NCBI RefSeq assembly: GCF_001753675.2
Contig: NZ_MJUW02000019.1
Location: 36,666 to 90,587 of the forward strand
Direction: 5' to 3'
Length of the DNA stretch: 53,922 nt
Source of the DNA: Candidatus Brocadia sapporoensis
GTDB lineage: Bacteria > Planctomycetota > Brocadiia > Brocadiales > Brocadiaceae
Shown one piece after another: positions 1-53,922 of this stretch. Position 1 is the stretch's first letter; every line of letters starts with the position of its first letter. A program made the translations under genes and the position numbers. The notes below the pieces were generated by a model. That model was given only the letters and a program-made list of their open reading frames with translations. It did not search any database and was not told the origin of the DNA.

Positions 1-54
1 CCTTGTATTTGCTGGCTTAGCAGCTCATACACCCCTCGAATTGCGAAGGTCGGG
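1..54. repeat. Contig-end repeat, left copy (inverted match to right end)
   Basis: These 54 bases are the exact reverse complement of 53868-53921 by eye. Similarity stops abruptly at base 55. Both ends of the window therefore enter the same repeated sequence, in the same outward direction. At the right end this sequence interrupts a permease gene, which suggests the end of an insertion sequence or similar mobile element. The alternative is a long terminal inverted repeat. No transposase is visible because the sequence stops here. Confidence 0.85.
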
Positions 55-261
55 ATAACTCCGCAAGCTGCCAAAGAGTGAAGTTTCCTGCCGGTTTTTG
101 CATAACAAAGGCATTTATAGGAGGTCGATTTTTACTACACTAAAATCATTTGCAAAATTTGTGTTGCACAACTTCATGAATTTTCATAAAATGCGCCCGT
201 TCATTGTCTCTATACTAAATTTAAGAGATAACAACAATTTCTGTCTTCGGTTACCGGTTGG

Positions 262-285
262 CATGGACAAACTTGTTTGTCCATG
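262..285. repeat. Short perfect hairpin
   Basis: A 10-bp stem, catggacaaa at 262-271 pairing with tttgtccatg at 276-285, closes a 4-base loop. The GGACAAA/TTTGTCC core is shared with the repeat at 322-360 and with the larger copies near 5.1 and 46.3 kb. No T-tract follows, so it looks like a repeat rather than a terminator. Confidence 0.6.
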
Positions 286-321
286 ATGTTTGAATATCCA
301 CACGGATTTGGAATATAGTAT

Positions 322-360
322 ACTGACAAACAAAGTTTGTCCGTGCCACCCTTTAACCCA
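322..360. repeat. Partial copy of the GGGTGGCACGGACAAAC palindrome family
   Basis: The arms gacaaac (325-331) and gtttgtc (335-341) are followed by cgtgccaccctttaaccc. This matches the right half of the hairpin at 46320-46356 and the copy at 5082-5132. The left outer arm is not preserved, so this is a degenerate or partial copy. Confidence 0.6.
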
Positions 361-624
361 CTTAAATAAAATGAAAATTCTTATGCCGTCGAGGTAAGAA
401 GTAATGTGGCGATTTGATTTTTCAAAAATTCCCGGGAAATAATAAGGACGTTTACGTATAGAAAAAAAGCATATGTGACAATCGCCGTAAATATACTCAA
501 AGATCGAATGGATAAACGCTTTATTCCCGTCTTTTAAAAAAGCTAAATGCTGCGAGTGCCTCGGGCTATTAGCAGTTCTTAATAGTATTTATATTTTTGC
601 ATTTTGAGAAAGGAGAAGAAGTAT

Positions 625-1110
625 ATGTGGAAAAGGCAGATAGGGGTTATGATTTGTGCGATATTTCTTAGTCTTATTGTCATGATATCCCGGGCGCCAG
701 GCGCACCGTCGCCAACGCCGACGCCAACGACAACACCCACACCCACACCCACACCTACACCCACACCTACGCCTACACCAGAGCCAACTCCGGAGCCTTG
801 TAAAGCGAAAAAGCTTAACGCAAAACCGAAATCCCTAAAGCTTTCACAGGGAGAAGATACAGAAAAAACCGTAATCTTAACCTGCAAAGATGGTTTCCCG
901 TCGGTAAACCAATTAGTGACGGCTAAGGTTGTAAGTGGTAAAAAACGCGTGACTGTTTCACCGGCGGAGGTTTCTACTGACGAAGATGGTCAGGCAACAT
1001 TTACCATTACCGCTACAGAGAAGATAGGCGCCGCAATAGTACGATTCAAACACAAAAAGCTGATAGACGACGTAACGGTAACGGTAAAAAAAGCAAAACC
1101 AAAGCTCTAA
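625..1110 (+). CDS. Secreted protein with Thr-Pro linker and Ig-like domain
   Basis: The predicted product is 161 aa. The ATG at 625 is preferred over an in-frame TTG at 604 because AGGAG (611-615) lies 9 nt upstream. Residues 1 to about 27 form a signal peptide (MWKRQ, then a hydrophobic run). A proline/threonine tract of mostly TP dipeptides follows to about residue 55, ending in EPTPEPC. The rest is a beta-rich domain with the pattern of bacterial Ig-like (invasin/Big) modules, including VTVSPAEVSTDEDGQATFTI. The family role is adhesion or surface display; here only export and a spacer-plus-Ig layout can be inferred. A strong terminator follows at 1170-1215, so it is probably transcribed alone. 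Confidence 0.8.
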   Translation: MWKRQIGVMICAIFLSLIVMISRAPGAPSPTPTPTTTPTPTPTPTPTPTPTPEPTPEPCKAKKLNAKPKSLKLSQGEDTEKTVILTCKDGFPSVNQLVTAKVVSGKKRVTVSPAEVSTDEDGQATFTITATEKIGAAIVRFKHKKLIDDVTVTVKKAKPKL

Positions 1111-1169
1111 AAAGCATTTCTGGCAGTTCTCATTTGAGACTATGCCTCGATCGTTGTAAAAGTTTTCGG

Positions 1170-1215
1170 AAAGGGGATGTTATGTTGGAAGACATGGCAT
1201 CCCCTTTTTCTTTTT
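1170..1215 (+). terminator. Rho-independent terminator
   Basis: A 10-bp stem aaaggggatg (1170-1179) pairs with catccccttt (1198-1207). An inner hairpin lies between the arms and a T-rich tract runs to about 1215. It lies about 60 nt downstream of the Ig-like gene. Confidence 0.8.
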
Positions 1216-2027
1216 AATTTTTAGATAAATACGAAAAATCAAACTGAATCTTTCTGCATGAAAAAGAAAGGAATAATTTTTTTCGTAGATGTTTGCATTT
1301 TACCTCGTGTCCAATGGAACTTATTCATTGAATCCCGAAAACCTTTGCAAACCCTTGCGGATCCATTGAGACCTGGGGAAATGATATTCGTCCGGGAGCT
1401 GCCTCTTTTTTTCTATCGTCGCGTCATACCATCTTTTTTCATCCCCTTCAATCCTTTTTTCGCCTTCCTTTATGCCACATCACAACCTTTTTCTCATAAA
1501 TCTTACCCACTCGTTTCCACGATGACCCACAAAATTATTGGTAACCGTTTAGCTTTTTGAAAGGAATTTCCCGTGCATTTCATGCGTACGGTAAGGACGA
1601 AATATTTGCTGCCTTGTGACACACCTCTAAATCCCCTCATTTAGAAGGGATTCTTGCTCTCCTATCTAAAAAGAGGGGCTGGGGGTGTTTTTGATACGAA
1701 CAAACGCCTTATCTTTTATAAAGGGCAGCAAGCTTAATGTCGCAGAGATTTTTCAAATAACTGAATTGTTACAATGGTTGCAATGATTATGATCGCCTTA
1801 TATTTCCGGAAGTTAAAAAAACTGAAATAGAGAGATGAAAAGGCCTGCAGTTTGGCTGAGTCTACAACTATTGGAAGGGATATACGGACGAATCTCCGAA
1901 TAAAAACTTTAGCAAGTTTTTATCTGGACTTCTTTATTGCATTCTGGTTTGTTATCATGGTAAAGTATAGAAGTGACATGCTACCGCTTTGAAATCATTC
2001 AATCGGGAGAGCAGGAGAGGTCTTGTT
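1216..2027. other. Non-coding stretch with one degenerate palindromic repeat
   Basis: A 100-codon frame at 1258-1560 is present, but it has a phenylalanine-rich, low-quality composition and no clear ribosome binding site, so it is not called a gene. The only structure seen is the palindromic repeat at 1620-1690. The last bases hold the AGGAGAGG ribosome binding site for the nitroreductase gene. Confidence 0.45.
1620..1690. repeat. Degenerate intergenic copy of the CACCCCTAAATCCCCTC repeat
   Basis: The sequence begins acacctctaaatcccctc and ends gaggggctgggggtgt, which are imperfect inverted arms around an A/T-rich middle. The same arms occur inside genes of the 26-36 kb island and, as variants, at 5181-5214 and 46466-46517. 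Here the element is outside genes and has mismatches. Confidence 0.65.
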
Positions 2028-2546
2028 ATGATAGAGTTACTGAGAAAAAGACGAAGCATCAGGGTCTATGAGGACAGGAAGATAGAGCCCGAAAAAATTG
2101 AGATTTTGAAAGAGGCGTTGTTGCGATCGCCATCATCAAGGAATAGAAATCCTTGGGAGTTTATTTTTGTTGATAATAAAGAATTACTAAAAAAATTATC
2201 GAAATCAAAAGAACACGGATCCGAATTTCTGGAAGATGCCGCATTGGGGATTATCGTTTGTGGCGACGAAAAGCAATCGGATGTGTGGATTGAAGACTGT
2301 TCCATAGCGTCTATCCTGGTGCAGACGGTTGCCCAATCGATGGATATGGGGAGCTGTTGGATACAGATACGAAACAGAATGCATAACAAAAACACATCCT
2401 CAGAAGCATATATCCAAGACCTCTTCAATATTCCAAAAACTATGAAAGTAGAGTCTGTCATCAGCATAGGATATCCTGCAGAGAAAAAAGCCGGTGTGCC
2501 AAAGGAAAAGTTGCAATTGAATAAAATTAAAATGAACTGTTGGTGA
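2028..2546 (+). CDS. Nitroreductase-family flavoprotein
   Basis: The product is 172 aa from the ATG at 2028, which follows an AGGAG at 2013-2017; an in-frame start at 1989 has no such site. The N-terminus (LLRKRRSIRVYEDRKIEPEK, then RSPSSRNRNPWEFIFV) is the FMN-binding signature of nitroreductases. The mid-region has LVQTVAQSMDMGSCWIQIR, and the C-terminus SVISIGYPAEKK is also typical. Family members are FMN-dependent NAD(P)H oxidoreductases of quinones or nitro compounds; the physiological substrate here is unknown. The Nudix gene begins 32 nt downstream, so co-transcription is possible. Confidence 0.85.
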   Translation: MIELLRKRRSIRVYEDRKIEPEKIEILKEALLRSPSSRNRNPWEFIFVDNKELLKKLSKSKEHGSEFLEDAALGIIVCGDEKQSDVWIEDCSIASILVQTVAQSMDMGSCWIQIRNRMHNKNTSSEAYIQDLFNIPKTMKVESVISIGYPAEKKAGVPKEKLQLNKIKMNCW

Positions 2547-2578
2547 GCATTCGACACTAAATTAACGATCTCAGATTC

Positions 2579-3148
2579 ATGGATAAAAAAAAGAACAAAG
2601 ATAAAAAACCGGCGGTATGGCAACGGCACCATATCGAGAAAGGACCGCATCTTGAGATCCTCCGGGCGCGCTTTGACTGGTTAAAACATCCCAAGAGTCA
2701 AAAAGAAATGAAACGGCTGGTGCTAGAATCAAATGACTGGGTGAACGTTGTTGCCACAACGCCGGACAATGAAATCGTGGTTGTCCGGCAATACCGGTTT
2801 GGCACAGAGAAAATAACCACAGAAATACCCGGTGGCATTATTGACCACGGCGAGGATCCCAGGTCAGCGGCAATTCGGGAATTGAAGGAAGAAACTGGTT
2901 ATACCTGCACCAATTGGATTTATCTTGATTCTGTCGAACCAAATCCGGCAATTTTGAATAATATGTGTCATTTCTGGCATGCAAAAGATGCTATTCAAAC
3001 AGGCGAAATGAACCCTGACGAGGGCGAAGATATCGTTGTTGCCACGTTAACGCTCGATGAACTGCGATCCGAAATTCAGGCTGGCAGTTTCCGTCATTCA
3101 CTGGCACTCCTGGCGCTTACAAAAGTTTTTGACGTATGGAAAAGGTAA
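2579..3148 (+). CDS. Nudix hydrolase, ADP-ribose pyrophosphatase-like
   Basis: The product is 189 aa. A complete Nudix box runs from G86 through E92 to R100-E101, E104-E105 and G107, matching GX5EX7REUXEEXGU. The preceding strand VVVRQYRFGTEKITTEIPGG resembles ADP-sugar pyrophosphatases of the NudF type. These enzymes hydrolyse ADP-ribose or other nucleoside diphosphate sugars with Mg2+. The lysine-rich N-terminus is probably a flexible extension. It follows the nitroreductase gene closely on the same strand. The substrate is inferred from the family only. Confidence 0.88.
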   Translation: MDKKKNKDKKPAVWQRHHIEKGPHLEILRARFDWLKHPKSQKEMKRLVLESNDWVNVVATTPDNEIVVVRQYRFGTEKITTEIPGGIIDHGEDPRSAAIRELKEETGYTCTNWIYLDSVEPNPAILNNMCHFWHAKDAIQTGEMNPDEGEDIVVATLTLDELRSEIQAGSFRHSLALLALTKVFDVWKR

Positions 3149-3249
3149 TCATCGATGGAAATAATCGTGGAGGGGTTTTTGTGCGATTGATATACACAAA
3201 GACTTCACCGTCTGAGTAAAAAACGGATGAACAAAAGGGCAATATAATT

Positions 3250-3720
3250 ATGTATCCAGGCTTAACCGTAAAAAAATTATTCGTTTTATTCATCGGTATT
3301 CTGTGCGTAACCGGTTGTGGAAATACAAGTGTCAGAAAAGCTGATAGCAAATCACCCGGCATCAAAAAAACCGATATGAAGGATGCTGCCGGTAAGCAAT
3401 CCGGGCGGTATGATGAAGTCGGCATTGCCTCATTCATTTCAGATGAATACGATGGTAAAATGACTGCTAGCGGCGTTCGTTACGATAGGAATAAACTGAC
3501 CGCAGCTCATCCGTCATTGCCGTTTGGAACCAGGATACTGATTACCAACCTGGGGAATACCAAAAAGGTTGAGGTGACAGTTATCGATCGTTTTCAGCGA
3601 ACGACGGACAGAGTTGTGAATGTTTCGCATAAAGCCGGTCTGGATTTAGATCTGATAGAGAGCGGGATTGCAAAAGTAGGCATAATCATTGTTGAAAAAC
3701 CCGTACAGGACTTCAATTAA
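3250..3720 (+). CDS. RlpA-like septal/rare lipoprotein, DPBB domain
   Basis: The product is 156 aa. A signal peptide ends in a lipobox VTGC with Cys23 as the lipidated residue. From about residue 57 there is a double-psi beta-barrel: GIASFISDEYDGKMTASG, LTAAHPSLPFGTRILITNL, VTVIDR and RVVNVSHKAGLDL, in the order found in RlpA. RlpA proteins bind, and in some species cleave, denuded glycan strands at the septum. The C-terminal SPOR domain of longer RlpA proteins is absent. The usual ASWYG is replaced by ASFIS. Confidence 0.85.
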   Translation: MYPGLTVKKLFVLFIGILCVTGCGNTSVRKADSKSPGIKKTDMKDAAGKQSGRYDEVGIASFISDEYDGKMTASGVRYDRNKLTAAHPSLPFGTRILITNLGNTKKVEVTVIDRFQRTTDRVVNVSHKAGLDLDLIESGIAKVGIIIVEKPVQDFN

Positions 3721-3728
3721 GGTAGCAG

Positions 3729-3856
3729 TTTAGTTTTTTGAAAAAAACATGACTTCTCAGCTATTTTACAACTCTGACAGGGTTCTGAAACCCTGTCAGA
3801 GTTGTACCAATACGCGGGATTTACCTTACATCGTCATGATGTTTCAAAAAACTAAA
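3729..3856. mobile_element. MITE-like element with 15-bp terminal inverted repeats
   Basis: The 15-bp sequence tttagttttttgaaa at 3729-3743 is perfectly inverted at 3842-3856. Inside the ends, catgac (3748-3753) and gtcatg (3833-3838) extend the symmetry. A further 17-bp perfect stem (3768-3784 with 3789-3805, loop ctga) sits near the middle. The element is about 128 bp with no coding capacity. No clear target-site duplication was found. Confidence 0.6.
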
Positions 3857-3943
3857 GTATTACGAATTTTTTAAAAAACGAAATTGGTATTAATTAAAAA
3901 AATCCGTTCTCTGTTTTGATGACTAACTGAATTAAAAACAAAC

Positions 3944-4876
3944 ATGAATAAAAATCACTATACCCAACACCTCCTCATTGCCATTCGCGCTGCGAAACGT
4001 GCCGGCGAGGCTATCCTTAAGGTCTATAACTCAGACTTTGTTGTTGAGCATAAAGATGACGACTCCCCTCTGACTCTGGCAGATAAATGCTCCCACGAGA
4101 TTATTGAGAATGAACTCAAACAACCGCCGACCACAAATAACAATGAAAACACCTTGAATTCTTTGCGATTTCCTATCCTAAGCGAGGAAGGGAAAGATAT
4201 TCCTTATGACGAGCGAAAGATGTGGGAGTATTTCTGGCTCGTTGACCCTCTTGATGGGACAAAGGAGTTTGTCAAAAGGAACGGGGAATTCACAGTGAAC
4301 ATTGCGCTCATCCACAAAGACAGGCCTGTTCTCGGATGTATCTATATACCGGTGCAGGATTGCTTCTACTTTGCCGCTGCACACCTTGGCTCCTATATGC
4401 TTACGAATAGTAAGGTCGTGACTGACGACCTCACAGCAAACGGTCTCCTTGATGCATCACAAAGACTGCCGCTAACCACCAACACCGCAAGCTCTGGCTC
4501 AAATGACAACCAGAGTATCACAAAGAAACATCCCTCTTTTACCATTGCTGGCAGCCGTTCACATGCAACACAAGAACTGTCAGAATTTGTAAGTAAAATA
4601 AGAGAATCGTACGGGGAGGTTGAATTCATCTCTGCGGGAAGTTCCCTGAAATTTTGCCTTGTGGCAGAAGGCAAGGCGGACATCTATCCGAGATTTGGAC
4701 CAACAATGGAGTGGGATACTGCAGCCGGGCAAGCAATCGTCGAGCAGACGCGGGGAAAGGTTGTAGATATGCATACCAAAGGACCGTTAACGTATAATAA
4801 AAATAATCTGACCAACTCTTTTTTTCTTGTTACGGGACAAAGATTCCAGCCTTCTCAGTTTCAGCACTTATTATAA
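3944..4876 (+). CDS. cysQ: 3'(2'),5'-bisphosphate nucleotidase, CysQ family
   Basis: The product is 310 aa in the inositol-monophosphatase superfamily. Metal-binding motifs are visible: EE at 81-82, DPLDGT at 101-106 (within WLVDPLDGTKEF) and EWDTAAGQAIVE near residue 258. CysQ hydrolyses 3'-phosphoadenosine 5'-phosphate to AMP, removing a toxic by-product of sulfate assimilation. The GEFTVNIALI segment is characteristic of this branch. It is longer than typical CysQ (about 250 aa) because of low-complexity insertions near residues 60-75 and 170-190 (Asn/Thr/Ser-rich). It stands alone on this strand between repeats. Confidence 0.85.
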   Translation: MNKNHYTQHLLIAIRAAKRAGEAILKVYNSDFVVEHKDDDSPLTLADKCSHEIIENELKQPPTTNNNENTLNSLRFPILSEEGKDIPYDERKMWEYFWLVDPLDGTKEFVKRNGEFTVNIALIHKDRPVLGCIYIPVQDCFYFAAAHLGSYMLTNSKVVTDDLTANGLLDASQRLPLTTNTASSGSNDNQSITKKHPSFTIAGSRSHATQELSEFVSKIRESYGEVEFISAGSSLKFCLVAEGKADIYPRFGPTMEWDTAAGQAIVEQTRGKVVDMHTKGPLTYNKNNLTNSFFLVTGQRFQPSQFQHLL

Positions 4877-5081
4877 TGTCTGAACAGAGCATGAACCTGC
4901 TTTTTATGAGTAGAGACCCATTCGATTGCTCCGGATTATGATATTGTTTGTGGTCCGTCGCGAGAGGAAGTGGGGAAATCAGACGAGGAACCAATGGGCT
5001 CCAAATGGAAATATTTGGAAGACATGAAGGATTTTTATATAATGTAAATTTGTTGTATAGGAATTTTTATTTTATTTAAGC

Positions 5082-5132
5082 GGGTTACAGGGTGGCACGG
5101 ACAAACAAAATTCGTCTATACCACCCTATAAC
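5082..5132. repeat. Degenerate copy of the GGGTGGCACGGACAAAC palindrome family
   Basis: The outer arms gggttacagggtgg and ccaccctataacc pair with one mismatch. The middle (cacggacaaacaaaattcgtctata) has lost much of the inner symmetry seen at 46320-46356. No T-tract follows. Confidence 0.65.
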
Positions 5133-5180
5133 CGACGACACAACTTGAAGAATTTCAAAGTTTTTCATTGTGCCATTTAC

Positions 5181-5214
5181 GCACCCCCAGCCCCCCTGGG
5201 AGGGTTAGGGGTGC
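5181..5214. repeat. Intergenic CACCCC/GGGGTG palindromic repeat
   Basis: The arms gcaccccc (5181-5188) and aggggtgc (5207-5214) enclose cagccccc and tgggagggtt. The pattern is a variant of the element that occurs inside genes at 28-34 kb and as a perfect palindrome at 46466-46517. Confidence 0.6.
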
Positions 5215-5294
5215 ATAAAAAGTTGTTGGGTTTTTGTTTTTTTACCCAGCTTATTTAAATCTGAATACCCTTTAGATCAACAAAGGAGAGTACC

Positions 5295-5540
5295 ATGCAA
5301 TATGAGCATCACGACCTTGTTCATGAATTTCCTGAATATCGTGAAAAGATTCATAATCTTAAGATGACCAATGGCCACTTTAAAAAGCTTTTTGATAACT
5401 ATCATAAAATTGACAAGGAGGTTTACCGGGTTGAAAACGATATCGAACCGGCCTCAGATACGACCATGGAAGATCTTAAAAAACGCAGGCTTGCTTTAAA
5501 AGACGAGCTTTTCAACATACTTAAACATAATACGCACTGA
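5295..5540 (+). CDS. YdcH/DUF465 family small protein
   Basis: The product is 81 aa. It starts at an ATG preceded by AAAGGAG about 7 nt upstream. The sequence matches the DUF465 pattern: HHDLVHEFPEYREKIHNLK, a central helix with FDNYHKIDKEVYRVE, and a C-terminal LKKRRLALKDELFNIL. Family members are short helical-hairpin proteins of unknown biochemical role, often coiled-coil dimers. No partner gene is evident; the next reading frame is a damaged HIRAN gene. Confidence 0.85.
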   Translation: MQYEHHDLVHEFPEYREKIHNLKMTNGHFKKLFDNYHKIDKEVYRVENDIEPASDTTMEDLKKRRLALKDELFNILKHNTH

Positions 5541-5580
5541 TGATGAGGCTTCTATTACCAATCAGAACGTTTTAAAGATT

Positions 5581-5869
5581 GTGTCTATGATCAGATTAAA
5601 AACAAACGAGGCGCTTGTCGATGAGCAGGGTAGTAATGATAACGTTGTCATACTTGTTCATGAATCAGATAACCAGCATGATGAAAAAACAATAGCCATA
5701 GAAACAGAAAGTTTCGGTATGCTTGGTTACGTAAAACGTTCTGCGGCAAAAGTCACTTGCACGTATTATTGATGATGAGATAAGATTAAAGGTAGAAATC
5801 TTCGGTCAGTATTATACCAATGAGATTGATACAACAATTTTTCTCAGAATTAAAGCAAATGAGGACTGA
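5581..5869 (+). pseudogene. HIRAN-domain protein with a one-base frameshift
   Basis: The first frame (5581 onward, GTG or ATG at 5587) encodes a HIRAN-like stretch: VILVHESDNQHDEKTIAIET, then MLGYVKRSAAK, and then stops at 5772. The +1 frame continues with LARIIDDEIRLKVEIFGQYY and ends at 5869. Removing one A from the A4 run at 5748-5751 joins the two as KRSAAKSLARIIDDE, which fits a HIRAN domain end. HIRAN domains bind single-stranded 3' DNA ends or stalled forks. This is either a real frameshift or a homopolymer error in the sequence. Confidence 0.75.
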
Positions 5870-6208
5870 AATATTTTACCCTGTGGAGAATTAACTAATA
5901 GTATGCACAGAGAAGGCTTATCCGTACTATGAGACAAGGGTTTTACCCCACTCTGGTCTTGGTTTGAAATTGCACCCCATGATTTGAATCGCTCTCACGT
6001 AGGTTTTAGTTTACAACTTGAATCAATCAGCTTGTTTCAACTATCGATTCTAATTCTTTGATGCTGTTAGCAGACATAACACAGGGTGGGACAGCCTCAT
6101 TTTGTATAATTAATAGCGGTACATAATGTTTATTTCTTTATATTCAGCTTATGGCAGGATATAGAAGATTTTCGCTGAATAAAATAGAAATGAATTTCGC
6201 CATAGACC
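5870..6208. other. Non-coding stretch, nothing recognised
   Basis: This region of about 340 bases lies between the HIRAN remnant and the glycosylase gene. No open frame with a ribosome binding site, strong palindrome or promoter was recognised. Confidence 0.4.
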
Positions 6209-7018
6209 ATGCCTAAGATCAGCGTAAAAAATTTCAACCTTGAGTCTACTCTCTTATGCGGTCAACTGTTCCGGGTATTCAGAAGGGGTGATTGGTATGA
6301 TATTGCTGCAAGGGACCGTATCTTTCATGTCAGACAGTCTGCTCATTACTTAGAATTCCAGGGCATAGATCGTAAATTCCTGACACACTATTTTGCGCTT
6401 GATGAGCCATACTCCACTATTTTAAATGAAATAAACAGGGACCGACACATCGGCAAGGCAATCAGGAGATACTATGGATTACGCATTGTACGGCAGGACC
6501 CCTGGGAATGTCTCATATCATTTCTCTGTTCTTCTGCTGCAAATATCCCAAAAATAAAACTAAATCTTGAAATTTTATCACGGTCCTTTGGAAAAAAGAC
6601 TGATGTGAAGGGGATGGAGATGCACACATTTCCCAATCCCGGTGATTTAAATGATTACGACCAGATTGTTTTGGCAAAGACGGGCTTTCGGGCAAAGTAT
6701 CTTAAAACGGCTAACGATCTTGTGAGTGAAGATTTTTTGTTGTCTCTCAGAAAACTTTCCTATCCGGAGGCAAAGAAAGCGCTGAAAGATATTCCTGGGA
6801 TTGGGGATAAGATTGCAGATTGTATCCTTTTGTTTTCTTTGGGCTTTACCGAGGCATTCCCCATTGATACTTGGATGAAGAAGATTCTTCAGAAATTATA
6901 TTTCAACAATCAGCAGGTATCAAACCAAAAGCTCCAGGAGTTTGGAGTAAAATATTTTGGCAGATATGCGGGGTATGCCCAGCAATTTCTTTATATGCTG
7001 GCACGGGAATCCGCATAG
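6209..7018 (+). CDS. ogg: 8-oxoguanine DNA glycosylase/AP lyase, OGG1 type
   Basis: The product is 269 aa. The N-terminal half (FNLESTLLCGQLFRVFRRGD, then QDPWECLISFLCSS) is the OGG_N plus start of the HhH-GPD fold. The helix-hairpin-helix is IPGIGDKIADC at 195-205 with the catalytic lysine at K201. The conserved aspartate is D220 in PIDTW. The enzyme excises 8-oxoguanine from DNA and cleaves the abasic strand by beta-elimination. Length fits the bacterial OGG1-like branch. It is followed by a palindromic repeat and then the DinG-like helicase gene; no operon link is clear. Confidence 0.87.
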   Translation: MPKISVKNFNLESTLLCGQLFRVFRRGDWYDIAARDRIFHVRQSAHYLEFQGIDRKFLTHYFALDEPYSTILNEINRDRHIGKAIRRYYGLRIVRQDPWECLISFLCSSAANIPKIKLNLEILSRSFGKKTDVKGMEMHTFPNPGDLNDYDQIVLAKTGFRAKYLKTANDLVSEDFLLSLRKLSYPEAKKALKDIPGIGDKIADCILLFSLGFTEAFPIDTWMKKILQKLYFNNQQVSNQKLQEFGVKYFGRYAGYAQQFLYMLARESA

Positions 7019-7175
7019 GCAAGATTGTGGCTTATCGGGGTTTTCGTTTGAATAACTTTATGCTTTGTGTCAACGTTATGATTTGGTATAGTGAAAAAAA
7101 TTTTAAATGTACGGCCTTCAAAGAACGTAACAATTTAGGTTTTTAGAAAATCTTCTGTATAAATAATGTTGTCTG

Positions 7176-7204
7176 GTAGGGGCGGGCTTGAAACCTGCCC
7201 CTAC
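7176..7204. repeat. Short GTAGGGGC/GCCCCTAC hairpin
   Basis: gtaggggc (7176-7183) pairs with gcccctac (7197-7204), and the stem extends inward with one mismatch over gggcttgaaacct. No T-tract follows. It sits in the gap between the glycosylase and helicase genes and looks like an interspersed repeat. Confidence 0.5.
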
Positions 7205-7282
7205 GTTGCGGGTAATGCCTTCTCTGTTGGAAATATTCAAAAAAAGTAAATTGCTACAAAAAAACCTTTTTTCAGAAAAATC

Positions 7283-9874
7283 ATGAAAACGACTGCATGG
7301 TTGGCCAAAGAATTCTTCCTCCCTGAAGCTCTTTCTTCTGCCAGGAATGCTATAGAAAAGGCGGGAGGAAATGAAACGTTCATGGTAGGAAGGCTTAACG
7401 ACGACCTCCTTGTGATGGACGTCGATGTCTGTGCCATGGGCAATAAAACGGCTGTACCCGCTATGATAAAGCAAGCGAGGTGCGGGGATGTTATTGTTCA
7501 CAACCATCCGGACGGGACTTTAGAGCCATCCGATGCAGATCTGGAGATCGCATCCTATATGGGATCTCAGAATGTGGGATGCTATATTGTGGATAATAAC
7601 GTGGAATTTGTATACCCCGTGGTAAAGGTTATGAAAGAGCGGTTATGCGAGAAGCTTGCCTTCAACGAGTTGTCGGCGCAATTTCAGCCGGAAGGAAATT
7701 TTGCAAGGCATCTGTCTCAGTATGAATATCGCAAGCCACAGGTCGATATGCTGAAATCGGTCGTTGATGCCTTTAATGAAGACAAAATTGCTGTGATTGA
7801 AGCGGGGACGGGGACGGGAAAATCTCTGGCATATCTGGCTCCTGCCGTGTTCTGGAGTATTAAAAACCAGGATCGGGTAGTGGTGTCTACGCATACGATA
7901 AACCTACAAGAACAATTAATGGAAAAAGACATTCCGATACTCAGAACATGCTGTGGACTCGATTTCAAGAGTGTTCTCGTAAAAGGGAGAAATAACTATG
8001 TGTGCCTGAGAAAGGTTTATAATTTACGTTTCGATAGCAGTGCGTTGATTGATGATGAAGATCGTCAGCAACTGAATGATCTGCTAGCGTGGGCGGCAAA
8101 AACACGAGATGGAAGCAAAACCGATCTTAATTTTGTGCCACAGGAGGATGTTTGGGAGGCAATACAATCTGAGGCAGACCAGTGCACACGACTGAAGTGC
8201 CGGTTTTATGACGAGTGTTATTTTTATATTGCCCGGAGAAACGCAGCAAGCGCAGATATCCTGGTCGTGAACCACTATCTTCTGATGGCTGACTTGATGG
8301 TGCGTAGGGAAACAAAGGGGTATGATGCCGTAGCTATCTTGCCTCCCTTCCAGAAAATTATTATCGATGAGGCTCATCATCTTGTAGATGTGGCAACGGC
8401 AAGTCTCAGCGCGACGATTTCGAGATTAAGGATACTAAAGCTCCTGGGGAGATTGGTTAATCTCAAGGATGCGAGAAAAGGCCTGTTGCAATACCTGAAG
8501 AGCAAATTAAAAGAGGTGAGTTCTGTTCATGACCAGGCTATTGCAGGAGAAATTACCGATAGAATCAACACGGAAATCCTGGAGGCACGCCAGCTTCTCT
8601 ATGATACCGTGCAAAGAATATTTGAAGATATGTCTGAAGCGATCAGTAATTATGGTGTTCACACCGGAATGCAAAAGGAAGAGATGAAGGATGGGGAGAT
8701 CACATTTCGCATTACTGCAAGCTTTGTTTCTACCGATCTGTGGCGAGATGTTATCGAGAGTCAATTCAGAAAATTGAGCGCGGATATCCGGGAATTTGTC
8801 TTTCTCTTAACGTCACTCCTCGAGGAAATGGCGGAATTCTCGAAAAAATCACAAGAAGTCTTATCGTCTGTTCTGATCGATCTTGTTTCGTGCAAGATGC
8901 GATTGAAATTTGTGACAAACGAGATTGATGCTTTTGTTGAGGATAATGAAAGGATTTGCAAATGGATAGAAATGAAGAGATACGCAGGGGAACCGACAGT
9001 CAGGTTTTGCACTGCGCCGCTTTCCGTTTCCGAAGATTTAAAGATGTGCCTCTACGATCATTATCGTACGATACTCCTGACATCCGCTACCCTGGCAATC
9101 AACAAGACCTTTTCCTTTTTCAAAGATAGTAGTGGTTTGCAGCAAATTTCACACGAGCGATTATCAGAATCGATCCTGGATTCCCCATTTGATTTCCAGC
9201 AGCAGTCTCTTATCGGTATTCCTACAGATATTGCAGAACCTGGCCAACCAGGTTATGTTTCCACTCTGGAAGAGAATATCTTAAAGACTATAGAAATTTC
9301 GGAAGGCCGTGCGTTAGTCCTGTTTACTTCATACAGTCTTCTCAACAATCTTTATCAACGATTGGAACCGCAGATCACACGACTTGGTTATGTCTGTTTG
9401 AAGCAAGGAATAAGGAGTCGTCATAACCTCCTCGAGACCTTTAAAGAAGATGCGACGTCGGTCTTGTTTGCTACAGACAGTTTCTGGGAAGGAATTGACG
9501 TAAAGGGAGATGCTTTGTCATGCGTCATCCTTACCCGATTGCCATTTAAGGTGCCGACACAACCTATTGTTGAGGCAAGGGTGGAGGCCATTGAAAGGGC
9601 TGGTGGTGATGCTTTTTTTCAATATTCCGTACCTATGGCAGTGATTAAATTCAAGCAGGGATTTGGCAGGCTCATCCGGAGTCGCGAGGATAAGGGAGTC
9701 GTGGTTGTTTTCGACCGCCGGATAGTTACTAAGAAATATGGGCGTGTCTTTCTTCAATCACTTCCGGATATCAGGTGCATTAAGGATAAGAGAGAGATTG
9801 TTTTTCAGGAAATGAGACAGTTTTTTGATGATGACACTTTTTCCCCGGTAGGGAAAAGGAAGTCCTTCCGGTAA
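7283..9874 (+). CDS. RadC/JAB-like domain fused to a DinG/XPD-type helicase
   Basis: The product is 863 aa. Residues 1-125 contain a JAMM-type motif, H73-N-H75-P-D-G followed by S83-x2-D86, in the layout of RadC proteins. From about residue 150 a superfamily 2 Rad3/DinG helicase follows: Walker A EAGTGTGKS with K180, DEAH at 362-365, and C-terminal motifs ATDSFWEGIDVKG and QGFGRLIRSREDKG. Four cysteines (C241, C301, C306, C312) have the spacing of the XPD/DinG iron-sulfur cluster. DinG unwinds forks, R-loops and D-loops 5'-3'. Standard DinG lacks the N-terminal metal-protease-like module, so the protein may couple unwinding to peptide or isopeptide processing. That coupling is inference. Confidence 0.88.
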   Translation: MKTTAWLAKEFFLPEALSSARNAIEKAGGNETFMVGRLNDDLLVMDVDVCAMGNKTAVPAMIKQARCGDVIVHNHPDGTLEPSDADLEIASYMGSQNVGCYIVDNNVEFVYPVVKVMKERLCEKLAFNELSAQFQPEGNFARHLSQYEYRKPQVDMLKSVVDAFNEDKIAVIEAGTGTGKSLAYLAPAVFWSIKNQDRVVVSTHTINLQEQLMEKDIPILRTCCGLDFKSVLVKGRNNYVCLRKVYNLRFDSSALIDDEDRQQLNDLLAWAAKTRDGSKTDLNFVPQEDVWEAIQSEADQCTRLKCRFYDECYFYIARRNAASADILVVNHYLLMADLMVRRETKGYDAVAILPPFQKIIIDEAHHLVDVATASLSATISRLRILKLLGRLVNLKDARKGLLQYLKSKLKEVSSVHDQAIAGEITDRINTEILEARQLLYDTVQRIFEDMSEAISNYGVHTGMQKEEMKDGEITFRITASFVSTDLWRDVIESQFRKLSADIREFVFLLTSLLEEMAEFSKKSQEVLSSVLIDLVSCKMRLKFVTNEIDAFVEDNERICKWIEMKRYAGEPTVRFCTAPLSVSEDLKMCLYDHYRTILLTSATLAINKTFSFFKDSSGLQQISHERLSESILDSPFDFQQQSLIGIPTDIAEPGQPGYVSTLEENILKTIEISEGRALVLFTSYSLLNNLYQRLEPQITRLGYVCLKQGIRSRHNLLETFKEDATSVLFATDSFWEGIDVKGDALSCVILTRLPFKVPTQPIVEARVEAIERAGGDAFFQYSVPMAVIKFKQGFGRLIRSREDKGVVVVFDRRIVTKKYGRVFLQSLPDIRCIKDKREIVFQEMRQFFDDDTFSPVGKRKSFR

Positions 9875-10015
9875 GGCCACAGAGTACATGTTCCACGGAT
9901 AGGAAGGAAAGAATAAATAATTTACTACATTGATGTTAAGGAATTCCAATACAAAAAGTAGCGCAGGGGTTTATCTCCCGCCATTGGCCTGATTTGTTGG
10001 GGAAGGCATATTATC

Positions 10016-10912
10016 ATGAAGGTTTTTTTAACAGGCAGTACCGGCTTTGTAGGAAAACGGATACTTCAGGATTTACTCAAAAAAAATTATCAGGTCAGAT
10101 GCGTTGTCAGGCAGGGTTCTGAACAAAAGATTGTGCACTACAAAGAAGCGGCGGACATTGTACAAGGAGATATTACCGATGTGGACAGTTTGCGAGGCAA
10201 ACTGGCAGGATGTGATGCTGTGATCAACCTTGTTGGTATTATCAGAGAGTTTCCCGGGAAAGGGATTACGTTTGAGAAATTACATTATGAGGGGACGGTA
10301 AATCTTCTTAAAGCGGCACGGGAACAGGGTGTCCGTCGATTCATTCAGATGAGTGCGCTCGGGGCGCGAAAAGACGGGAAGACCCAATATCAGCAAACCA
10401 AGTTCCGTGCGGAAGAATGTATACAAAGCAGCGGGCTTGATTATACGATTTTTCGCCCATCAGTTATCTACGGGCCTGGAGACAAATTCGTCAATCTATT
10501 TGTCCGCATGCTGAAGACACTGCAATTTGTGCCTGTCATTGGCAACGGCAGGTATCAGATGCAACCCGTATCCGTGGAAAACGTATCGAATGGTTTTGTA
10601 AGATCAATAGAGCAAAAGGATTCTATTGGAAAAATATTTGTTGTTGGCGGACCGGAAAAGATGGAGTTTAATCGAATTATTGATATCATTGGCAGCGTCC
10701 TCTGCGTGCCTCCGTATAAACTTCATATCCCGGTTTTCATCATGAACCTTGCAGCAGAAATGTTTGATTGGCTGCCCGCCTTTCCTGTTACAAAAGACCA
10801 GATTAGCATGCTACTGGAAGGCAACACCTGTGATGAAAAACCATTTTTAAATCATTTTAGTATCAAATCTATTGAGTTTAAACAAGGTATCTCCAAATAC
10901 TTTATATCATGA
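10016..10912 (+). CDS. NAD(P)-binding SDR, NDUFA9-like (atypical SDR5)
   Basis: The product is 298 aa. The N-terminal Rossmann motif GSTGFVG is followed by VQGDITDVDSL, AVINLVGIIRE and RRFIQMSALGARKDG. This order is typical of the atypical short-chain dehydrogenases related to complex I subunit NDUFA9. The Tyr/Lys pair YQQTKFRAEE is present. Such proteins bind NAD(P) and act as redox chaperones or quinone/lipid-related enzymes; the reaction is unknown here. The O-methyltransferase gene starts 18 nt downstream, so the two are probably one transcript. Confidence 0.85.
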   Translation: MKVFLTGSTGFVGKRILQDLLKKNYQVRCVVRQGSEQKIVHYKEAADIVQGDITDVDSLRGKLAGCDAVINLVGIIREFPGKGITFEKLHYEGTVNLLKAAREQGVRRFIQMSALGARKDGKTQYQQTKFRAEECIQSSGLDYTIFRPSVIYGPGDKFVNLFVRMLKTLQFVPVIGNGRYQMQPVSVENVSNGFVRSIEQKDSIGKIFVVGGPEKMEFNRIIDIIGSVLCVPPYKLHIPVFIMNLAAEMFDWLPAFPVTKDQISMLLEGNTCDEKPFLNHFSIKSIEFKQGISKYFIS

Positions 10913-10930
10913 AAGGTATAGATACAACCC

Positions 10931-11935
10931 ATGACAGACACGAACTATCCGAAGGTTGATTATCTTCTGCAGCTCAGTTGTGGCTACTGGAAGTCCTATA
11001 TCCTCTTTACCGCGGTGGAGTTTGATCTCTTTACTATTATGAACAAAGGAAGGCTTACCGCCAAAGAAGTTTCTCAGGCTATTCAGGCCAACGAACGGGC
11101 GACCGAGATGCTTCTCAACGCACTTGTTTCGCTTAGATTACTTATTAAACAGGAAAACCACTATGCAAATTCCTCTCTATCGAATTGCTATCTGATCAAG
11201 GGAAATCCTAATTATCTTGGAGATTATATCCATCATTTTCATAATATGACGGATACCTGGGCAATGCTTCGGGAAACGATCGAAACGGGAAATCCGGTTT
11301 CCCTGAAGGACCTGCCGGAAGAGGTTGATCCGCATGATTTGAGGGATTTTATTACGGCAATGCATAATATAGCTTCCGTAAAGACAGAGGAGCTTTGCAG
11401 AAAGCTCGATTTAAAAGGTGCAAAGACGTTGCTGGATATTGCTGGTGGTCCTGGTACCTATGCCATTGCCCTCGCAAAGGCCAATCCAGAGCTTCGTGCC
11501 GTTGTCTTTGATCTGGAGCACACCATTCGCCTCACCCGTGAATTCATTGCGGCGGCAAAGATAGGAGACCGCGTTACCACGCAAGCGGGCAATTGTCTGG
11601 AGGATGGCTTTGGGGAAAATATGTACGATGTAATTCTGGTCTCAAATCTTTTGCATATTTACAACACTGCCAATAATACCAGAATACTCAGGAAGTGCCG
11701 GGATGCTCTCAAAGAGTGCGGACTCATTGTCATCCATGAATTTGTCCTGGATGAAACAAGGACACATCCACAGTTTGCCGCTCTCTTCAGCCTCAATATG
11801 CTCCTCGGTACTCAGGAAGGGGCTTCGTACAGCGAGCCTGAATACCAGGAATGGCTTGCCAATGCCGGGTTTGATGATATAAAAAAGATTGACCTGGAGT
11901 CCAATTCAACCTTAATTATTGGCAAAAGAAGATAG
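10931..11935 (+). CDS. SAM-dependent O-methyltransferase with dimerisation domain
   Basis: The product is 334 aa. Residues 1-90 are a winged-helix dimerisation module (VEFDLFTIMNKGRLTAKEVS). The catalytic domain has the SAM-binding loop LLDIAGGPGTYAIALA, the acidic VVFDLEHTIR and the later DVILVSNLLHIY. This is the plan of plant COMT/ASMT-like and polyketide O-methyltransferases. The substrate is not predictable from the sequence. It follows the SDR gene by 18 nt and converges on glmS 10 nt beyond its stop. Confidence 0.87.
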   Translation: MTDTNYPKVDYLLQLSCGYWKSYILFTAVEFDLFTIMNKGRLTAKEVSQAIQANERATEMLLNALVSLRLLIKQENHYANSSLSNCYLIKGNPNYLGDYIHHFHNMTDTWAMLRETIETGNPVSLKDLPEEVDPHDLRDFITAMHNIASVKTEELCRKLDLKGAKTLLDIAGGPGTYAIALAKANPELRAVVFDLEHTIRLTREFIAAAKIGDRVTTQAGNCLEDGFGENMYDVILVSNLLHIYNTANNTRILRKCRDALKECGLIVIHEFVLDETRTHPQFAALFSLNMLLGTQEGASYSEPEYQEWLANAGFDDIKKIDLESNSTLIIGKRR

Positions 11936-11945
11936 GACAATCGTC

Positions 11946-13772
11946 TTATTCAACGGTTACGCTTTTGGCAAGATTTCTGGGTTTGTCGACATCACAATTA
12001 CGCATGACTGCCATATGGTACGCCAGTAACTGGAGTGGTATTACAGAAAGAATGGGTGTCAACCAATCGGAAGTCTTCGGAATATAAAAGACATGATCGA
12101 CTTTTCCTCTGATAGAATCGTCTCCTTCCGTCGCAATTGCTATCAGCCTTCCACCTCTGGATTTGACCTCGGCAATATTACTTAAAATCTTTCCGTAGAC
12201 ACTATCCTTTGTAGCAATAAAGATTACAGGCATATCCTTGTTGATAAGGGCGATAGGTCCGTGTTTCATCTCTGCAGCCGGGTAACCTTCGGCATGAATA
12301 TAGGATATCTCCTTGAGCTTTAATGCTCCTTCAAGCGCCACGGGGTAATTGTATCCTCTGCCCAGATAGAGGGCATTTTCACTGTCTTTATACATACGGG
12401 CAAGTTCCACAATTTCTTCTTCCCTGTCGAGGATGTTCTGGATTTTATCGGGTATTGACTGGATAACCTTAATTGCGTCGGAGGATACCGGGGCATGGGG
12501 ATGTTTCAAATGCATCATATACAAAGTGAAAAGATATAAAACGGTAATCTGGGCAGTAAATGCCTTGGTGGATGCAACTCCTATCTCCGGGCCGATATGT
12601 AAATAAATACCACAATCAGCCTCACGGGCAATCGTACTGCCTACGACATTGCAGATAGAAAGCAATTTTGCTCCCTTGTGCTTTGCTTCCCGCATTGCTG
12701 CTAACGTATCCGCTGTTTCACCTGACTGGCTTATGGCTATAACGACCGTATCTTCTTCAATCACAGGGTTTCGATACCGAAACTCTGAGGCATATTCAAC
12801 ATCAACAGGCATACGTGCCAGTTCTTCCAGCATGTATTCACCCACCAGCCCTGCATGCCAGGAGGTGCCACAGGCGACAATGATAATACGTTTTGCCTTA
12901 CGGAGTTCCTTTTCACAGCTTAATAAGCCTCCCAATTTGATCGGGCCATGGTCGGTTTCTATTCTTCCGCGCATTACATTTCGCAACGCCTGGGGTTGTT
13001 CGTGGATCTCTTTGAGCATAAAATGCTCATATCCGCCCTTCTCGATCATATCGATATTCCATAGCACCTCTTCCACCTTTTTGTAAGTAGGGATATTTTG
13101 TATGGTTTTAGTTTCGTAATGATCCAAGGTGAGAATAGCCACCTCATTATCATCCAGATACACCACATCCCTTGTATGCCCAAGGGAAGCAGAGACATCC
13201 GATGTGACAAAGTATTCTTTATTACCAATGCCTATTACCAGAGGAGATCCCTTTCTTGCGGCTACGATCTTGTTCGGATCTTTCGTAGAAATTACGGCAA
13301 TTCCATAGGTTCCTTCTACCTCTTTCAATGCCTCCATAACTGCTTTTTCGAGATTGTTCTGAAAATATTTTTCGATGAGATGTGCTAATACCTCGGTATC
13401 GGTTTCGCTCTGAAAGATATGTCCTTCCCTTTCCAATCTGGATTTTAGATAATCATAATTCTCGATAATTCCGTTATGCACCACGGCAATTTGTTTGTGG
13501 CAATCCATATGAGGATGGGCATTGTTCATGGTCGGAGCGCCATGCGTTGCCCATCGTGTATGAACAATTCCTATATGGGTGTTGAATTTGCCACCATCGA
13601 GCTTTTTTTCCAGTTCGGCTATTTTTCCTACGGCTTTTTCGCACCTTAAGCTGCCATTTTCGACAAAGGCGATTCCGGAGGAATCGTATCCGCGATATTC
13701 GAGCCTTTTAATACCGTCCAACAAAATCGTGACGGCTTTGTTATATCCAATATATCCTACAATTCCGCACAT
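11946..13772 (-). CDS. glmS: Glutamine-fructose-6-phosphate aminotransferase
   Basis: The product is 608 aa, a full-length GlmS. The N-terminus MCGIVGYIG has the catalytic Cys2 of the glutaminase domain. HTRWATHGAP and HNGIIENY are conserved glutaminase motifs. Two SIS domains follow, with VACGTSWHAGL, AISQSGETADTLAA and STKAFTAQ, and the C-terminus ends in KPRNLAKSVTVE. GlmS makes glucosamine-6-phosphate, the entry point to UDP-GlcNAc for peptidoglycan and lipid A. It starts 18 nt after lpxD on the same strand, which is consistent since both feed envelope synthesis. Confidence 0.96.
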   Translation of the reverse strand: MCGIVGYIGYNKAVTILLDGIKRLEYRGYDSSGIAFVENGSLRCEKAVGKIAELEKKLDGGKFNTHIGIVHTRWATHGAPTMNNAHPHMDCHKQIAVVHNGIIENYDYLKSRLEREGHIFQSETDTEVLAHLIEKYFQNNLEKAVMEALKEVEGTYGIAVISTKDPNKIVAARKGSPLVIGIGNKEYFVTSDVSASLGHTRDVVYLDDNEVAILTLDHYETKTIQNIPTYKKVEEVLWNIDMIEKGGYEHFMLKEIHEQPQALRNVMRGRIETDHGPIKLGGLLSCEKELRKAKRIIIVACGTSWHAGLVGEYMLEELARMPVDVEYASEFRYRNPVIEEDTVVIAISQSGETADTLAAMREAKHKGAKLLSICNVVGSTIAREADCGIYLHIGPEIGVASTKAFTAQITVLYLFTLYMMHLKHPHAPVSSDAIKVIQSIPDKIQNILDREEEIVELARMYKDSENALYLGRGYNYPVALEGALKLKEISYIHAEGYPAAEMKHGPIALINKDMPVIFIATKDSVYGKILSNIAEVKSRGGRLIAIATEGDDSIRGKVDHVFYIPKTSDWLTPILSVIPLQLLAYHMAVMRNCDVDKPRNLAKSVTVE

Positions 13773-13790
13773 GGGTTTTAGTCCTCAAAA

Positions 13791-14801
13791 TTATCGTGAT
13801 GTTTTCACAAGTCTTTTAATGGTATTATATATTTCTGGTAATTTTTTGATTACTACCTGAATGCGTTTTTCTTCCGCAATCGGTTTGGCCGGCGACCCCC
13901 ATACAATTGAGCCAGCCTCTAAACTTTTATAAACCTTGGAACCGCCGCCAATCATGCAGTTGTCGCCTATTGTTGCATGGTCAGTGATACCGACATCTTC
14001 AGCAATCAGAACATTTTTTCCAATTTTAGCACTTCCTGCAATCTTGGCGTATGCAATAAGCATCGTGTCATCCCCTATAACAACATTGTGGGCAATATGG
14101 GAATGATTGTCTATCTTCACTCCATTTCCAATGATGGTTTTGTCGAGGGCAGCGCGGCAGATCGTTACCATAGCGCCAATTTCGACATCATCGCCAATTT
14201 CAACGATTCCAACTTGTGGTATCTTTACGTGTTTCTTTTTCAATTGAAGATAGCCAAATCCATCATCACCGATAACGCTATTGCAATGAATAGTAACCCG
14301 CCTCCCAATGATAGTGTTTTCCCGGATAGAGACGTTGGCGTAGATAACTGAGTTGTCTCCGATGCGGCTCCCCTTGCCAATAAATGTATTTGGATAAATG
14401 GCAACATAATTACCGATCGTTACTCCGTCCTCCACGACAACATGTGCACCGGCAGAAACTCCTACTCCCACGGTAGCTTCTTTACTGATGACCGCCGTAG
14501 GATGAATGCCTGCCTGACGTTTAAATCGCTCTTGTGCTACAATCTCCAGAAATTTTGTAAAAGAGAGGGTTGGATTTTCTAAGATAATTTGTGGTTTTTT
14601 GAGTTGCTGAATCTCACGGTGTATTACGATTGCGGCAGCGCGAGATGTTAAAGCCTGAGGGACAAGGACGTCGTTCTTGACAAAGGCTATATCTCCTTCT
14701 TTTGCAGCTTCAATGCTAGCAAGTCCTGTAATGCAGGTATTCCCATCACCAATGATTTTCCCGCCAAGAATAGCATGGATTTCATTAAGGGTAAATTTCA
14801 T
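13791..14801 (-). CDS. lpxD: UDP-3-O-acylglucosamine N-acyltransferase
   Basis: The product is 336 aa. An N-terminal uridine-binding domain (MKFTLNEIHAILGGKIIGDG) precedes a long left-handed beta-helix of hexapeptide repeats, seen as repeated [IV]GxxxxI/V units such as IGNYVAIYPNTFIGKGSRIG. HIAHNVVIGDD carries the catalytic histidine region. LpxD transfers a 3-hydroxyacyl chain from ACP to UDP-acyl-glucosamine in lipid A synthesis, so its location just downstream of the acpP/fabF block is functionally coherent. It implies a lipid A-type outer membrane. Confidence 0.94.
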   Translation of the reverse strand: MKFTLNEIHAILGGKIIGDGNTCITGLASIEAAKEGDIAFVKNDVLVPQALTSRAAAIVIHREIQQLKKPQIILENPTLSFTKFLEIVAQERFKRQAGIHPTAVISKEATVGVGVSAGAHVVVEDGVTIGNYVAIYPNTFIGKGSRIGDNSVIYANVSIRENTIIGRRVTIHCNSVIGDDGFGYLQLKKKHVKIPQVGIVEIGDDVEIGAMVTICRAALDKTIIGNGVKIDNHSHIAHNVVIGDDTMLIAYAKIAGSAKIGKNVLIAEDVGITDHATIGDNCMIGGGSKVYKSLEAGSIVWGSPAKPIAEEKRIQVVIKKLPEIYNTIKRLVKTSR

Positions 14802-14949
14802 GTATCTGCAGAGAGATTGTTTGGTTTATTCCATTTTACATTTTTAATGTTACCATTGAACACTAGTATATCAGAAATAGAATCATCTGCAAATTTTTAA
14901 TATTTTTAGGAACAGATAACGTGACATGGTTATATGTAAGTTTATGGGG

Positions 14950-16194
14950 TTATACCTGCCCAAGAATAATGCAAGCGTTGTGGCCGCCAAAGCCAAACGA
15001 ATTAGAAAGTGCATTTTTAATCTTCTTTTTCCGGGCAACATTGGGGACAAAGTCTAATCCGGCGCATTTGGGGTCGGGTGTCTCATGGTTAATGGTTGGT
15101 GGTATGATCCCATCCTTAATTGCCAAGGTACAGATGATTATTTCAACACTCCCTGAAGCGCCGAGTTGGTGACCCAACATAGATTTTGTAGAACTGATAG
15201 GGATTTTGGGTGCATGTAGTCCAAAGACCTTCTTAACGGCTTCCATTTCAATGTTGTCACCAATTGGAGTTGAGGTAGCATGTGCATTAATGTAATCTAT
15301 TTCTTCCGGATTACATTGAGCGTCATTCAGGGCGCTTACCATGCATCGCACAGCGCCTTCACCGTTTGGTTCTGGCGCCGCAATATGATATGCATCTGAG
15401 TTGAGTCCGTAGCCAAGTATCTCTGCATAGATATGTGCACCTCTTTTTTTTGCGATTTCAAATTCTTCAAGCACAACAACACCGGCGCCTTCGGAAAGGA
15501 CGAAACCATCCCGGTCTTTATCAAAGGGACGGCTTGCTTGTTGTGGTGCATTATTTCGGGTAGAAAGAGCCTTCATTGAGATAAAACCACCCATTGCCAA
15601 AGGAGTAATTACCGCTTCTGAGCTTCCCGCAATCATTATGTCTGCATCTCCCCGCTGGATAATCCTGACGGCCTCTCCTACGGTATTGCCGCCGGTAGTG
15701 CATGCTGTTACCAGTGCGTAATTCGGTCCCTTGAGTCCGAATCGTATTGCTACTTGTGCCGGGGCGGCGTTGACCATTAATTTGGGAATCAGAAAAGGTG
15801 ATATTCTCGAAGGTCCTTTTTTGAGAAGGATTGCATGCTGTTCCTCAAGTTCTATTAAACCACCCATGCCAGAACCAATGATAACCCCCGCTCTGGTTTT
15901 GTCGAAGCCTTCTAAACCAAGCTCAGCATCTTTTACTGCCAGGACAGCGGCGACGATAGCAAACTGAGCAAACCGGTCTAACCGCCGGGCATCTTTAACA
16001 TCGAGCCAGCGGTTAGGTTCAAAATCGCTAATTTCTCCTCCAAAGTGTACATCAAAAGCAGTGGTATCGAAAGAAGTAATGGGTTTTATACCGCTTTTCC
16101 CTTCACAGAGCGCAGACCAGAGTTCTGCTTTTTCGTACCCTAAAGGGGTAACCGCACCTACGCCGGTAATAACAACCCTTCGCCGTTTCTGCAT
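14950..16194 (-). CDS. fabF: 3-oxoacyl-ACP synthase II
   Basis: The product is 414 aa. The active site includes Cys165 in VTACTTGGN, with histidines in NAHATSTPIGDN and STKSMLGHQLGASG. The N-terminus RRRVVITGVGAVTPLG is typical. FabF elongates acyl-ACP with malonyl-ACP in type II fatty-acid synthesis. It starts directly at the acpP stop, so translation is likely coupled. About 150 nt separate it from lpxD downstream. Confidence 0.95.
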   Translation of the reverse strand: MQKRRRVVITGVGAVTPLGYEKAELWSALCEGKSGIKPITSFDTTAFDVHFGGEISDFEPNRWLDVKDARRLDRFAQFAIVAAVLAVKDAELGLEGFDKTRAGVIIGSGMGGLIELEEQHAILLKKGPSRISPFLIPKLMVNAAPAQVAIRFGLKGPNYALVTACTTGGNTVGEAVRIIQRGDADIMIAGSSEAVITPLAMGGFISMKALSTRNNAPQQASRPFDKDRDGFVLSEGAGVVVLEEFEIAKKRGAHIYAEILGYGLNSDAYHIAAPEPNGEGAVRCMVSALNDAQCNPEEIDYINAHATSTPIGDNIEMEAVKKVFGLHAPKIPISSTKSMLGHQLGASGSVEIIICTLAIKDGIIPPTINHETPDPKCAGLDFVPNVARKKKIKNALSNSFGFGGHNACIILGQV

Positions 16195-16428
16195 TTATTT
16201 GTGTTCCTCAATGTATTTAACCGCATCCCCAACAGTCCGTATCTTTTCCGCATCTTCATCAGGGATATTCATATCAAAGGCGTCTTCAAATTCCATGATC
16301 AGTTCTACGGTATCCAGGGAATCTGCTCCCAAGTCGTTAATAAATGCCGTTTCTTTCGTAATCTGTTCCGCTTTTACTCCCATTTGTTTTATGATAATCT
16401 CTTTGACCTTATCTTCAACTGCTGACAC
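16195..16428 (-). CDS. acpP: Acyl carrier protein
   Basis: The product is 77 aa. The phosphopantetheine attachment site is Ser37 in [16 protein letters not shown]. It is acidic and has the four-helix ACP pattern from [15 protein letters not shown] to AVKYIEEHK. It carries growing acyl chains for the neighbouring Fab enzymes and LpxD. It lies 17 nt after fabD and abuts fabF. The position where fabG usually sits, between fabD and acpP, is empty. Confidence 0.96.
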
Positions 16429-16445
16429 GATTTTACCTCCTTATG

Positions 16446-17405
16446 CTAAAATGAATACAATTTCCCTATATTTTCAAAGGCATCTATGGTGTCGATGCTT
16501 CTGATTTCCTGGGCAGCGTCAATCCTTTTCATGAGCCCCGACAATGTTTTGCCAGGTCCAATCTCATAAAACTGATTAAATCCGTCTTGTATCAGACGGG
16601 AGATTGACTGATGCCACCGTACCGGACTATTTAATTGTTTTGTTAATGATGTTTTTATCTCGTTGGGTTCCCTCACATATCGTGCATGAATATTTGCTAT
16701 AACAGGAATATTTGGCTGCGAGATTGGCGTTGATGCCAGTTCCCTTGCAAGTTTATCACTTGCTGGGGTCATTAAGTCTGAATGAAATGCTCCGTCGACT
16801 TTTAAGGGGACGACCATTCTTGCTCCTCTTTCCTTAGCGAGAACGGATGCCTTTTCTAACAGAGACTTTTCGCCTGAGATAACAATTTGCCCCGGGCTAT
16901 TATAATTCGCTGCACAAATGATTCCCATCGGCATCAACTCCGCACAAATCTGTTCCACCTTTTCGTCTGCTAATCCAATAACAGAAACCATCCCACCCGC
17001 ATTTGCATTACACGCTTCCTGCATAAACAGACCGCGCTTGTATACCAACCTCACCGCATCCTGAAAAGCTATTGAACCTGCAGCTACATGTGCCGTATAT
17101 TCTCCAAGGCTTAGTCCGGCAGTTGCATGGCACTCATTTCCATTACTGAATGGATTTCTTTTTACGACTTCCAATATTGCCAGGCTGACTACAAGAATGG
17201 CAGGCTGACACAGGGATGTCTTGTTTAACTCTTCCTGTTTTTCATGGAAGCAGAGCGAAGCTATATCAAATCCAAGTATTTCACTAGCCTGATTGAATAT
17301 CTCTCGCGCTTCTTTGAAGTGGGTATAGAAATCTTTACCCATTCCCACATATTGCGATCCCTGACCGGGGAAAAGAAATGCTGTCTTTTGCTTGCACTCT
17401 ACCAT
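16446..17405 (-). CDS. fabD: Malonyl-CoA:ACP transacylase
   Basis: The product is 319 aa. FPGQGSQYVGMG is at the N-terminus, and the active-site serine is S99 in AGLSLGEYTA, with the catalytic histidine in VDGAFHSDLM. FabD loads malonyl groups onto ACP. The start overlaps the end of fabH by 7 bp, which is typical of translational coupling in fab operons. Confidence 0.94.
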   Translation of the reverse strand: MVECKQKTAFLFPGQGSQYVGMGKDFYTHFKEAREIFNQASEILGFDIASLCFHEKQEELNKTSLCQPAILVVSLAILEVVKRNPFSNGNECHATAGLSLGEYTAHVAAGSIAFQDAVRLVYKRGLFMQEACNANAGGMVSVIGLADEKVEQICAELMPMGIICAANYNSPGQIVISGEKSLLEKASVLAKERGARMVVPLKVDGAFHSDLMTPASDKLARELASTPISQPNIPVIANIHARYVREPNEIKTSLTKQLNSPVRWHQSISRLIQDGFNQFYEIGPGKTLSGLMKRIDAAQEIRSIDTIDAFENIGKLYSF

Positions 17406-18388
17406 CGAATAACTGAGGATCCCCAGGTCAACCCACCTCCAAATGCTACCAGCATAACGAGATCTCCCTTGGAGAGCCTCCCTTCCTTTCTTGCCTCGTC
17501 AATCGCAATGGGAATAGATGCCGATGAGGTATTTCCATATTTGTCGATATTCACAAAAGCTTTTTCCATAGGCAATCCAAGTTTTTCCATGGTCGCTTCA
17601 ATAATTCTCAGATTGCTCTGATGTGGAATAATAAGGTCAATATCCTCGATCGTAAGTCCGTTTTTGTTTACCGTTTCCAGAATCATACTTGTTATATTGT
17701 TAATCGCCAGTTTAAATACCTCTTTGCCCCGAAAGTGAATATAATGTGTCCGCTGTTGTACCGATTCTACAGAGGCCGGAGTCTTTGCTCCCCCTCCGGG
17801 CATGATGAGGACATCTGCCTGTGATCCGTCAGCAGCCAGGCTTGTAGAAAGAATCTCGTGTTTTGCGCTGCTTTTTTGTATGATAACAGCACCGGCTCCG
17901 TCTCCAAACAATACACACGTAGTGCGGTCAGTAAAGTCGGTAATCGTTGACAGACACTCAGCGCCTATCACCAGGACAGTCTCCATTGCCCCTGAATTTA
18001 CAAAGCTTTGTCCGACGGATATTGCGTAAATAAATCCGGCACATGCGGCTAATATATCAAACGCACCCGCCCGGGTTGCGCCGAGTTTTTGCTGTACAAA
18101 GCATGAAGTCGAAGGAAAGAAGTGGTCGGGTGTAATTGTCGACGTAATAATCATGTCTAAATCGTGAGGATATACCCCGGCATCTTCCATCGCTTTAAGT
18201 GATGCCTGAGTGGCAAGATCAGAGGTTATTTGTCCGTTTTCAACGATACGGCGCTCTTTGATGCCAGTTCTTTGGATAATCCAATCATCACTGGTGTCAA
18301 CCATCTTTTCTAAATCATAGTTTGTTAGAACCTTTCCAGGCAGGTAGGAACCTATACCAGTAATAGACGCCCTTTGATTCTGTCGCAT
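17399..18388 (-). CDS. fabH: 3-oxoacyl-ACP synthase III
   Basis: The product is 329 aa. The catalytic triad is visible: Cys116 in DILAACAGFIYAI, His in LIIPHQSNLRII, and Asn in YGNTSSASIPIA. FabH starts fatty-acid synthesis by condensing acetyl-CoA or a similar primer with malonyl-ACP. It follows plsX by 46 nt and overlaps fabD. In an anammox bacterium this step would also feed ladderane lipids, but nothing here is specific to them. Confidence 0.95.
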   Translation of the reverse strand: MRQNQRASITGIGSYLPGKVLTNYDLEKMVDTSDDWIIQRTGIKERRIVENGQITSDLATQASLKAMEDAGVYPHDLDMIITSTITPDHFFPSTSCFVQQKLGATRAGAFDILAACAGFIYAISVGQSFVNSGAMETVLVIGAECLSTITDFTDRTTCVLFGDGAGAVIIQKSSAKHEILSTSLAADGSQADVLIMPGGGAKTPASVESVQQRTHYIHFRGKEVFKLAINNITSMILETVNKNGLTIEDIDLIIPHQSNLRIIEATMEKLGLPMEKAFVNIDKYGNTSSASIPIAIDEARKEGRLSKGDLVMLVAFGGGLTWGSSVIRW

Positions 18389-18434
18389 GTATAATTTTAA
18401 ATATCCAGAGGAGATTAAATGAATGGTTTATCGG

Positions 18435-19451
18435 TTACATAACAATTGACGCAGATGCATCGGCCTTTTCCAGTTCAGAAACAATATGCTCATTGACTTT
18501 ATTTTTTGATAACTGCAATGCGACCCTTATGGCATTGAGGATTGCTTTGGAATCAGACCTGCCATGACAAATAATACACACCCCGTTGACACCCAGCAAA
18601 GGGGCACCGCCATATTCAGCAAAGTCCGTTTTGGCCTTTAAGGGAGCAATGGCCGGTTTACACAAGAATAAACCTAATTTTGACCAGAAACTTTTCATTG
18701 CTTCTGCCTTAATCGTTGATAAAATCCCTGTAGCAAGCCCTTCTGCAAATTTTAACATGACGTTCCCGACGAAACCCTCACAAACAATAATATCTGCTTT
18801 CCCATCAAATATTTCTCTGCCTTCTATATTTCCTACAAAGTTTAACTGAGAATGTGAGAGAAGGGCAAATGTTTCTTTCGCAAGATCATTCCCTTTTGCA
18901 TCTTCTTCACCGATATTTAAAAGTCCCACTCGCGGATCTTTTACACCGAAGATACACTTGCTGAATATGGTTGACATAACGCCATACTGAAAGAGATGGA
19001 TGGGTTTACAGGCAATATTTGCTCCTACGTCAATGACCAGACAAACGCCACTCCTCGTAGGAAATGGAGCGGCAATGCCAGGACGCCGCACTCCTTTCAG
19101 CGTCCGCAAATGCAATGTCGCTGCAGCAACCACTGCGCCGGTATTGCCCGCACTCACGGCAGCGACTGCTTCGCCTTTTGCCACAAGCCCGACAGTTTGC
19201 GTGATTGATGAATTTGTTTTCTGACGTATGGAATACGTAGCAGGGTCTTCCATGCCAACCACTTGAGATGCGTGATGCGTAGTAATATTTTTCGGGATGG
19301 TTCGGTAAGATTCCAGCTCTCGCTGTATCGCTTTTCCATCGCCAACCAACAGAATCTCGCTATCCTGAAATTGCTGTGCAGCCAGGATGGAACCCTTAAC
19401 AATCTCGTGGGGAGCCTTGTCCCCTCCCATTGCATCTACCGCAACCTTCAT
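18435..19451 (-). CDS. plsX: Phosphate acyltransferase
   Basis: The product is 338 aa. MKVAVDAMGGDKAPHEIVKG at the N-terminus and GVCLVIDVGANIACKP, GAPLLGVNGVCIICHGRSD and IRVALQL toward the C-terminus are diagnostic of PlsX. The enzyme makes acyl-phosphate from acyl-ACP for phospholipid synthesis. It begins 3 nt after rpmF and leads the fab genes, the common rpmF-plsX-fabH order. Confidence 0.95.
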   Translation of the reverse strand: MKVAVDAMGGDKAPHEIVKGSILAAQQFQDSEILLVGDGKAIQRELESYRTIPKNITTHHASQVVGMEDPATYSIRQKTNSSITQTVGLVAKGEAVAAVSAGNTGAVVAAATLHLRTLKGVRRPGIAAPFPTRSGVCLVIDVGANIACKPIHLFQYGVMSTIFSKCIFGVKDPRVGLLNIGEEDAKGNDLAKETFALLSHSQLNFVGNIEGREIFDGKADIIVCEGFVGNVMLKFAEGLATGILSTIKAEAMKSFWSKLGLFLCKPAIAPLKAKTDFAEYGGAPLLGVNGVCIICHGRSDSKAILNAIRVALQLSKNKVNEHIVSELEKADASASIVM

Positions 19452-19454
19452 GGC

Positions 19455-19682
19455 TTACATTCCAACCGAAATGACCTGCTTACCCCGGTAATAGCCGCAA
19501 TTATGACAAACCGTGTGTGGTTGATTTACCTGCTTGCAATGGGAACAAATATACCGCTTCGACCGTATACCACTGCCTTTTTCGATATTTTCAGCAAGCG
19601 GAATAACCGGCGGAGTTAATTTGTCGTGCGTACGTCTTTTACGAGTTCTTGAATTTGAAAATCTTCTCTTTGGATTAGGCAT
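19455..19682 (-). CDS. rpmF: 50S ribosomal protein L32
   Basis: The product is 75 aa. The N-terminal MPNPKRRFSNSRTRKRRTHD and the zinc-binding pair CSHCKQ and CHNCGYYRGKQV identify bL32 of the four-cysteine type. It heads the rpmF-plsX-fab array, linking ribosome and membrane synthesis. An inferred promoter at 19875-19903 would give it a leader of about 185 nt. Confidence 0.94.
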   Translation of the reverse strand: MPNPKRRFSNSRTRKRRTHDKLTPPVIPLAENIEKGSGIRSKRYICSHCKQVNQPHTVCHNCGYYRGKQVISVGM

Positions 19683-19874
19683 GTATCACCTCTAAAAAAT
19701 TTTATACGACCTTTCACAGTGAGGATACCAGAATGCAAAAGTTTTATACTATTTCTCTTATTTTTTCTTTTGATATCCTAACATAATTCTCTTTGTTATT
19801 TTATTGTAAATCTCTTATTTCTCTTAAGTTAAAAAAATAGATAGCTACAGGATTCAAATAATTTCAAACGGAGA
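19683..19874 (-). other. Putative 5' leader of the rpmF-plsX-fab operon
   Basis: Between the promoter-like sequence at 19875-19903 and the rpmF start there is an A/T-rich, gene-free leader of about 185 nt. No known riboswitch or a clear terminator hairpin was recognised. Confidence 0.4.
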
Positions 19875-19903
19875 ATTTTATATATAATCACATTCAATGT
19901 CAA
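19875..19903 (-). promoter_or_regulatory. Sigma-70-type promoter for rpmF-plsX-fab
   Basis: On the minus strand TTGACA (19903-19898) is followed by a 17-nt spacer and TAAAAT (19880-19875). The -35 box is perfect, the -10 has five of six matches, and the spacing is ideal. It points to rpmF and lies just downstream of the alaS stop. Use is inferred, not shown. Confidence 0.6.
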
Positions 19904-19985
19904 GTAAAAACTCAAAGACCCTGATCGGTTCTCAATTACATACCAGTGATTGTTTATATTGTATGAAATGTTTTTTACGGGTACT

Positions 19986-22655
19986 CTATTCTGCAGACAG
20001 GCTTACTCCGGCAAGGATTTTTTCCCTTAACAATTCGGTGGCAAAACTCAGCGCTTCATCGAGTTTTTCTGGCCATTGCCCTCCTGCCTGTGCCATATCT
20101 GGCCTGCCTCCTCCCCCTCCGCCAACCACTTTTGCAATTTCCTTTGAGATGTTCCCCGCATGCAAACCGCACTTGACGAGAGCCGGGCTCAAGGCAGCAA
20201 TGATTGTTACCCGTCCGTTTTGTGCAGTTCCTAATATAATAGCCATGTCTTTGGCTGATTTCATTAATCTATCTGCCGTTTTTCTGAGATCATCTGCAGT
20301 TGCATCCTCTAATTTTCTTGTAATAATTTTTACTCCGGAAACCACTTTGGCATTCTCAACGAAAGAGTCAACCTTGCCGCTTATCTCTTTTTGTTTGACC
20401 TTGTGAAGCTCTTTCTGAAGATTCTTTAATTCACTTAACAGGTCCTGTGTCTTTGCAATCAGCTTGTCCTCACTCGTATTCAAGGCGCTACACATCTCGT
20501 TGACAAGTCGTTCTTTTTCCCTGTCCCTGTTTAATGTTGCGGTGCCTGTCATTGCTTCAATACGTCTAATCCCGGCAGCAACGGACGATTCGCCGATAAT
20601 TCTCAACAATCCTATTTCTCCTGAGTGATTTACGTGAGTGCCACCGCATAGTTCTTTGCTGAAATCGCCTATAGCAACCATTCTGACCAAATCGCCGTAT
20701 TTTTCTCCAAACAAGGCTATAGCACCAGCATTCCTTGCCTCATGGATAGATAATTCCTTTACCACGACAGGCTCATTTTTCAGGATCATTTCATTAACGA
20801 TATCTTCGATTCGTATGATCTCTTCTTGTGTTAAACCTGAGAAATGATGAAAATCAAAACGCAGCCGGTCCTGTGTAACCAGTGATCCTGATTGCTCTGC
20901 ATGCTGACCGATCACTTTTCTCAAGGCAAAGTGGAGAATATGTGTTGCTGAATGGTTTTTCCGAATGGAGTTCCTTCGCTGAATGTCAATTTTGGCATGA
21001 ACCAGACCCTCTTTTCGAATGTCTCCCTTTATCACTTTTCCTATGTGCAGGATGAAGTCATTGTTCTTTTTCGTATCGGTAATTTTGACCTGATTTCCAT
21101 TTAACTCCAGAATCCCGGTATCACCAACCTGGCCGCCTGATTCTCCGTAAAAAGGTGTCCGATCTAAAACAACCGTAACTTCTTCCCCGACAGTGACCAC
21201 TTCAACGAGTTGATCGCCCTGGATAAGAGCAATTATCTTCGCTTCACAGGCATCTGCCTGGTAACCAAGAAACTCGGTACCTTTCGAAAGTTCTTTTATC
21301 CTGCTCAATGGCCCTGTATCAAAGACCTGCCCGGTCATCTGTGATGATGTCCTTGCCTGTATCCGCTGCTTCTTGAGTTCGTTCTCAAAACCATCCTTAT
21401 CTACCGTAAATCCCTTCTCACTGAGAATCAATTCTGTCATATCCAGAGGGAAACCATACGTATCGTATAATTTAAAGGCTTCCTGTCCAGACAAGACTTT
21501 TTGCTGGTTCTTTTGCAACGTATCCATCCATTCTTTCAGTCTGGCTGTCCCCAGTTCTAAAGTTTCATGGAATTTCTCTTCTTCACTTTTCACAACCCTC
21601 GCAATGTTTTCCCTGCGCTGCTTAATATCGGGATAGTATTCCTGCATGACATTGCCGACAATCGGTACCAGTTTGTATAAAAAGCAGTCTTTTATACCCA
21701 ACTGCGTGCCATCTCGTATAGCACGCCGTAACAGTCGTCTCTCGACATAGCCGCGTCCTTCATTGCCAGGCAGAACACCATCAGAGATGCAAAACACGCA
21801 CGCCTTCACATGGTCTGCAATTCGACGCATAAGTATAGCATGTTCACTTTGTCCGTTATATTTTATGTGGGCAATTTCTTCTAAGGATTTGATAATAGGA
21901 CGAAAGATGTCTATGTCGAAGTTGGTTTGTACTCCCTGCATGACACGCGCCATTCTTTCCAGTCCCATGCCCGTATCAACATTTTTATGAGGCAATGGTA
22001 CCAGTTTGCCGCCTTCCGTGCGGTTATATTGCGTGAATACAAGATTCCATATTTCTACAAACCGGTCGCAATCACAGGCTGGATCGCATCCTTTTGTTCC
22101 ACAGCCGACTTTTTCTCCCTGATCAAAGAATATTTCAGAACACGGGCCGCAAGGTCCGTTAGGCCCTAAGAGGGGCGCATTCGCTGGCCAAAAATTGTCT
22201 TTTTCACCATATTGATAAATATTTGACCGTGGTATTCCAATATGTCTATCCCAAATTTCGTATGACTCCTGATCGTCCTTATAAACACTGACACTCAGGC
22301 GATTTTCCGGCATGCCTAATTCCTGCACCAGAAATTCCCATGCCCATTCAATCGTTTCTTTTTTAAAATAATCTCCAAAAGAAAAATTACCCAGCATTTC
22401 AAAAAAAGTATGATGAGAGGCCGTCTTGCCCACATTGTCAATATCACCCGTCCGGAGGCATTTCTGGCAAGTGGTTGCCCTCTTGAAAGGCAAATTCCCT
22501 TTACCCAAAAACATGTCTTTGAACTGATTCATTCCGGCGCCGGTAAAGAGGATCGTCGGATCGTTCTGTGGAACCAATGAGTCGCTGGGCCAGATTACAT
22601 GCGACTTCTTTTCAAAGAATGTAAGAAATTTATTACGAATTTCGTTGGTATTCAT
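19986..22655 (-). CDS. alaS: Alanine-tRNA ligase
   Basis: The product is about 889 aa from the ATG at 22655; an in-frame TTG two codons upstream is less likely. Class II catalytic motifs include LFTGAGMNQFKDMFLG. The editing domain has HSATHILHFALRKVIG and CGGTHVNHSGEIG. The C-terminal DHHA1/C-Ala region ends with VVGGGGGGRPDMAQAGG. Length matches full AlaRS, which charges tRNA-Ala and clears mischarged Ser or Gly. It follows recA by about 11 nt, a recA-alaS linkage seen in several phyla. Confidence 0.96.
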   Translation of the reverse strand: MNTNEIRNKFLTFFEKKSHVIWPSDSLVPQNDPTILFTGAGMNQFKDMFLGKGNLPFKRATTCQKCLRTGDIDNVGKTASHHTFFEMLGNFSFGDYFKKETIEWAWEFLVQELGMPENRLSVSVYKDDQESYEIWDRHIGIPRSNIYQYGEKDNFWPANAPLLGPNGPCGPCSEIFFDQGEKVGCGTKGCDPACDCDRFVEIWNLVFTQYNRTEGGKLVPLPHKNVDTGMGLERMARVMQGVQTNFDIDIFRPIIKSLEEIAHIKYNGQSEHAILMRRIADHVKACVFCISDGVLPGNEGRGYVERRLLRRAIRDGTQLGIKDCFLYKLVPIVGNVMQEYYPDIKQRRENIARVVKSEEEKFHETLELGTARLKEWMDTLQKNQQKVLSGQEAFKLYDTYGFPLDMTELILSEKGFTVDKDGFENELKKQRIQARTSSQMTGQVFDTGPLSRIKELSKGTEFLGYQADACEAKIIALIQGDQLVEVVTVGEEVTVVLDRTPFYGESGGQVGDTGILELNGNQVKITDTKKNNDFILHIGKVIKGDIRKEGLVHAKIDIQRRNSIRKNHSATHILHFALRKVIGQHAEQSGSLVTQDRLRFDFHHFSGLTQEEIIRIEDIVNEMILKNEPVVVKELSIHEARNAGAIALFGEKYGDLVRMVAIGDFSKELCGGTHVNHSGEIGLLRIIGESSVAAGIRRIEAMTGTATLNRDREKERLVNEMCSALNTSEDKLIAKTQDLLSELKNLQKELHKVKQKEISGKVDSFVENAKVVSGVKIITRKLEDATADDLRKTADRLMKSAKDMAIILGTAQNGRVTIIAALSPALVKCGLHAGNISKEIAKVVGGGGGGRPDMAQAGGQWPEKLDEALSFATELLREKILAGVSLSAE

Positions 22656-22666
22656 AAACAATCCAG

Positions 22667-23758
22667 TTATTTTTCGCTCTTTTTAGAGACGGGCTCAACC
22701 TTTGTTTTTTCGGGAGCTTTTTCGGTGGTCTTTTCTATGACCATGTCCGGTTTTATTTTTTTCAAGATAGATTGCTCAAGCTCTTTCATTAATTCTGGTT
22801 TTCCTTCAATAAACTGCCGGGAATTTTCTCTGCCCTGCCCCAATCGAATTTCACCGTAAGAAAACCAGGTCCCCGACTTTTCAATAATCTGATGTTCGAC
22901 TCCAAGGTCTATGATATCTCCCCCACGGGATATACCGGTATTATATAAGATATCAAACTCCGCCTTCTTGAAAGGGGCAGCAACTTTGTTTTTGGCAATT
23001 GTGGCGCGTACCCGGTTCCCAATAGTTGCCTCACCGTCTTTTATGCTGCCAATCCTTCGGATATCGATACGTACCGAGGAATAGAATTTTAATGCCCTGC
23101 CGCCGGGAGTTGTTTCCGGATTTCCACCATACATAACCCCGATCTTTTCACGAATCTGGTTAATAAAAATAACACTGGTGTGAGATTTTGAGATGCAACC
23201 CGTTAGTTTTCGTAATGCCTGCGACATAAGCCTGGCTTGTAGCCCCACATGAGCATCACCCATCTCCCCTTCAATTTCAGCGCGGGGAACAAGAGCCGCT
23301 ACAGAATCAACAGCAATAATATCCACGGCATTGCTCCTCACCAGCAATTCAGCGATCTCAAGCGCCTGCTCTCCGGTGTCGGGCTGGTTAACCATAAGAT
23401 TATTCAGGTCTACTCCTAATTTCTTTGCATAATCAGGGTCAAGGGCATGCTCAGCATCAATGAAGGCTGCCATACCACCCTCTTTCTGTGCATTTGCAAT
23501 AATATGGAGCGTCAGAGTGGTTTTGCCTGAAGATTCAGGGCCAAAGATCTCGATAACCCTTCCCCGCGGAATACCCCCAACGCCCAGGGCAAGATCCAGA
23601 GACAATGCACCGGTTGAGATGGTAGAAACGTCGACCCTCGTCTGTCCACCCAGCTTCATGATCGTCCCTTTTCCGTACTGTTTCTCAATTTGTGAGATTG
23701 CCCGTTCTAGTGCCTGATGTCGCTTTTCTTTATCTGCATCTTCTGGTTTTGATATCAT
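22667..23758 (-). CDS. recA: Recombinase RecA
   Basis: The product is 363 aa. Walker A is GPESSGKT at 73-80; [36 protein letters not shown] and [20 protein letters not shown] are all canonical. The C-terminal tail (after about residue 335) is rich in Lys, Glu and Pro, as in other RecA tails. It forms the ATP-dependent strand-exchange filament and promotes LexA-type cleavage. No SOS box was recognised upstream. alaS follows immediately. Confidence 0.97.
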
Positions 23759-23815
23759 AATTCACCCATATAAAAAGCCGCGCTTGTTAAATCACCGGTT
23801 TGAAATTCTTGAACG

Positions 23816-24406
23816 TTAATCCAATTCAATACTCTGTAACTTCGTATATACAGGTCCGTCCGGTAAAAGGTCGCTCTTCATCAGAGCCACCTGCGTCACA
23901 TGCTCTGACCCAAAATCAAACTCATGGTACGAATCTAGTTTTTCTGCAAGTCTCCTTACGTTTCTGAGCGTCTTTATGCGCCCTACGGTGAGGTGTGCAC
24001 TAAATTTGCGATTCTCATGCTCCACACCTAACGCCACGAATTGATTGCCAAGTCTTTCATGGATTTGTGCCAAAACCCCTCTTTCGTCTATTACGTCAGC
24101 AAAAACAACCCGAGGCTTCTTCTCCGTAGGAAAAGTACCCACTCCCCGGTAATGTAGATCAAACGGCTTGATATGAGCCATAGCTTCTTTTATTATGGCG
24201 GTAACGGACTCTATTTTTTCTTCGTCAAGTGCGCCAATAAATTTTAGTGTAATATGAAGGTTTTCGGGGGCGACCCAGCTCACATCCGCACCGGCTTTTT
24301 TTAAGGCATTTTGAAAGGCCGATAACCTTTTTTGGATTTCTTCAGTAATTTCAACAGCAACAAAGAGCCTTACATTCATAAGATAAGCTAGTAACATATA
24401 ACGCAT
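23816..24406 (-). CDS. thpR: RNA 2',3'-cyclic phosphodiesterase (2H family)
   Basis: The product is 196 aa from the upstream start, or 187 aa from the ATG at 24379 (MNVRLFVAVEI), which matches the usual ThpR N-terminus better. The two 2H motifs are LHITLKFIG and AHLTVGRIK. GVGTFPTEKKPRVVFADV is typical of the family. These enzymes open 2',3'-cyclic phosphate RNA ends and can ligate tRNA halves in vitro. It sits between gltX and recA on the same strand. Confidence 0.88.
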   Translation of the reverse strand: MRYMLLAYLMNVRLFVAVEITEEIQKRLSAFQNALKKAGADVSWVAPENLHITLKFIGALDEEKIESVTAIIKEAMAHIKPFDLHYRGVGTFPTEKKPRVVFADVIDERGVLAQIHERLGNQFVALGVEHENRKFSAHLTVGRIKTLRNVRRLAEKLDSYHEFDFGSEHVTQVALMKSDLLPDGPVYTKLQSIELD

Positions 24407-24476
24407 GAAACCAAAGATTGCACAGACGACAAGAAAGCTTTATAAAACTAAATGGAATCTGCGGTTGCTTTTTAGG

Positions 24477-25814
24477 TCAGAATTGAATCGTCTCTGATGT
24501 TGCACACAGATTTTTCATTGCATAATCGAGCCTTTTTGTTGTCTTTTCCTTTCCCAGAAGTTCCATAGTTTCAAAAATGCCAGCGCTCACACTCTTTCCT
24601 GTAATGGCCACTCTCATGGGTTGTGCAAGCTTGGAAAATCCGACACCAAGCTTTTCGGTCAAATTACGCAGAGAGTCCTCGATATTTTTTTTGTCAAAAT
24701 TATCAATTGGAGAAACAGCGGCATACACCTCTCTCAACAACTCTCCTACTCCTTCTCTCTTAAGGAATTTCGTTACGGCAGCCTGATCGTACTCGATTGT
24801 GTCGGTAAAAAAGAATCTTGTCTGATTCAGGAAATCCTGAAAGGTTTTGAACCGGTCGTGATACAGTTCCACCAGATCGAACAACCATCCCTCGGCGATC
24901 TTTGCCATATCAATCCCAGCCTTTTCAAAAAACCTTTTCGTTTCGGGCGCTAACCGTTCTACCGGGGTGTTTTTGATATATTGACCGTTCATCCAATCGA
25001 GCTTCGTGTTGTTAAACTGTGCGCTCGTCTTATTTGCGCGTTTCAAGGTAAATTTCTCTATCATTTCCGGAATCGATAAAATTTCCACATCATTTCCCGG
25101 CGACCATCCCAGGAGTGCAAGAAAATTTACCAGGGCGTGCGGCAAATAGCCCTTATCCCGATATTCTGTGACAGAAGTTGCCCCATGGCGCTTACTTAAT
25201 CTTGACCCGTCTTCCCCAAGGATCATAGGGATATGGGCAAATTCCGGAGTTTTAAATCCAAAAGCCTTGTAAAGGGCGATCTGCTTTGGTGTATTCGATA
25301 TATGATCGTCTCCCCGGATAATATGGGTAATCCCCATCTCAGCATCATCCACAACACAGGCAAAATTGTAGGTGGGAAAGCCATCGGCCTTGAGTATGAC
25401 AAAGTCCTCAATGAGGGAGGTATCAAAGGTAATGATGCCGTGGATAAGGTCATTAATCTCCGTCATTCCATCCAGCATCTTAAAACGTATCGCTTTGCGT
25501 CCTTCGGCATCGGTATCATAAAAAGCCTTTCCCTCTGCCACCAATTTCTCCGCATATTGCTTGTACGCAGGGAGCCGTTGGCTTTGAAAATAGGGGCCTT
25601 CGTCCCAGTCTAACCCCAGCCACTTCATACTATCGAGGATGGCTTGTGTGGCCTCTTCGGTAGAACGTTGCTGATCGGTATCTTCAATACGTAAGAGAAA
25701 AACACCCTTATTATGGCGTGCAAAAAGCCAGTTAAAAAGGGCTGTCCGTGCCCCGCCGATATGGAGGTAGCCCGTGGGGCTGGGCGCAAAACGAACCTTG
25801 ACGTGAGAGCTCAA
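24477..25814 (-). CDS. gltX: Glutamate-tRNA ligase
   Basis: The product is 445 aa. The class I HIGH-type signature is PSPTGYLHIGGARTALFNWL and the KMSKS-type loop is GSRLSKRHGATSV. LLRIEDTDQQRSTEEATQAI is a GluRS hallmark. At 445 residues it is slightly shorter than the commonest bacterial forms, but the anticodon-binding C-terminal region is present. Whether it is discriminating or also charges tRNA-Gln cannot be told by eye. Confidence 0.94.
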   Translation of the reverse strand: MSSHVKVRFAPSPTGYLHIGGARTALFNWLFARHNKGVFLLRIEDTDQQRSTEEATQAILDSMKWLGLDWDEGPYFQSQRLPAYKQYAEKLVAEGKAFYDTDAEGRKAIRFKMLDGMTEINDLIHGIITFDTSLIEDFVILKADGFPTYNFACVVDDAEMGITHIIRGDDHISNTPKQIALYKAFGFKTPEFAHIPMILGEDGSRLSKRHGATSVTEYRDKGYLPHALVNFLALLGWSPGNDVEILSIPEMIEKFTLKRANKTSAQFNNTKLDWMNGQYIKNTPVERLAPETKRFFEKAGIDMAKIAEGWLFDLVELYHDRFKTFQDFLNQTRFFFTDTIEYDQAAVTKFLKREGVGELLREVYAAVSPIDNFDKKNIEDSLRNLTEKLGVGFSKLAQPMRVAITGKSVSAGIFETMELLGKEKTTKRLDYAMKNLCATSETIQF

Positions 25815-26147
25815 ACCTTCTTCCTTAACGATAAATTCTGTGAAATTTAGAAAAGAGTATGATAACGAATCCGGAATAAAAGTGTCAAGCGATTTATTGG
25901 TATGTAATAGAAGGTTAAGCAGGAACTGATTGAGGATTTTTTCAACATGTTTTTAAAAAAGGATTTCGAATTACCAATCTCCTGCAAGAATCGTGTCGCA
26001 AGGAAGAGGACGATCAGAAACGTACCATTGAAAATCTGCCGAATTGCGCCGTCCCCCGGGAGATAGAAGCGATAAAACTTGCGTTCAGCCATAAAGAGCG
26101 TCTCAGAGTATTGGGCGGATTGTCAGAATCGCTGAAACTCCGGTAAA
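25815..26147. other. Gap between gltX and the defence island, with a possible remnant
   Basis: No complete gene is supported. An 81-codon frame on the minus strand (25847-26092) has no family features. The opposite strand holds the more protein-like open frame described in the next entry. Confidence 0.4.
25934..26146 (+). pseudogene. Possible 3' remnant of an unidentified gene
   Basis: The frame is open from just after a TGA at 25931 to a TAA at 26144-26146, with no ATG. The 70 codons read like a soluble helical protein, for example NLLQESCRKEEDDQKRTIEN, then PREIEAIKLAFSHKERLRVL. It ends 2 nt from the convergent res stop. No family is recognised. It may be the stump of a gene lost when the island arrived or decayed, or an accidental open frame. 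Confidence 0.3.
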
Positions 26148-28919
26148 TTATCCGCTTTGGTATTCATAGCTCCTAACCAACATCCCGAAACTCATATTCA
26201 TCATTACTGAACTGTGTGGTATTAAAAGATACTTCCAGGGTTTTCCTCCGTTGTGAATGGTATAATCAGTAGCATGCCTGCAATATTCTAAGGCCGCTTG
26301 CGCCTTCTCCTGCACGTTAGATGTTTCAATATCACCTTCTTTTTTGGTCTCCACCAGGTAAATAGCATCTTTTGTTTCTACGACAAAATCAGGATTGTAT
26401 TGTCTCGAATTGTTTTTCCAGTAGATGTGGAATTGATTCGATGCGGGTCTTAGCCATTTCAGAACTGCCCCGTCCTGCTCTAAAATGGCGGCAAAATCTT
26501 TTTCTGTCTTGGAATCAAATTTATACAGATTATGGCATGCCTTTCTGAATCCACGAAATACCTTATTGGGAATGGCATTGGTTGGAGTGATTGTCTCGGT
26601 AAAATGATGAATACTGTCTTTCGTGTACTTCGAAAAATTGTGTTCTTCTATCCTTGTAAAGGGTTTTACTATCGGTTTTTCATAGCTTGGCGCTTCACAG
26701 TAAAAATGCTGCATTAACTGAGAATAGATATATCCTGCAATTTCTCTCTTGTTGTATTGAACGACGTTCATCAGTTTATCGTTATCAAGGTACGTCCTGA
26801 ATTTCTCAATTGCCTGATTTGCTATTTTGAATAACAAATCAGACTGGACATCATAGTCTATTTCCGGAAAATTCATGAGTTCGTTAACAATAATATTTTC
26901 CGGACTGTCATGTATACCCCTGCCCTTCCCGCTGATAATATCTATGCTATTTTCCTGCTCACGAAGTTTTTTTATCAAAATTTCTTCCGATACCGGTTGG
27001 TAATTCAGATTTTTCGTATCCAGGTCAAAATCCTTAAAGCCCGACCGTACTTCATTACTTTGCTGAATAGTAATCCTTGGAATTTCGATAATGTTCTGCA
27101 CAAAATCATGTACCACTGATTCATAAGCTTCTTCAACTTCCTTTATCATTTCTGCGGCAAATAAATTTTTCTGAGGAGTACTGTAAATCTTTTGTTTTAT
27201 TCTTTCTACCGCTATTTGTTTAATTTCAGCCCTTGACAATTCATTGACGTTTGTCACCGCATTATTGAGTTCCGGAAGCGTTGAAAGGATCGTCTTTCTG
27301 ATCTCTAAATCAATTTGTGCTCTTTGCTTCTGTTCAGGTTCAGCGATAAGCTCAATCTTTTTTCGTTCTTCCTCTAATTTCTGTTCAATATTTGAAACGG
27401 AAGTAATTACCTCTTTTTGCCCGGAAGTTTCTTGCGGGTCAATTTCGATAATATTTTGTCTCCTGATGATAGAATCGGGCTGATTTGCCGCATCAATGAT
27501 TTCCTGAAATTTATCGTGGGCCACAACGGTAAGCTTATCTACTTTATCAGCGCCCGTTCTCTTTCCATACGGCAAACGCAAACCCCTGCCGATAGTCTGT
27601 TCCCTCAAGGTCATAGACGTAGCCGTTCTTAAGGGAATGATCGTATAGAGATTGGTTACATCCCAGCCTTCTTTCAGCATATTTACATGAATTACGATTT
27701 CTGTTTTATTGTCAGGGTTTTCTAACGAAATGAGCTTTTCGATATTTTCCTCTTTTTCTTCCCCTGACTGGTTCGAATGGATCTCCATTACCTTATCGGC
27801 ATAATTGCCATTAAAGAAGGCGTTTGAAATGATCAACTGCTTTAATTTACCCGCATGCGTTGTATCCTGGGAAACGATCAGCACAAAGGGCTTGACCGGT
27901 TTTACCTTATTATCCCGCGCATAAATATCCAAGGCCACTTTCGTGTCTTCGTGGATACGAATGCCGTCTTCCAGCTTTATCCTGTCCAGTTCATCGGCAG
28001 AATAATGGGATGGGTCAAAGTCTTTGCGAGTCGCCACTGCCGGCTCTTTCACAAAACCGTCCTGAATAGCCTTAGCTAATGAATATTCATACACAACATT
28101 TTTAAACTTAACAGCTCCCCCGCTTCGCTCTACCTGGGGAGTTGCCGTAAGTTCTAATCCTAAAATCGGGTTTAATTCATTAATAACCTGCATCCCCCTG
28201 TCTGCACGGTAGTGGTGGGATTCATCCATCAGCAAAACAAGGTCGTCGAGGTTTGAAAGATAGTTAAAATAAGAATCGCCTATATATTCTGAAAGCCTTT
28301 TAATGCGGGGAAGTTTGCCGCTTCTTGTTTCTGCATTTATTTTGGATATGTTAAAGATATTGATATGAATATCAGATACGAACATTTTTGTCTGATGAAT
28401 TTCGTTGTAGTTATCGCCGGTAATAATGCGGGGCTGGTTATGGACGAACTCTCCAATCCCCTGAAACACATATTTCGGGCAGTTCGGATTGGAAAAGTCC
28501 TCAATGAGTTTGTTATAAATGGTAATATTTGGCGCTAGCACAAAATAGTGCCTCATCCCCTTTGAAAGATACAAATACGCAATAAACGCACCCATTAAAC
28601 GCGTCTTTCCCACACCGGTAGCCAAAGCAAAACAGAGAGAAGGGAAGTTTCTTTCAAAATCCGTGCAGGTAGGGTAACTGGTTTTTACCTTTTCAAGTTC
28701 TTGTTGAAGGAAAGAACCCACCCCTAAATCCCCTCCCAAGAGGGGACTTTTAAGCTCCCCTCTCGAGACTTCGTCGTGAGCACTCTGTCGAACGAGGGGG
28801 TTGGGGGTGTGTTTCTTTAACGTTAACTTGTCTGTAAGCTCTGCCAGTATATTCAGGCTGTCTGCCTGCGGCTGGCGAAGGCTTAAACGATTTTTAATTG
28901 CAGCGGCTATACGGTTCAT
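26148..28919 (-). CDS. Type III restriction-like helicase-nuclease (Res)
   Basis: The product is 923 aa. Superfamily 2 helicase motifs are present: Walker A ATGVGKT with K105, a DESH box at 232-235, LTATPQ, and the late motif REQTIGRGLRLPYG. The C-terminus has a PD-(D/E)xK nuclease signature, P843-D844 followed by E857-T-K859. This is the plan of type III Res subunits, which translocate and cut with a Mod partner; the Mod-like gene is in the same array. Residues about 37-70 (NPLVRQSAHDE, then SPLLGGDLGVG) come from a palindromic repeat inserted in frame in the N-terminal region. Fic lies directly upstream (19 nt). Confidence 0.88.
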   Translation of the reverse strand: MNRIAAAIKNRLSLRQPQADSLNILAELTDKLTLKKHTPNPLVRQSAHDEVSRGELKSPLLGGDLGVGSFLQQELEKVKTSYPTCTDFERNFPSLCFALATGVGKTRLMGAFIAYLYLSKGMRHYFVLAPNITIYNKLIEDFSNPNCPKYVFQGIGEFVHNQPRIITGDNYNEIHQTKMFVSDIHINIFNISKINAETRSGKLPRIKRLSEYIGDSYFNYLSNLDDLVLLMDESHHYRADRGMQVINELNPILGLELTATPQVERSGGAVKFKNVVYEYSLAKAIQDGFVKEPAVATRKDFDPSHYSADELDRIKLEDGIRIHEDTKVALDIYARDNKVKPVKPFVLIVSQDTTHAGKLKQLIISNAFFNGNYADKVMEIHSNQSGEEKEENIEKLISLENPDNKTEIVIHVNMLKEGWDVTNLYTIIPLRTATSMTLREQTIGRGLRLPYGKRTGADKVDKLTVVAHDKFQEIIDAANQPDSIIRRQNIIEIDPQETSGQKEVITSVSNIEQKLEEERKKIELIAEPEQKQRAQIDLEIRKTILSTLPELNNAVTNVNELSRAEIKQIAVERIKQKIYSTPQKNLFAAEMIKEVEEAYESVVHDFVQNIIEIPRITIQQSNEVRSGFKDFDLDTKNLNYQPVSEEILIKKLREQENSIDIISGKGRGIHDSPENIIVNELMNFPEIDYDVQSDLLFKIANQAIEKFRTYLDNDKLMNVVQYNKREIAGYIYSQLMQHFYCEAPSYEKPIVKPFTRIEEHNFSKYTKDSIHHFTETITPTNAIPNKVFRGFRKACHNLYKFDSKTEKDFAAILEQDGAVLKWLRPASNQFHIYWKNNSRQYNPDFVVETKDAIYLVETKKEGDIETSNVQEKAQAALEYCRHATDYTIHNGGKPWKYLLIPHSSVMMNMSFGMLVRSYEYQSG
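28715..28813 (-). repeat. In-frame palindromic repeat inside res
   Basis: On the plus strand it begins cccacccctaaatcccctcc and ends with gaacgagggggttgggggtgtg, giving inverted outer arms. Read with the gene it encodes PNPLVRQSAHDE and KSPLLGGDLGVG. Related copies lie in the DUF559, Mod and SNF2 genes in the same orientation and frame. Confidence 0.85.
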
Positions 28920-28938
28920 TTAGTTATTACCCTCATTA

Positions 28939-30000
28939 TTACCCTTTTTTAGAGGTATTACCCTTTTTCTTCCACAATGCACCCGGACCACGCCCCACAC
29001 ATTCAACTTCACCGGATTTTTGCATAGTTTTAAGCACTATTCTTATCATATCCCGGCTTACAGCGGGACATTTTTTCTCTATATCCGCAACAGTAAAGTC
29101 ACTCCCTATAGCATGAATAGCATGATGCACCATCTCTGTTTTAGAACCTCGCGGGTTTACAGTAGCGCTGGCTCTCTCTTCAAACTCCTTATATGCAATT
29201 TTAAGAATGAAGAACACAAAATTAAGGTACGGCCATGGATCGTGTTTGCCCTCATGCCAGCCTTTAGAACTTTCTTCAAGGGTTTCATAGTACCGCTGTT
29301 TATTCTCTTCTATTATGCGCTCAAGGCTAATATACCTGCCAACATCATACCCAAGATGATAACACTGCAAAAGCATAAGCAGGCGTGAAACCCTTCCATT
29401 TCCGTCACGGAATGGATGTATACATAAAAAATCCAGATTGAACGCTGCCAGTGCAATTAAAGGATGTGTCCAGCGCTCCCGAATGCAATCTTCCCATGAC
29501 TTTACTAACAGCTTCATATACCCCGGGGTTTTGTTCGCTGTAACCGTATTAAAACGGATACGCGTTCTCCCATTAGAGTACCGTTCTATGATGTCGCTGT
29601 CTCTGCTTTTATAATTTCCTGCATCGCCTATGCCGGCTCTCGTTAACCTGTGAAGTTCACAAATTGTTTCCTCCGACACCCTGAGAGAACGGGACTGTGT
29701 ATGGATAAGTTCAAGCGCCTTACGATAGCCACGCACCTCTTCTTCGTCTCTGTCCCGTAAATGCGCCTCGCCAAATACCACTTCCCTTACCCTTGCAGGG
29801 TCAATATTGACTCCTTCAATCCTGTTGGATGACACTGCGCTTTCAATAATGGCATGCTCTTTCAATGCCTTCAATTTCTGCGGTGACTGCCGCTCGTAAA
29901 GTTTTTGCTTGCCAAGACACTCTCCAAGATCGGCAAGATGCCATGCTGTAATCTGTGGGATAAATTGCGCTGCTGATTCAAAGATTTGAAGGGTTTTCAT
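28939..30000 (-). CDS. Fic-domain protein (AMPylase-like) with C-terminal winged helix
   Basis: The product is 353 aa from the ATG at 30000, which follows GGAG; a longer in-frame start at 30054 lacks support. The Fic motif is HPFRDGNGRVSR from H195. An inhibitory motif (S/T)xxxE(G/N) is at S58-E62-G63, so activity is probably self-restrained (class II arrangement). The C-terminus resembles a winged helix (FTVADIEKKCPAVSRDMIR). Fic enzymes transfer AMP or other phosphate-containing groups to protein hydroxyls; the target is unknown. The ATG overlaps, as ATGA, the stop of a 36-codon DUF559 remnant. It lies between the DUF559 and res genes of a restriction-modification array. Confidence 0.88.
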   Translation of the reverse strand: MKTLQIFESAAQFIPQITAWHLADLGECLGKQKLYERQSPQKLKALKEHAIIESAVSSNRIEGVNIDPARVREVVFGEAHLRDRDEEEVRGYRKALELIHTQSRSLRVSEETICELHRLTRAGIGDAGNYKSRDSDIIERYSNGRTRIRFNTVTANKTPGYMKLLVKSWEDCIRERWTHPLIALAAFNLDFLCIHPFRDGNGRVSRLLMLLQCYHLGYDVGRYISLERIIEENKQRYYETLEESSKGWHEGKHDPWPYLNFVFFILKIAYKEFEERASATVNPRGSKTEMVHHAIHAIGSDFTVADIEKKCPAVSRDMIRIVLKTMQKSGEVECVGRGPGALWKKKGNTSKKG

Positions 30001-30107
30001 GGTAAATATCTCCACAAAAGCACCTCGGACAAAGTGCCACTTTTTCTTAAACAACGTGCAACTTCTTTTAACTTTGAATTATATGACAAAATGAATTTTC
30101 GTTTCAT
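29997..30107 (-). pseudogene. Truncated second copy of the DUF559 gene start
   Basis: The ATG at 30107 opens 36 codons, MKRKFILSYNSKLKEVARCL and then RKSGTLSEVLLWRYLP, and the TGA at 29999-29997 overlaps the fic ATG. The full DUF559 gene starts the same way (MKRKVILPYNPKLKEVARRL). The DNA at 30003-30129 matches 30635-30761 without gaps, with roughly a dozen mismatches by eye. It is a duplication remnant that may now couple translation into fic. Confidence 0.8.
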
Positions 30108-30129
30108 TCGAATAGTTTTCTCTGTTTAT
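30003..30129. repeat. Direct repeat, copy 1 (127 bp)
   Basis: It aligns base for base with 30635-30761, an offset of 632 bp, from taaatatctcca to tctctgtttat. It covers the end of mod (encoding KQRKLFE and stop) and the first 36 DUF559 codons. Similarity continues less perfectly to the right, through the Mod-type tail and the palindromic repeat. Confidence 0.85.
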
Positions 30130-30136
30130 GATGAAC

Positions 30137-30739
30137 TTAGGGTTTTTTAGACCTTTTCCCTTTACCGGACTTACCCAACCTTGCATCCTCTTCAATATTA
30201 CCCTGAGCACTGGTACGCACACAGTCAATATGGATATTACCCGCCTTTGCATTCCCTCCGGTATTACCCACCCCTAAATCCCCTCCCGAGAGGGGATTTT
30301 CTGTATTCCACTCATGGAAGAGATCGGGAGCGAATTTCTTCCCCTCTTGGGAGGGGCAAGGGGTGGGTTCGTCTTTGTGCTTTCGAATCCAATCCTCAAT
30401 AACCCACAAAACACCTTGAATATTCTCCTTTATATCTGAATCATAAAACCGCAGGAATCTCACACCAAGAGATTCCAATCTTGATTGCCGTGCTCCATCT
30501 TCTTCGCCCTTGTTTTCATGACTGACACCATCAATTTCAATTGCTAACATCAGTTCATTACAGAAAAAATCTACAATAAAATTATCAATAGGTTTTTGAC
30601 GATCAAAATCATATCCCAGAACTTTCTTTCCTTTTAAATATCTCCATAAAAGCACCTCGGACAAAGTACCGCTTTTTCTCAAGCGTCGTGCAACTTCTTT
30701 TAACTTTGGGTTATATGGTAAAATGACTTTTCTTTTCAT
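30137..30739 (-). CDS. DUF559 nuclease-like protein with a Mod-derived tail
   Basis: The product is 200 aa. Residues 1 to about 122 are a DUF559 domain (Vsr/restriction-endonuclease-like fold): LRKSGTLSEVLLWRYLKGKK, then DNFIVDFFCNELMLAIEIDG, then RFLRFYDSDIKENI. The IVDFF and AIEID acidic residues fit a PD-(D/E)xK-like site. The remaining tail (EPTPCPSQEGK, ENPLSGGDLGVGNTGG, GKSGKGKRSKKP) is built from the palindromic repeat and resembles the end of Mod, so the gene is a chimera. Its start overlaps the mod stop by 4 bp. DUF559 proteins are often next to restriction systems but their role is unproven. Confidence 0.8.
   Translation of the reverse strand: MKRKVILPYNPKLKEVARRLRKSGTLSEVLLWRYLKGKKVLGYDFDRQKPIDNFIVDFFCNELMLAIEIDGVSHENKGEEDGARQSRLESLGVRFLRFYDSDIKENIQGVLWVIEDWIRKHKDEPTPCPSQEGKKFAPDLFHEWNTENPLSGGDLGVGNTGGNAKAGNIHIDCVRTSAQGNIEEDARLGKSGKGKRSKKP
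30266..30370 (-). repeat. In-frame palindromic repeat inside the DUF559 gene
   Basis: The arms cccacccctaaatcccctcc and gaggggcaaggggtggg flank a middle that reads ATTCCACTCATGGAAG. In the gene's frame it yields EPTPCPSQEGK and NPLSGGDLGVGN. It marks the point where the DUF559 domain ends. Confidence 0.85.
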
Positions 30740-30761
30740 TCGAATAGTTTTCTCTGTTTAT
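30635..30761. repeat. Direct repeat, copy 2 (127 bp)
   Basis: This is the partner of 30003-30129. It contains the end of mod and the intact start of the DUF559 gene, so it is likely the parental arrangement. Confidence 0.85.
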
Positions 30762-32745
30762 TATGGCTTCTGGAGTTATTATCTTTTTGAGGCTTTTTTC
30801 CTTTGCCTGATTTATCCACCCCTGCATCCCCTCCGGTATTACCCACCCCTAAATCCCCTCCCAAGAGGGGACTTTCTGTATTCCCCGACAGAGGTGAGTT
30901 CTCTGTGTTGCTATTTCCCTCCTGGGAGGGGTTCTTCTTCAAATTCCCCTCCTGGGAGGTCTCTTTTTTTAAATTCCCCTCTTGGGAGGGGTCAGGGGTG
31001 GGTTCAGGCAAATTGACAATATTCAGACTATAATCTTCTTTCCCAAATTCACATCTTCCAAGCAACATCTTGGGAATCTTTTTTATGGTGATATTGGTAT
31101 AACGATTTTCGCAAGCCTCCTGGAAGGATTTACAACAAATCAGGAGGCTTTCGTCCGGTTTCATCTCCTCGCGAATTTTATCTAAGAACTGCACCGTGAC
31201 AAACTGCGTAGTGATAAAGATATAATCCTTTTCCGTTGAACGGCCTTGCTTCCAGTAAATATGCTCATCCGGACAGTATCTAAAGCCTTCGTGTTTTGCC
31301 ATAGCTGCGGCAAGCATATCGGCATTATAACGTTCGTCAATAATCCAGTTGTCATGTTTGTCCTTTTTCAACAGACTTGGGGCTAAGTAGTAATACTTGA
31401 AACCACCGCCGCCAACCCACCCCTGTTTCCCCTCCGAGGAGGGGACTTTTTTATTCCCCTCTTGGGAGGGGCTAGGGGTGGGTTCGTTCCTCACTTGAGA
31501 GGAGCCTGGGGTGTGTACAATCTTTGATATGCCGCCCTGATCCGTGCCGTCAACCACCTTTCTCAGTCGAGGCAGGCAGTGGGTATGACAATGCTCGCCA
31601 AGTTCAATACCAATCCAACGGCGGTTCATTTTGTGAGCAACTGCTGCGGTGGTACCGGAACCAAGAAAGGAGTCAAGGACGATATCGCCGGGGTTACTAA
31701 AGTGTGACAAGATACGATGAATTAATATTTCAGGCTTTTTTCCACCCCTGAAGTCAACTGACCCTTCCGTTCGGCAGTTTCCAAAACTACCAGCAAGGTC
31801 ATAAAAGTTCTCTATTGGGGTTGTTTGTTTTAGTTCGGGGTTTTCAAGTTGTGATTTTGGTACACCTTGATAGTATTTCCCTTTAGTCGCTCCAGTTCGT
31901 TGTGGTCCAGTAAAATATCGATAACCAAAACTATCATCACCTATTCCATAAACTTTATACAAAACTCCTAACCCATCTTGCTCAACTCTACCGGAAAAAT
32001 AATCTCTAAAAAACCTACCAGATGAATTCCCATCTAAAATAGTTCCGGTCGCCCATATTTCTTTTAAGCCTAAAGCAGAACCTTCTTTCTGAACTATCCT
32101 ATACTCTCCCTTTTTGAAAATAAAAACTTTTTTCCCTCCAAGCGTTGTCTCAGTTCCAGCTCCTAATTCCTCAACGTAAAAATTGAATTTATCAAAAGAG
32201 CCTTGCTTTTCATTCAAATTTGGTTTTGCACCATACTTCTTCCTGTAAACATGGATTTGTTCAATCTCTTTATGATAATCCATATCTTGTTTAAGAGTTT
32301 TTTCTGGATACCTGACTTGGATATAAAGTGTAGTTAGATAGTTGCTTCTTTCAAATATTTCATCCATAAGAACTTTTAGATAATGTCCTTCTGAGTCGTC
32401 AATATGACAACATATTAATCCATCTGGACTTAGTAGGTTTTTAAGAACAACCAATCTATCACGCATTAAAGAAAGCCATATTGAATGCTCCAGCCCGTCA
32501 TCATAGTGTTCAAAGGCATTACCTGTGTTATATGGCGGATCAATATAGATGCATTTGATTTTTCCGGCAAAGTCCTGCTCAAGGGCTTTGAGGGCAAGGA
32601 GATTGTCACCATAAATAAGCATGTTTTCACTATTTTTATCCCCATAAGACTTTTCAGGGTCTTCAATCAATATGCGCGGCTCCAGCTTTGGCTGGTTATC
32701 CTTGCCTATCCATGTTAGTTCAAGTCTTTGGGGTTTGTTGGTCAT
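30736..32745 (-). CDS. Type III-like adenine-specific DNA methyltransferase (Mod)
   Basis: The product is 669 aa. The catalytic motif DPPYNTG is at 69-75 and the SAM-binding motif LDSFLGSGTT is near residue 357. This order (IV before I) is that of beta-class N6-adenine methyltransferases such as type III Mod. The part between them (about 100-340) would hold target recognition. GGGFKYYYLAPSLLKKDKH is a typical Mod segment. Palindromic repeats are inserted in frame at about 418-443 and 580-636. With Res it should form a modification-restriction pair. It lies about 80 nt after the small unknown gene. Confidence 0.9.
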   Translation of the reverse strand: MTNKPQRLELTWIGKDNQPKLEPRILIEDPEKSYGDKNSENMLIYGDNLLALKALEQDFAGKIKCIYIDPPYNTGNAFEHYDDGLEHSIWLSLMRDRLVVLKNLLSPDGLICCHIDDSEGHYLKVLMDEIFERSNYLTTLYIQVRYPEKTLKQDMDYHKEIEQIHVYRKKYGAKPNLNEKQGSFDKFNFYVEELGAGTETTLGGKKVFIFKKGEYRIVQKEGSALGLKEIWATGTILDGNSSGRFFRDYFSGRVEQDGLGVLYKVYGIGDDSFGYRYFTGPQRTGATKGKYYQGVPKSQLENPELKQTTPIENFYDLAGSFGNCRTEGSVDFRGGKKPEILIHRILSHFSNPGDIVLDSFLGSGTTAAVAHKMNRRWIGIELGEHCHTHCLPRLRKVVDGTDQGGISKIVHTPGSSQVRNEPTPSPSQEGNKKVPSSEGKQGWVGGGGFKYYYLAPSLLKKDKHDNWIIDERYNADMLAAAMAKHEGFRYCPDEHIYWKQGRSTEKDYIFITTQFVTVQFLDKIREEMKPDESLLICCKSFQEACENRYTNITIKKIPKMLLGRCEFGKEDYSLNIVNLPEPTPDPSQEGNLKKETSQEGNLKKNPSQEGNSNTENSPLSGNTESPLLGGDLGVGNTGGDAGVDKSGKGKKPQKDNNSRSHNKQRKLFE
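30838..31005 (-). repeat. In-frame palindromic repeat in the Mod tail, with tandem units
   Basis: This copy has the usual arms (cccacccctaaatcccctcc and gaggggtcaggggtggg). Three direct units containing TTCCCCTCCTGGGAGG or similar sit between them. The encoded peptide repeats SQEGNLKK three times with variation and then gives SPLLGGDLGVGNTGG. Confidence 0.85.
31415..31490 (-). repeat. In-frame palindromic repeat in the Mod interior
   Basis: cccacccctgtttcccctcc and gaggggctaggggtggg are the arms. It encodes EPTPSPSQEGNKK and PSSEGKQGWVGGG, placed between GGISKIV and GGGFKYYYLAP, two segments that should be close together in uninterrupted Mod proteins. Confidence 0.85.
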
Positions 32746-32826
32746 AATCCTTTACTGTACGACCTTCTATTTTCCCTGTAGGAAAATAAATTTTATCTAA
32801 CTGCTTGTGAAATAAGAACTTCTTTT

Positions 32827-33138
32827 TTATTTATTTTTATCAATGGTAAATAAATACCTGAATCTTGCATAAGTGCAGGATTCAGGATACACATGATTTT
32901 CAATCGATCGGAATCCGTCGCCAACTTTGGGTATTCCGATCAAGCCTATGCGAACATTTTTATCATCTGCTTCAATTAAGTCAGGCGGCCAGATACCTGG
33001 AAGCAGAGATGAAATTTTTTTTATGGTATGCCCAATCTCATCGAATAGTTCAAGATTTTTTTCTATACTAAAAACCCTGTCAAATCCCTTGCTTTGTAAT
33101 CTTACCCTGCAGGTTCTTTTTTGCACTACGGCTACCAT
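32827..33138 (-). CDS. Small protein of unknown function in the defence array
   Basis: The product is 103 aa from the ATG at 33138 (an in-frame TTG lies two codons upstream). The start is 14 nt after the SNF2 stop, so it is probably translated from the same message. No known family was recognised. It has VFSIEKNLELFDEIGHTIKK, LLPGIWPPDLIEADDKNVRI, then GLIGIPKVGDGFRSIENHVY, suggesting a compact alpha/beta protein without signal peptide or membrane segment. Its place between helicase and methyltransferase makes it a candidate accessory component. Confidence 0.6.
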   Translation of the reverse strand: MVAVVQKRTCRVRLQSKGFDRVFSIEKNLELFDEIGHTIKKISSLLPGIWPPDLIEADDKNVRIGLIGIPKVGDGFRSIENHVYPESCTYARFRYLFTIDKNK

Positions 33139-33151
33139 AATCAACTCACAA

Positions 33152-36100
33152 TCATATAACCTTCCACCTGACCATAAACAGTTCTATTGTTTCCATTTTC
33201 TGTTTCAACCGCACCTCAATTTCTTCAATGAGTTGCTCTTTTTTGTTATCTACCTCATCCTGTGCCTGGTATAGGCTCAGACGTAAGGTATTTCGTTTCT
33301 TTTCCATTTCTTTTATCTGCCGGTGAGTATTTACCTTTTCCTCCAGATTCAGGATTTTTTTTGTTTCCGTTTTGCGACATTTTATCTCTTTATCTAATTC
33401 TTTCAATTCAATTTCCATACTGCTTTTCACATCTTCTGCCCACGTGTCTAATTTTTCCATCTCGGTATCAAAGTAACCTGCATTGCGTTCTGCATTCATC
33501 TGCAGGATTTCGGCTTGCTGTCTTTGGGCTATTTGAGTCATATGACTCATGACATGATAATATGACCCGAACTCTCCTTCCATATTACCAACCCCTGAGT
33601 CTCCTTCGATATTACCCACCCCTAAATCCCCTCCCAAGAGGGGACTTTTGCGCTCCCCTCCCGAGAGAAAACTCTTATGCTCCACTCTCGAGCCTTCGTC
33701 GTGAGCACTCAGTCGAACGAGGGGATTGGAGGTATGTTTATTCCCCTCGTGAAGTATTCCCGTCTTATTCCCCTCTTGAGATATTCCCGTCTTATTCCCC
33801 TCTTGGGAGGGGCAAGGGGTGGGTTTATTTTCCGGAAAAGGACTTATTGTTGCAGGCAGTGAAAACAGCCTTCTGCATTGCTCCGCATCCATTTCTAAAT
33901 CTTCATCAGTAATCCCACAGAGTAGGACATGATCTTCGGTTTCAAACGAATGAATAGTCAGGTTGATTACTGATAAATAACCAGATTTTCCAACAAATGA
34001 CTCAAGTATGGAAATTTTCGTGGATGAATCTGAATAATTGAAAATCAGTCCGCTTAGGCTGTTTATCGGGGCTTCATCTTGAAAAGATTTGCACCGTTCA
34101 ATAATACGCTGCGCTAAGGGGTGTCCGATTCTGTAAATATTGACGTCGCCGATGCTCCTTCCAAGCTTGTAAGGGCCTGGATGTATCTTTTCGCCTGCAA
34201 ATGGATTTTTCCGCAAGGTAAACGAGTATTCGTTTGTTACAAAATCCGCATAAGAGGCAAGGTAGTATTTGGTAATCTGCCATAACCAGTTTTCATACCG
34301 TGTCAGGTATTCCCTGCTTTCACGCAGGCTTACCTTTAATTTTTCGTGCACTTCTTCATCAAAATTTTCCAGAAGCTTTTGTCTGGCAGTTTTCAGGCGA
34401 TCTTCGATGTGTTCCTCTAATTCCTTTTGCAACTGGTCAAAAGAAAACTGTATCCCCTCCGGAGTCCTGCAATCCTGGTAAATCTGCGCAATGCGTTTTT
34501 CAAAATCAACCCCGGATTCGATGCTTCCCAATACCTCGTCGCTTGCGCCAAAGACACCGCTGAAAAGCCTGAATTTTTCGTCCAATATCTGATAAACCCT
34601 CTGGTCTGCCGCATTGTTTTTATTTAAAAAATTTACTACAATCACGTCAAACTTCTGTCCATAGCGATGGCATCTCCCAATCCTTTGCTCGATACGCTGC
34701 GGGTTCCATGGCAGGTCGTAATTTACCACCAAGGAACAAAATTGCAGGTTGATACCTTCGGCTGCCGCCTCGGTCGCTATCATAATTACCGCCTCGTCTT
34801 TAAAGTGATCAACTATTGCGGCGCGTAAATTTGCTGTCTTTGAATTTGTTATCGCATCGGTGTCATTATGCTTTTCCAGCCAACGCTGATAAATCTCACG
34901 GGATTCTGAGTCGTTGTTAGATCCGTTGAACAAGACTATTTTCCCTTTAAATTCTGTATTTTCGAGGATGTTTTTCAGATATTCCTGCGTTCTTGTTGAC
35001 TCGGTGAAGATGATAGCCTTCTTGCTGCCGCCCAGGCGTTCGGTTTCCGCAAAGCCTTTTTTGAGCGCGGTCAGCAGGACGTTACCCTTTGAGTTTCGGG
35101 CAATAGACTTTGCAAGGCGTTCAAATTCCCTGAGATCGTAAATTTCTTGCTGCATGTTCCTGATTTCTTCAGGAGAATATTGCTTCCCCTGTTCATCGGG
35201 AAGTGACTGCGGTTCTTCTTCGTCTTCCAGCCATTCGTCCTTTAATTCGCCAAAGGTTTCAAAGTTCTGCGCTATTGACCTTTCTACTTCTCCGTCTAAT
35301 TGTTTCTGCCTTTTCACAATATTCTCAAGCTTATCTGCCAGGGCTTCCAGTGTACCCGATATTGCAAAAGTAGATGATGCCAGTAATTTTCTCAGAATCA
35401 GAGTCATCAGTTGCCGCTGACCCGGCGGAAGCGCAAAAAGGTCTTCTCTTTGCAAATAGGCTGAGACCAGATCATAGAGTTTCTGTTCATCAGATGATGG
35501 AATAAATTCCTGTGTTATTGCTATTCTATTTGTGTATTTCACATATTCCAGTACCTGGTGGCGAAGTGTTCTTATACAGATAGGCTTTAATCGTTCTTTC
35601 AGACTATAAAAATTGTTCTCATCGGATAACCTGGAAAACTGGCTCTTAAAACTCTTTAAATCACCAAAGGTATAATCATCAATGACACTCACGAGGCCAT
35701 AGAGTTCTAAGAGAGAATTCTGAAGTGGTGTCGCCGTTAGGAGGATTTTTGGGGCATGGGCGACGGCATTTTTGACGGCATTGGCAATCTTGTTTTGCGG
35801 TTTGTAAACATTTCTCAAACGGTGGGCTTCATCAATAACCACTAAATCCCAGTTAATATTTCTGATATAGGCATCTTTTGACCTGGCAAAATGGTACGAG
35901 CAAATAATTATTTCGGTCTGGTTAAAGGGATTCAGATTCCCTTTTTTAATTCCCTGATTAAAAGAAGATGTCTCCAATATGAGTGACGAAAGGAAAAATT
36001 TATCCAGTAATTCCTGATTCCATTGCTGACGCAGGTTTGATGGCACAATGACCAGAATTTTTCTTTTTCTTTCAGCCCATTTTTGAGAGATAACAAGACC

Positions 36101-36316
36101 TGCTTCGATGGTTTTCCCCAGACCAACCTCATCTGCCAATATAGCGCCTTTAGAAAGCGGGGAATGGAAGGCGAACAAAGCGGCCTCAACCTGATGAGGA
36201 TTTAAATCTACCCGGGCATCTAAAAGAGAGGAAGCTAGCTTTTGCACGCTATCCGATGGATTGCGTTTTGTGAGTTCAAATGCAAAATATTTTGCATGAT
36301 ACGGCGTTATTTGCAT
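33152..36316 (-). CDS. SNF2-family helicase of the defence array
   Basis: The product is 1054 aa. Motifs in order are LADEVGLGKT (K68), VIDEAH (162-165), LLTATPLQNS, then ATEAAAEGINLQ and RIEQRIGRCHRYGQ, the SNF2/RapA-type layout. Residues about 827-909 are repeat-derived (KPTPCPSQEGN, SQEGNKTGI units, SPLLGGDLGVGN). The last 120 residues are a predicted coiled coil (EKLDTWAEDVKSSMEIELKE onward). SNF2 proteins move on double-stranded DNA and occur in DISARM and some restriction-modification islands. It is the first gene of the array, with a promoter directly upstream. Confidence 0.9.
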   Translation of the reverse strand: MQITPYHAKYFAFELTKRNPSDSVQKLASSLLDARVDLNPHQVEAALFAFHSPLSKGAILADEVGLGKTIEAGLVISQKWAERKRKILVIVPSNLRQQWNQELLDKFFLSSLILETSSFNQGIKKGNLNPFNQTEIIICSYHFARSKDAYIRNINWDLVVIDEAHRLRNVYKPQNKIANAVKNAVAHAPKILLTATPLQNSLLELYGLVSVIDDYTFGDLKSFKSQFSRLSDENNFYSLKERLKPICIRTLRHQVLEYVKYTNRIAITQEFIPSSDEQKLYDLVSAYLQREDLFALPPGQRQLMTLILRKLLASSTFAISGTLEALADKLENIVKRQKQLDGEVERSIAQNFETFGELKDEWLEDEEEPQSLPDEQGKQYSPEEIRNMQQEIYDLREFERLAKSIARNSKGNVLLTALKKGFAETERLGGSKKAIIFTESTRTQEYLKNILENTEFKGKIVLFNGSNNDSESREIYQRWLEKHNDTDAITNSKTANLRAAIVDHFKDEAVIMIATEAAAEGINLQFCSLVVNYDLPWNPQRIEQRIGRCHRYGQKFDVIVVNFLNKNNAADQRVYQILDEKFRLFSGVFGASDEVLGSIESGVDFEKRIAQIYQDCRTPEGIQFSFDQLQKELEEHIEDRLKTARQKLLENFDEEVHEKLKVSLRESREYLTRYENWLWQITKYYLASYADFVTNEYSFTLRKNPFAGEKIHPGPYKLGRSIGDVNIYRIGHPLAQRIIERCKSFQDEAPINSLSGLIFNYSDSSTKISILESFVGKSGYLSVINLTIHSFETEDHVLLCGITDEDLEMDAEQCRRLFSLPATISPFPENKPTPCPSQEGNKTGISQEGNKTGILHEGNKHTSNPLVRLSAHDEGSRVEHKSFLSGGERKSPLLGGDLGVGNIEGDSGVGNMEGEFGSYYHVMSHMTQIAQRQQAEILQMNAERNAGYFDTEMEKLDTWAEDVKSSMEIELKELDKEIKCRKTETKKILNLEEKVNTHRQIKEMEKKRNTLRLSLYQAQDEVDNKKEQLIEEIEVRLKQKMETIELFMVRWKVI
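33588..33835 (-). repeat. Expanded in-frame palindromic repeat inside the SNF2 gene
   Basis: This is the longest copy. It contains the core arms cccacccctaaatcccctcc and gaggggcaaggggtggg, a middle shared with the res copy (ccttcgtcgtgagcactc), and three tandem units with TTCCCGTCTTATTCCCCTC or similar. It encodes PSQEGNKTGI repeats, NPLVRLSAHDEGSR and SPLLGGDLGVGNIEG. Confidence 0.85.
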
Positions 36317-36324
36317 TGATTGAC

Positions 36325-36353
36325 AGTATACATAAATATCATTACTTTGTTAA
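36325..36353 (-). promoter_or_regulatory. Sigma-70-type promoter of the defence array, possibly leaderless
   Basis: On the minus strand TTAACA (36353-36348), a 17-nt spacer and TATACT (36330-36325) lie just before the SNF2 ATG at 36316. Only 8 nt separate the -10 box from the ATG and no Shine-Dalgarno sequence is present, so transcription would start almost at the start codon. Confidence 0.65.
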
Positions 36354-36786
36354 AAAACGTTTATGAAAAAATATTTTTAAGCCATAAGTGGAATTCGATT
36401 CAACTTACTACAAATCAATGCCTTGTGACTTGTTTTGTGCTTGTCTTATTCCTTTTGCTCCTGCTATCAATTGCACGCGTGAATTTTTCAATCAACCAAT
36501 AACAGGAGCAAAGGATTTGAGTATTTTTTCTGCAAACATTCCTCTGTTAAATACGTTTCTGAAAAATTTGCCTCTTGCTTTAGCTCAAAACAGTCGGCTA
36601 TCTTTACCCTCGTCATCTATGCCTTGTTCAAAGACTACATATTCCCATAAAAAAGGTGCTTTTACAGAGTAACACTTGAGCATATGAATTACTCTTATTG
36701 CTGCGGTATGCATTAAGTTGCAGGGTTATGAGACACAAGACTTTTTAGCTCTGGCTTTTTTTGGCACTTGCTCTGGTCTTGTAAAA
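36354..36786. other. Non-coding stretch upstream of the defence array
   Basis: No convincing gene is seen. One imperfect palindrome stands out: ccttttgctcctg (36451-36463) against caggagcaaagg (36503-36514), with one bulged base. Frames on both strands are broken and carry no recognised family. Confidence 0.4.
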
Positions 36787-37380
36787 TTATGAGTCCCTAT
36801 CCTGTAACCTAATAAACACATCAATTTTTATCTTAATCTCTTCCGCTTCATCCTTACCCAAAATAAGTTCAGCAAAATTTGTGGCAATATCTGCAGCCTG
36901 GTCCGAGGAAATACCCTTAACTTTTGAAATCCTCCACATACCATCTTCTATTATCAGTGTGCACTCCCCACTCCTCTCTTTCATAGGCAATCCACCACGG
37001 GCTAAAAGCGACTTGATTTCTTCCGGATTCTGTGTAATCCTCAGAGTTTCCTCCATGTCAGGAATCATGGAGTGAATTTTTATCTGGCAGGTGCTATCGC
37101 TTAAAGAAGTGCTTGTAATCTCCTGCCGTGCAGCATTATGGGCAAGATCAATAATTTCAGTAAGCCTTAATGGAGTTATCTTTTTAATATACTGTATGAG
37201 TTTCAGCCAATGGATAATTGTGGTATCCGACCCAGAGATGAAAGAATAAGCCCTTTCATAATCGTTGTTTCGTACTGCTTCGAGGTATTTCTCAACGATT
37301 GTCCCTGGCGAGTCCTGGGCACGGCTTAGCCCTGTAAAAACAATTACACTAATGAAGGCCGTTAAAACTGTTTTCTTCAT
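36787..37380 (-). CDS. Secreted NTF2-like (DUF4878-type) protein
   Basis: The product is 197 aa. MKKTVLTAFISVIVFTGLSRAQ is a signal peptide with cleavage expected after SRA. The mature start PGTIVEKYLEAVRNNDYERAYSF is typical of secreted NTF2-like/DUF4878 domains, and GECTLIIEDGMWRISKVKGI fits the closing strand of that fold. Role unknown; these domains are often small binding modules in the periplasm or on the surface. It is a single gene with a gap of about 270 nt to the divergent radical SAM gene. Confidence 0.65.
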   Translation of the reverse strand: MKKTVLTAFISVIVFTGLSRAQDSPGTIVEKYLEAVRNNDYERAYSFISGSDTTIIHWLKLIQYIKKITPLRLTEIIDLAHNAARQEITSTSLSDSTCQIKIHSMIPDMEETLRITQNPEEIKSLLARGGLPMKERSGECTLIIEDGMWRISKVKGISSDQAADIATNFAELILGKDEAEEIKIKIDVFIRLQDRDS

Positions 37381-37646
37381 AGTTACACTCCTTACAAAAA
37401 TTATAAAAGGTGTTTCGATTCGATTTTACCATGAACTGTATCATAATTTCTTAGACATTCAACCAAAAAGCGGGTAAAAATGCATCTATATACATTATAC
37501 ATTTGAGGAGTTGTTGAGTGATGTCGTTTTCGTTGCAAACGTTGCGTATCTCCGTTCGAGGAGAAAAAGATTAAAATGATTCAACCGCAACCTGTTCTTA
37601 CTTATGAGAAAAGCGAACCCTTGCTATTTATAAAGCGCCTTGAGAT
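37381..37646. other. Divergent intergenic region
   Basis: It separates the secreted NTF2-like gene (minus) from the radical SAM gene (plus). A 31-codon ORF at 37577 (MIQPQPVLTYEKSEPLLFIK) follows GAGGAG and overlaps the radical SAM start in another frame. It may be a leader peptide or chance. Confidence 0.3.
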
Positions 37647-40523
37647 ATGCAAACAAACGTGTTTCCCATAAAACCCCATGATTGCTTAAAATCCTCGCAG
37701 GAAATCCGGCGGTGGTATGATGAGAACTATCATTTACTTTCCCGGGCCGGTTTGTGGTTGAAGGGGGAGGAACCCAATACCATGGAGCCAGCCTTGTTTT
37801 ATCAGGCAGAGCTACGGTTCCTGGTTTGCAGGCTGTCAACATATCGTGATGTATCGGTTTCAATTTCTCATCCTTTGGTAGCTCAGATTGCTCAGGAGGT
37901 CGAAGGAGTCTTTACCGACTTCGCCTTCCTGCCCCCTCCCAAAGATCTCGGGATAATGACGGCTGCCCACATACCTCTTTGGAGTGGTACAACCACGAAA
38001 GAACCTCCGTGCGCGTTTGATGTGCTTGGTATTAGCAATTCCTTTGTCCTGGAATTACTGAACTTGCCAAAACTACTTCATTTTTCAGGTATTCCACTCT
38101 TCAAAAACGAACGCATGATGCACCAGGACATTCCATTTATTGTGCTTGGGGGGGCAAGTTCGGCAGTTACCTCGGTATTACATGGTCCGATAAAAGAACA
38201 GGGTTTTGGAGATCATTACGGACTTGTAGATGCCGTATTTATTGGAGAAGGGGAGTATTCTATAAAACAATTTCTGGAGATTGTAAAAAAGGGGAAATCT
38301 GCCGGTCTCAGAAAAGCTGATATTTTACGTGCGTGTCATGGAAAGGTCGATGGATTCTATGAACCGGACAAATACGAACATCGGTATGAGATGACTATAC
38401 AGAGCCGGCCGGAGATGTGGGTGGGAACTGGAAAAACTCAAGGCGGTTTGATAGAGATTTCGCCAAAAGAACCGTATGTGTCATATCCGGTAAAGAGCGC
38501 TACGGTGTATGACCTTGATCCGGTGAGAACCCTGGAGTCTGGTCCTATATGGTATGAAACCGAAAGCATTGGTACGGGAAGTCTGCAAATCAGCAATGGA
38601 TGCCCGTGCTTCTGCTCTTTCTGCGCAGAAAGCTGGGAGAAAAAGCCATACCGTGAACGGTCCTTATCAAAGCTTTTGGAAGCGCTGAAAGCAGCAAAAG
38701 CGCAGCAAGGGCTTGATACGGTAAACCTCTTCAGTTTTAATTTTAATACCCATACAGAGTTGTACCCCATGATCTTGTCTTTTTATCGGGAAATGGGCAG
38801 CGTCAGCCTGAAAAGTCAGCGATTTGATTTGCTGTCTGCGGACCGCTTCCTTGTCGAGGTGCAGCAGATAATCGGAAAGACGACGGTTAGCTGCGGAATG
38901 GAAGGTATTAGTGAACGATTACGTCGTTACCTGCACAAGAATCTTACCGAAGAACAGATCTATAAAGCCTGCGAATTCCTCTTTGAGAAGGGCATCCGGG
39001 AACTGAAAATATTTTTGATCTGCACGGGGTTGGAACAATCAGAGGATTTTAGCGAATTTGCAAGATTTGCGAAACGGCTGGATGATTTGAAAAGGATGAT
39101 GGATAGTAACGTACGCATGATTTTTAGCCTGACACCGCTCTATTATCCACCGCATACCCCCTTGCAATTTCACGAGTGCTTAACGGCTATTGAAGACAAA
39201 AAGAAAATCGGCAGGGAAGTTGAGCGTATATGCAAATTTCATGGTATGGAATTCCGGGAAAGCGCTTCCTATGAGGAAATATGGTTGACACAGTTACTGG
39301 CGATGGGAGACAGACGGCTAACTCCCGCTCTTATTCGTTCATCAATTACGGAAGGGTTTGTGTATTACCATGCCGTATCCAAGGAGTTACTCAGGAATTG
39401 GCGTATCTATTTGACAGACCTGGGATTGTCCGAAGAAAACTATTTCTGTGCAAAGGGAAAAGAATACGTCTTTCCCTGGGACGATATCGATCCAGGTATC
39501 TCAAAAAAATTTTTGTGGGAAGAATATGGGTGTTCAATTCATTTTGACGAACGTGAATATTGCCTGGGTCGTCCGCGCATCGAGGCACAATGCCTGGGGT
39601 GCGGGGCATGTCCAACGCCTGCACATATAAGGAAACTTATCCATCACACGGTCAACCAGCCATTTCTCAAAGAAGAAATTCTCAGGATTGCAGAGAGAAA
39701 GCGTAACAAGCTTGTTTTGCGGGTTGTTGTGGAGATTGAGTCCTCCCTGCGACTGGTCCCGAAACGATTTGTTGGTGTGGCTGCTGCGCGTGCTCTTATG
39801 CTCGCTATACCAGAAGTCATACCCTATTATCAATCATCATCTGCGCATGTACGGGATTTTGCCGAAGAAGCAGCCTTTGCTGATTTTACTCATGGCATTA
39901 ATGTTTATCACCTGGTGTTTCTATCGGAGGACAAGTCAAAAGATCTGCTGAACAATGAATTCCTTTCTCTGCGGGTCAACCATATACAGAAATATTGCCG
40001 GGGATTCAGGATTAAGGAATTCGTTTCAGATTCCGGTGATATGCCGGATGTGCATGGCATCCTTTACAAGATATGTTTCGCTAAAGAATTCACGGAGTCT
40101 TTCCTCCGGCAAAAATTGGGAGAATATCTGCACGCAAATTATGTCAGGCATACCCTGTTAAAGAGGGGCGGGCAGACGGTATTCAAGGTGGATACAAAAC
40201 ACAAGAAGAATGCAGTTGTTTTTTATGCAAGCATTTGCAAGGCCAGCCAAAGGGAAGAACCGGTTGCGGAATTTACTCTTTTCATGATGGTATCAAAACG
40301 CTTTCATATGCAGGAATTCCTGAAGGCCTGTTACGGTTTTGAGAGAAGGAAAGAAATCGTCTGTACGCAGATAGAGACCCTGGGATATTATAGAAAAAAT
40401 CAGCATGGTGCACGCTGTGCGGTGTGTAATGAATCCATTTCTGAAAGATTGCTCTTTGGCCAACCATTTGGCGAAAATCAATGCCTTGTGTGTAGCATAG
40501 ATAGGGGAAAGATATCCTGCTGA
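37647..40523 (+). CDS. Large radical SAM protein, probably B12-binding
   Basis: The product is 958 aa. Residues 319-326 are C-P-C-F-C-S-F-C, giving the CxxxCxxC cluster ligands C319, C323 and C326 plus an extra cysteine. The N-terminal third has FIVLGGASS and DAVFIGEGEYSIKQFLEIV, the pattern of cobalamin-binding radical SAM proteins, but a clear DxHxxG was not found. The C-terminal third has AQCLGCGACPTPAHIRK and a terminal CAVCN, then CLVC pair, likely metal sites. The reaction is unknown; relatives modify tRNA, lipids or tetrapyrroles. No strong ribosome binding site precedes the ATG. It is not in an obvious operon. Confidence 0.8.
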   Translation: MQTNVFPIKPHDCLKSSQEIRRWYDENYHLLSRAGLWLKGEEPNTMEPALFYQAELRFLVCRLSTYRDVSVSISHPLVAQIAQEVEGVFTDFAFLPPPKDLGIMTAAHIPLWSGTTTKEPPCAFDVLGISNSFVLELLNLPKLLHFSGIPLFKNERMMHQDIPFIVLGGASSAVTSVLHGPIKEQGFGDHYGLVDAVFIGEGEYSIKQFLEIVKKGKSAGLRKADILRACHGKVDGFYEPDKYEHRYEMTIQSRPEMWVGTGKTQGGLIEISPKEPYVSYPVKSATVYDLDPVRTLESGPIWYETESIGTGSLQISNGCPCFCSFCAESWEKKPYRERSLSKLLEALKAAKAQQGLDTVNLFSFNFNTHTELYPMILSFYREMGSVSLKSQRFDLLSADRFLVEVQQIIGKTTVSCGMEGISERLRRYLHKNLTEEQIYKACEFLFEKGIRELKIFLICTGLEQSEDFSEFARFAKRLDDLKRMMDSNVRMIFSLTPLYYPPHTPLQFHECLTAIEDKKKIGREVERICKFHGMEFRESASYEEIWLTQLLAMGDRRLTPALIRSSITEGFVYYHAVSKELLRNWRIYLTDLGLSEENYFCAKGKEYVFPWDDIDPGISKKFLWEEYGCSIHFDEREYCLGRPRIEAQCLGCGACPTPAHIRKLIHHTVNQPFLKEEILRIAERKRNKLVLRVVVEIESSLRLVPKRFVGVAAARALMLAIPEVIPYYQSSSAHVRDFAEEAAFADFTHGINVYHLVFLSEDKSKDLLNNEFLSLRVNHIQKYCRGFRIKEFVSDSGDMPDVHGILYKICFAKEFTESFLRQKLGEYLHANYVRHTLLKRGGQTVFKVDTKHKKNAVVFYASICKASQREEPVAEFTLFMMVSKRFHMQEFLKACYGFERRKEIVCTQIETLGYYRKNQHGARCAVCNESISERLLFGQPFGENQCLVCSIDRGKISC

Positions 40524-40944
40524 AGTATATATTTGATTTTTTTAACGTGAAATCCCATTTATGAATGGCCATGCACGGGGATGTCTTGCAATCAAGTTGA
40601 ATAAGTTGTAAATCAATAAAAGTATGGTATTATGATAATAGTCGAAATATTCCAACTAAAAACGGAGTGGGGTCATTCTTCGAAACACTTGGTTCTTATC
40701 CACTATATTTTGCAGATGAAAGAAAAATTGCGATTGTTATTACAGTGAATAAAGCTGTTACGGTACGTAATATACACAAGGCAAAATTTCTGGGTAAAGA
40801 AACAGAAATAATCGGAGAGGCCATAAAGAAAATAAAAGGTAAGGTGTGTCAAAGCCATAATCGGGTGGATGGGGCATATCATTATTATGCCTATCAATGA
40901 CCAACATCCGAAAATTTTTAAATCCCATCTTGAAAGGAGCGGCA
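40524..40944. other. Mostly non-coding stretch before the DUF2024 gene
   Basis: Apart from one possible small gene (next entry), no structure was recognised. The AAAGGAG ribosome binding site of the DUF2024 gene lies at the right edge. Confidence 0.35.
40667..40900 (+). CDS. Possible small basic protein, unrecognised
   Basis: A 77-codon frame from a GTG reads LGSYPLYFADERKIAIVITV, then RNIHKAKFLGKETEIIGEAI. It has a protein-like composition with a basic C-terminal helix. There is no strong ribosome binding site and no family match. It could be a small gene or a remnant. Confidence 0.35.
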   Translation: MGSFFETLGSYPLYFADERKIAIVITVNKAVTVRNIHKAKFLGKETEIIGEAIKKIKGKVCQSHNRVDGAYHYYAYQ

Positions 40945-41205
40945 ATGAAAGTGTCTGTTTATGATACGCACGTTGTAAAGAAAAATGGCATGAAGATGCA
41001 TTTTGATATTATTGTACCGGAAGACCAATCTCATGAAAAGGCTATTCAATACGGTCTCGAATACCTAAAAAGTGTGGGACAAGAGGGGCAACCGCTCACA
41101 ACAAAAGAATGTCGCTTCTGTCACATGGAAGAGGCGCCAAAAAATGTTGAAAAAGCCATTACAGAAAAAGGTTACTTCATCTATGAAATGGAAGGGTGCA
41201 ATTGA
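40945..41205 (+). CDS. DUF2024 family protein
   Basis: The product is 86 aa from the ATG at 40945, preceded by AAAGGAG; an in-frame start at 40897 is less likely. MKVSVYDTHVVKKNGMKMHF, then DIIVPEDQSHEKAIQYGLEY, matches the DUF2024 pattern, including the CRFCHMEEAP segment and the C-terminal GYFIYEMEGC. The function of the family is unknown; the Cys-x-x-Cys-His may bind metal. It precedes an aldo/keto reductase by 34 nt. Confidence 0.85.
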   Translation: MKVSVYDTHVVKKNGMKMHFDIIVPEDQSHEKAIQYGLEYLKSVGQEGQPLTTKECRFCHMEEAPKNVEKAITEKGYFIYEMEGCN

Positions 41206-41239
41206 GAAACAGTCTTTCTGATCTTAATGCGAGGTAAGC

Positions 41240-42094
41240 ATGGAATTCAAAAATCTGACAGATACAATTGCAGTACCTGTTATAGGCCTTGGAACATGGA
41301 CTATTGGCGGAGGAGATTTGGCAGACACGACACATGACAACGAAGACGTTTCTGCTATTGAAACGGCAATCAAACTTGGCATAACACATATTGACACTGC
41401 TGAAGCATATGCCCAGGGTCATACAGAAGAATTGATTGGGCGAGCAATCAGGGGTTATGACAGGAAGAGTCTGTTTATCACTTCGAAGGTTTCGCCGGAA
41501 CATTTAGGCTACGACAATTTAATTGCTTCAGCGAAGGGAAGCCTGCAGAGGCTACATACGGATTATATTGATTTATATCTGATTCATGCGCCAAACCCGG
41601 ACATCCCAATGCAGGAAACCATGAAGGCAATGGATTTTTTGATAGAGCAAAAACTGATTAGATGTATGGGGGTAAGTAATTTTGCGGTTGAGCAAATAAA
41701 AGAAGCGCAGAAATATACGAAAAACAAAATTGCCGCAAATCAAATTCAATATAATCTGCTTGTAAGAAACAAGGGTAGAGTAACGAATGATATGGAATCA
41801 AAAATAATTCCTTATTGTCAGGAAAACAATATTCTCATTATTGCCTGGAGACCTCTTGCAAAGGGCGAACTCGCAAAACCCGGGTTTAAAATTGTAGATG
41901 ACCTTGCAAAAAATTACAACAAGTCGCAGTCTCAAATTGCGATAAATTGGTTAATTTCTAAAAAGGGAATTGTTGTCATAACGAAATCAACAAAGATTGA
42001 ACACCTTAAACAAAATTTAGGCGCCATCGGCTGGAGATTAAGACAGGAAGATATTGACAGACTAAACAATGAATTTGTTGATTCTGGGACGTAA
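41240..42094 (+). CDS. Aldo/keto reductase
   Basis: The product is 284 aa. The TIM-barrel catalytic residues are visible in HIDTAEAY (Asp, Tyr), FITSKV (Lys) and LYLIHAP (His). The NADPH-binding part includes MGVSNF and VVITKSTKIEHLKQNLGA. It reduces aldehydes or ketones with NADPH; the substrate is not predictable. It may be co-transcribed with the DUF2024 gene, which ends 34 nt upstream. Confidence 0.9.
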   Translation: MEFKNLTDTIAVPVIGLGTWTIGGGDLADTTHDNEDVSAIETAIKLGITHIDTAEAYAQGHTEELIGRAIRGYDRKSLFITSKVSPEHLGYDNLIASAKGSLQRLHTDYIDLYLIHAPNPDIPMQETMKAMDFLIEQKLIRCMGVSNFAVEQIKEAQKYTKNKIAANQIQYNLLVRNKGRVTNDMESKIIPYCQENNILIIAWRPLAKGELAKPGFKIVDDLAKNYNKSQSQIAINWLISKKGIVVITKSTKIEHLKQNLGAIGWRLRQEDIDRLNNEFVDSGT

Positions 42095-42385
42095 ACGATT
42101 TGTAATTTTGGTAACATTTTAGATTTTTAAAAAAATTCCCGTAATGTTGTGATTGTCATACACGGCAATGGCAATTCATAAAAATTGCCACTGCAGATTG
42201 CACAAAAGCATTTCCAGAAAAGCTAAAGCAATGTCAATTTTGATTGTTTTCCGAAAGAAGAATAAAAGAATTTAGACAAGGCTCGGTGAAATCTTGAAAA
42301 CAGGGAACGGTTAAATGATTATTATTGTTCTAAAATAGAGCTAGGTTTTTTATTATGTGAATTGAAAGGAGGTTTTCAATTTACC

Positions 42386-42730
42386 ATGTTTAAAATAAAA
42401 CGTATTTACGAAAAACCAGATGAAGACGACGGGCTAAGAGTGCTGATTGATCATCTATGGCCGCGTGGCCTTAAAAAAGAAGATGCCAAAATCGACCACT
42501 GGATGAAAGAAATAGCACCCAGTGATAATCTCCGCAAATGGTTTGGCCATAAAGAAGAGCACTGGCAGGAGTTTAAAAGTCGTTATAAGAAAGAGTTGAA
42601 AGATAAAAACGAACTTTTGAAACAATTGATAGATTTAGGGAAAAACAGAAAGGTTACTTTGTTGTATGCTGCAAAAGATGAAGAAAGAAACAATGCACAA
42701 GTGCTTTTAGAGATATTAAAAAAGAAGTGA
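42386..42730 (+). CDS. DUF488 family protein
   Basis: The product is 114 aa from the ATG at 42386; AAAGGAGG lies about 14 nt upstream, rather far. The sequence is a classical DUF488 protein: MFKIKRIYEKPDEDDGLRVL, then DHLWPRGLKKEDAKIDHWMK, then EIAPSDNLRKWFGH and VTLLYAAKDEERNNA. Function is unknown; the family has conserved tryptophan, arginine and histidine residues suggestive of an enzyme or ligand-binding site. The HAO-like gene starts about 100 nt later. Confidence 0.88.
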   Translation: MFKIKRIYEKPDEDDGLRVLIDHLWPRGLKKEDAKIDHWMKEIAPSDNLRKWFGHKEEHWQEFKSRYKKELKDKNELLKQLIDLGKNRKVTLLYAAKDEERNNAQVLLEILKKK

Positions 42731-42831
42731 TTTGGGATTATCCATATCTAAAGAAAATTGGTTTTTAATAATTTTACTCTTTTTAGCAAATCTTTTGAAA
42801 AATGGCTCACAGGGATGGGAGAATTAAGCGT

Positions 42832-44490
42832 ATGTGCAACAAAACAAACTCGCTAAAGATTTATCGGCTGTTTTTATTCCTGGGACTGTTAGTTTTAGGC
42901 GACATATGCGCGAAAGCTAGTGGATTCTACAAAGAGGGACATGTATTGGCTGAAAAGTTTTCCTATATACTGGAGAAAGCCATTGAAAAACAATACCCGC
43001 TCGATGTAAGACCAAGCCCGATTGTGACGGCTGCGAATAAAATGTGTGTAGAATGCCATGAGACCCTGGCGCCCGCACTGGTAATGGAATGGAAGCAATC
43101 GTCTCATGCCCAAAAAGGGGTGGGATGCGTTGATTGTCACAAGGCCAACGCTGGAGAAATAGATGCCTGGCAGCATATGGGAGCCCTGATTTCGACATTG
43201 GTTACACCAAAAGACTGCTCAAGTTGTCACATGACTGAGTATAAAGAATTTTCAAGAAGTCATCATGCAAAAGCCGGCGAAATCCTTGATAGTCTTGACA
43301 ATATACTTGCCGATAAAGTTATTGGTCTCCCCGGTAATAATGCAGATAATGTTATCGGTTGTTTACAATGCCATGGAAGCATTATAAAATTTATGCGCGC
43401 TGATACGGGGCAAATATTGCGGGAAGAAGGGAAGCCAATAATTGACCCTAATACATGGCCAAACAGTGGAATAGGCCGGTTAAACCCTGATGGTTCAAAA
43501 GGTTCGTGTCATGCATGTCACTCGAGACATTCCTTTGAGGCAAAATTGTCCAGAGCGCCTGAAAATTGTGGTAAATGTCACATGGGGCCTGACCATCCTC
43601 AGATGGAGATTTATCGCGAATCCAAGCATGGGATTGCGTATACCGCCAATATTAACCGCATGGCGCTGGATAAAGAAGGTGAATGGGTGTTAGGAAGAGA
43701 TTACACTGCTGCTCCGACGTGTACTACTTGCCATATCAGCAGTTATATGACATCAGAAGGGCAACATACAGCAAACAATCATGATGTTGGAGAGCGAATT
43801 AGTTGGACATTACGACCCGTTGTCAGCACGAAGATAAATTTAGTGATATACGACGATGGTTTTAAGGAAGACTATCCTGAAGCAAGAAAATTGCCGGAGA
43901 TTGGTGAAGAAGTTCTGGTGACTGAAAAAATCGTGCAGGAGGAAAAGTTGGTCGACAAGGTCGTTTCAAAACGTGTTGCTAAAATTGTGACTTGGCAAGA
44001 ACGGCGTGAAAAAATGAAAGGGGTATGTAAAAATTGCCATAATCAAACTCACGTTAATAATTTTTATCAACAATATGACAACCTTGTAAAACTCTACGAC
44101 GAAAAGTTTGCAAAGCCTGCGCAGGCAATGATGAATTCGTTGGAAGAAGACGGAGTTGTTAATCCAAAGGCCCCATTTGAACAAGAAGTACAATGGGTTT
44201 TCTGGGAATTATGGCATCATGAAGGCAGAAGAGCGAGACACGGGGCAAGCATGATGGGTCCGGATTACACACACTGGCATGGCATGTATGAGGTAGCAAA
44301 GCACTATTATATGAAATTTTTGCCGGCGGTAATTACCGCCGCTGCAAAAAAGAATGATTTGTTGAAGGCAAAATACGAGCAAAAAATTGAGGAGTTGTTG
44401 AACCAGAAAGAACATTTGTGGATGAAAGGGCTTTCTGAAGAAGAAATCAATGCCTTAACGTCTACATATAAATACCGCTATCATGAATAG
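42832..44490 (+). CDS. Octahaem hydroxylamine oxidoreductase-like cytochrome c
   Basis: The product is 552 aa from the ATG at 42832, which has GGGAG 10 nt upstream. A signal peptide (YRLFLFLGLLVLGDICAKA) targets it to the periplasm or anammoxosome. There are eight CxxCH motifs: CVECH, CVDCH, CSSCH, CLQCH, CHACH, CGKCH, CTTCH and CKNCH (from about residue 70 to 400). Length and spacing match the HAO family, in which one haem is P460 when a neighbour subunit's tyrosine crosslinks to it. MMGPDYTHWHGMYEVAKHYY holds candidate tyrosines, but which one, if any, applies cannot be decided by eye. In anammox bacteria such proteins oxidise hydroxylamine or NO, or act on nitrite. A 30-residue charged insert (EEVLVTEKIVQEEKLVDKVV) lies before the last haem. 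Confidence 0.9.
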   Translation: MCNKTNSLKIYRLFLFLGLLVLGDICAKASGFYKEGHVLAEKFSYILEKAIEKQYPLDVRPSPIVTAANKMCVECHETLAPALVMEWKQSSHAQKGVGCVDCHKANAGEIDAWQHMGALISTLVTPKDCSSCHMTEYKEFSRSHHAKAGEILDSLDNILADKVIGLPGNNADNVIGCLQCHGSIIKFMRADTGQILREEGKPIIDPNTWPNSGIGRLNPDGSKGSCHACHSRHSFEAKLSRAPENCGKCHMGPDHPQMEIYRESKHGIAYTANINRMALDKEGEWVLGRDYTAAPTCTTCHISSYMTSEGQHTANNHDVGERISWTLRPVVSTKINLVIYDDGFKEDYPEARKLPEIGEEVLVTEKIVQEEKLVDKVVSKRVAKIVTWQERREKMKGVCKNCHNQTHVNNFYQQYDNLVKLYDEKFAKPAQAMMNSLEEDGVVNPKAPFEQEVQWVFWELWHHEGRRARHGASMMGPDYTHWHGMYEVAKHYYMKFLPAVITAAAKKNDLLKAKYEQKIEELLNQKEHLWMKGLSEEEINALTSTYKYRYHE

Positions 44491-44552
44491 ACAGATTGTC
44501 GCTACCGTTGAAGAAAGAATTCACAAATGAATTTGGAGGCATTGAGAAATAT

Positions 44553-44783
44553 ATGAGCTGGACGTGTCCCTATCAGATAGATAATGAATGTATCAGGTTG
44601 AGGAAGTTGTGCCAACCTTTGCAGAAGGGTTGTGTGGTGGATGAAAAAGTTACTTTTATTGATACGCAGTTGGATTTCCAAAATAAAAAGAATTTGAGAA
44701 GGGAGGATGATCGGAATGGTAAAATTAGATCCAATCGCCGAATTCAGGGAAGATCACAGGAAAGTCAGGGACGGATTGCTTGA
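44553..44783 (+). CDS. Small Cys-rich protein beside the HAO-like gene
   Basis: The product is 76 aa from the ATG at 44553, after a GGAGG. The N-terminal half, MSWTCPYQIDNECIRLRKLC, then QPLQKGCVVDEKVTFID, has four cysteines in a spacing that looks like a metal or haem-associated mini-domain. The C-terminal part overlaps the next gene by 68 bp in another frame and is basic, so it may be non-essential. No family name is assigned. Confidence 0.6.
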   Translation: MSWTCPYQIDNECIRLRKLCQPLQKGCVVDEKVTFIDTQLDFQNKKNLRREDDRNGKIRSNRRIQGRSQESQGRIA

Positions 44784-45198
44784 ATTAATGGGGGCATTAC
44801 AATCAAAAGATGTTGTTAAGGCAAGAAAAATACTTGATACGATAAATGTGCTTGTCGGTCCACATTTCAGATACGAAGAAGAGGTGCTTTATCCAACATT
44901 GCGGGTATTTTTAGGTGAATATGTCGATCAATTACTCACAGAGCACGATGGCGTAATAGCCACTGCACGTTCTTGTGCTGAGTTGTTAAAGAAAGATTGT
45001 CTGACGGATGAAGAGGCAAAGCTGGCTGTTTCTGCGGCAAGAGCGCTGCTGATTCATGTTTCAAACTGCGACGGTCTGTCAATACTTTCCGAAAGATTGA
45101 GCAAAAATGAAGTAGATGCTTTAAGCGAGAAACTTGCCACCGCAAGAAAGGCGGGCGTATCCTTGTTAGATTGGGCAGAAACTATAAGGAAAAAATAG
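44716..45198 (+). CDS. Hemerythrin HHE-domain protein
   Basis: The product is 160 aa from the ATG at 44716, which follows GGGAGG; an in-frame ATG at 44707 abuts that site. Putative iron ligands are the histidine in REDHRKV, H and E in GPHFRYEEEVLYP, H in LLTEHDGVIA and H/D in LIHVSNCDGL. Hemerythrins bind O2, NO or iron with a diiron site. Next to an HAO-like cytochrome, a role in NO or O2 sensing or protection is plausible but inferred. The DsrE gene follows at once. Confidence 0.85.
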   Translation: MVKLDPIAEFREDHRKVRDGLLELMGALQSKDVVKARKILDTINVLVGPHFRYEEEVLYPTLRVFLGEYVDQLLTEHDGVIATARSCAELLKKDCLTDEEAKLAVSAARALLIHVSNCDGLSILSERLSKNEVDALSEKLATARKAGVSLLDWAETIRKK

Positions 45199-45200
45199 AA

Positions 45201-45614
45201 GTGGAAACTGACACGAAGGGTTTGTCTATAATTTTTCATAGCGGTTCTTATGACCGCGTCTTTCACGGTTTTTCTCTTGTACTGGTAGCATTGGCTTTGG
45301 GCAGAGATACAAAATGTTTCTTTACGTATTGGTCGTTGCCATATTTGATAAAAGGAAAATCTGAATTCCAGCTTGATGTAGAGGGTCAGTCTCATAAGAA
45401 ACTTCTGGAAGATCATATGAAAAAAGGACACATGCAGGAAATATCAAAACTCCTATTGGAAGCAAAAACGCTGGGGGCAAAGTTTTATGTTTGTACCAAT
45501 TCTATGGGCTTGCTAAATATAGCCCGGGACGAACTTGTAAATGAGGTTGATAAGAGTATGGGACTAACCACATTTCTTGTGGAAGCTAGCCAGGACCAAC
45601 TTCTGTTTATTTAA
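45201..45614 (+). CDS. DsrE/DsrF-like sulfur-relay family protein
   Basis: The product is 137 aa from a GTG at 45201, with AAGGA 9 nt upstream, directly after the hemerythrin stop. LSIIFHSGSYDRVFHGFSLV, ALALGRDTKCFFTYW, AKTLGAKFYVCTNSMG and LTTFLVEASQDQLLFI follow the DsrE alpha/beta pattern. The cysteine in FYVCTNS may be a persulfide carrier. DsrE-type proteins shuttle sulfur or act in thiol redox; this copy probably belongs to the hemerythrin transcript. Confidence 0.8.
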   Translation: METDTKGLSIIFHSGSYDRVFHGFSLVLVALALGRDTKCFFTYWSLPYLIKGKSEFQLDVEGQSHKKLLEDHMKKGHMQEISKLLLEAKTLGAKFYVCTNSMGLLNIARDELVNEVDKSMGLTTFLVEASQDQLLFI

Positions 45615-45704
45615 TTTTGCTTCTGAAAGAAATAGAGATCAACGGTTGAGTGGATAATACCGTCGTGTATATATGTATCGTTTTGAATGGAGGCGGAGGT
45701 TCTT

Positions 45705-46163
45705 ATGAAAGATCGAATTAAAATTAGCGATAAGGTTATATCATCGAGTCAGCCATCCGAAGAAGAAATAAAAAAACTACCGCAACAGGGATTTAAGTCG
45801 GTGGTTAATCTCCGCGCTACCGGGGAAGATGAACAGCCTCTTTCTCCGAAAGACGAGGGAGATTTAGTTCAAAAACTGGGAATGAAATACCTGCATATTC
45901 CGGTGTCGATGAAAGAAGGAATTAAGCCGGAACTGGTCGATCAATTTCGTAGAGAAATAGAGCTTCTCCCGGCGCCGGTATTAGTTCATTGCCATACGGG
46001 AAAACGTGCTGGGGCTTTTACGATGATGTATTCGGCGTTAAAAGAGGAACTTACGGGTGAGGAGGCGCTACAGAAGGCCATGTCGATAGGTTTTTCGTGT
46101 GATGTGCCGCAGTTAAAAGCATTCTTTATAAACTACATTGACCTGCATAAGAAAGTTGATTAG
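45705..46163 (+). CDS. DUF442 / beta-lactamase-hydrolase-like phosphatase-fold protein
   Basis: The product is 152 aa from the ATG at 45705, after a GGAGG. ISDKVISSSQPSEEEIKKLP and GFKSVVNLRATGED are typical of the family. The catalytic loop LVHCHTGKRAGAFT has the cysteine of protein-tyrosine-phosphatase folds with CxxxxR spacing. Some relatives are fused to persulfide dioxygenase or sulfur-relay proteins, so the neighbouring DsrE gene is suggestive. The reaction is unproven. Confidence 0.82.
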   Translation: MKDRIKISDKVISSSQPSEEEIKKLPQQGFKSVVNLRATGEDEQPLSPKDEGDLVQKLGMKYLHIPVSMKEGIKPELVDQFRREIELLPAPVLVHCHTGKRAGAFTMMYSALKEELTGEEALQKAMSIGFSCDVPQLKAFFINYIDLHKKVD

Positions 46164-46319
46164 TCGCACGGTAGCCCCACGCAGAGGCACTGAACTCCCT
46201 GTATCAAAATTCCGAAGATACGACGAATGGCATCGCCAGATGTCGTGGCCATAATGTATACCCAAGAGGCTTACACTGTGTGAATTGTGAACGTGATATA
46301 GACATATCATAATTTGACG

Positions 46320-46356
46320 GGGTGGCACGGACAAACGGAGTTTGTTCGTGCCACCC
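46320..46356. repeat. GGGTGGCACGGACAAAC hairpin repeat, best copy
   Basis: gggtggcacggacaaac (46320-46336) pairs with gtttgttcgtgccaccc (46340-46356) with a single G-T wobble and a three-base loop. There is no T-tract. Degenerate copies are at 322-360 and 5082-5132. Confidence 0.75.
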
Positions 46357-46465
46357 TATTTATCAAACAGAATATTCACTGCTTGTAAATTTTGTGAATA
46401 TTGATCATTAAAAACATACACGCTATAAACTAGGTTGGGTTTTAAAAGAGAAAAACCCAACGACT

Positions 46466-46517
46466 ATTCACTCACCCCAAAATTCCCTCCCGGGAGGGAA
46501 TTTTGGGGTGAGTGAAT
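46466..46517. repeat. Perfect 52-bp palindrome
   Basis: The left arm runs attcactcaccccaaaattc then cctccc and its exact reverse complement follows with no loop (centre 46491/46492). It belongs, by its CACCCC and CCCTCCC parts, to the same repeat family that sits inside defence genes at 28-34 kb. Confidence 0.8.
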
Positions 46518-46555
46518 ACACAAGAAAAAACTTTGAAATTCCTTATCACTAAAGT

Positions 46556-48427
46556 ATGTTGACATATATCTGGACAAAAACAGGGCTATTTTCTTTCGGT
46601 AAGATTATACGCTGGCTTAATCGTCAACAATTCTCCGAATCGGTTGCTCTTGCTGTAATAGCAATACTTGTTGGCCTGGTGACCGGTATAGGAGTATGGC
46701 TCTTCAAGCAACTGTTTAATGCGATATATCAATACGCATTCGGGGGGATAGATACGCCTTTGGGTCTTTTGCATAAGAAAGAAGTTGCTCTTCGGTTTTT
46801 TCAGGATATGGCAAATTGGGCCGGATTTGATAGGATTGGAACCGTCCTGGGTTATATAGGAAATTGGATGATCTTCTTTATACCCGTCCTTGGCGGTCTC
46901 GCTGTTGGACTGATTTCTCATTTTTTTATCGGTAAGGAACGATATGTGGGCATAGCGGGTATTATGGAATCTGTAGCATTGGGAGGCGGACGACTGCCGT
47001 ATCGAAAAATACCAACCAAAACAGTTGCCGCTGCATTATCCCTCGGTTCTGGCGCTTCAGTGGGATCTGCAGACCCATCCATTCAGATTGGTGCATACTT
47101 AGGATCTATGTTTGGCCAGATCTTGCGACTTTCTGATGAACGGATTCGTGCACTCGTTGCATCGGGCGCTGCTGGTGGGGTTGCCGCGGCATTCAATGCG
47201 CCCATTGCCGGCATATTTTTTGCCTTAGAAATCATTATAGGCGAATTAAGTGTAAACGCCTTCGGGGTAGTAACACTGGCATCTGTGATTTCATCTGTGT
47301 TTACTCAGGCTGTGTCAGGGCGTCAACCTGCATTTCACATCCCTGCATATGCTTTTAACTCCGCATGGGAACTGCCGCTCTATTTTGGGTTAGGTGTGCT
47401 GTCCGGACTCAGTGCAGCATTCTATATTCGTTTGCATCATTTTACGCGCGGTATTTTTGATAAATGGAATGCGCCACGCTGGCTCAAGCCAGCAGTTGCA
47501 GGTATATCCGTAGGCCTTGTTGGAATGTATCTGCCGCAGATATTTGGTGCAGGTTATGCAACCATTGAAAACATTTTAAACGGCAAACCGCTAACGGTAC
47601 CCCTCCTACTTTCGCTGGCATTATCCAGGCTGGTATTAACGCCGATTTGTATTAGCGGCGGTTTTCACGGTGGAGTATTTGCTCCTTCCCTTTTTGCCGG
47701 CGCTACGCTTGGAGGCGCTTACGGACTGATTGTACAACAGTTTTTCCCTTCTCTTAACATTTCGCCGCCTGCCTTTGCAATGGTAGGGATGGCTGCAGTT
47801 TTTGCAGGCACAATACATGCGCCAATTACCTCGTTTATTCTGCTCTTTGAAATGACCAACGATTACCGGATTATTCTGCCGCTGATAGCTGCCGTAAACG
47901 TGAGTCTGTTTATTTCATGGCATTTACAACACGATTCAGTATATACGTTGGGACTGACTCGTAAAGGTATACGCCTGCAGCGGGGACGCGATGTTGACGT
48001 GTTGGAAACTATTACCATTGAGAAGGTCATGAAGACGGAGATCGATACTTTACGAGAATCCGATTCGTTAACGGTGGCAATTGATTTGCTCGTGCGGAAA
48101 AGGTATCACGGTTTGCCAGTGCTTGACGATGCTGGTGAATTGACTGGTATTATCACGGTGCAAGATATTGATCGCGTACAAGGCGATGATAATGGTTTGA
48201 TACGTACCGTTGGTGAAGTTTGTACGCGCGAGTTGCTTTTGGCATATCCCGACGAAACGATTGGCACGGCATTGCAGCGTATCGGGATGAGAAACGTAAG
48301 CCAGTTACCGGTCGTTGCCCGTGACAATTCGCGTCGTTTAGTAGGATTACTGTGTAATTCTGATATTGCGTGCGCTTACGATCTGGCAGTAACCCGCCGT
48401 GCGGCAATCCGGCATCGTGCTCATTAA
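46556..48427 (+). CDS. ClC-family chloride channel/transporter with CBS domains
   Basis: The product is 623 aa. The N-terminal 440 residues are a multi-helix ClC core with GSGASVGSADPSIQIGAYLG and GGFHGGVFAPSLFAGATLGG, the second being the GxFxP chloride-binding motif. In the first, the usual GxEGP/GPEDP motif is replaced by G170-S-A-D-P174, so the external gating glutamate is alanine (A172). Two CBS domains follow (TIEKVMKTEIDTLRESDSL, then GEVCTRELLLAYPDETIG), which often bind nucleotides. Loss of the glutamate usually abolishes proton coupling, so a passive anion channel is likely. It is a single gene ahead of the rubredoxin cluster. Confidence 0.9.
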   Translation: MLTYIWTKTGLFSFGKIIRWLNRQQFSESVALAVIAILVGLVTGIGVWLFKQLFNAIYQYAFGGIDTPLGLLHKKEVALRFFQDMANWAGFDRIGTVLGYIGNWMIFFIPVLGGLAVGLISHFFIGKERYVGIAGIMESVALGGGRLPYRKIPTKTVAAALSLGSGASVGSADPSIQIGAYLGSMFGQILRLSDERIRALVASGAAGGVAAAFNAPIAGIFFALEIIIGELSVNAFGVVTLASVISSVFTQAVSGRQPAFHIPAYAFNSAWELPLYFGLGVLSGLSAAFYIRLHHFTRGIFDKWNAPRWLKPAVAGISVGLVGMYLPQIFGAGYATIENILNGKPLTVPLLLSLALSRLVLTPICISGGFHGGVFAPSLFAGATLGGAYGLIVQQFFPSLNISPPAFAMVGMAAVFAGTIHAPITSFILLFEMTNDYRIILPLIAAVNVSLFISWHLQHDSVYTLGLTRKGIRLQRGRDVDVLETITIEKVMKTEIDTLRESDSLTVAIDLLVRKRYHGLPVLDDAGELTGIITVQDIDRVQGDDNGLIRTVGEVCTRELLLAYPDETIGTALQRIGMRNVSQLPVVARDNSRRLVGLLCNSDIACAYDLAVTRRAAIRHRAH

Positions 48428-48491
48428 ACGCATCTGCGGGGTGTTTGATTATGAATTATTTTACACGGGAAATATGAGAAGGAGTTAAAAA

Positions 48492-48650
48492 ATGGATAGA
48501 TACAAATGCATGATCTGTGGATATATCTACGACCCAAAATTTGGTGATCCTGACAATGGAATTAGTCCTGGCACCAGTTTTCAGAATCTGCCCGATACTT
48601 GGGTCTGTCCTCAATGTGGTGCTCCAAAAGAACAATTTGAACAAATTTGA
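48492..48650 (+). CDS. Rubredoxin (first copy)
   Basis: The product is 52 aa. CMICGYIYD and CPQCGAP supply the four iron ligands, and [11 protein letters not shown] and LPDTWVCP are canonical. AAGGAG lies 8 nt before the ATG. It transfers single electrons in the cytoplasm. It stands 63 nt before an NDH-2-like flavoprotein, with a second rubredoxin after that gene, so the flavoprotein may be its reductase. Confidence 0.95.
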
Positions 48651-48713
48651 TATTATGAAATGAATAAACAAAAGAGGGCTCTTTGATTGCTCATGCGGTG
48701 AGCAAGTTTATCT

Positions 48714-49946
48714 ATGGAAGATTCTAAAGCATCAGTCATGGAAGCCAAAAAAAATATTGTTGTGATGGGAGCCGGTTACGGGGGAATTACGGCTGCGCTG
48801 AGGTTGGCAAGGTTATTCCGTCTGCATCCTGAATATCAGATTCATCTAATTGATAGAAATCCTTACCATACGCTCAAGACACAATTGCATGAGGCCGCTG
48901 TCCGTAAGACAGAGATATCAATTCCGATTGATCGCATTATACAAAGACAAAATATCATTTTTCATCTTGGAGAAGCAACCCGGATTGATTCCATTGGGCA
49001 TATCGTTCGCATGGGAAATCGGTCTTTATCATTTAATTATCTGGTAATAGCGCTCGGAAGTCAGGCAAATTTTTACAATATCCCTGGATTGCAGGAAAGC
49101 TCTTTCCCGCTTCAGACGTTGAGAGATGCTCAACAAATCTATGACTCTATTAGTCAACTCTGTGCTTATGCAGCAACAGAACCAAATGAGGAGCGGCGAA
49201 GAGACACACTTCGGTTTGTCATCGGCGGAGGTGGTTTGTCAGGGGTAGAATTCGCTGCCGAACTTGCTGACCACGTTGCTCAGTGTACACGTAATTATCA
49301 GGTGAATCCTCATGAGGTTGAAATCATTATCATTGAATCTGGCTCCCGCGTAGTGCCTAAAATGGATGAATCCTTTGCAATGCGGATTCACAAAAAACTC
49401 CTGGAAAGAGGTATAAAAATTATAACAGGTACAAAAATTGATAGTCGAACTCCGGACACGGTTGTGCTTTCCTCGGGTGAAGTGCTGAGAACCAGGACCG
49501 TGATCTGGACGGGAGGCATTCGGATCCAGGAACTCGTGAAGGAAAGTGGAATGAAAACTGGGCAATTAGGACGCATTATTGTTGATGAGTTTCTTCAAGT
49601 AGAAGGGAATCTTTTTGTTTATGCCATTGGTGACAATGCCCTTGCGCTGAACCCTTATACAAAAGAGCCGGTTCCAGCCGCTGCCCAATTTGCATTACAG
49701 CAAGGGCGATTGGTAGCAAACAATATCTACGCAACTATTTTTGGGGGCGTGAGAAGGCCGTATCGCCCGAAGGTCTTGGGAGAGGTTGTCAGTCTCGGAA
49801 GGCATCTTGCTATTGGATGGCTGGCGCTTCCGCTCTCGAAAAAAATTACCTTTGTTGGTTTTTTAGGGAGTCTTCTGAAAACAGCCATTCAGGAAAGACA
49901 CATCTTTCTTTTAAGAAAAGAGAGTAGGAAGTGGATAACTTATTAG
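48714..49946 (+). CDS. NDH-2-like FAD-dependent NAD(P)H oxidoreductase
   Basis: The product is 410 aa from the ATG at 48714, or 402 aa from an ATG at 48738. Two nucleotide-binding folds are seen: NIVVMGAGYGGITAALRLAR for FAD and VIGGGGLSGVEFAAELADH for NAD(P)H. TRTVIWTGGIR and VYAIGDNAL are also conserved. It has the length and motifs of type II NADH dehydrogenase. The usual route is NADH to quinone, but location between two rubredoxin genes suggests a rubredoxin reductase or a shared redox chain. This is inference. Confidence 0.88.
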   Translation: MEDSKASVMEAKKNIVVMGAGYGGITAALRLARLFRLHPEYQIHLIDRNPYHTLKTQLHEAAVRKTEISIPIDRIIQRQNIIFHLGEATRIDSIGHIVRMGNRSLSFNYLVIALGSQANFYNIPGLQESSFPLQTLRDAQQIYDSISQLCAYAATEPNEERRRDTLRFVIGGGGLSGVEFAAELADHVAQCTRNYQVNPHEVEIIIIESGSRVVPKMDESFAMRIHKKLLERGIKIITGTKIDSRTPDTVVLSSGEVLRTRTVIWTGGIRIQELVKESGMKTGQLGRIIVDEFLQVEGNLFVYAIGDNALALNPYTKEPVPAAAQFALQQGRLVANNIYATIFGGVRRPYRPKVLGEVVSLGRHLAIGWLALPLSKKITFVGFLGSLLKTAIQERHIFLLRKESRKWITY

Positions 49947-50197
49947 AATGTTAAAACTGAAATGGAGTAAAAGGATGAGCATATGAAAAAGATACCTCTC
50001 ATTCCGTATTGCACGGCACTCAGTCTTTCTGTATCTGGATAAAAGCAGAATCTCGAAAGATGAACTATGCGGATGATGGTATCAGGGCATGGGCGTATGG
50101 ATGAGAAAAATAGTATTTGCATGACTTAGCAAGATCTTCAAATGACAGCGTATATTCACAGTTAATAAATTCAGAGAAAGAGGAGGATGGTTTAAAA

Positions 50198-50356
50198 ATG
50201 GAAAAATACAGATGTATTATTTGTGATTATATCTATGATCCGAAAGCTGGAGACCCTGATCATGGGGTAAGCCCTGGCACTCGTTTCGAGGATTTGCCTG
50301 CTGATTGGGTCTGTCCAGAATGTGGGGCGCCGCAGGATCAATTTGAAAAAATTTAA
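50198..50356 (+). CDS. Rubredoxin (second copy)
   Basis: The product is 52 aa with CIICDYIYD and CPECGAP as iron-binding sites. It matches the first copy at 35 of 52 positions by eye and is preceded by AGGAGG. It begins 251 nt after the NDH-2-like gene. The pair probably arose by duplication around the flavoprotein. A longer frame open from 50117 has no better start. Confidence 0.95.
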
Positions 50357-50448
50357 AATGGTAAAATGAAGGAAAGAAATCACCTGCAGAGAAGGCGCTT
50401 GAATCAGGTTCAATAAGATTAAGGTTAAAGCTTTTTGCAGATGCCCTA

Positions 50449-51690
50449 CTACAAGGTAATCTTTCCCATAATAACTGCTTCCTTCGCCCCTGTAACACTG
50501 GGGATATTATTGGGGTTTCCAGAGATCGTTTCATTGGCAAGGATAGCAAAAGCAAGGGCTTCCTTAGCGTTGGATGCAATGCCAAAGTCACTGATAGGAT
50601 ATATTTTCATGGTGGAAGGAAGGTAATGAATAAGAAATTTTATAAGTGTGGCATTGTGGATTCCGCCGCCGGAAATGATTATCTCGGAGATGTGGTGTTT
50701 TGTTAAAATCCATTGCTTGTAACTATCTGCGATGGTGCGGGCTGTAAAGGCAGTTGCCGTTGCCAGGATATCCATGTCTTCAATACCGGAAAGGACGGCA
50801 TTTTTGTAAAGATTGTCCGCAAAAGGCTTCCCGAATTCTTCCCGTCCCGTGCTCTTTGGAGGCGGCTTTGAGATATATGGATGGGCAAGAAGGCTAGCTA
50901 AAAGCCGATCATTTACTTTTCCTCTTGCAGCGAGTTTACCCCCGTCATCAAAATGATGTCTGTTGTTTGAAACAATCTGCGTAATGTGATCGATTACCAT
51001 ATTTCCCGGACCTGTGTCGAAGGCGACAATTTCATCTATACTGCAGTTGGAGGGCAGAAAAGTAACGTTAGCAATTCCACCAATATTTTGCAGGGCACGC
51101 CCTTTTTCTTTGTCCCGGAAAAGGATAAAGTCTGCATACGGTACAAGAGGGGCTCCTTGTCCTCCGGCTGCGACATCTCTTGGGCGGAAATCTGCCACGG
51201 TAGTAATGCCGGTTTCCTGAGCAATAACAGAAGGTTCGCCAATTTGTAATGTCGAGGGAAGAAAAGGCAAGCCCCAAAGATCTTTTTTTAAATCGCGTGT
51301 CGTATCAATAATTGCCTTATCCGGCAGATGATAAATTGTCTGTCCGTGTGAGCCGATAAAATCAATATCTGCAAGAGAGGCACTCGTTTTCTTTACAAGG
51401 GATTTTGCTGCGTTTGCAAAAAGTTTCCCAAGATAAAAATTTAAATAGCAGACCTTATCAACGGTACCTGTTGTAAGATTGCAAGTTTCAAAGATAGCAG
51501 TTCGTGTAGCATTATCATAAGGGTAGGTTTCAAAATCCAGAATATGTATCTTTGTATGAATGCCGTTCCCGGAGATTTCTACAAGGCAGGCGTCTATACC
51601 ATCTGCAGACGTTCCCGACATAAGGCCAATGACCTTTTTGGGATTTTTCTGCTGTATTTGTAAGATCTTATTCGCAAGGGTTCCGGCCAT
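50449..51690 (-). CDS. anmK: Anhydro-N-acetylmuramic acid kinase
   Basis: The product is 413 aa. KVIGLMSGTSADGIDACLVE at residues 19-38 and IGSHGQTIYH are signature motifs, with GGIANVTFLP, VAFDTGPGNMVIDH and IISGGGIHNATLIK further on. The enzyme phosphorylates and opens 1,6-anhydro-MurNAc in peptidoglycan recycling. Together with RlpA and the lpxD/glmS block this supports a cell with a peptidoglycan-related envelope. It appears complete and stands alone on this strand. Confidence 0.93.
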   Translation of the reverse strand: MAGTLANKILQIQQKNPKKVIGLMSGTSADGIDACLVEISGNGIHTKIHILDFETYPYDNATRTAIFETCNLTTGTVDKVCYLNFYLGKLFANAAKSLVKKTSASLADIDFIGSHGQTIYHLPDKAIIDTTRDLKKDLWGLPFLPSTLQIGEPSVIAQETGITTVADFRPRDVAAGGQGAPLVPYADFILFRDKEKGRALQNIGGIANVTFLPSNCSIDEIVAFDTGPGNMVIDHITQIVSNNRHHFDDGGKLAARGKVNDRLLASLLAHPYISKPPPKSTGREEFGKPFADNLYKNAVLSGIEDMDILATATAFTARTIADSYKQWILTKHHISEIIISGGGIHNATLIKFLIHYLPSTMKIYPISDFGIASNAKEALAFAILANETISGNPNNIPSVTGAKEAVIMGKITL

Positions 51691-51763
51691 TTTTTGCTCT
51701 TACCAAAACATCCCAAAAAAGCAGGTCATGAGCCAACCCTGTCAGGGTTAATTTTATTCATGC

Positions 51764-52708
51764 TTAATGATGTGGGCTGGAAGAGCTTTTATAAAGCTCC
51801 GCTTCGCGGTCTGCATCGCCAAGTAATCCCTTGGAGCGGTACAATTCTTCAAGCACTTTGTGTACCTCCGCCATATTGGGATTAACCTCCAGTGCCTTTT
51901 TCAGAGCGGCTTCGGCCTTGTCAAAGTCTCCCTTCTCTTTATACACGAGTCCTATCACATAATGAAAGTCTGCCATGTCCGGTCGAACGGCCAATGCCTT
52001 TTGCCAAACAGAAATAGCATCGTCCAATTTTCCAAGCTTCGTATAGGCAATGCCAAGGTTGTAGTATATCTCTGTCTTTTGCGGATTGATTTCTATAGCC
52101 TTTGTCCATTCTGCAATCGCTTCATGAAATTGCGTCTTTTTTGCATAGAGGATACCAAGATGGTATCGTGAATTTGCCAGGCCCGGGTTAATTTCAATAG
52201 CCTGCTTAAATGACCTGATTGCATCTTCTTCTTGTTTTTTATGGACATACACGAGACCGAGACCCTCATAGGCTTCCGCATAATGAGAGTTAATGTCAAT
52301 AGCCTTTTTAAAAAGCTCGATGGCTTCATCCGGTTTACCTTTTTTATTAAGGATGTTACCCTGTCCAACAAGAGACTCAACCATCGAGGTGTTGAGTTCC
52401 GATGCCTTTTTATAAGAAGCCAGGGATTCGTCAAGCATGCCCTTTTCATCATATAATAATCCCAGATTATAATGGGACATTGCATCGTTTGGATTCAACT
52501 CCAGGAGTCTTTTGTTTTTCTCAATCTCTTCGTCTGCCATCGTTTTTTTGTGGACAGAAGGCACATCTCCTTCAAACTTAACTGCAGCCTTTTGTTGGGC
52601 TGCGGATGGTTGTGTGTCTGATTCTTTTTTACCGCACCCAATATTGCTACATAAAAGATACACCGTTACGAAAAACAGAAAATGCGTGTGCCACCTATTG
52701 TAACTCAT
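51764..52708 (-). CDS. TPR-repeat lipoprotein-like protein
   Basis: The product is 314 aa. An N-terminal hydrophobic segment (FLFFVTVYLLCSNIGC) leads to a cysteine, but N occupies the usual -3 position, so lipidation is uncertain. About seven tetratricopeptide repeats follow, seen as repeated YNLGLLYDEKGMLDESLASY, AYEGLGLVYVHKKQEEDAIR and YYNLGIAYTKLGKLDDAISV units. TPR proteins scaffold complexes; the partner is unknown. It is divergent from the permease gene with a 140-nt spacer. Confidence 0.85.
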   Translation of the reverse strand: MSYNRWHTHFLFFVTVYLLCSNIGCGKKESDTQPSAAQQKAAVKFEGDVPSVHKKTMADEEIEKNKRLLELNPNDAMSHYNLGLLYDEKGMLDESLASYKKASELNTSMVESLVGQGNILNKKGKPDEAIELFKKAIDINSHYAEAYEGLGLVYVHKKQEEDAIRSFKQAIEINPGLANSRYHLGILYAKKTQFHEAIAEWTKAIEINPQKTEIYYNLGIAYTKLGKLDDAISVWQKALAVRPDMADFHYVIGLVYKEKGDFDKAEAALKKALEVNPNMAEVHKVLEELYRSKGLLGDADREAELYKSSSSPHH

Positions 52709-52849
52709 ATTTATTTATGCTCTTTCTTAGAAAAATGGAAATAATAAAAGAATGCAAAAATTCAGAATAAAACCGCAAAAAACAAATTATATAGTATAAT
52801 AAGCATTCGTCAATCTGAAATTATAAGGCATTATTGAAAGCAATCTTAT

Positions 52850-53905
52850 ATGCAAAATCATGGATTAAAGAGGTCTTTAAGATTTTTTGACGTGACCTGC
52901 TTGGGAATTAACAGCGTGATTGGCGCCGGCATTTTTTTGTTGCCAGGTCAGATCTCCGGTCTTGCCGGACGTAATGCCGTATGGGTGTTTGTTGTATGTG
53001 GAATACTTTGTTTTGCTATTGCCCTGTGCTTTGCAGAGATGGGCGGCATGTACCATGCAACCGGAGGGGCGTACCTCTATACCAGAGAGGCATTTGGTCC
53101 ATTTGCGGGTTTTTTGGTGGGTTGGATGATGTGGCTTTCATCCATCATCGGTTGGGCGTCGGTCGCCAGCGGATTTTCGCTGTATGCAGGATATTTTCTC
53201 CCCACAGGGCACCTATGGGTAAGTAACGCCCTGACTACGCTCCTCATAGGAGGGTTAAGCGCCATGAATTATTTTGGGGTAAAACCAGGATCAAGCATTA
53301 TTAATTTTTTTACCGTGGGAAAACTCCTGTCTTTGCTTATCTTCGTTGGCGTAGGAGTGTTTTTTATCCAGGGAAACCATTTCCTTGCAGCAACAGAGTA
53401 TCGTGAATGGCAGACAATACCCTATCGTGGAAATTTTCATGCAGCAATTATCATGGCTTTTTATGCTTATACCGGTTTCGAGTTTATTGCAGTACCGGCA
53501 GGAGAGATGCAACATCCTCGCAGGGATATCCCGCGCGTACTGCTTTTTGTGCTCATGATTGCTACGGGTTTGTTTGTTATTATTCAGATTGTAGCTGCAG
53601 GGACGTTCCCCGCACTCGCCTCATCTGATAGGCCTTTGGCAGACGCAGCACAGCATTTTATGGGGAAGGCCGGAGGTATCCTTATCGGAGCGGGGGCTTT
53701 GTTTTCCATTGGAGGTATCAATGCCGGAATTGCACTGACCAGCCCCAGGAGTCTCTATGTACTTTCTGTTGACGGATTTCTTCCCCGAATATTTTCCAGG
53801 TTACATCGAACACATCGGACTCCATATTGGGCTATTGTCCTCAACGCTGGTTTAACGCTGATATTAACCCGACCTTCGCAATTCGAGGGGTGTATGAGCT
53901 GCTAA
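52850..53905 (+). pseudogene. APC-family amino-acid permease, truncated by the contig-end repeat
   Basis: The frame gives 351 aa, but only about 340 are native. From 53868 the sequence is the 54-bp repeat shared with the left end, which contributes RPSQFEGCMSC and a stop. The rest is a normal APC permease: GINSVIGAGIFLLPGQISGL, CFAEMGGMYHATGGAYLYTR, FYAYTGFEFIAVPAGEM and SIGGINAGIALTSPRSLY. Such permeases have about 430-480 residues and 12 helices, so the last helices are lost. It is probably disrupted by an insertion element. Confidence 0.85.
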
Positions 53906-53922
53906 GCCAGCAAATACAAGGG
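53868..53922. repeat. Contig-end repeat, right copy (inverted match to left end)
   Basis: Bases 53868-53921 are the reverse complement of 1-54, without mismatch by eye. They start inside the permease reading frame with cccgaccttcgcaattcg. The sequence continues beyond the window and is most likely one end of an insertion sequence. Confidence 0.85.

Follow-up and report, generated by a model that had tools for sequence, protein, structure and literature searches.

The 53,922-nucleotide stretch of the Candidatus Brocadia sapporoensis genome analysed here (the window) encodes an octahaem cytochrome c (OCC) of 552 amino acids at positions 42832..44490, on the plus strand like every other feature described below. 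We read it, with a probability of roughly 0.6, as an exported reductive octahaem cytochrome of the epsilonHao type that would act as an auxiliary nitrite/hydroxylamine reductase, possibly forming ammonium. The hemerythrin and DsrE-like genes that follow are probably its neighbours and not its partners, because OCC sits in a reshuffled island of stress genes.

A preliminary description of this locus had reported an intact octahaem open reading frame, and the frame, its strand and its eight CxxCH motifs are all as stated there. A chance or artefactual frame is ruled out by these motifs and by full-length relatives with 76-89% identity in several genomes. An alternative start at 42802 would give 562 amino acids; the start at 42832 is preferred because homology begins from 'RIKxMCNKTN'. 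Read by eye, the N-terminus carries a signal-peptide-like stretch. The three downstream genes lie on the same strand and overlap or nearly abut one another, as had been noted: a mini-protein (44553..44783) starts 62 nt after OCC, a hemerythrin HHE protein (Hr, 44716..45198) overlaps it by about 68 nt, and a DsrE-like (DrsE_2) protein (45201..45614) follows 2 nt later. The mini-protein has a conserved N-terminal four-cysteine motif, MSWxCPxQxxxxCxRLxxxCQPxQxGCV, and an unconserved C-terminal part overlapped by the Hr gene; Pfam and NCBIfam models give it no match up to E 0.1. Pfam bears out the two other identities, with 48.2 bits for Hr (PF01814, cut-off 25.3) and 60.8 bits for the DsrE-like protein (PF13686, cut-off 25.0). 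The latter fits only this broader model, as it scores 30.1 bits against a cut-off of 210 for the DsrE2 sulfur carrier equivalog NF047629. All 16 aligned copies of Hr share the start methionine found at 44716, the GTG start of the DsrE-like gene lines up with the ATG of its relatives, and its product has invariant cysteines at two sites (C49 and C108, alignment numbering). No signal peptide was seen in Hr or in the DsrE-like protein.

The remaining island genes encode a DUF2024 protein (40897..41205), an aldo/keto reductase (41240..42094), a DUF488 protein (42362..42730), a TIGR01244/Blh-like phosphatase-fold protein (45705..46163; 55.4 bits, below the TIGR01244 cut-off of 85.85) and a FAD-dependent pyridine nucleotide-disulfide oxidoreductase of NDH-2-like type (48714..49946). 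Two more belong to the island by recurrence: 46556..48427, presumably a ClC-type chloride channel with a CBS-like C-terminus, and 48492..48650, which we take to be a rubredoxin. Scans returned four terminator-like sites (3.5 expected), none of them in the gap between OCC and the mini-protein, and 18 promoter-like sites (11.5 expected, sd 3.7); neither count is used as evidence.

OCC has exactly eight CxxCH motifs and no CxxCK: CVECH (43045..43059), CVDCH (43126..43140), CSSCH (43216..43230), CLQCH (43360..43374), CHACH (43507..43521), CGKCH (43567..43581), CTTCH (43720..43734) and CKNCH (44026..44040). Octahaem nitrite and tetrathionate reductases (ONR/OTR) have CxxCK at the catalytic haem; OCC does not match this family, all eight of its motifs ending in His. 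By position the fourth motif would hold the catalytic haem, haem 4 being the active site of HAO according to a figure legend in PMC8840924. The charged stretch described ahead of the last haem is present (43828..43995, between haems 7 and 8) but is not a local insert, its length being constant across the clade. Measured from start to start, the distance from motif 7 to motif 8 is 101-102 residues in the window OCC and its anammox relatives and also in relatives from Latescibacterota, KSB1, Binatota, Verrucomicrobiota and Desulfobacterota, and 45-72 or 81-87 residues in other clades.

Locating the cross-linking tyrosine of oxidative HAO/HDH by alignment, as had been suggested, gave a different residue. 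In both MAFFT and hhalign alignments, with the cross-link Tyr of NeHAO taken as chain position 467, the tyrosine is absent from OCC and Trp492 stands opposite it (His491-Trp492, 44272..44277), with Met484 eight residues ahead. Tryptophan at the cross-link site with methionine eight residues earlier is given as the signature of epsilonHao-type reductases in a passage of PMC8940962. The reductive residue is given as His in PMC12758564; His491 adjoins Trp492, and neither is Tyr. Within the motif GPDHP, the Asp264-His265 pair is conserved and aligns with HAO. An AlphaFold2 model of OCC was discarded for its mean pLDDT of 54.

Family comparisons place OCC in the same way. Among solved structures, the octahaem cytochrome 4qo5 from Ignicoccus matches best (165 bits, E=2.2e-47), with HAO, HAOr and HDH at no more than 65 bits, and the NCBIfam hydrazine dehydrogenase (HDH) equivalog returns 77.4 bits against a cut-off of 900. 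In a tree built by a quick method, from which 25 of 120 distinct OCC/HAO rows had been dropped (five as truncated or unrelated and 20 to reduce redundancy among close relatives), the window OCC is nested among cosmopolitan OCCs, apart from the six HAO/HDH-type paralogues of its own genome that were included. Two Campylobacterota sequences (L135, L136) fall in its large clade, in a tree without a named Campylobacter or Nautilia epsilonHao reference. OCC does not cluster with the anammox HAO5A-like (IhOCC-type) proteins, a clade label that we took from the text of PMC12758564 and a tail motif. By its sequence OCC thus most resembles the epsilonHao-type octahaem cytochromes and appears closer to nitrite/hydroxylamine reducers than to the oxidising HAO. 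The nitrogen function first proposed for this HAO-like protein is well supported, as that of an epsilonHao-type reductase and not of an oxidative HAO.

The genomic context of its relatives was surveyed at 80 loci from genome contigs, five from Brocadiaceae and 75 from other groups. A quinol-oxidising module adjoins the OCC homologue at 57 of the 75 (by Pfam names, Rieske plus cytochrome b at 31, an NrfD module at 24 and cytochrome b only at two); 17 loci have no module and one has too little upstream sequence. NapA/NapG/NapH-like genes flank the homologue at 8/31 Rieske-cytochrome b, 6/24 NrfD and 4/17 module-less loci, and a part of PMC5317091 describes a cluster of Nap, Rieske/cytochrome b and epsilonHao in Caldithrix abyssi. 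No such module is linked to OCC at the 25 loci of Brocadiaceae and family f4, the window included. The anammox OCC is an orphan, a probable reductase whose usual electron-supply genes have been lost, and we keep the epsilonHao-type label because linkage to a quinol partner is usual, not obligatory.

The coupling of OCC to Hr and DsrE suggested earlier is not supported by other genomes. The window order OCC-mini-Hr-DsrE recurs at only four of 18 island-type OCC loci, and OCC lies within 1 kb of the mini-protein or Hr gene at only seven (window included). The trio stands without OCC at that place in four genomes (G005, G014, G003, G004), the DUF488 gene then lying immediately 5' of it, and OCC stands without the trio in three (G009, G002, G008). 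Outside Brocadiaceae, none of the three genes was found near OCC homologues within the flanks examined at the 75 loci. The island as a whole is another matter: at least one island gene accompanies OCC at 16 of the 18 loci, the window among them, against none of seven sister OCC paralogues. Those seven leave out G058 (truncated, 66% identity), whose sole marker match, a ClC-family protein, lies at a distance of 7.1 kb, and G017 (L125), in which OCC is at the contig start and no island marker was found. Island gene order is often reshuffled, and this OCC subclade is still tied to the island; the OCC paralogue of the same genome has different neighbours, which agrees in part with the counter-evidence named in the preliminary description, a different neighbourhood for the paralogues in every genome. 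No description of an octahaem-hemerythrin-DsrE cluster was found in the literature searched, most subscription journals lying outside the search.

These linkage data bear on two other explanations. OCC could belong to a nitrosative/oxidative-stress island. It would clear NO, hydroxylamine or nitrite on the non-cytoplasmic side, and Hr, DsrE, rubredoxin and the NDH-2-like protein would treat O2/NO and damaged thiols inside, in parallel and co-regulated. This idea is near to that of the preliminary description. The 16/18 linkage despite reordering, set against 0/7 for the sister paralogues, speaks for it, as does a further hemerythrin, lipoprotein-like and weakly similar to the Fe-S repair protein RIC, that other genomes have in addition. 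We nevertheless think it unlikely, as OCC and the trio each occur alone, are within 1 kb of each other at only 7/18 loci and are never linked at the 75 outside loci. It is somewhat less doubtful that OCC is a passive hitch-hiker, an accessory gene that has again and again been moved or inserted at a genomic hot spot between anammox lineages and is functionally unrelated to the island. Genomes from two families, G018 of f1 and G046 of f4, share a 2.1-kb OCC block at 97% identity, f1 and f4 OCCs are interleaved in the quick tree, two genomes retain remnants (G010, G015) and two have frameshifted copies (G008, G006). The linkage to the island survives rearrangements, though, and contamination could explain a block common to two MAGs.

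An oxidative HAO paralogue, supplying a thiol/NO pathway by hydroxylamine or hydrazine oxidation, is highly improbable: OCC is homologous to HAO/HDH and keeps the aligned Asp-His pair, but it lacks the cross-linking tyrosine and falls far under the HDH cut-off, and its relatives are encoded with quinol-oxidising modules, some near nap-like genes.

The OCC gene is present in 26 of 62 Brocadiales genomes and is decaying in some. Among 33 genomes of family f1 (Brocadiaceae), OCC unbroken in reading frame (contig-truncated copies counted) occurs in 9/12 without NrfA and 5/21 with it (Fisher p=0.009). If the frameshifted copies of G006 and G008 are scored as present, the latter figure becomes 7/21 and p=0.032; scoring the partial G011 copy as well gives p=0.010. 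Over all 55 genomes of the rpoB tree p is 0.098, or 0.046 without four f2/f3 genomes. With phylogeny allowed for, a sign test on the three to four independent pairs on supported rpoB-tree branches is non-significant, and absences are partly affected by MAG incompleteness. Mutual exclusion of OCC and NrfA in Brocadiaceae is thus a tendency, not significant with phylogeny. It is rather doubtful that OCC is the ammonium-forming nitrite/hydroxylamine reductase of NrfA-lacking anammox bacteria, including the genus of G020, G025 and G028, and decayed where NrfHA was acquired. If so, OCC would account for the DNRA reported in nrfA-less anammox bacteria, remaining active after losing its dedicated Rieske/cytochrome b partner.

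Under the epsilonHao-type reading, OCC would be exported to the anammoxosome/periplasm side, where haem 4, without a Tyr cross-link, would most likely reduce nitrite, hydroxylamine or both, and perhaps NO, with ammonium as the probable product. The quinol pool would supply the electrons. Other phyla would pass them through a Rieske/cytochrome b or tetrahaem-FeS-NrfD module encoded beside the gene; in Brocadiaceae the module is unlinked, and the supply would therefore fall to small cytochromes or a shared Rieske/cytochrome b complex. The mini-protein, Hr and DsrE would form a unit of their own in the cytoplasm, its genes tightly packed within this reshuffled stress island, with a substrate that may differ from that of OCC. 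Against ammonium formation, extracts of Kuenenia CSTR1 turned nitrite into NO and produced no ammonium, according to a section of PMC11897245, and an ammonium-forming OCC would be redundant here because its own genome carries both OCC and NrfHA. OCC is missing from many anammox genomes, which sits uneasily with the best reading, and linkage at 16/18 loci leaves room for a joint function with the island.

Anammox genomes have about ten HAO paralogues (a Kuenenia count, PMC12053348), several without an assigned function. Placed in a reductive, quinol-linked branch, orphaned and unevenly kept, OCC is a concrete candidate for nitrite/hydroxylamine reduction, and its locus is a case against inferring partners from gene adjacency alone.

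Among known systems, OCC is most like epsilonHao (HaoA) of Nautilia/Campylobacter and Caldithrix abyssi, with eight CxxCH motifs, no cross-link Tyr, the Trp/Met signature and homologues that are linked to Rieske/cytochrome b or NrfD modules and in some cases to nap-like genes; it differs in that it is orphaned, lacks a linked quinol module and sits within an anammox stress island, and its activity is predicted. IhOCC of Ignicoccus hospitalis (PDB 4qo5, HAO5A-type), the closest solved structure, also lacks the cross-link Tyr, whereas the anammox HAO5A-like proteins (L182-L184, L188, L197-L199) form a separate tree clade with a different tail motif. Anammox HAOr (kustc0458, PDB 6h5l) and kuste4574, which an excerpt of PMC12954380 assigns to a Rieske/cytochrome b complex, are reductive HAO-like proteins as OCC is taken to be, but belong to another clade of the family; the genome that carries OCC also encodes the HAOr-like L004 and L005 as paralogues distinct from it. 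The oxidative HAO, HOX and HDH share the family and the eight haems, while OCC has no cross-link Tyr and 77 bits against the HDH cut-off of 900. The idea of an ammonium-forming anammox HAO is itself not new, because it was proposed in 2013 for Scalindua scal02288 in a passage of PMC3655542; scal02288 is likened to OCC by this functional proposal only.

The octahaem cytochrome c (OCC) gene (42832-44490, forward strand) encodes a signal-peptide-like N-terminus and all eight CxxCH motifs counted in the preliminary description. The tight downstream run noted there also stands: genes for a four-cysteine mini-protein (mini), a hemerythrin (Hr) and a DsrE-like protein (DsrE) overlap or pack closely behind OCC. 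An export signal was seen in OCC on reading the protein sequences, but none in mini, Hr or DsrE, so direct contact of OCC with any of the three is unlikely. The best PDB match of OCC is the Ignicoccus octahaem cytochrome IhOCC (4qo5, phmmer, 2.2e-47), the HAO, HAOr and HDH structures being far weaker matches. In alignments with the HAO paralogues of the same genome (MAFFT and hhalign), Trp492 occupies the position of the cross-linking Tyr of the oxidative enzymes, and neither Trp492 nor Met484 varies in 20 aligned sequences. Nitrosomonas HAO has a Tyr at chain position 467, which is its cross-linking residue. His491 lies directly beside Trp492; an excerpt of PMC12758564 places His at the key site of reductive enzymes. 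The preliminary description had proposed locating the cross-linking Tyr, and none was found by either the Trp or the His reading: OCC has lost the Tyr of the oxidative enzymes.

A tree of 95 proteins, including six HAO/HDH-type paralogues from the same genome, places OCC in an anammox subclade nested in a cosmopolitan group (Latescibacterota, KSB1, Binatota, Verrucomicrobiota, Elusimicrobiota and others). The six paralogues lie outside this part of the tree and the IhOCC-like anammox proteins (L182-L184, L188, L197-L199) fall elsewhere. By elimination, OCC is probably HAO5B-like.

OCC is an orphan in the Brocadiaceae, whereas a quinol-linked context is conserved elsewhere. We compared 80 GTDB loci, of which five are Brocadiaceae (L102, L103, L104, L115, L125; L104 and L125 assigned because they match G028 and G017) and 75 were counted apart; module proteins were identified by Pfam, and a NrfD match was required for the NrfD module. 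Among the 75, OCC lies beside Rieske and cytochrome b in 31, beside a tetrahaem-FeS-NrfD module in 24, with cytochrome b without Rieske in two and with neither module type in 17; one has too little upstream sequence. Rieske/cytochrome b is present at the Candidatus Anammoxibacter locus L158, at L101 and in a related genome (L196). NapA-, NapG- or NapH-like genes flank 8/31 Rieske/cytochrome b, 6/24 NrfD and 4/17 module-free loci, the NapA-like representative scoring 694 bits against the NapA model, under the cut-off of 904. No quinol-oxidising module is linked to OCC in the 25 loci of Brocadiaceae and anammox family f4 (same-genome duplicates counted once; L190, which begins inside the gene, left out). 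The closest non-Brocadiaceae relatives (L111-L114, L116) are orphans as well, and only four changes on the tree explain the partner state (73 rows).

Haem 4 would be the site of nitrite/hydroxylamine reduction, with electrons presumably supplied by another quinol-oxidising complex and ammonium as the likely product. Ammonium production by an epsilonHao-like HAO has been proposed for anammox in Scalindua (PMC3655542, in part); against this proposal, nitrite gave no ammonium in Kuenenia CSTR1 extracts (excerpt of PMC11897245). Most genomes of the same genus, and others besides, gave a long NrfA (PF02335) match above cut-off; G007, G020, G025, G028, G018 and G014 are examples with no match or a weak one only. 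The genome studied here has NrfHA. Within the Brocadiaceae the association between OCC and NrfA is negative, but it is not significant when phylogeny is taken into account. The NrfA of this genome (L260:2530-3969, contig C80) adjoins a tetrahaem NrfH-like protein, and its first haem motif is CxxCH, not CxxCK.

The OCC subclade is linked to an island of recurrent genes: DUF2024, aldo/keto reductase (AKR), DUF488, mini, Hr, DsrE, ClC and FAD oxidoreductase. At least one occurs in the fetched flank of 16 of the 18 loci of this subclade (window, G007, G026, G020, G009, G055, G041, two in G046, G056, G002, G025, G018, G059, G008, G010, G057, G006), and none in those of G041 and one G046 locus. Near sister OCC paralogues (G028, G025, G018, G014, G023, this genome at contig C53, G027; truncated G058 and G017 excluded) island genes were found in 0/7, three being on short contigs. 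Gene order varies: DUF488-OCC-mini-Hr-DsrE (window; G007; G026, mini decayed; G006, OCC frameshifted at a contig start), DUF488-OCC-ClC (G009, G002, G008), DUF488-mini-OCC (G020), mini-Hr-OCC (G018), ClC-OCC-oxidoreductase (G025) and oxidoreductase-OCC-Hr-DsrE (G056). DUF488-mini-Hr-DsrE is uninterrupted by OCC in G005, G014, G003, G004 and also G010, whose OCC fragment lies more than 3 kb away. Of 62 Brocadiales genomes, 14 carry an orthologue of Hr and 12 one of DsrE (at least 70% identity), while 33 have mini and 26 have OCC (E<=1e-70). A mini homologue that shares one reading frame with a 4Fe-4S ferredoxin (L098:8010-8483, planctomycete G195) suggests a redox or metal role for this otherwise unannotated family. 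The DUF2024 protein (40897-41205) has one CxxCH (CRFCH) and no signal peptide; the motif is probably not a haem site. Six compared loci (L093:7409-8134 and relatives) encode a second, lipoprotein-like hemerythrin, weakly similar to the Fe-S repair protein RIC and mostly between DsrE and ClC, where the window has a TIGR01244-like gene. G004 carries a second, heavily decayed island copy (DUF2024, AKR, DUF488, mini, Hr, DsrE, ClC; L193, contig C1) and an intact-looking Hr-DsrE copy (L192).

An OCC block 97% identical over 2.1 kb between G018 (Brocadiaceae) and one G046 locus (f4), together with interleaving of the OCCs of both families in the protein tree, suggests transfer between anammox families; the shared block may instead be contamination of one MAG. 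An OCC-AKR block is 92-97% identical across genomes of two anammox families (L072, L073). OCC is reduced to fragments in G010 and G015 and has one frameshift each in G008 and G006, which could be assembly errors. The closed genome G020 has a decayed mini-Hr-DsrE block twice (L064:14002-15021, L096:7610-8629), with near-identical Hr and DsrE, a recent duplication.

Regarding known systems, the mark of epsilonHao, the reductive HAO-type OCC, is given in an excerpt of PMC8940962 as Trp at the cross-link site plus Met eight residues earlier, and the window OCC carries the same mark in Trp492 and Met484. The Nap- and module-linked OCC loci found here are similar to the cluster of Nap, Rieske/cytochrome b and epsilonHao published for Caldithrix abyssi (PMC5317091, in part).
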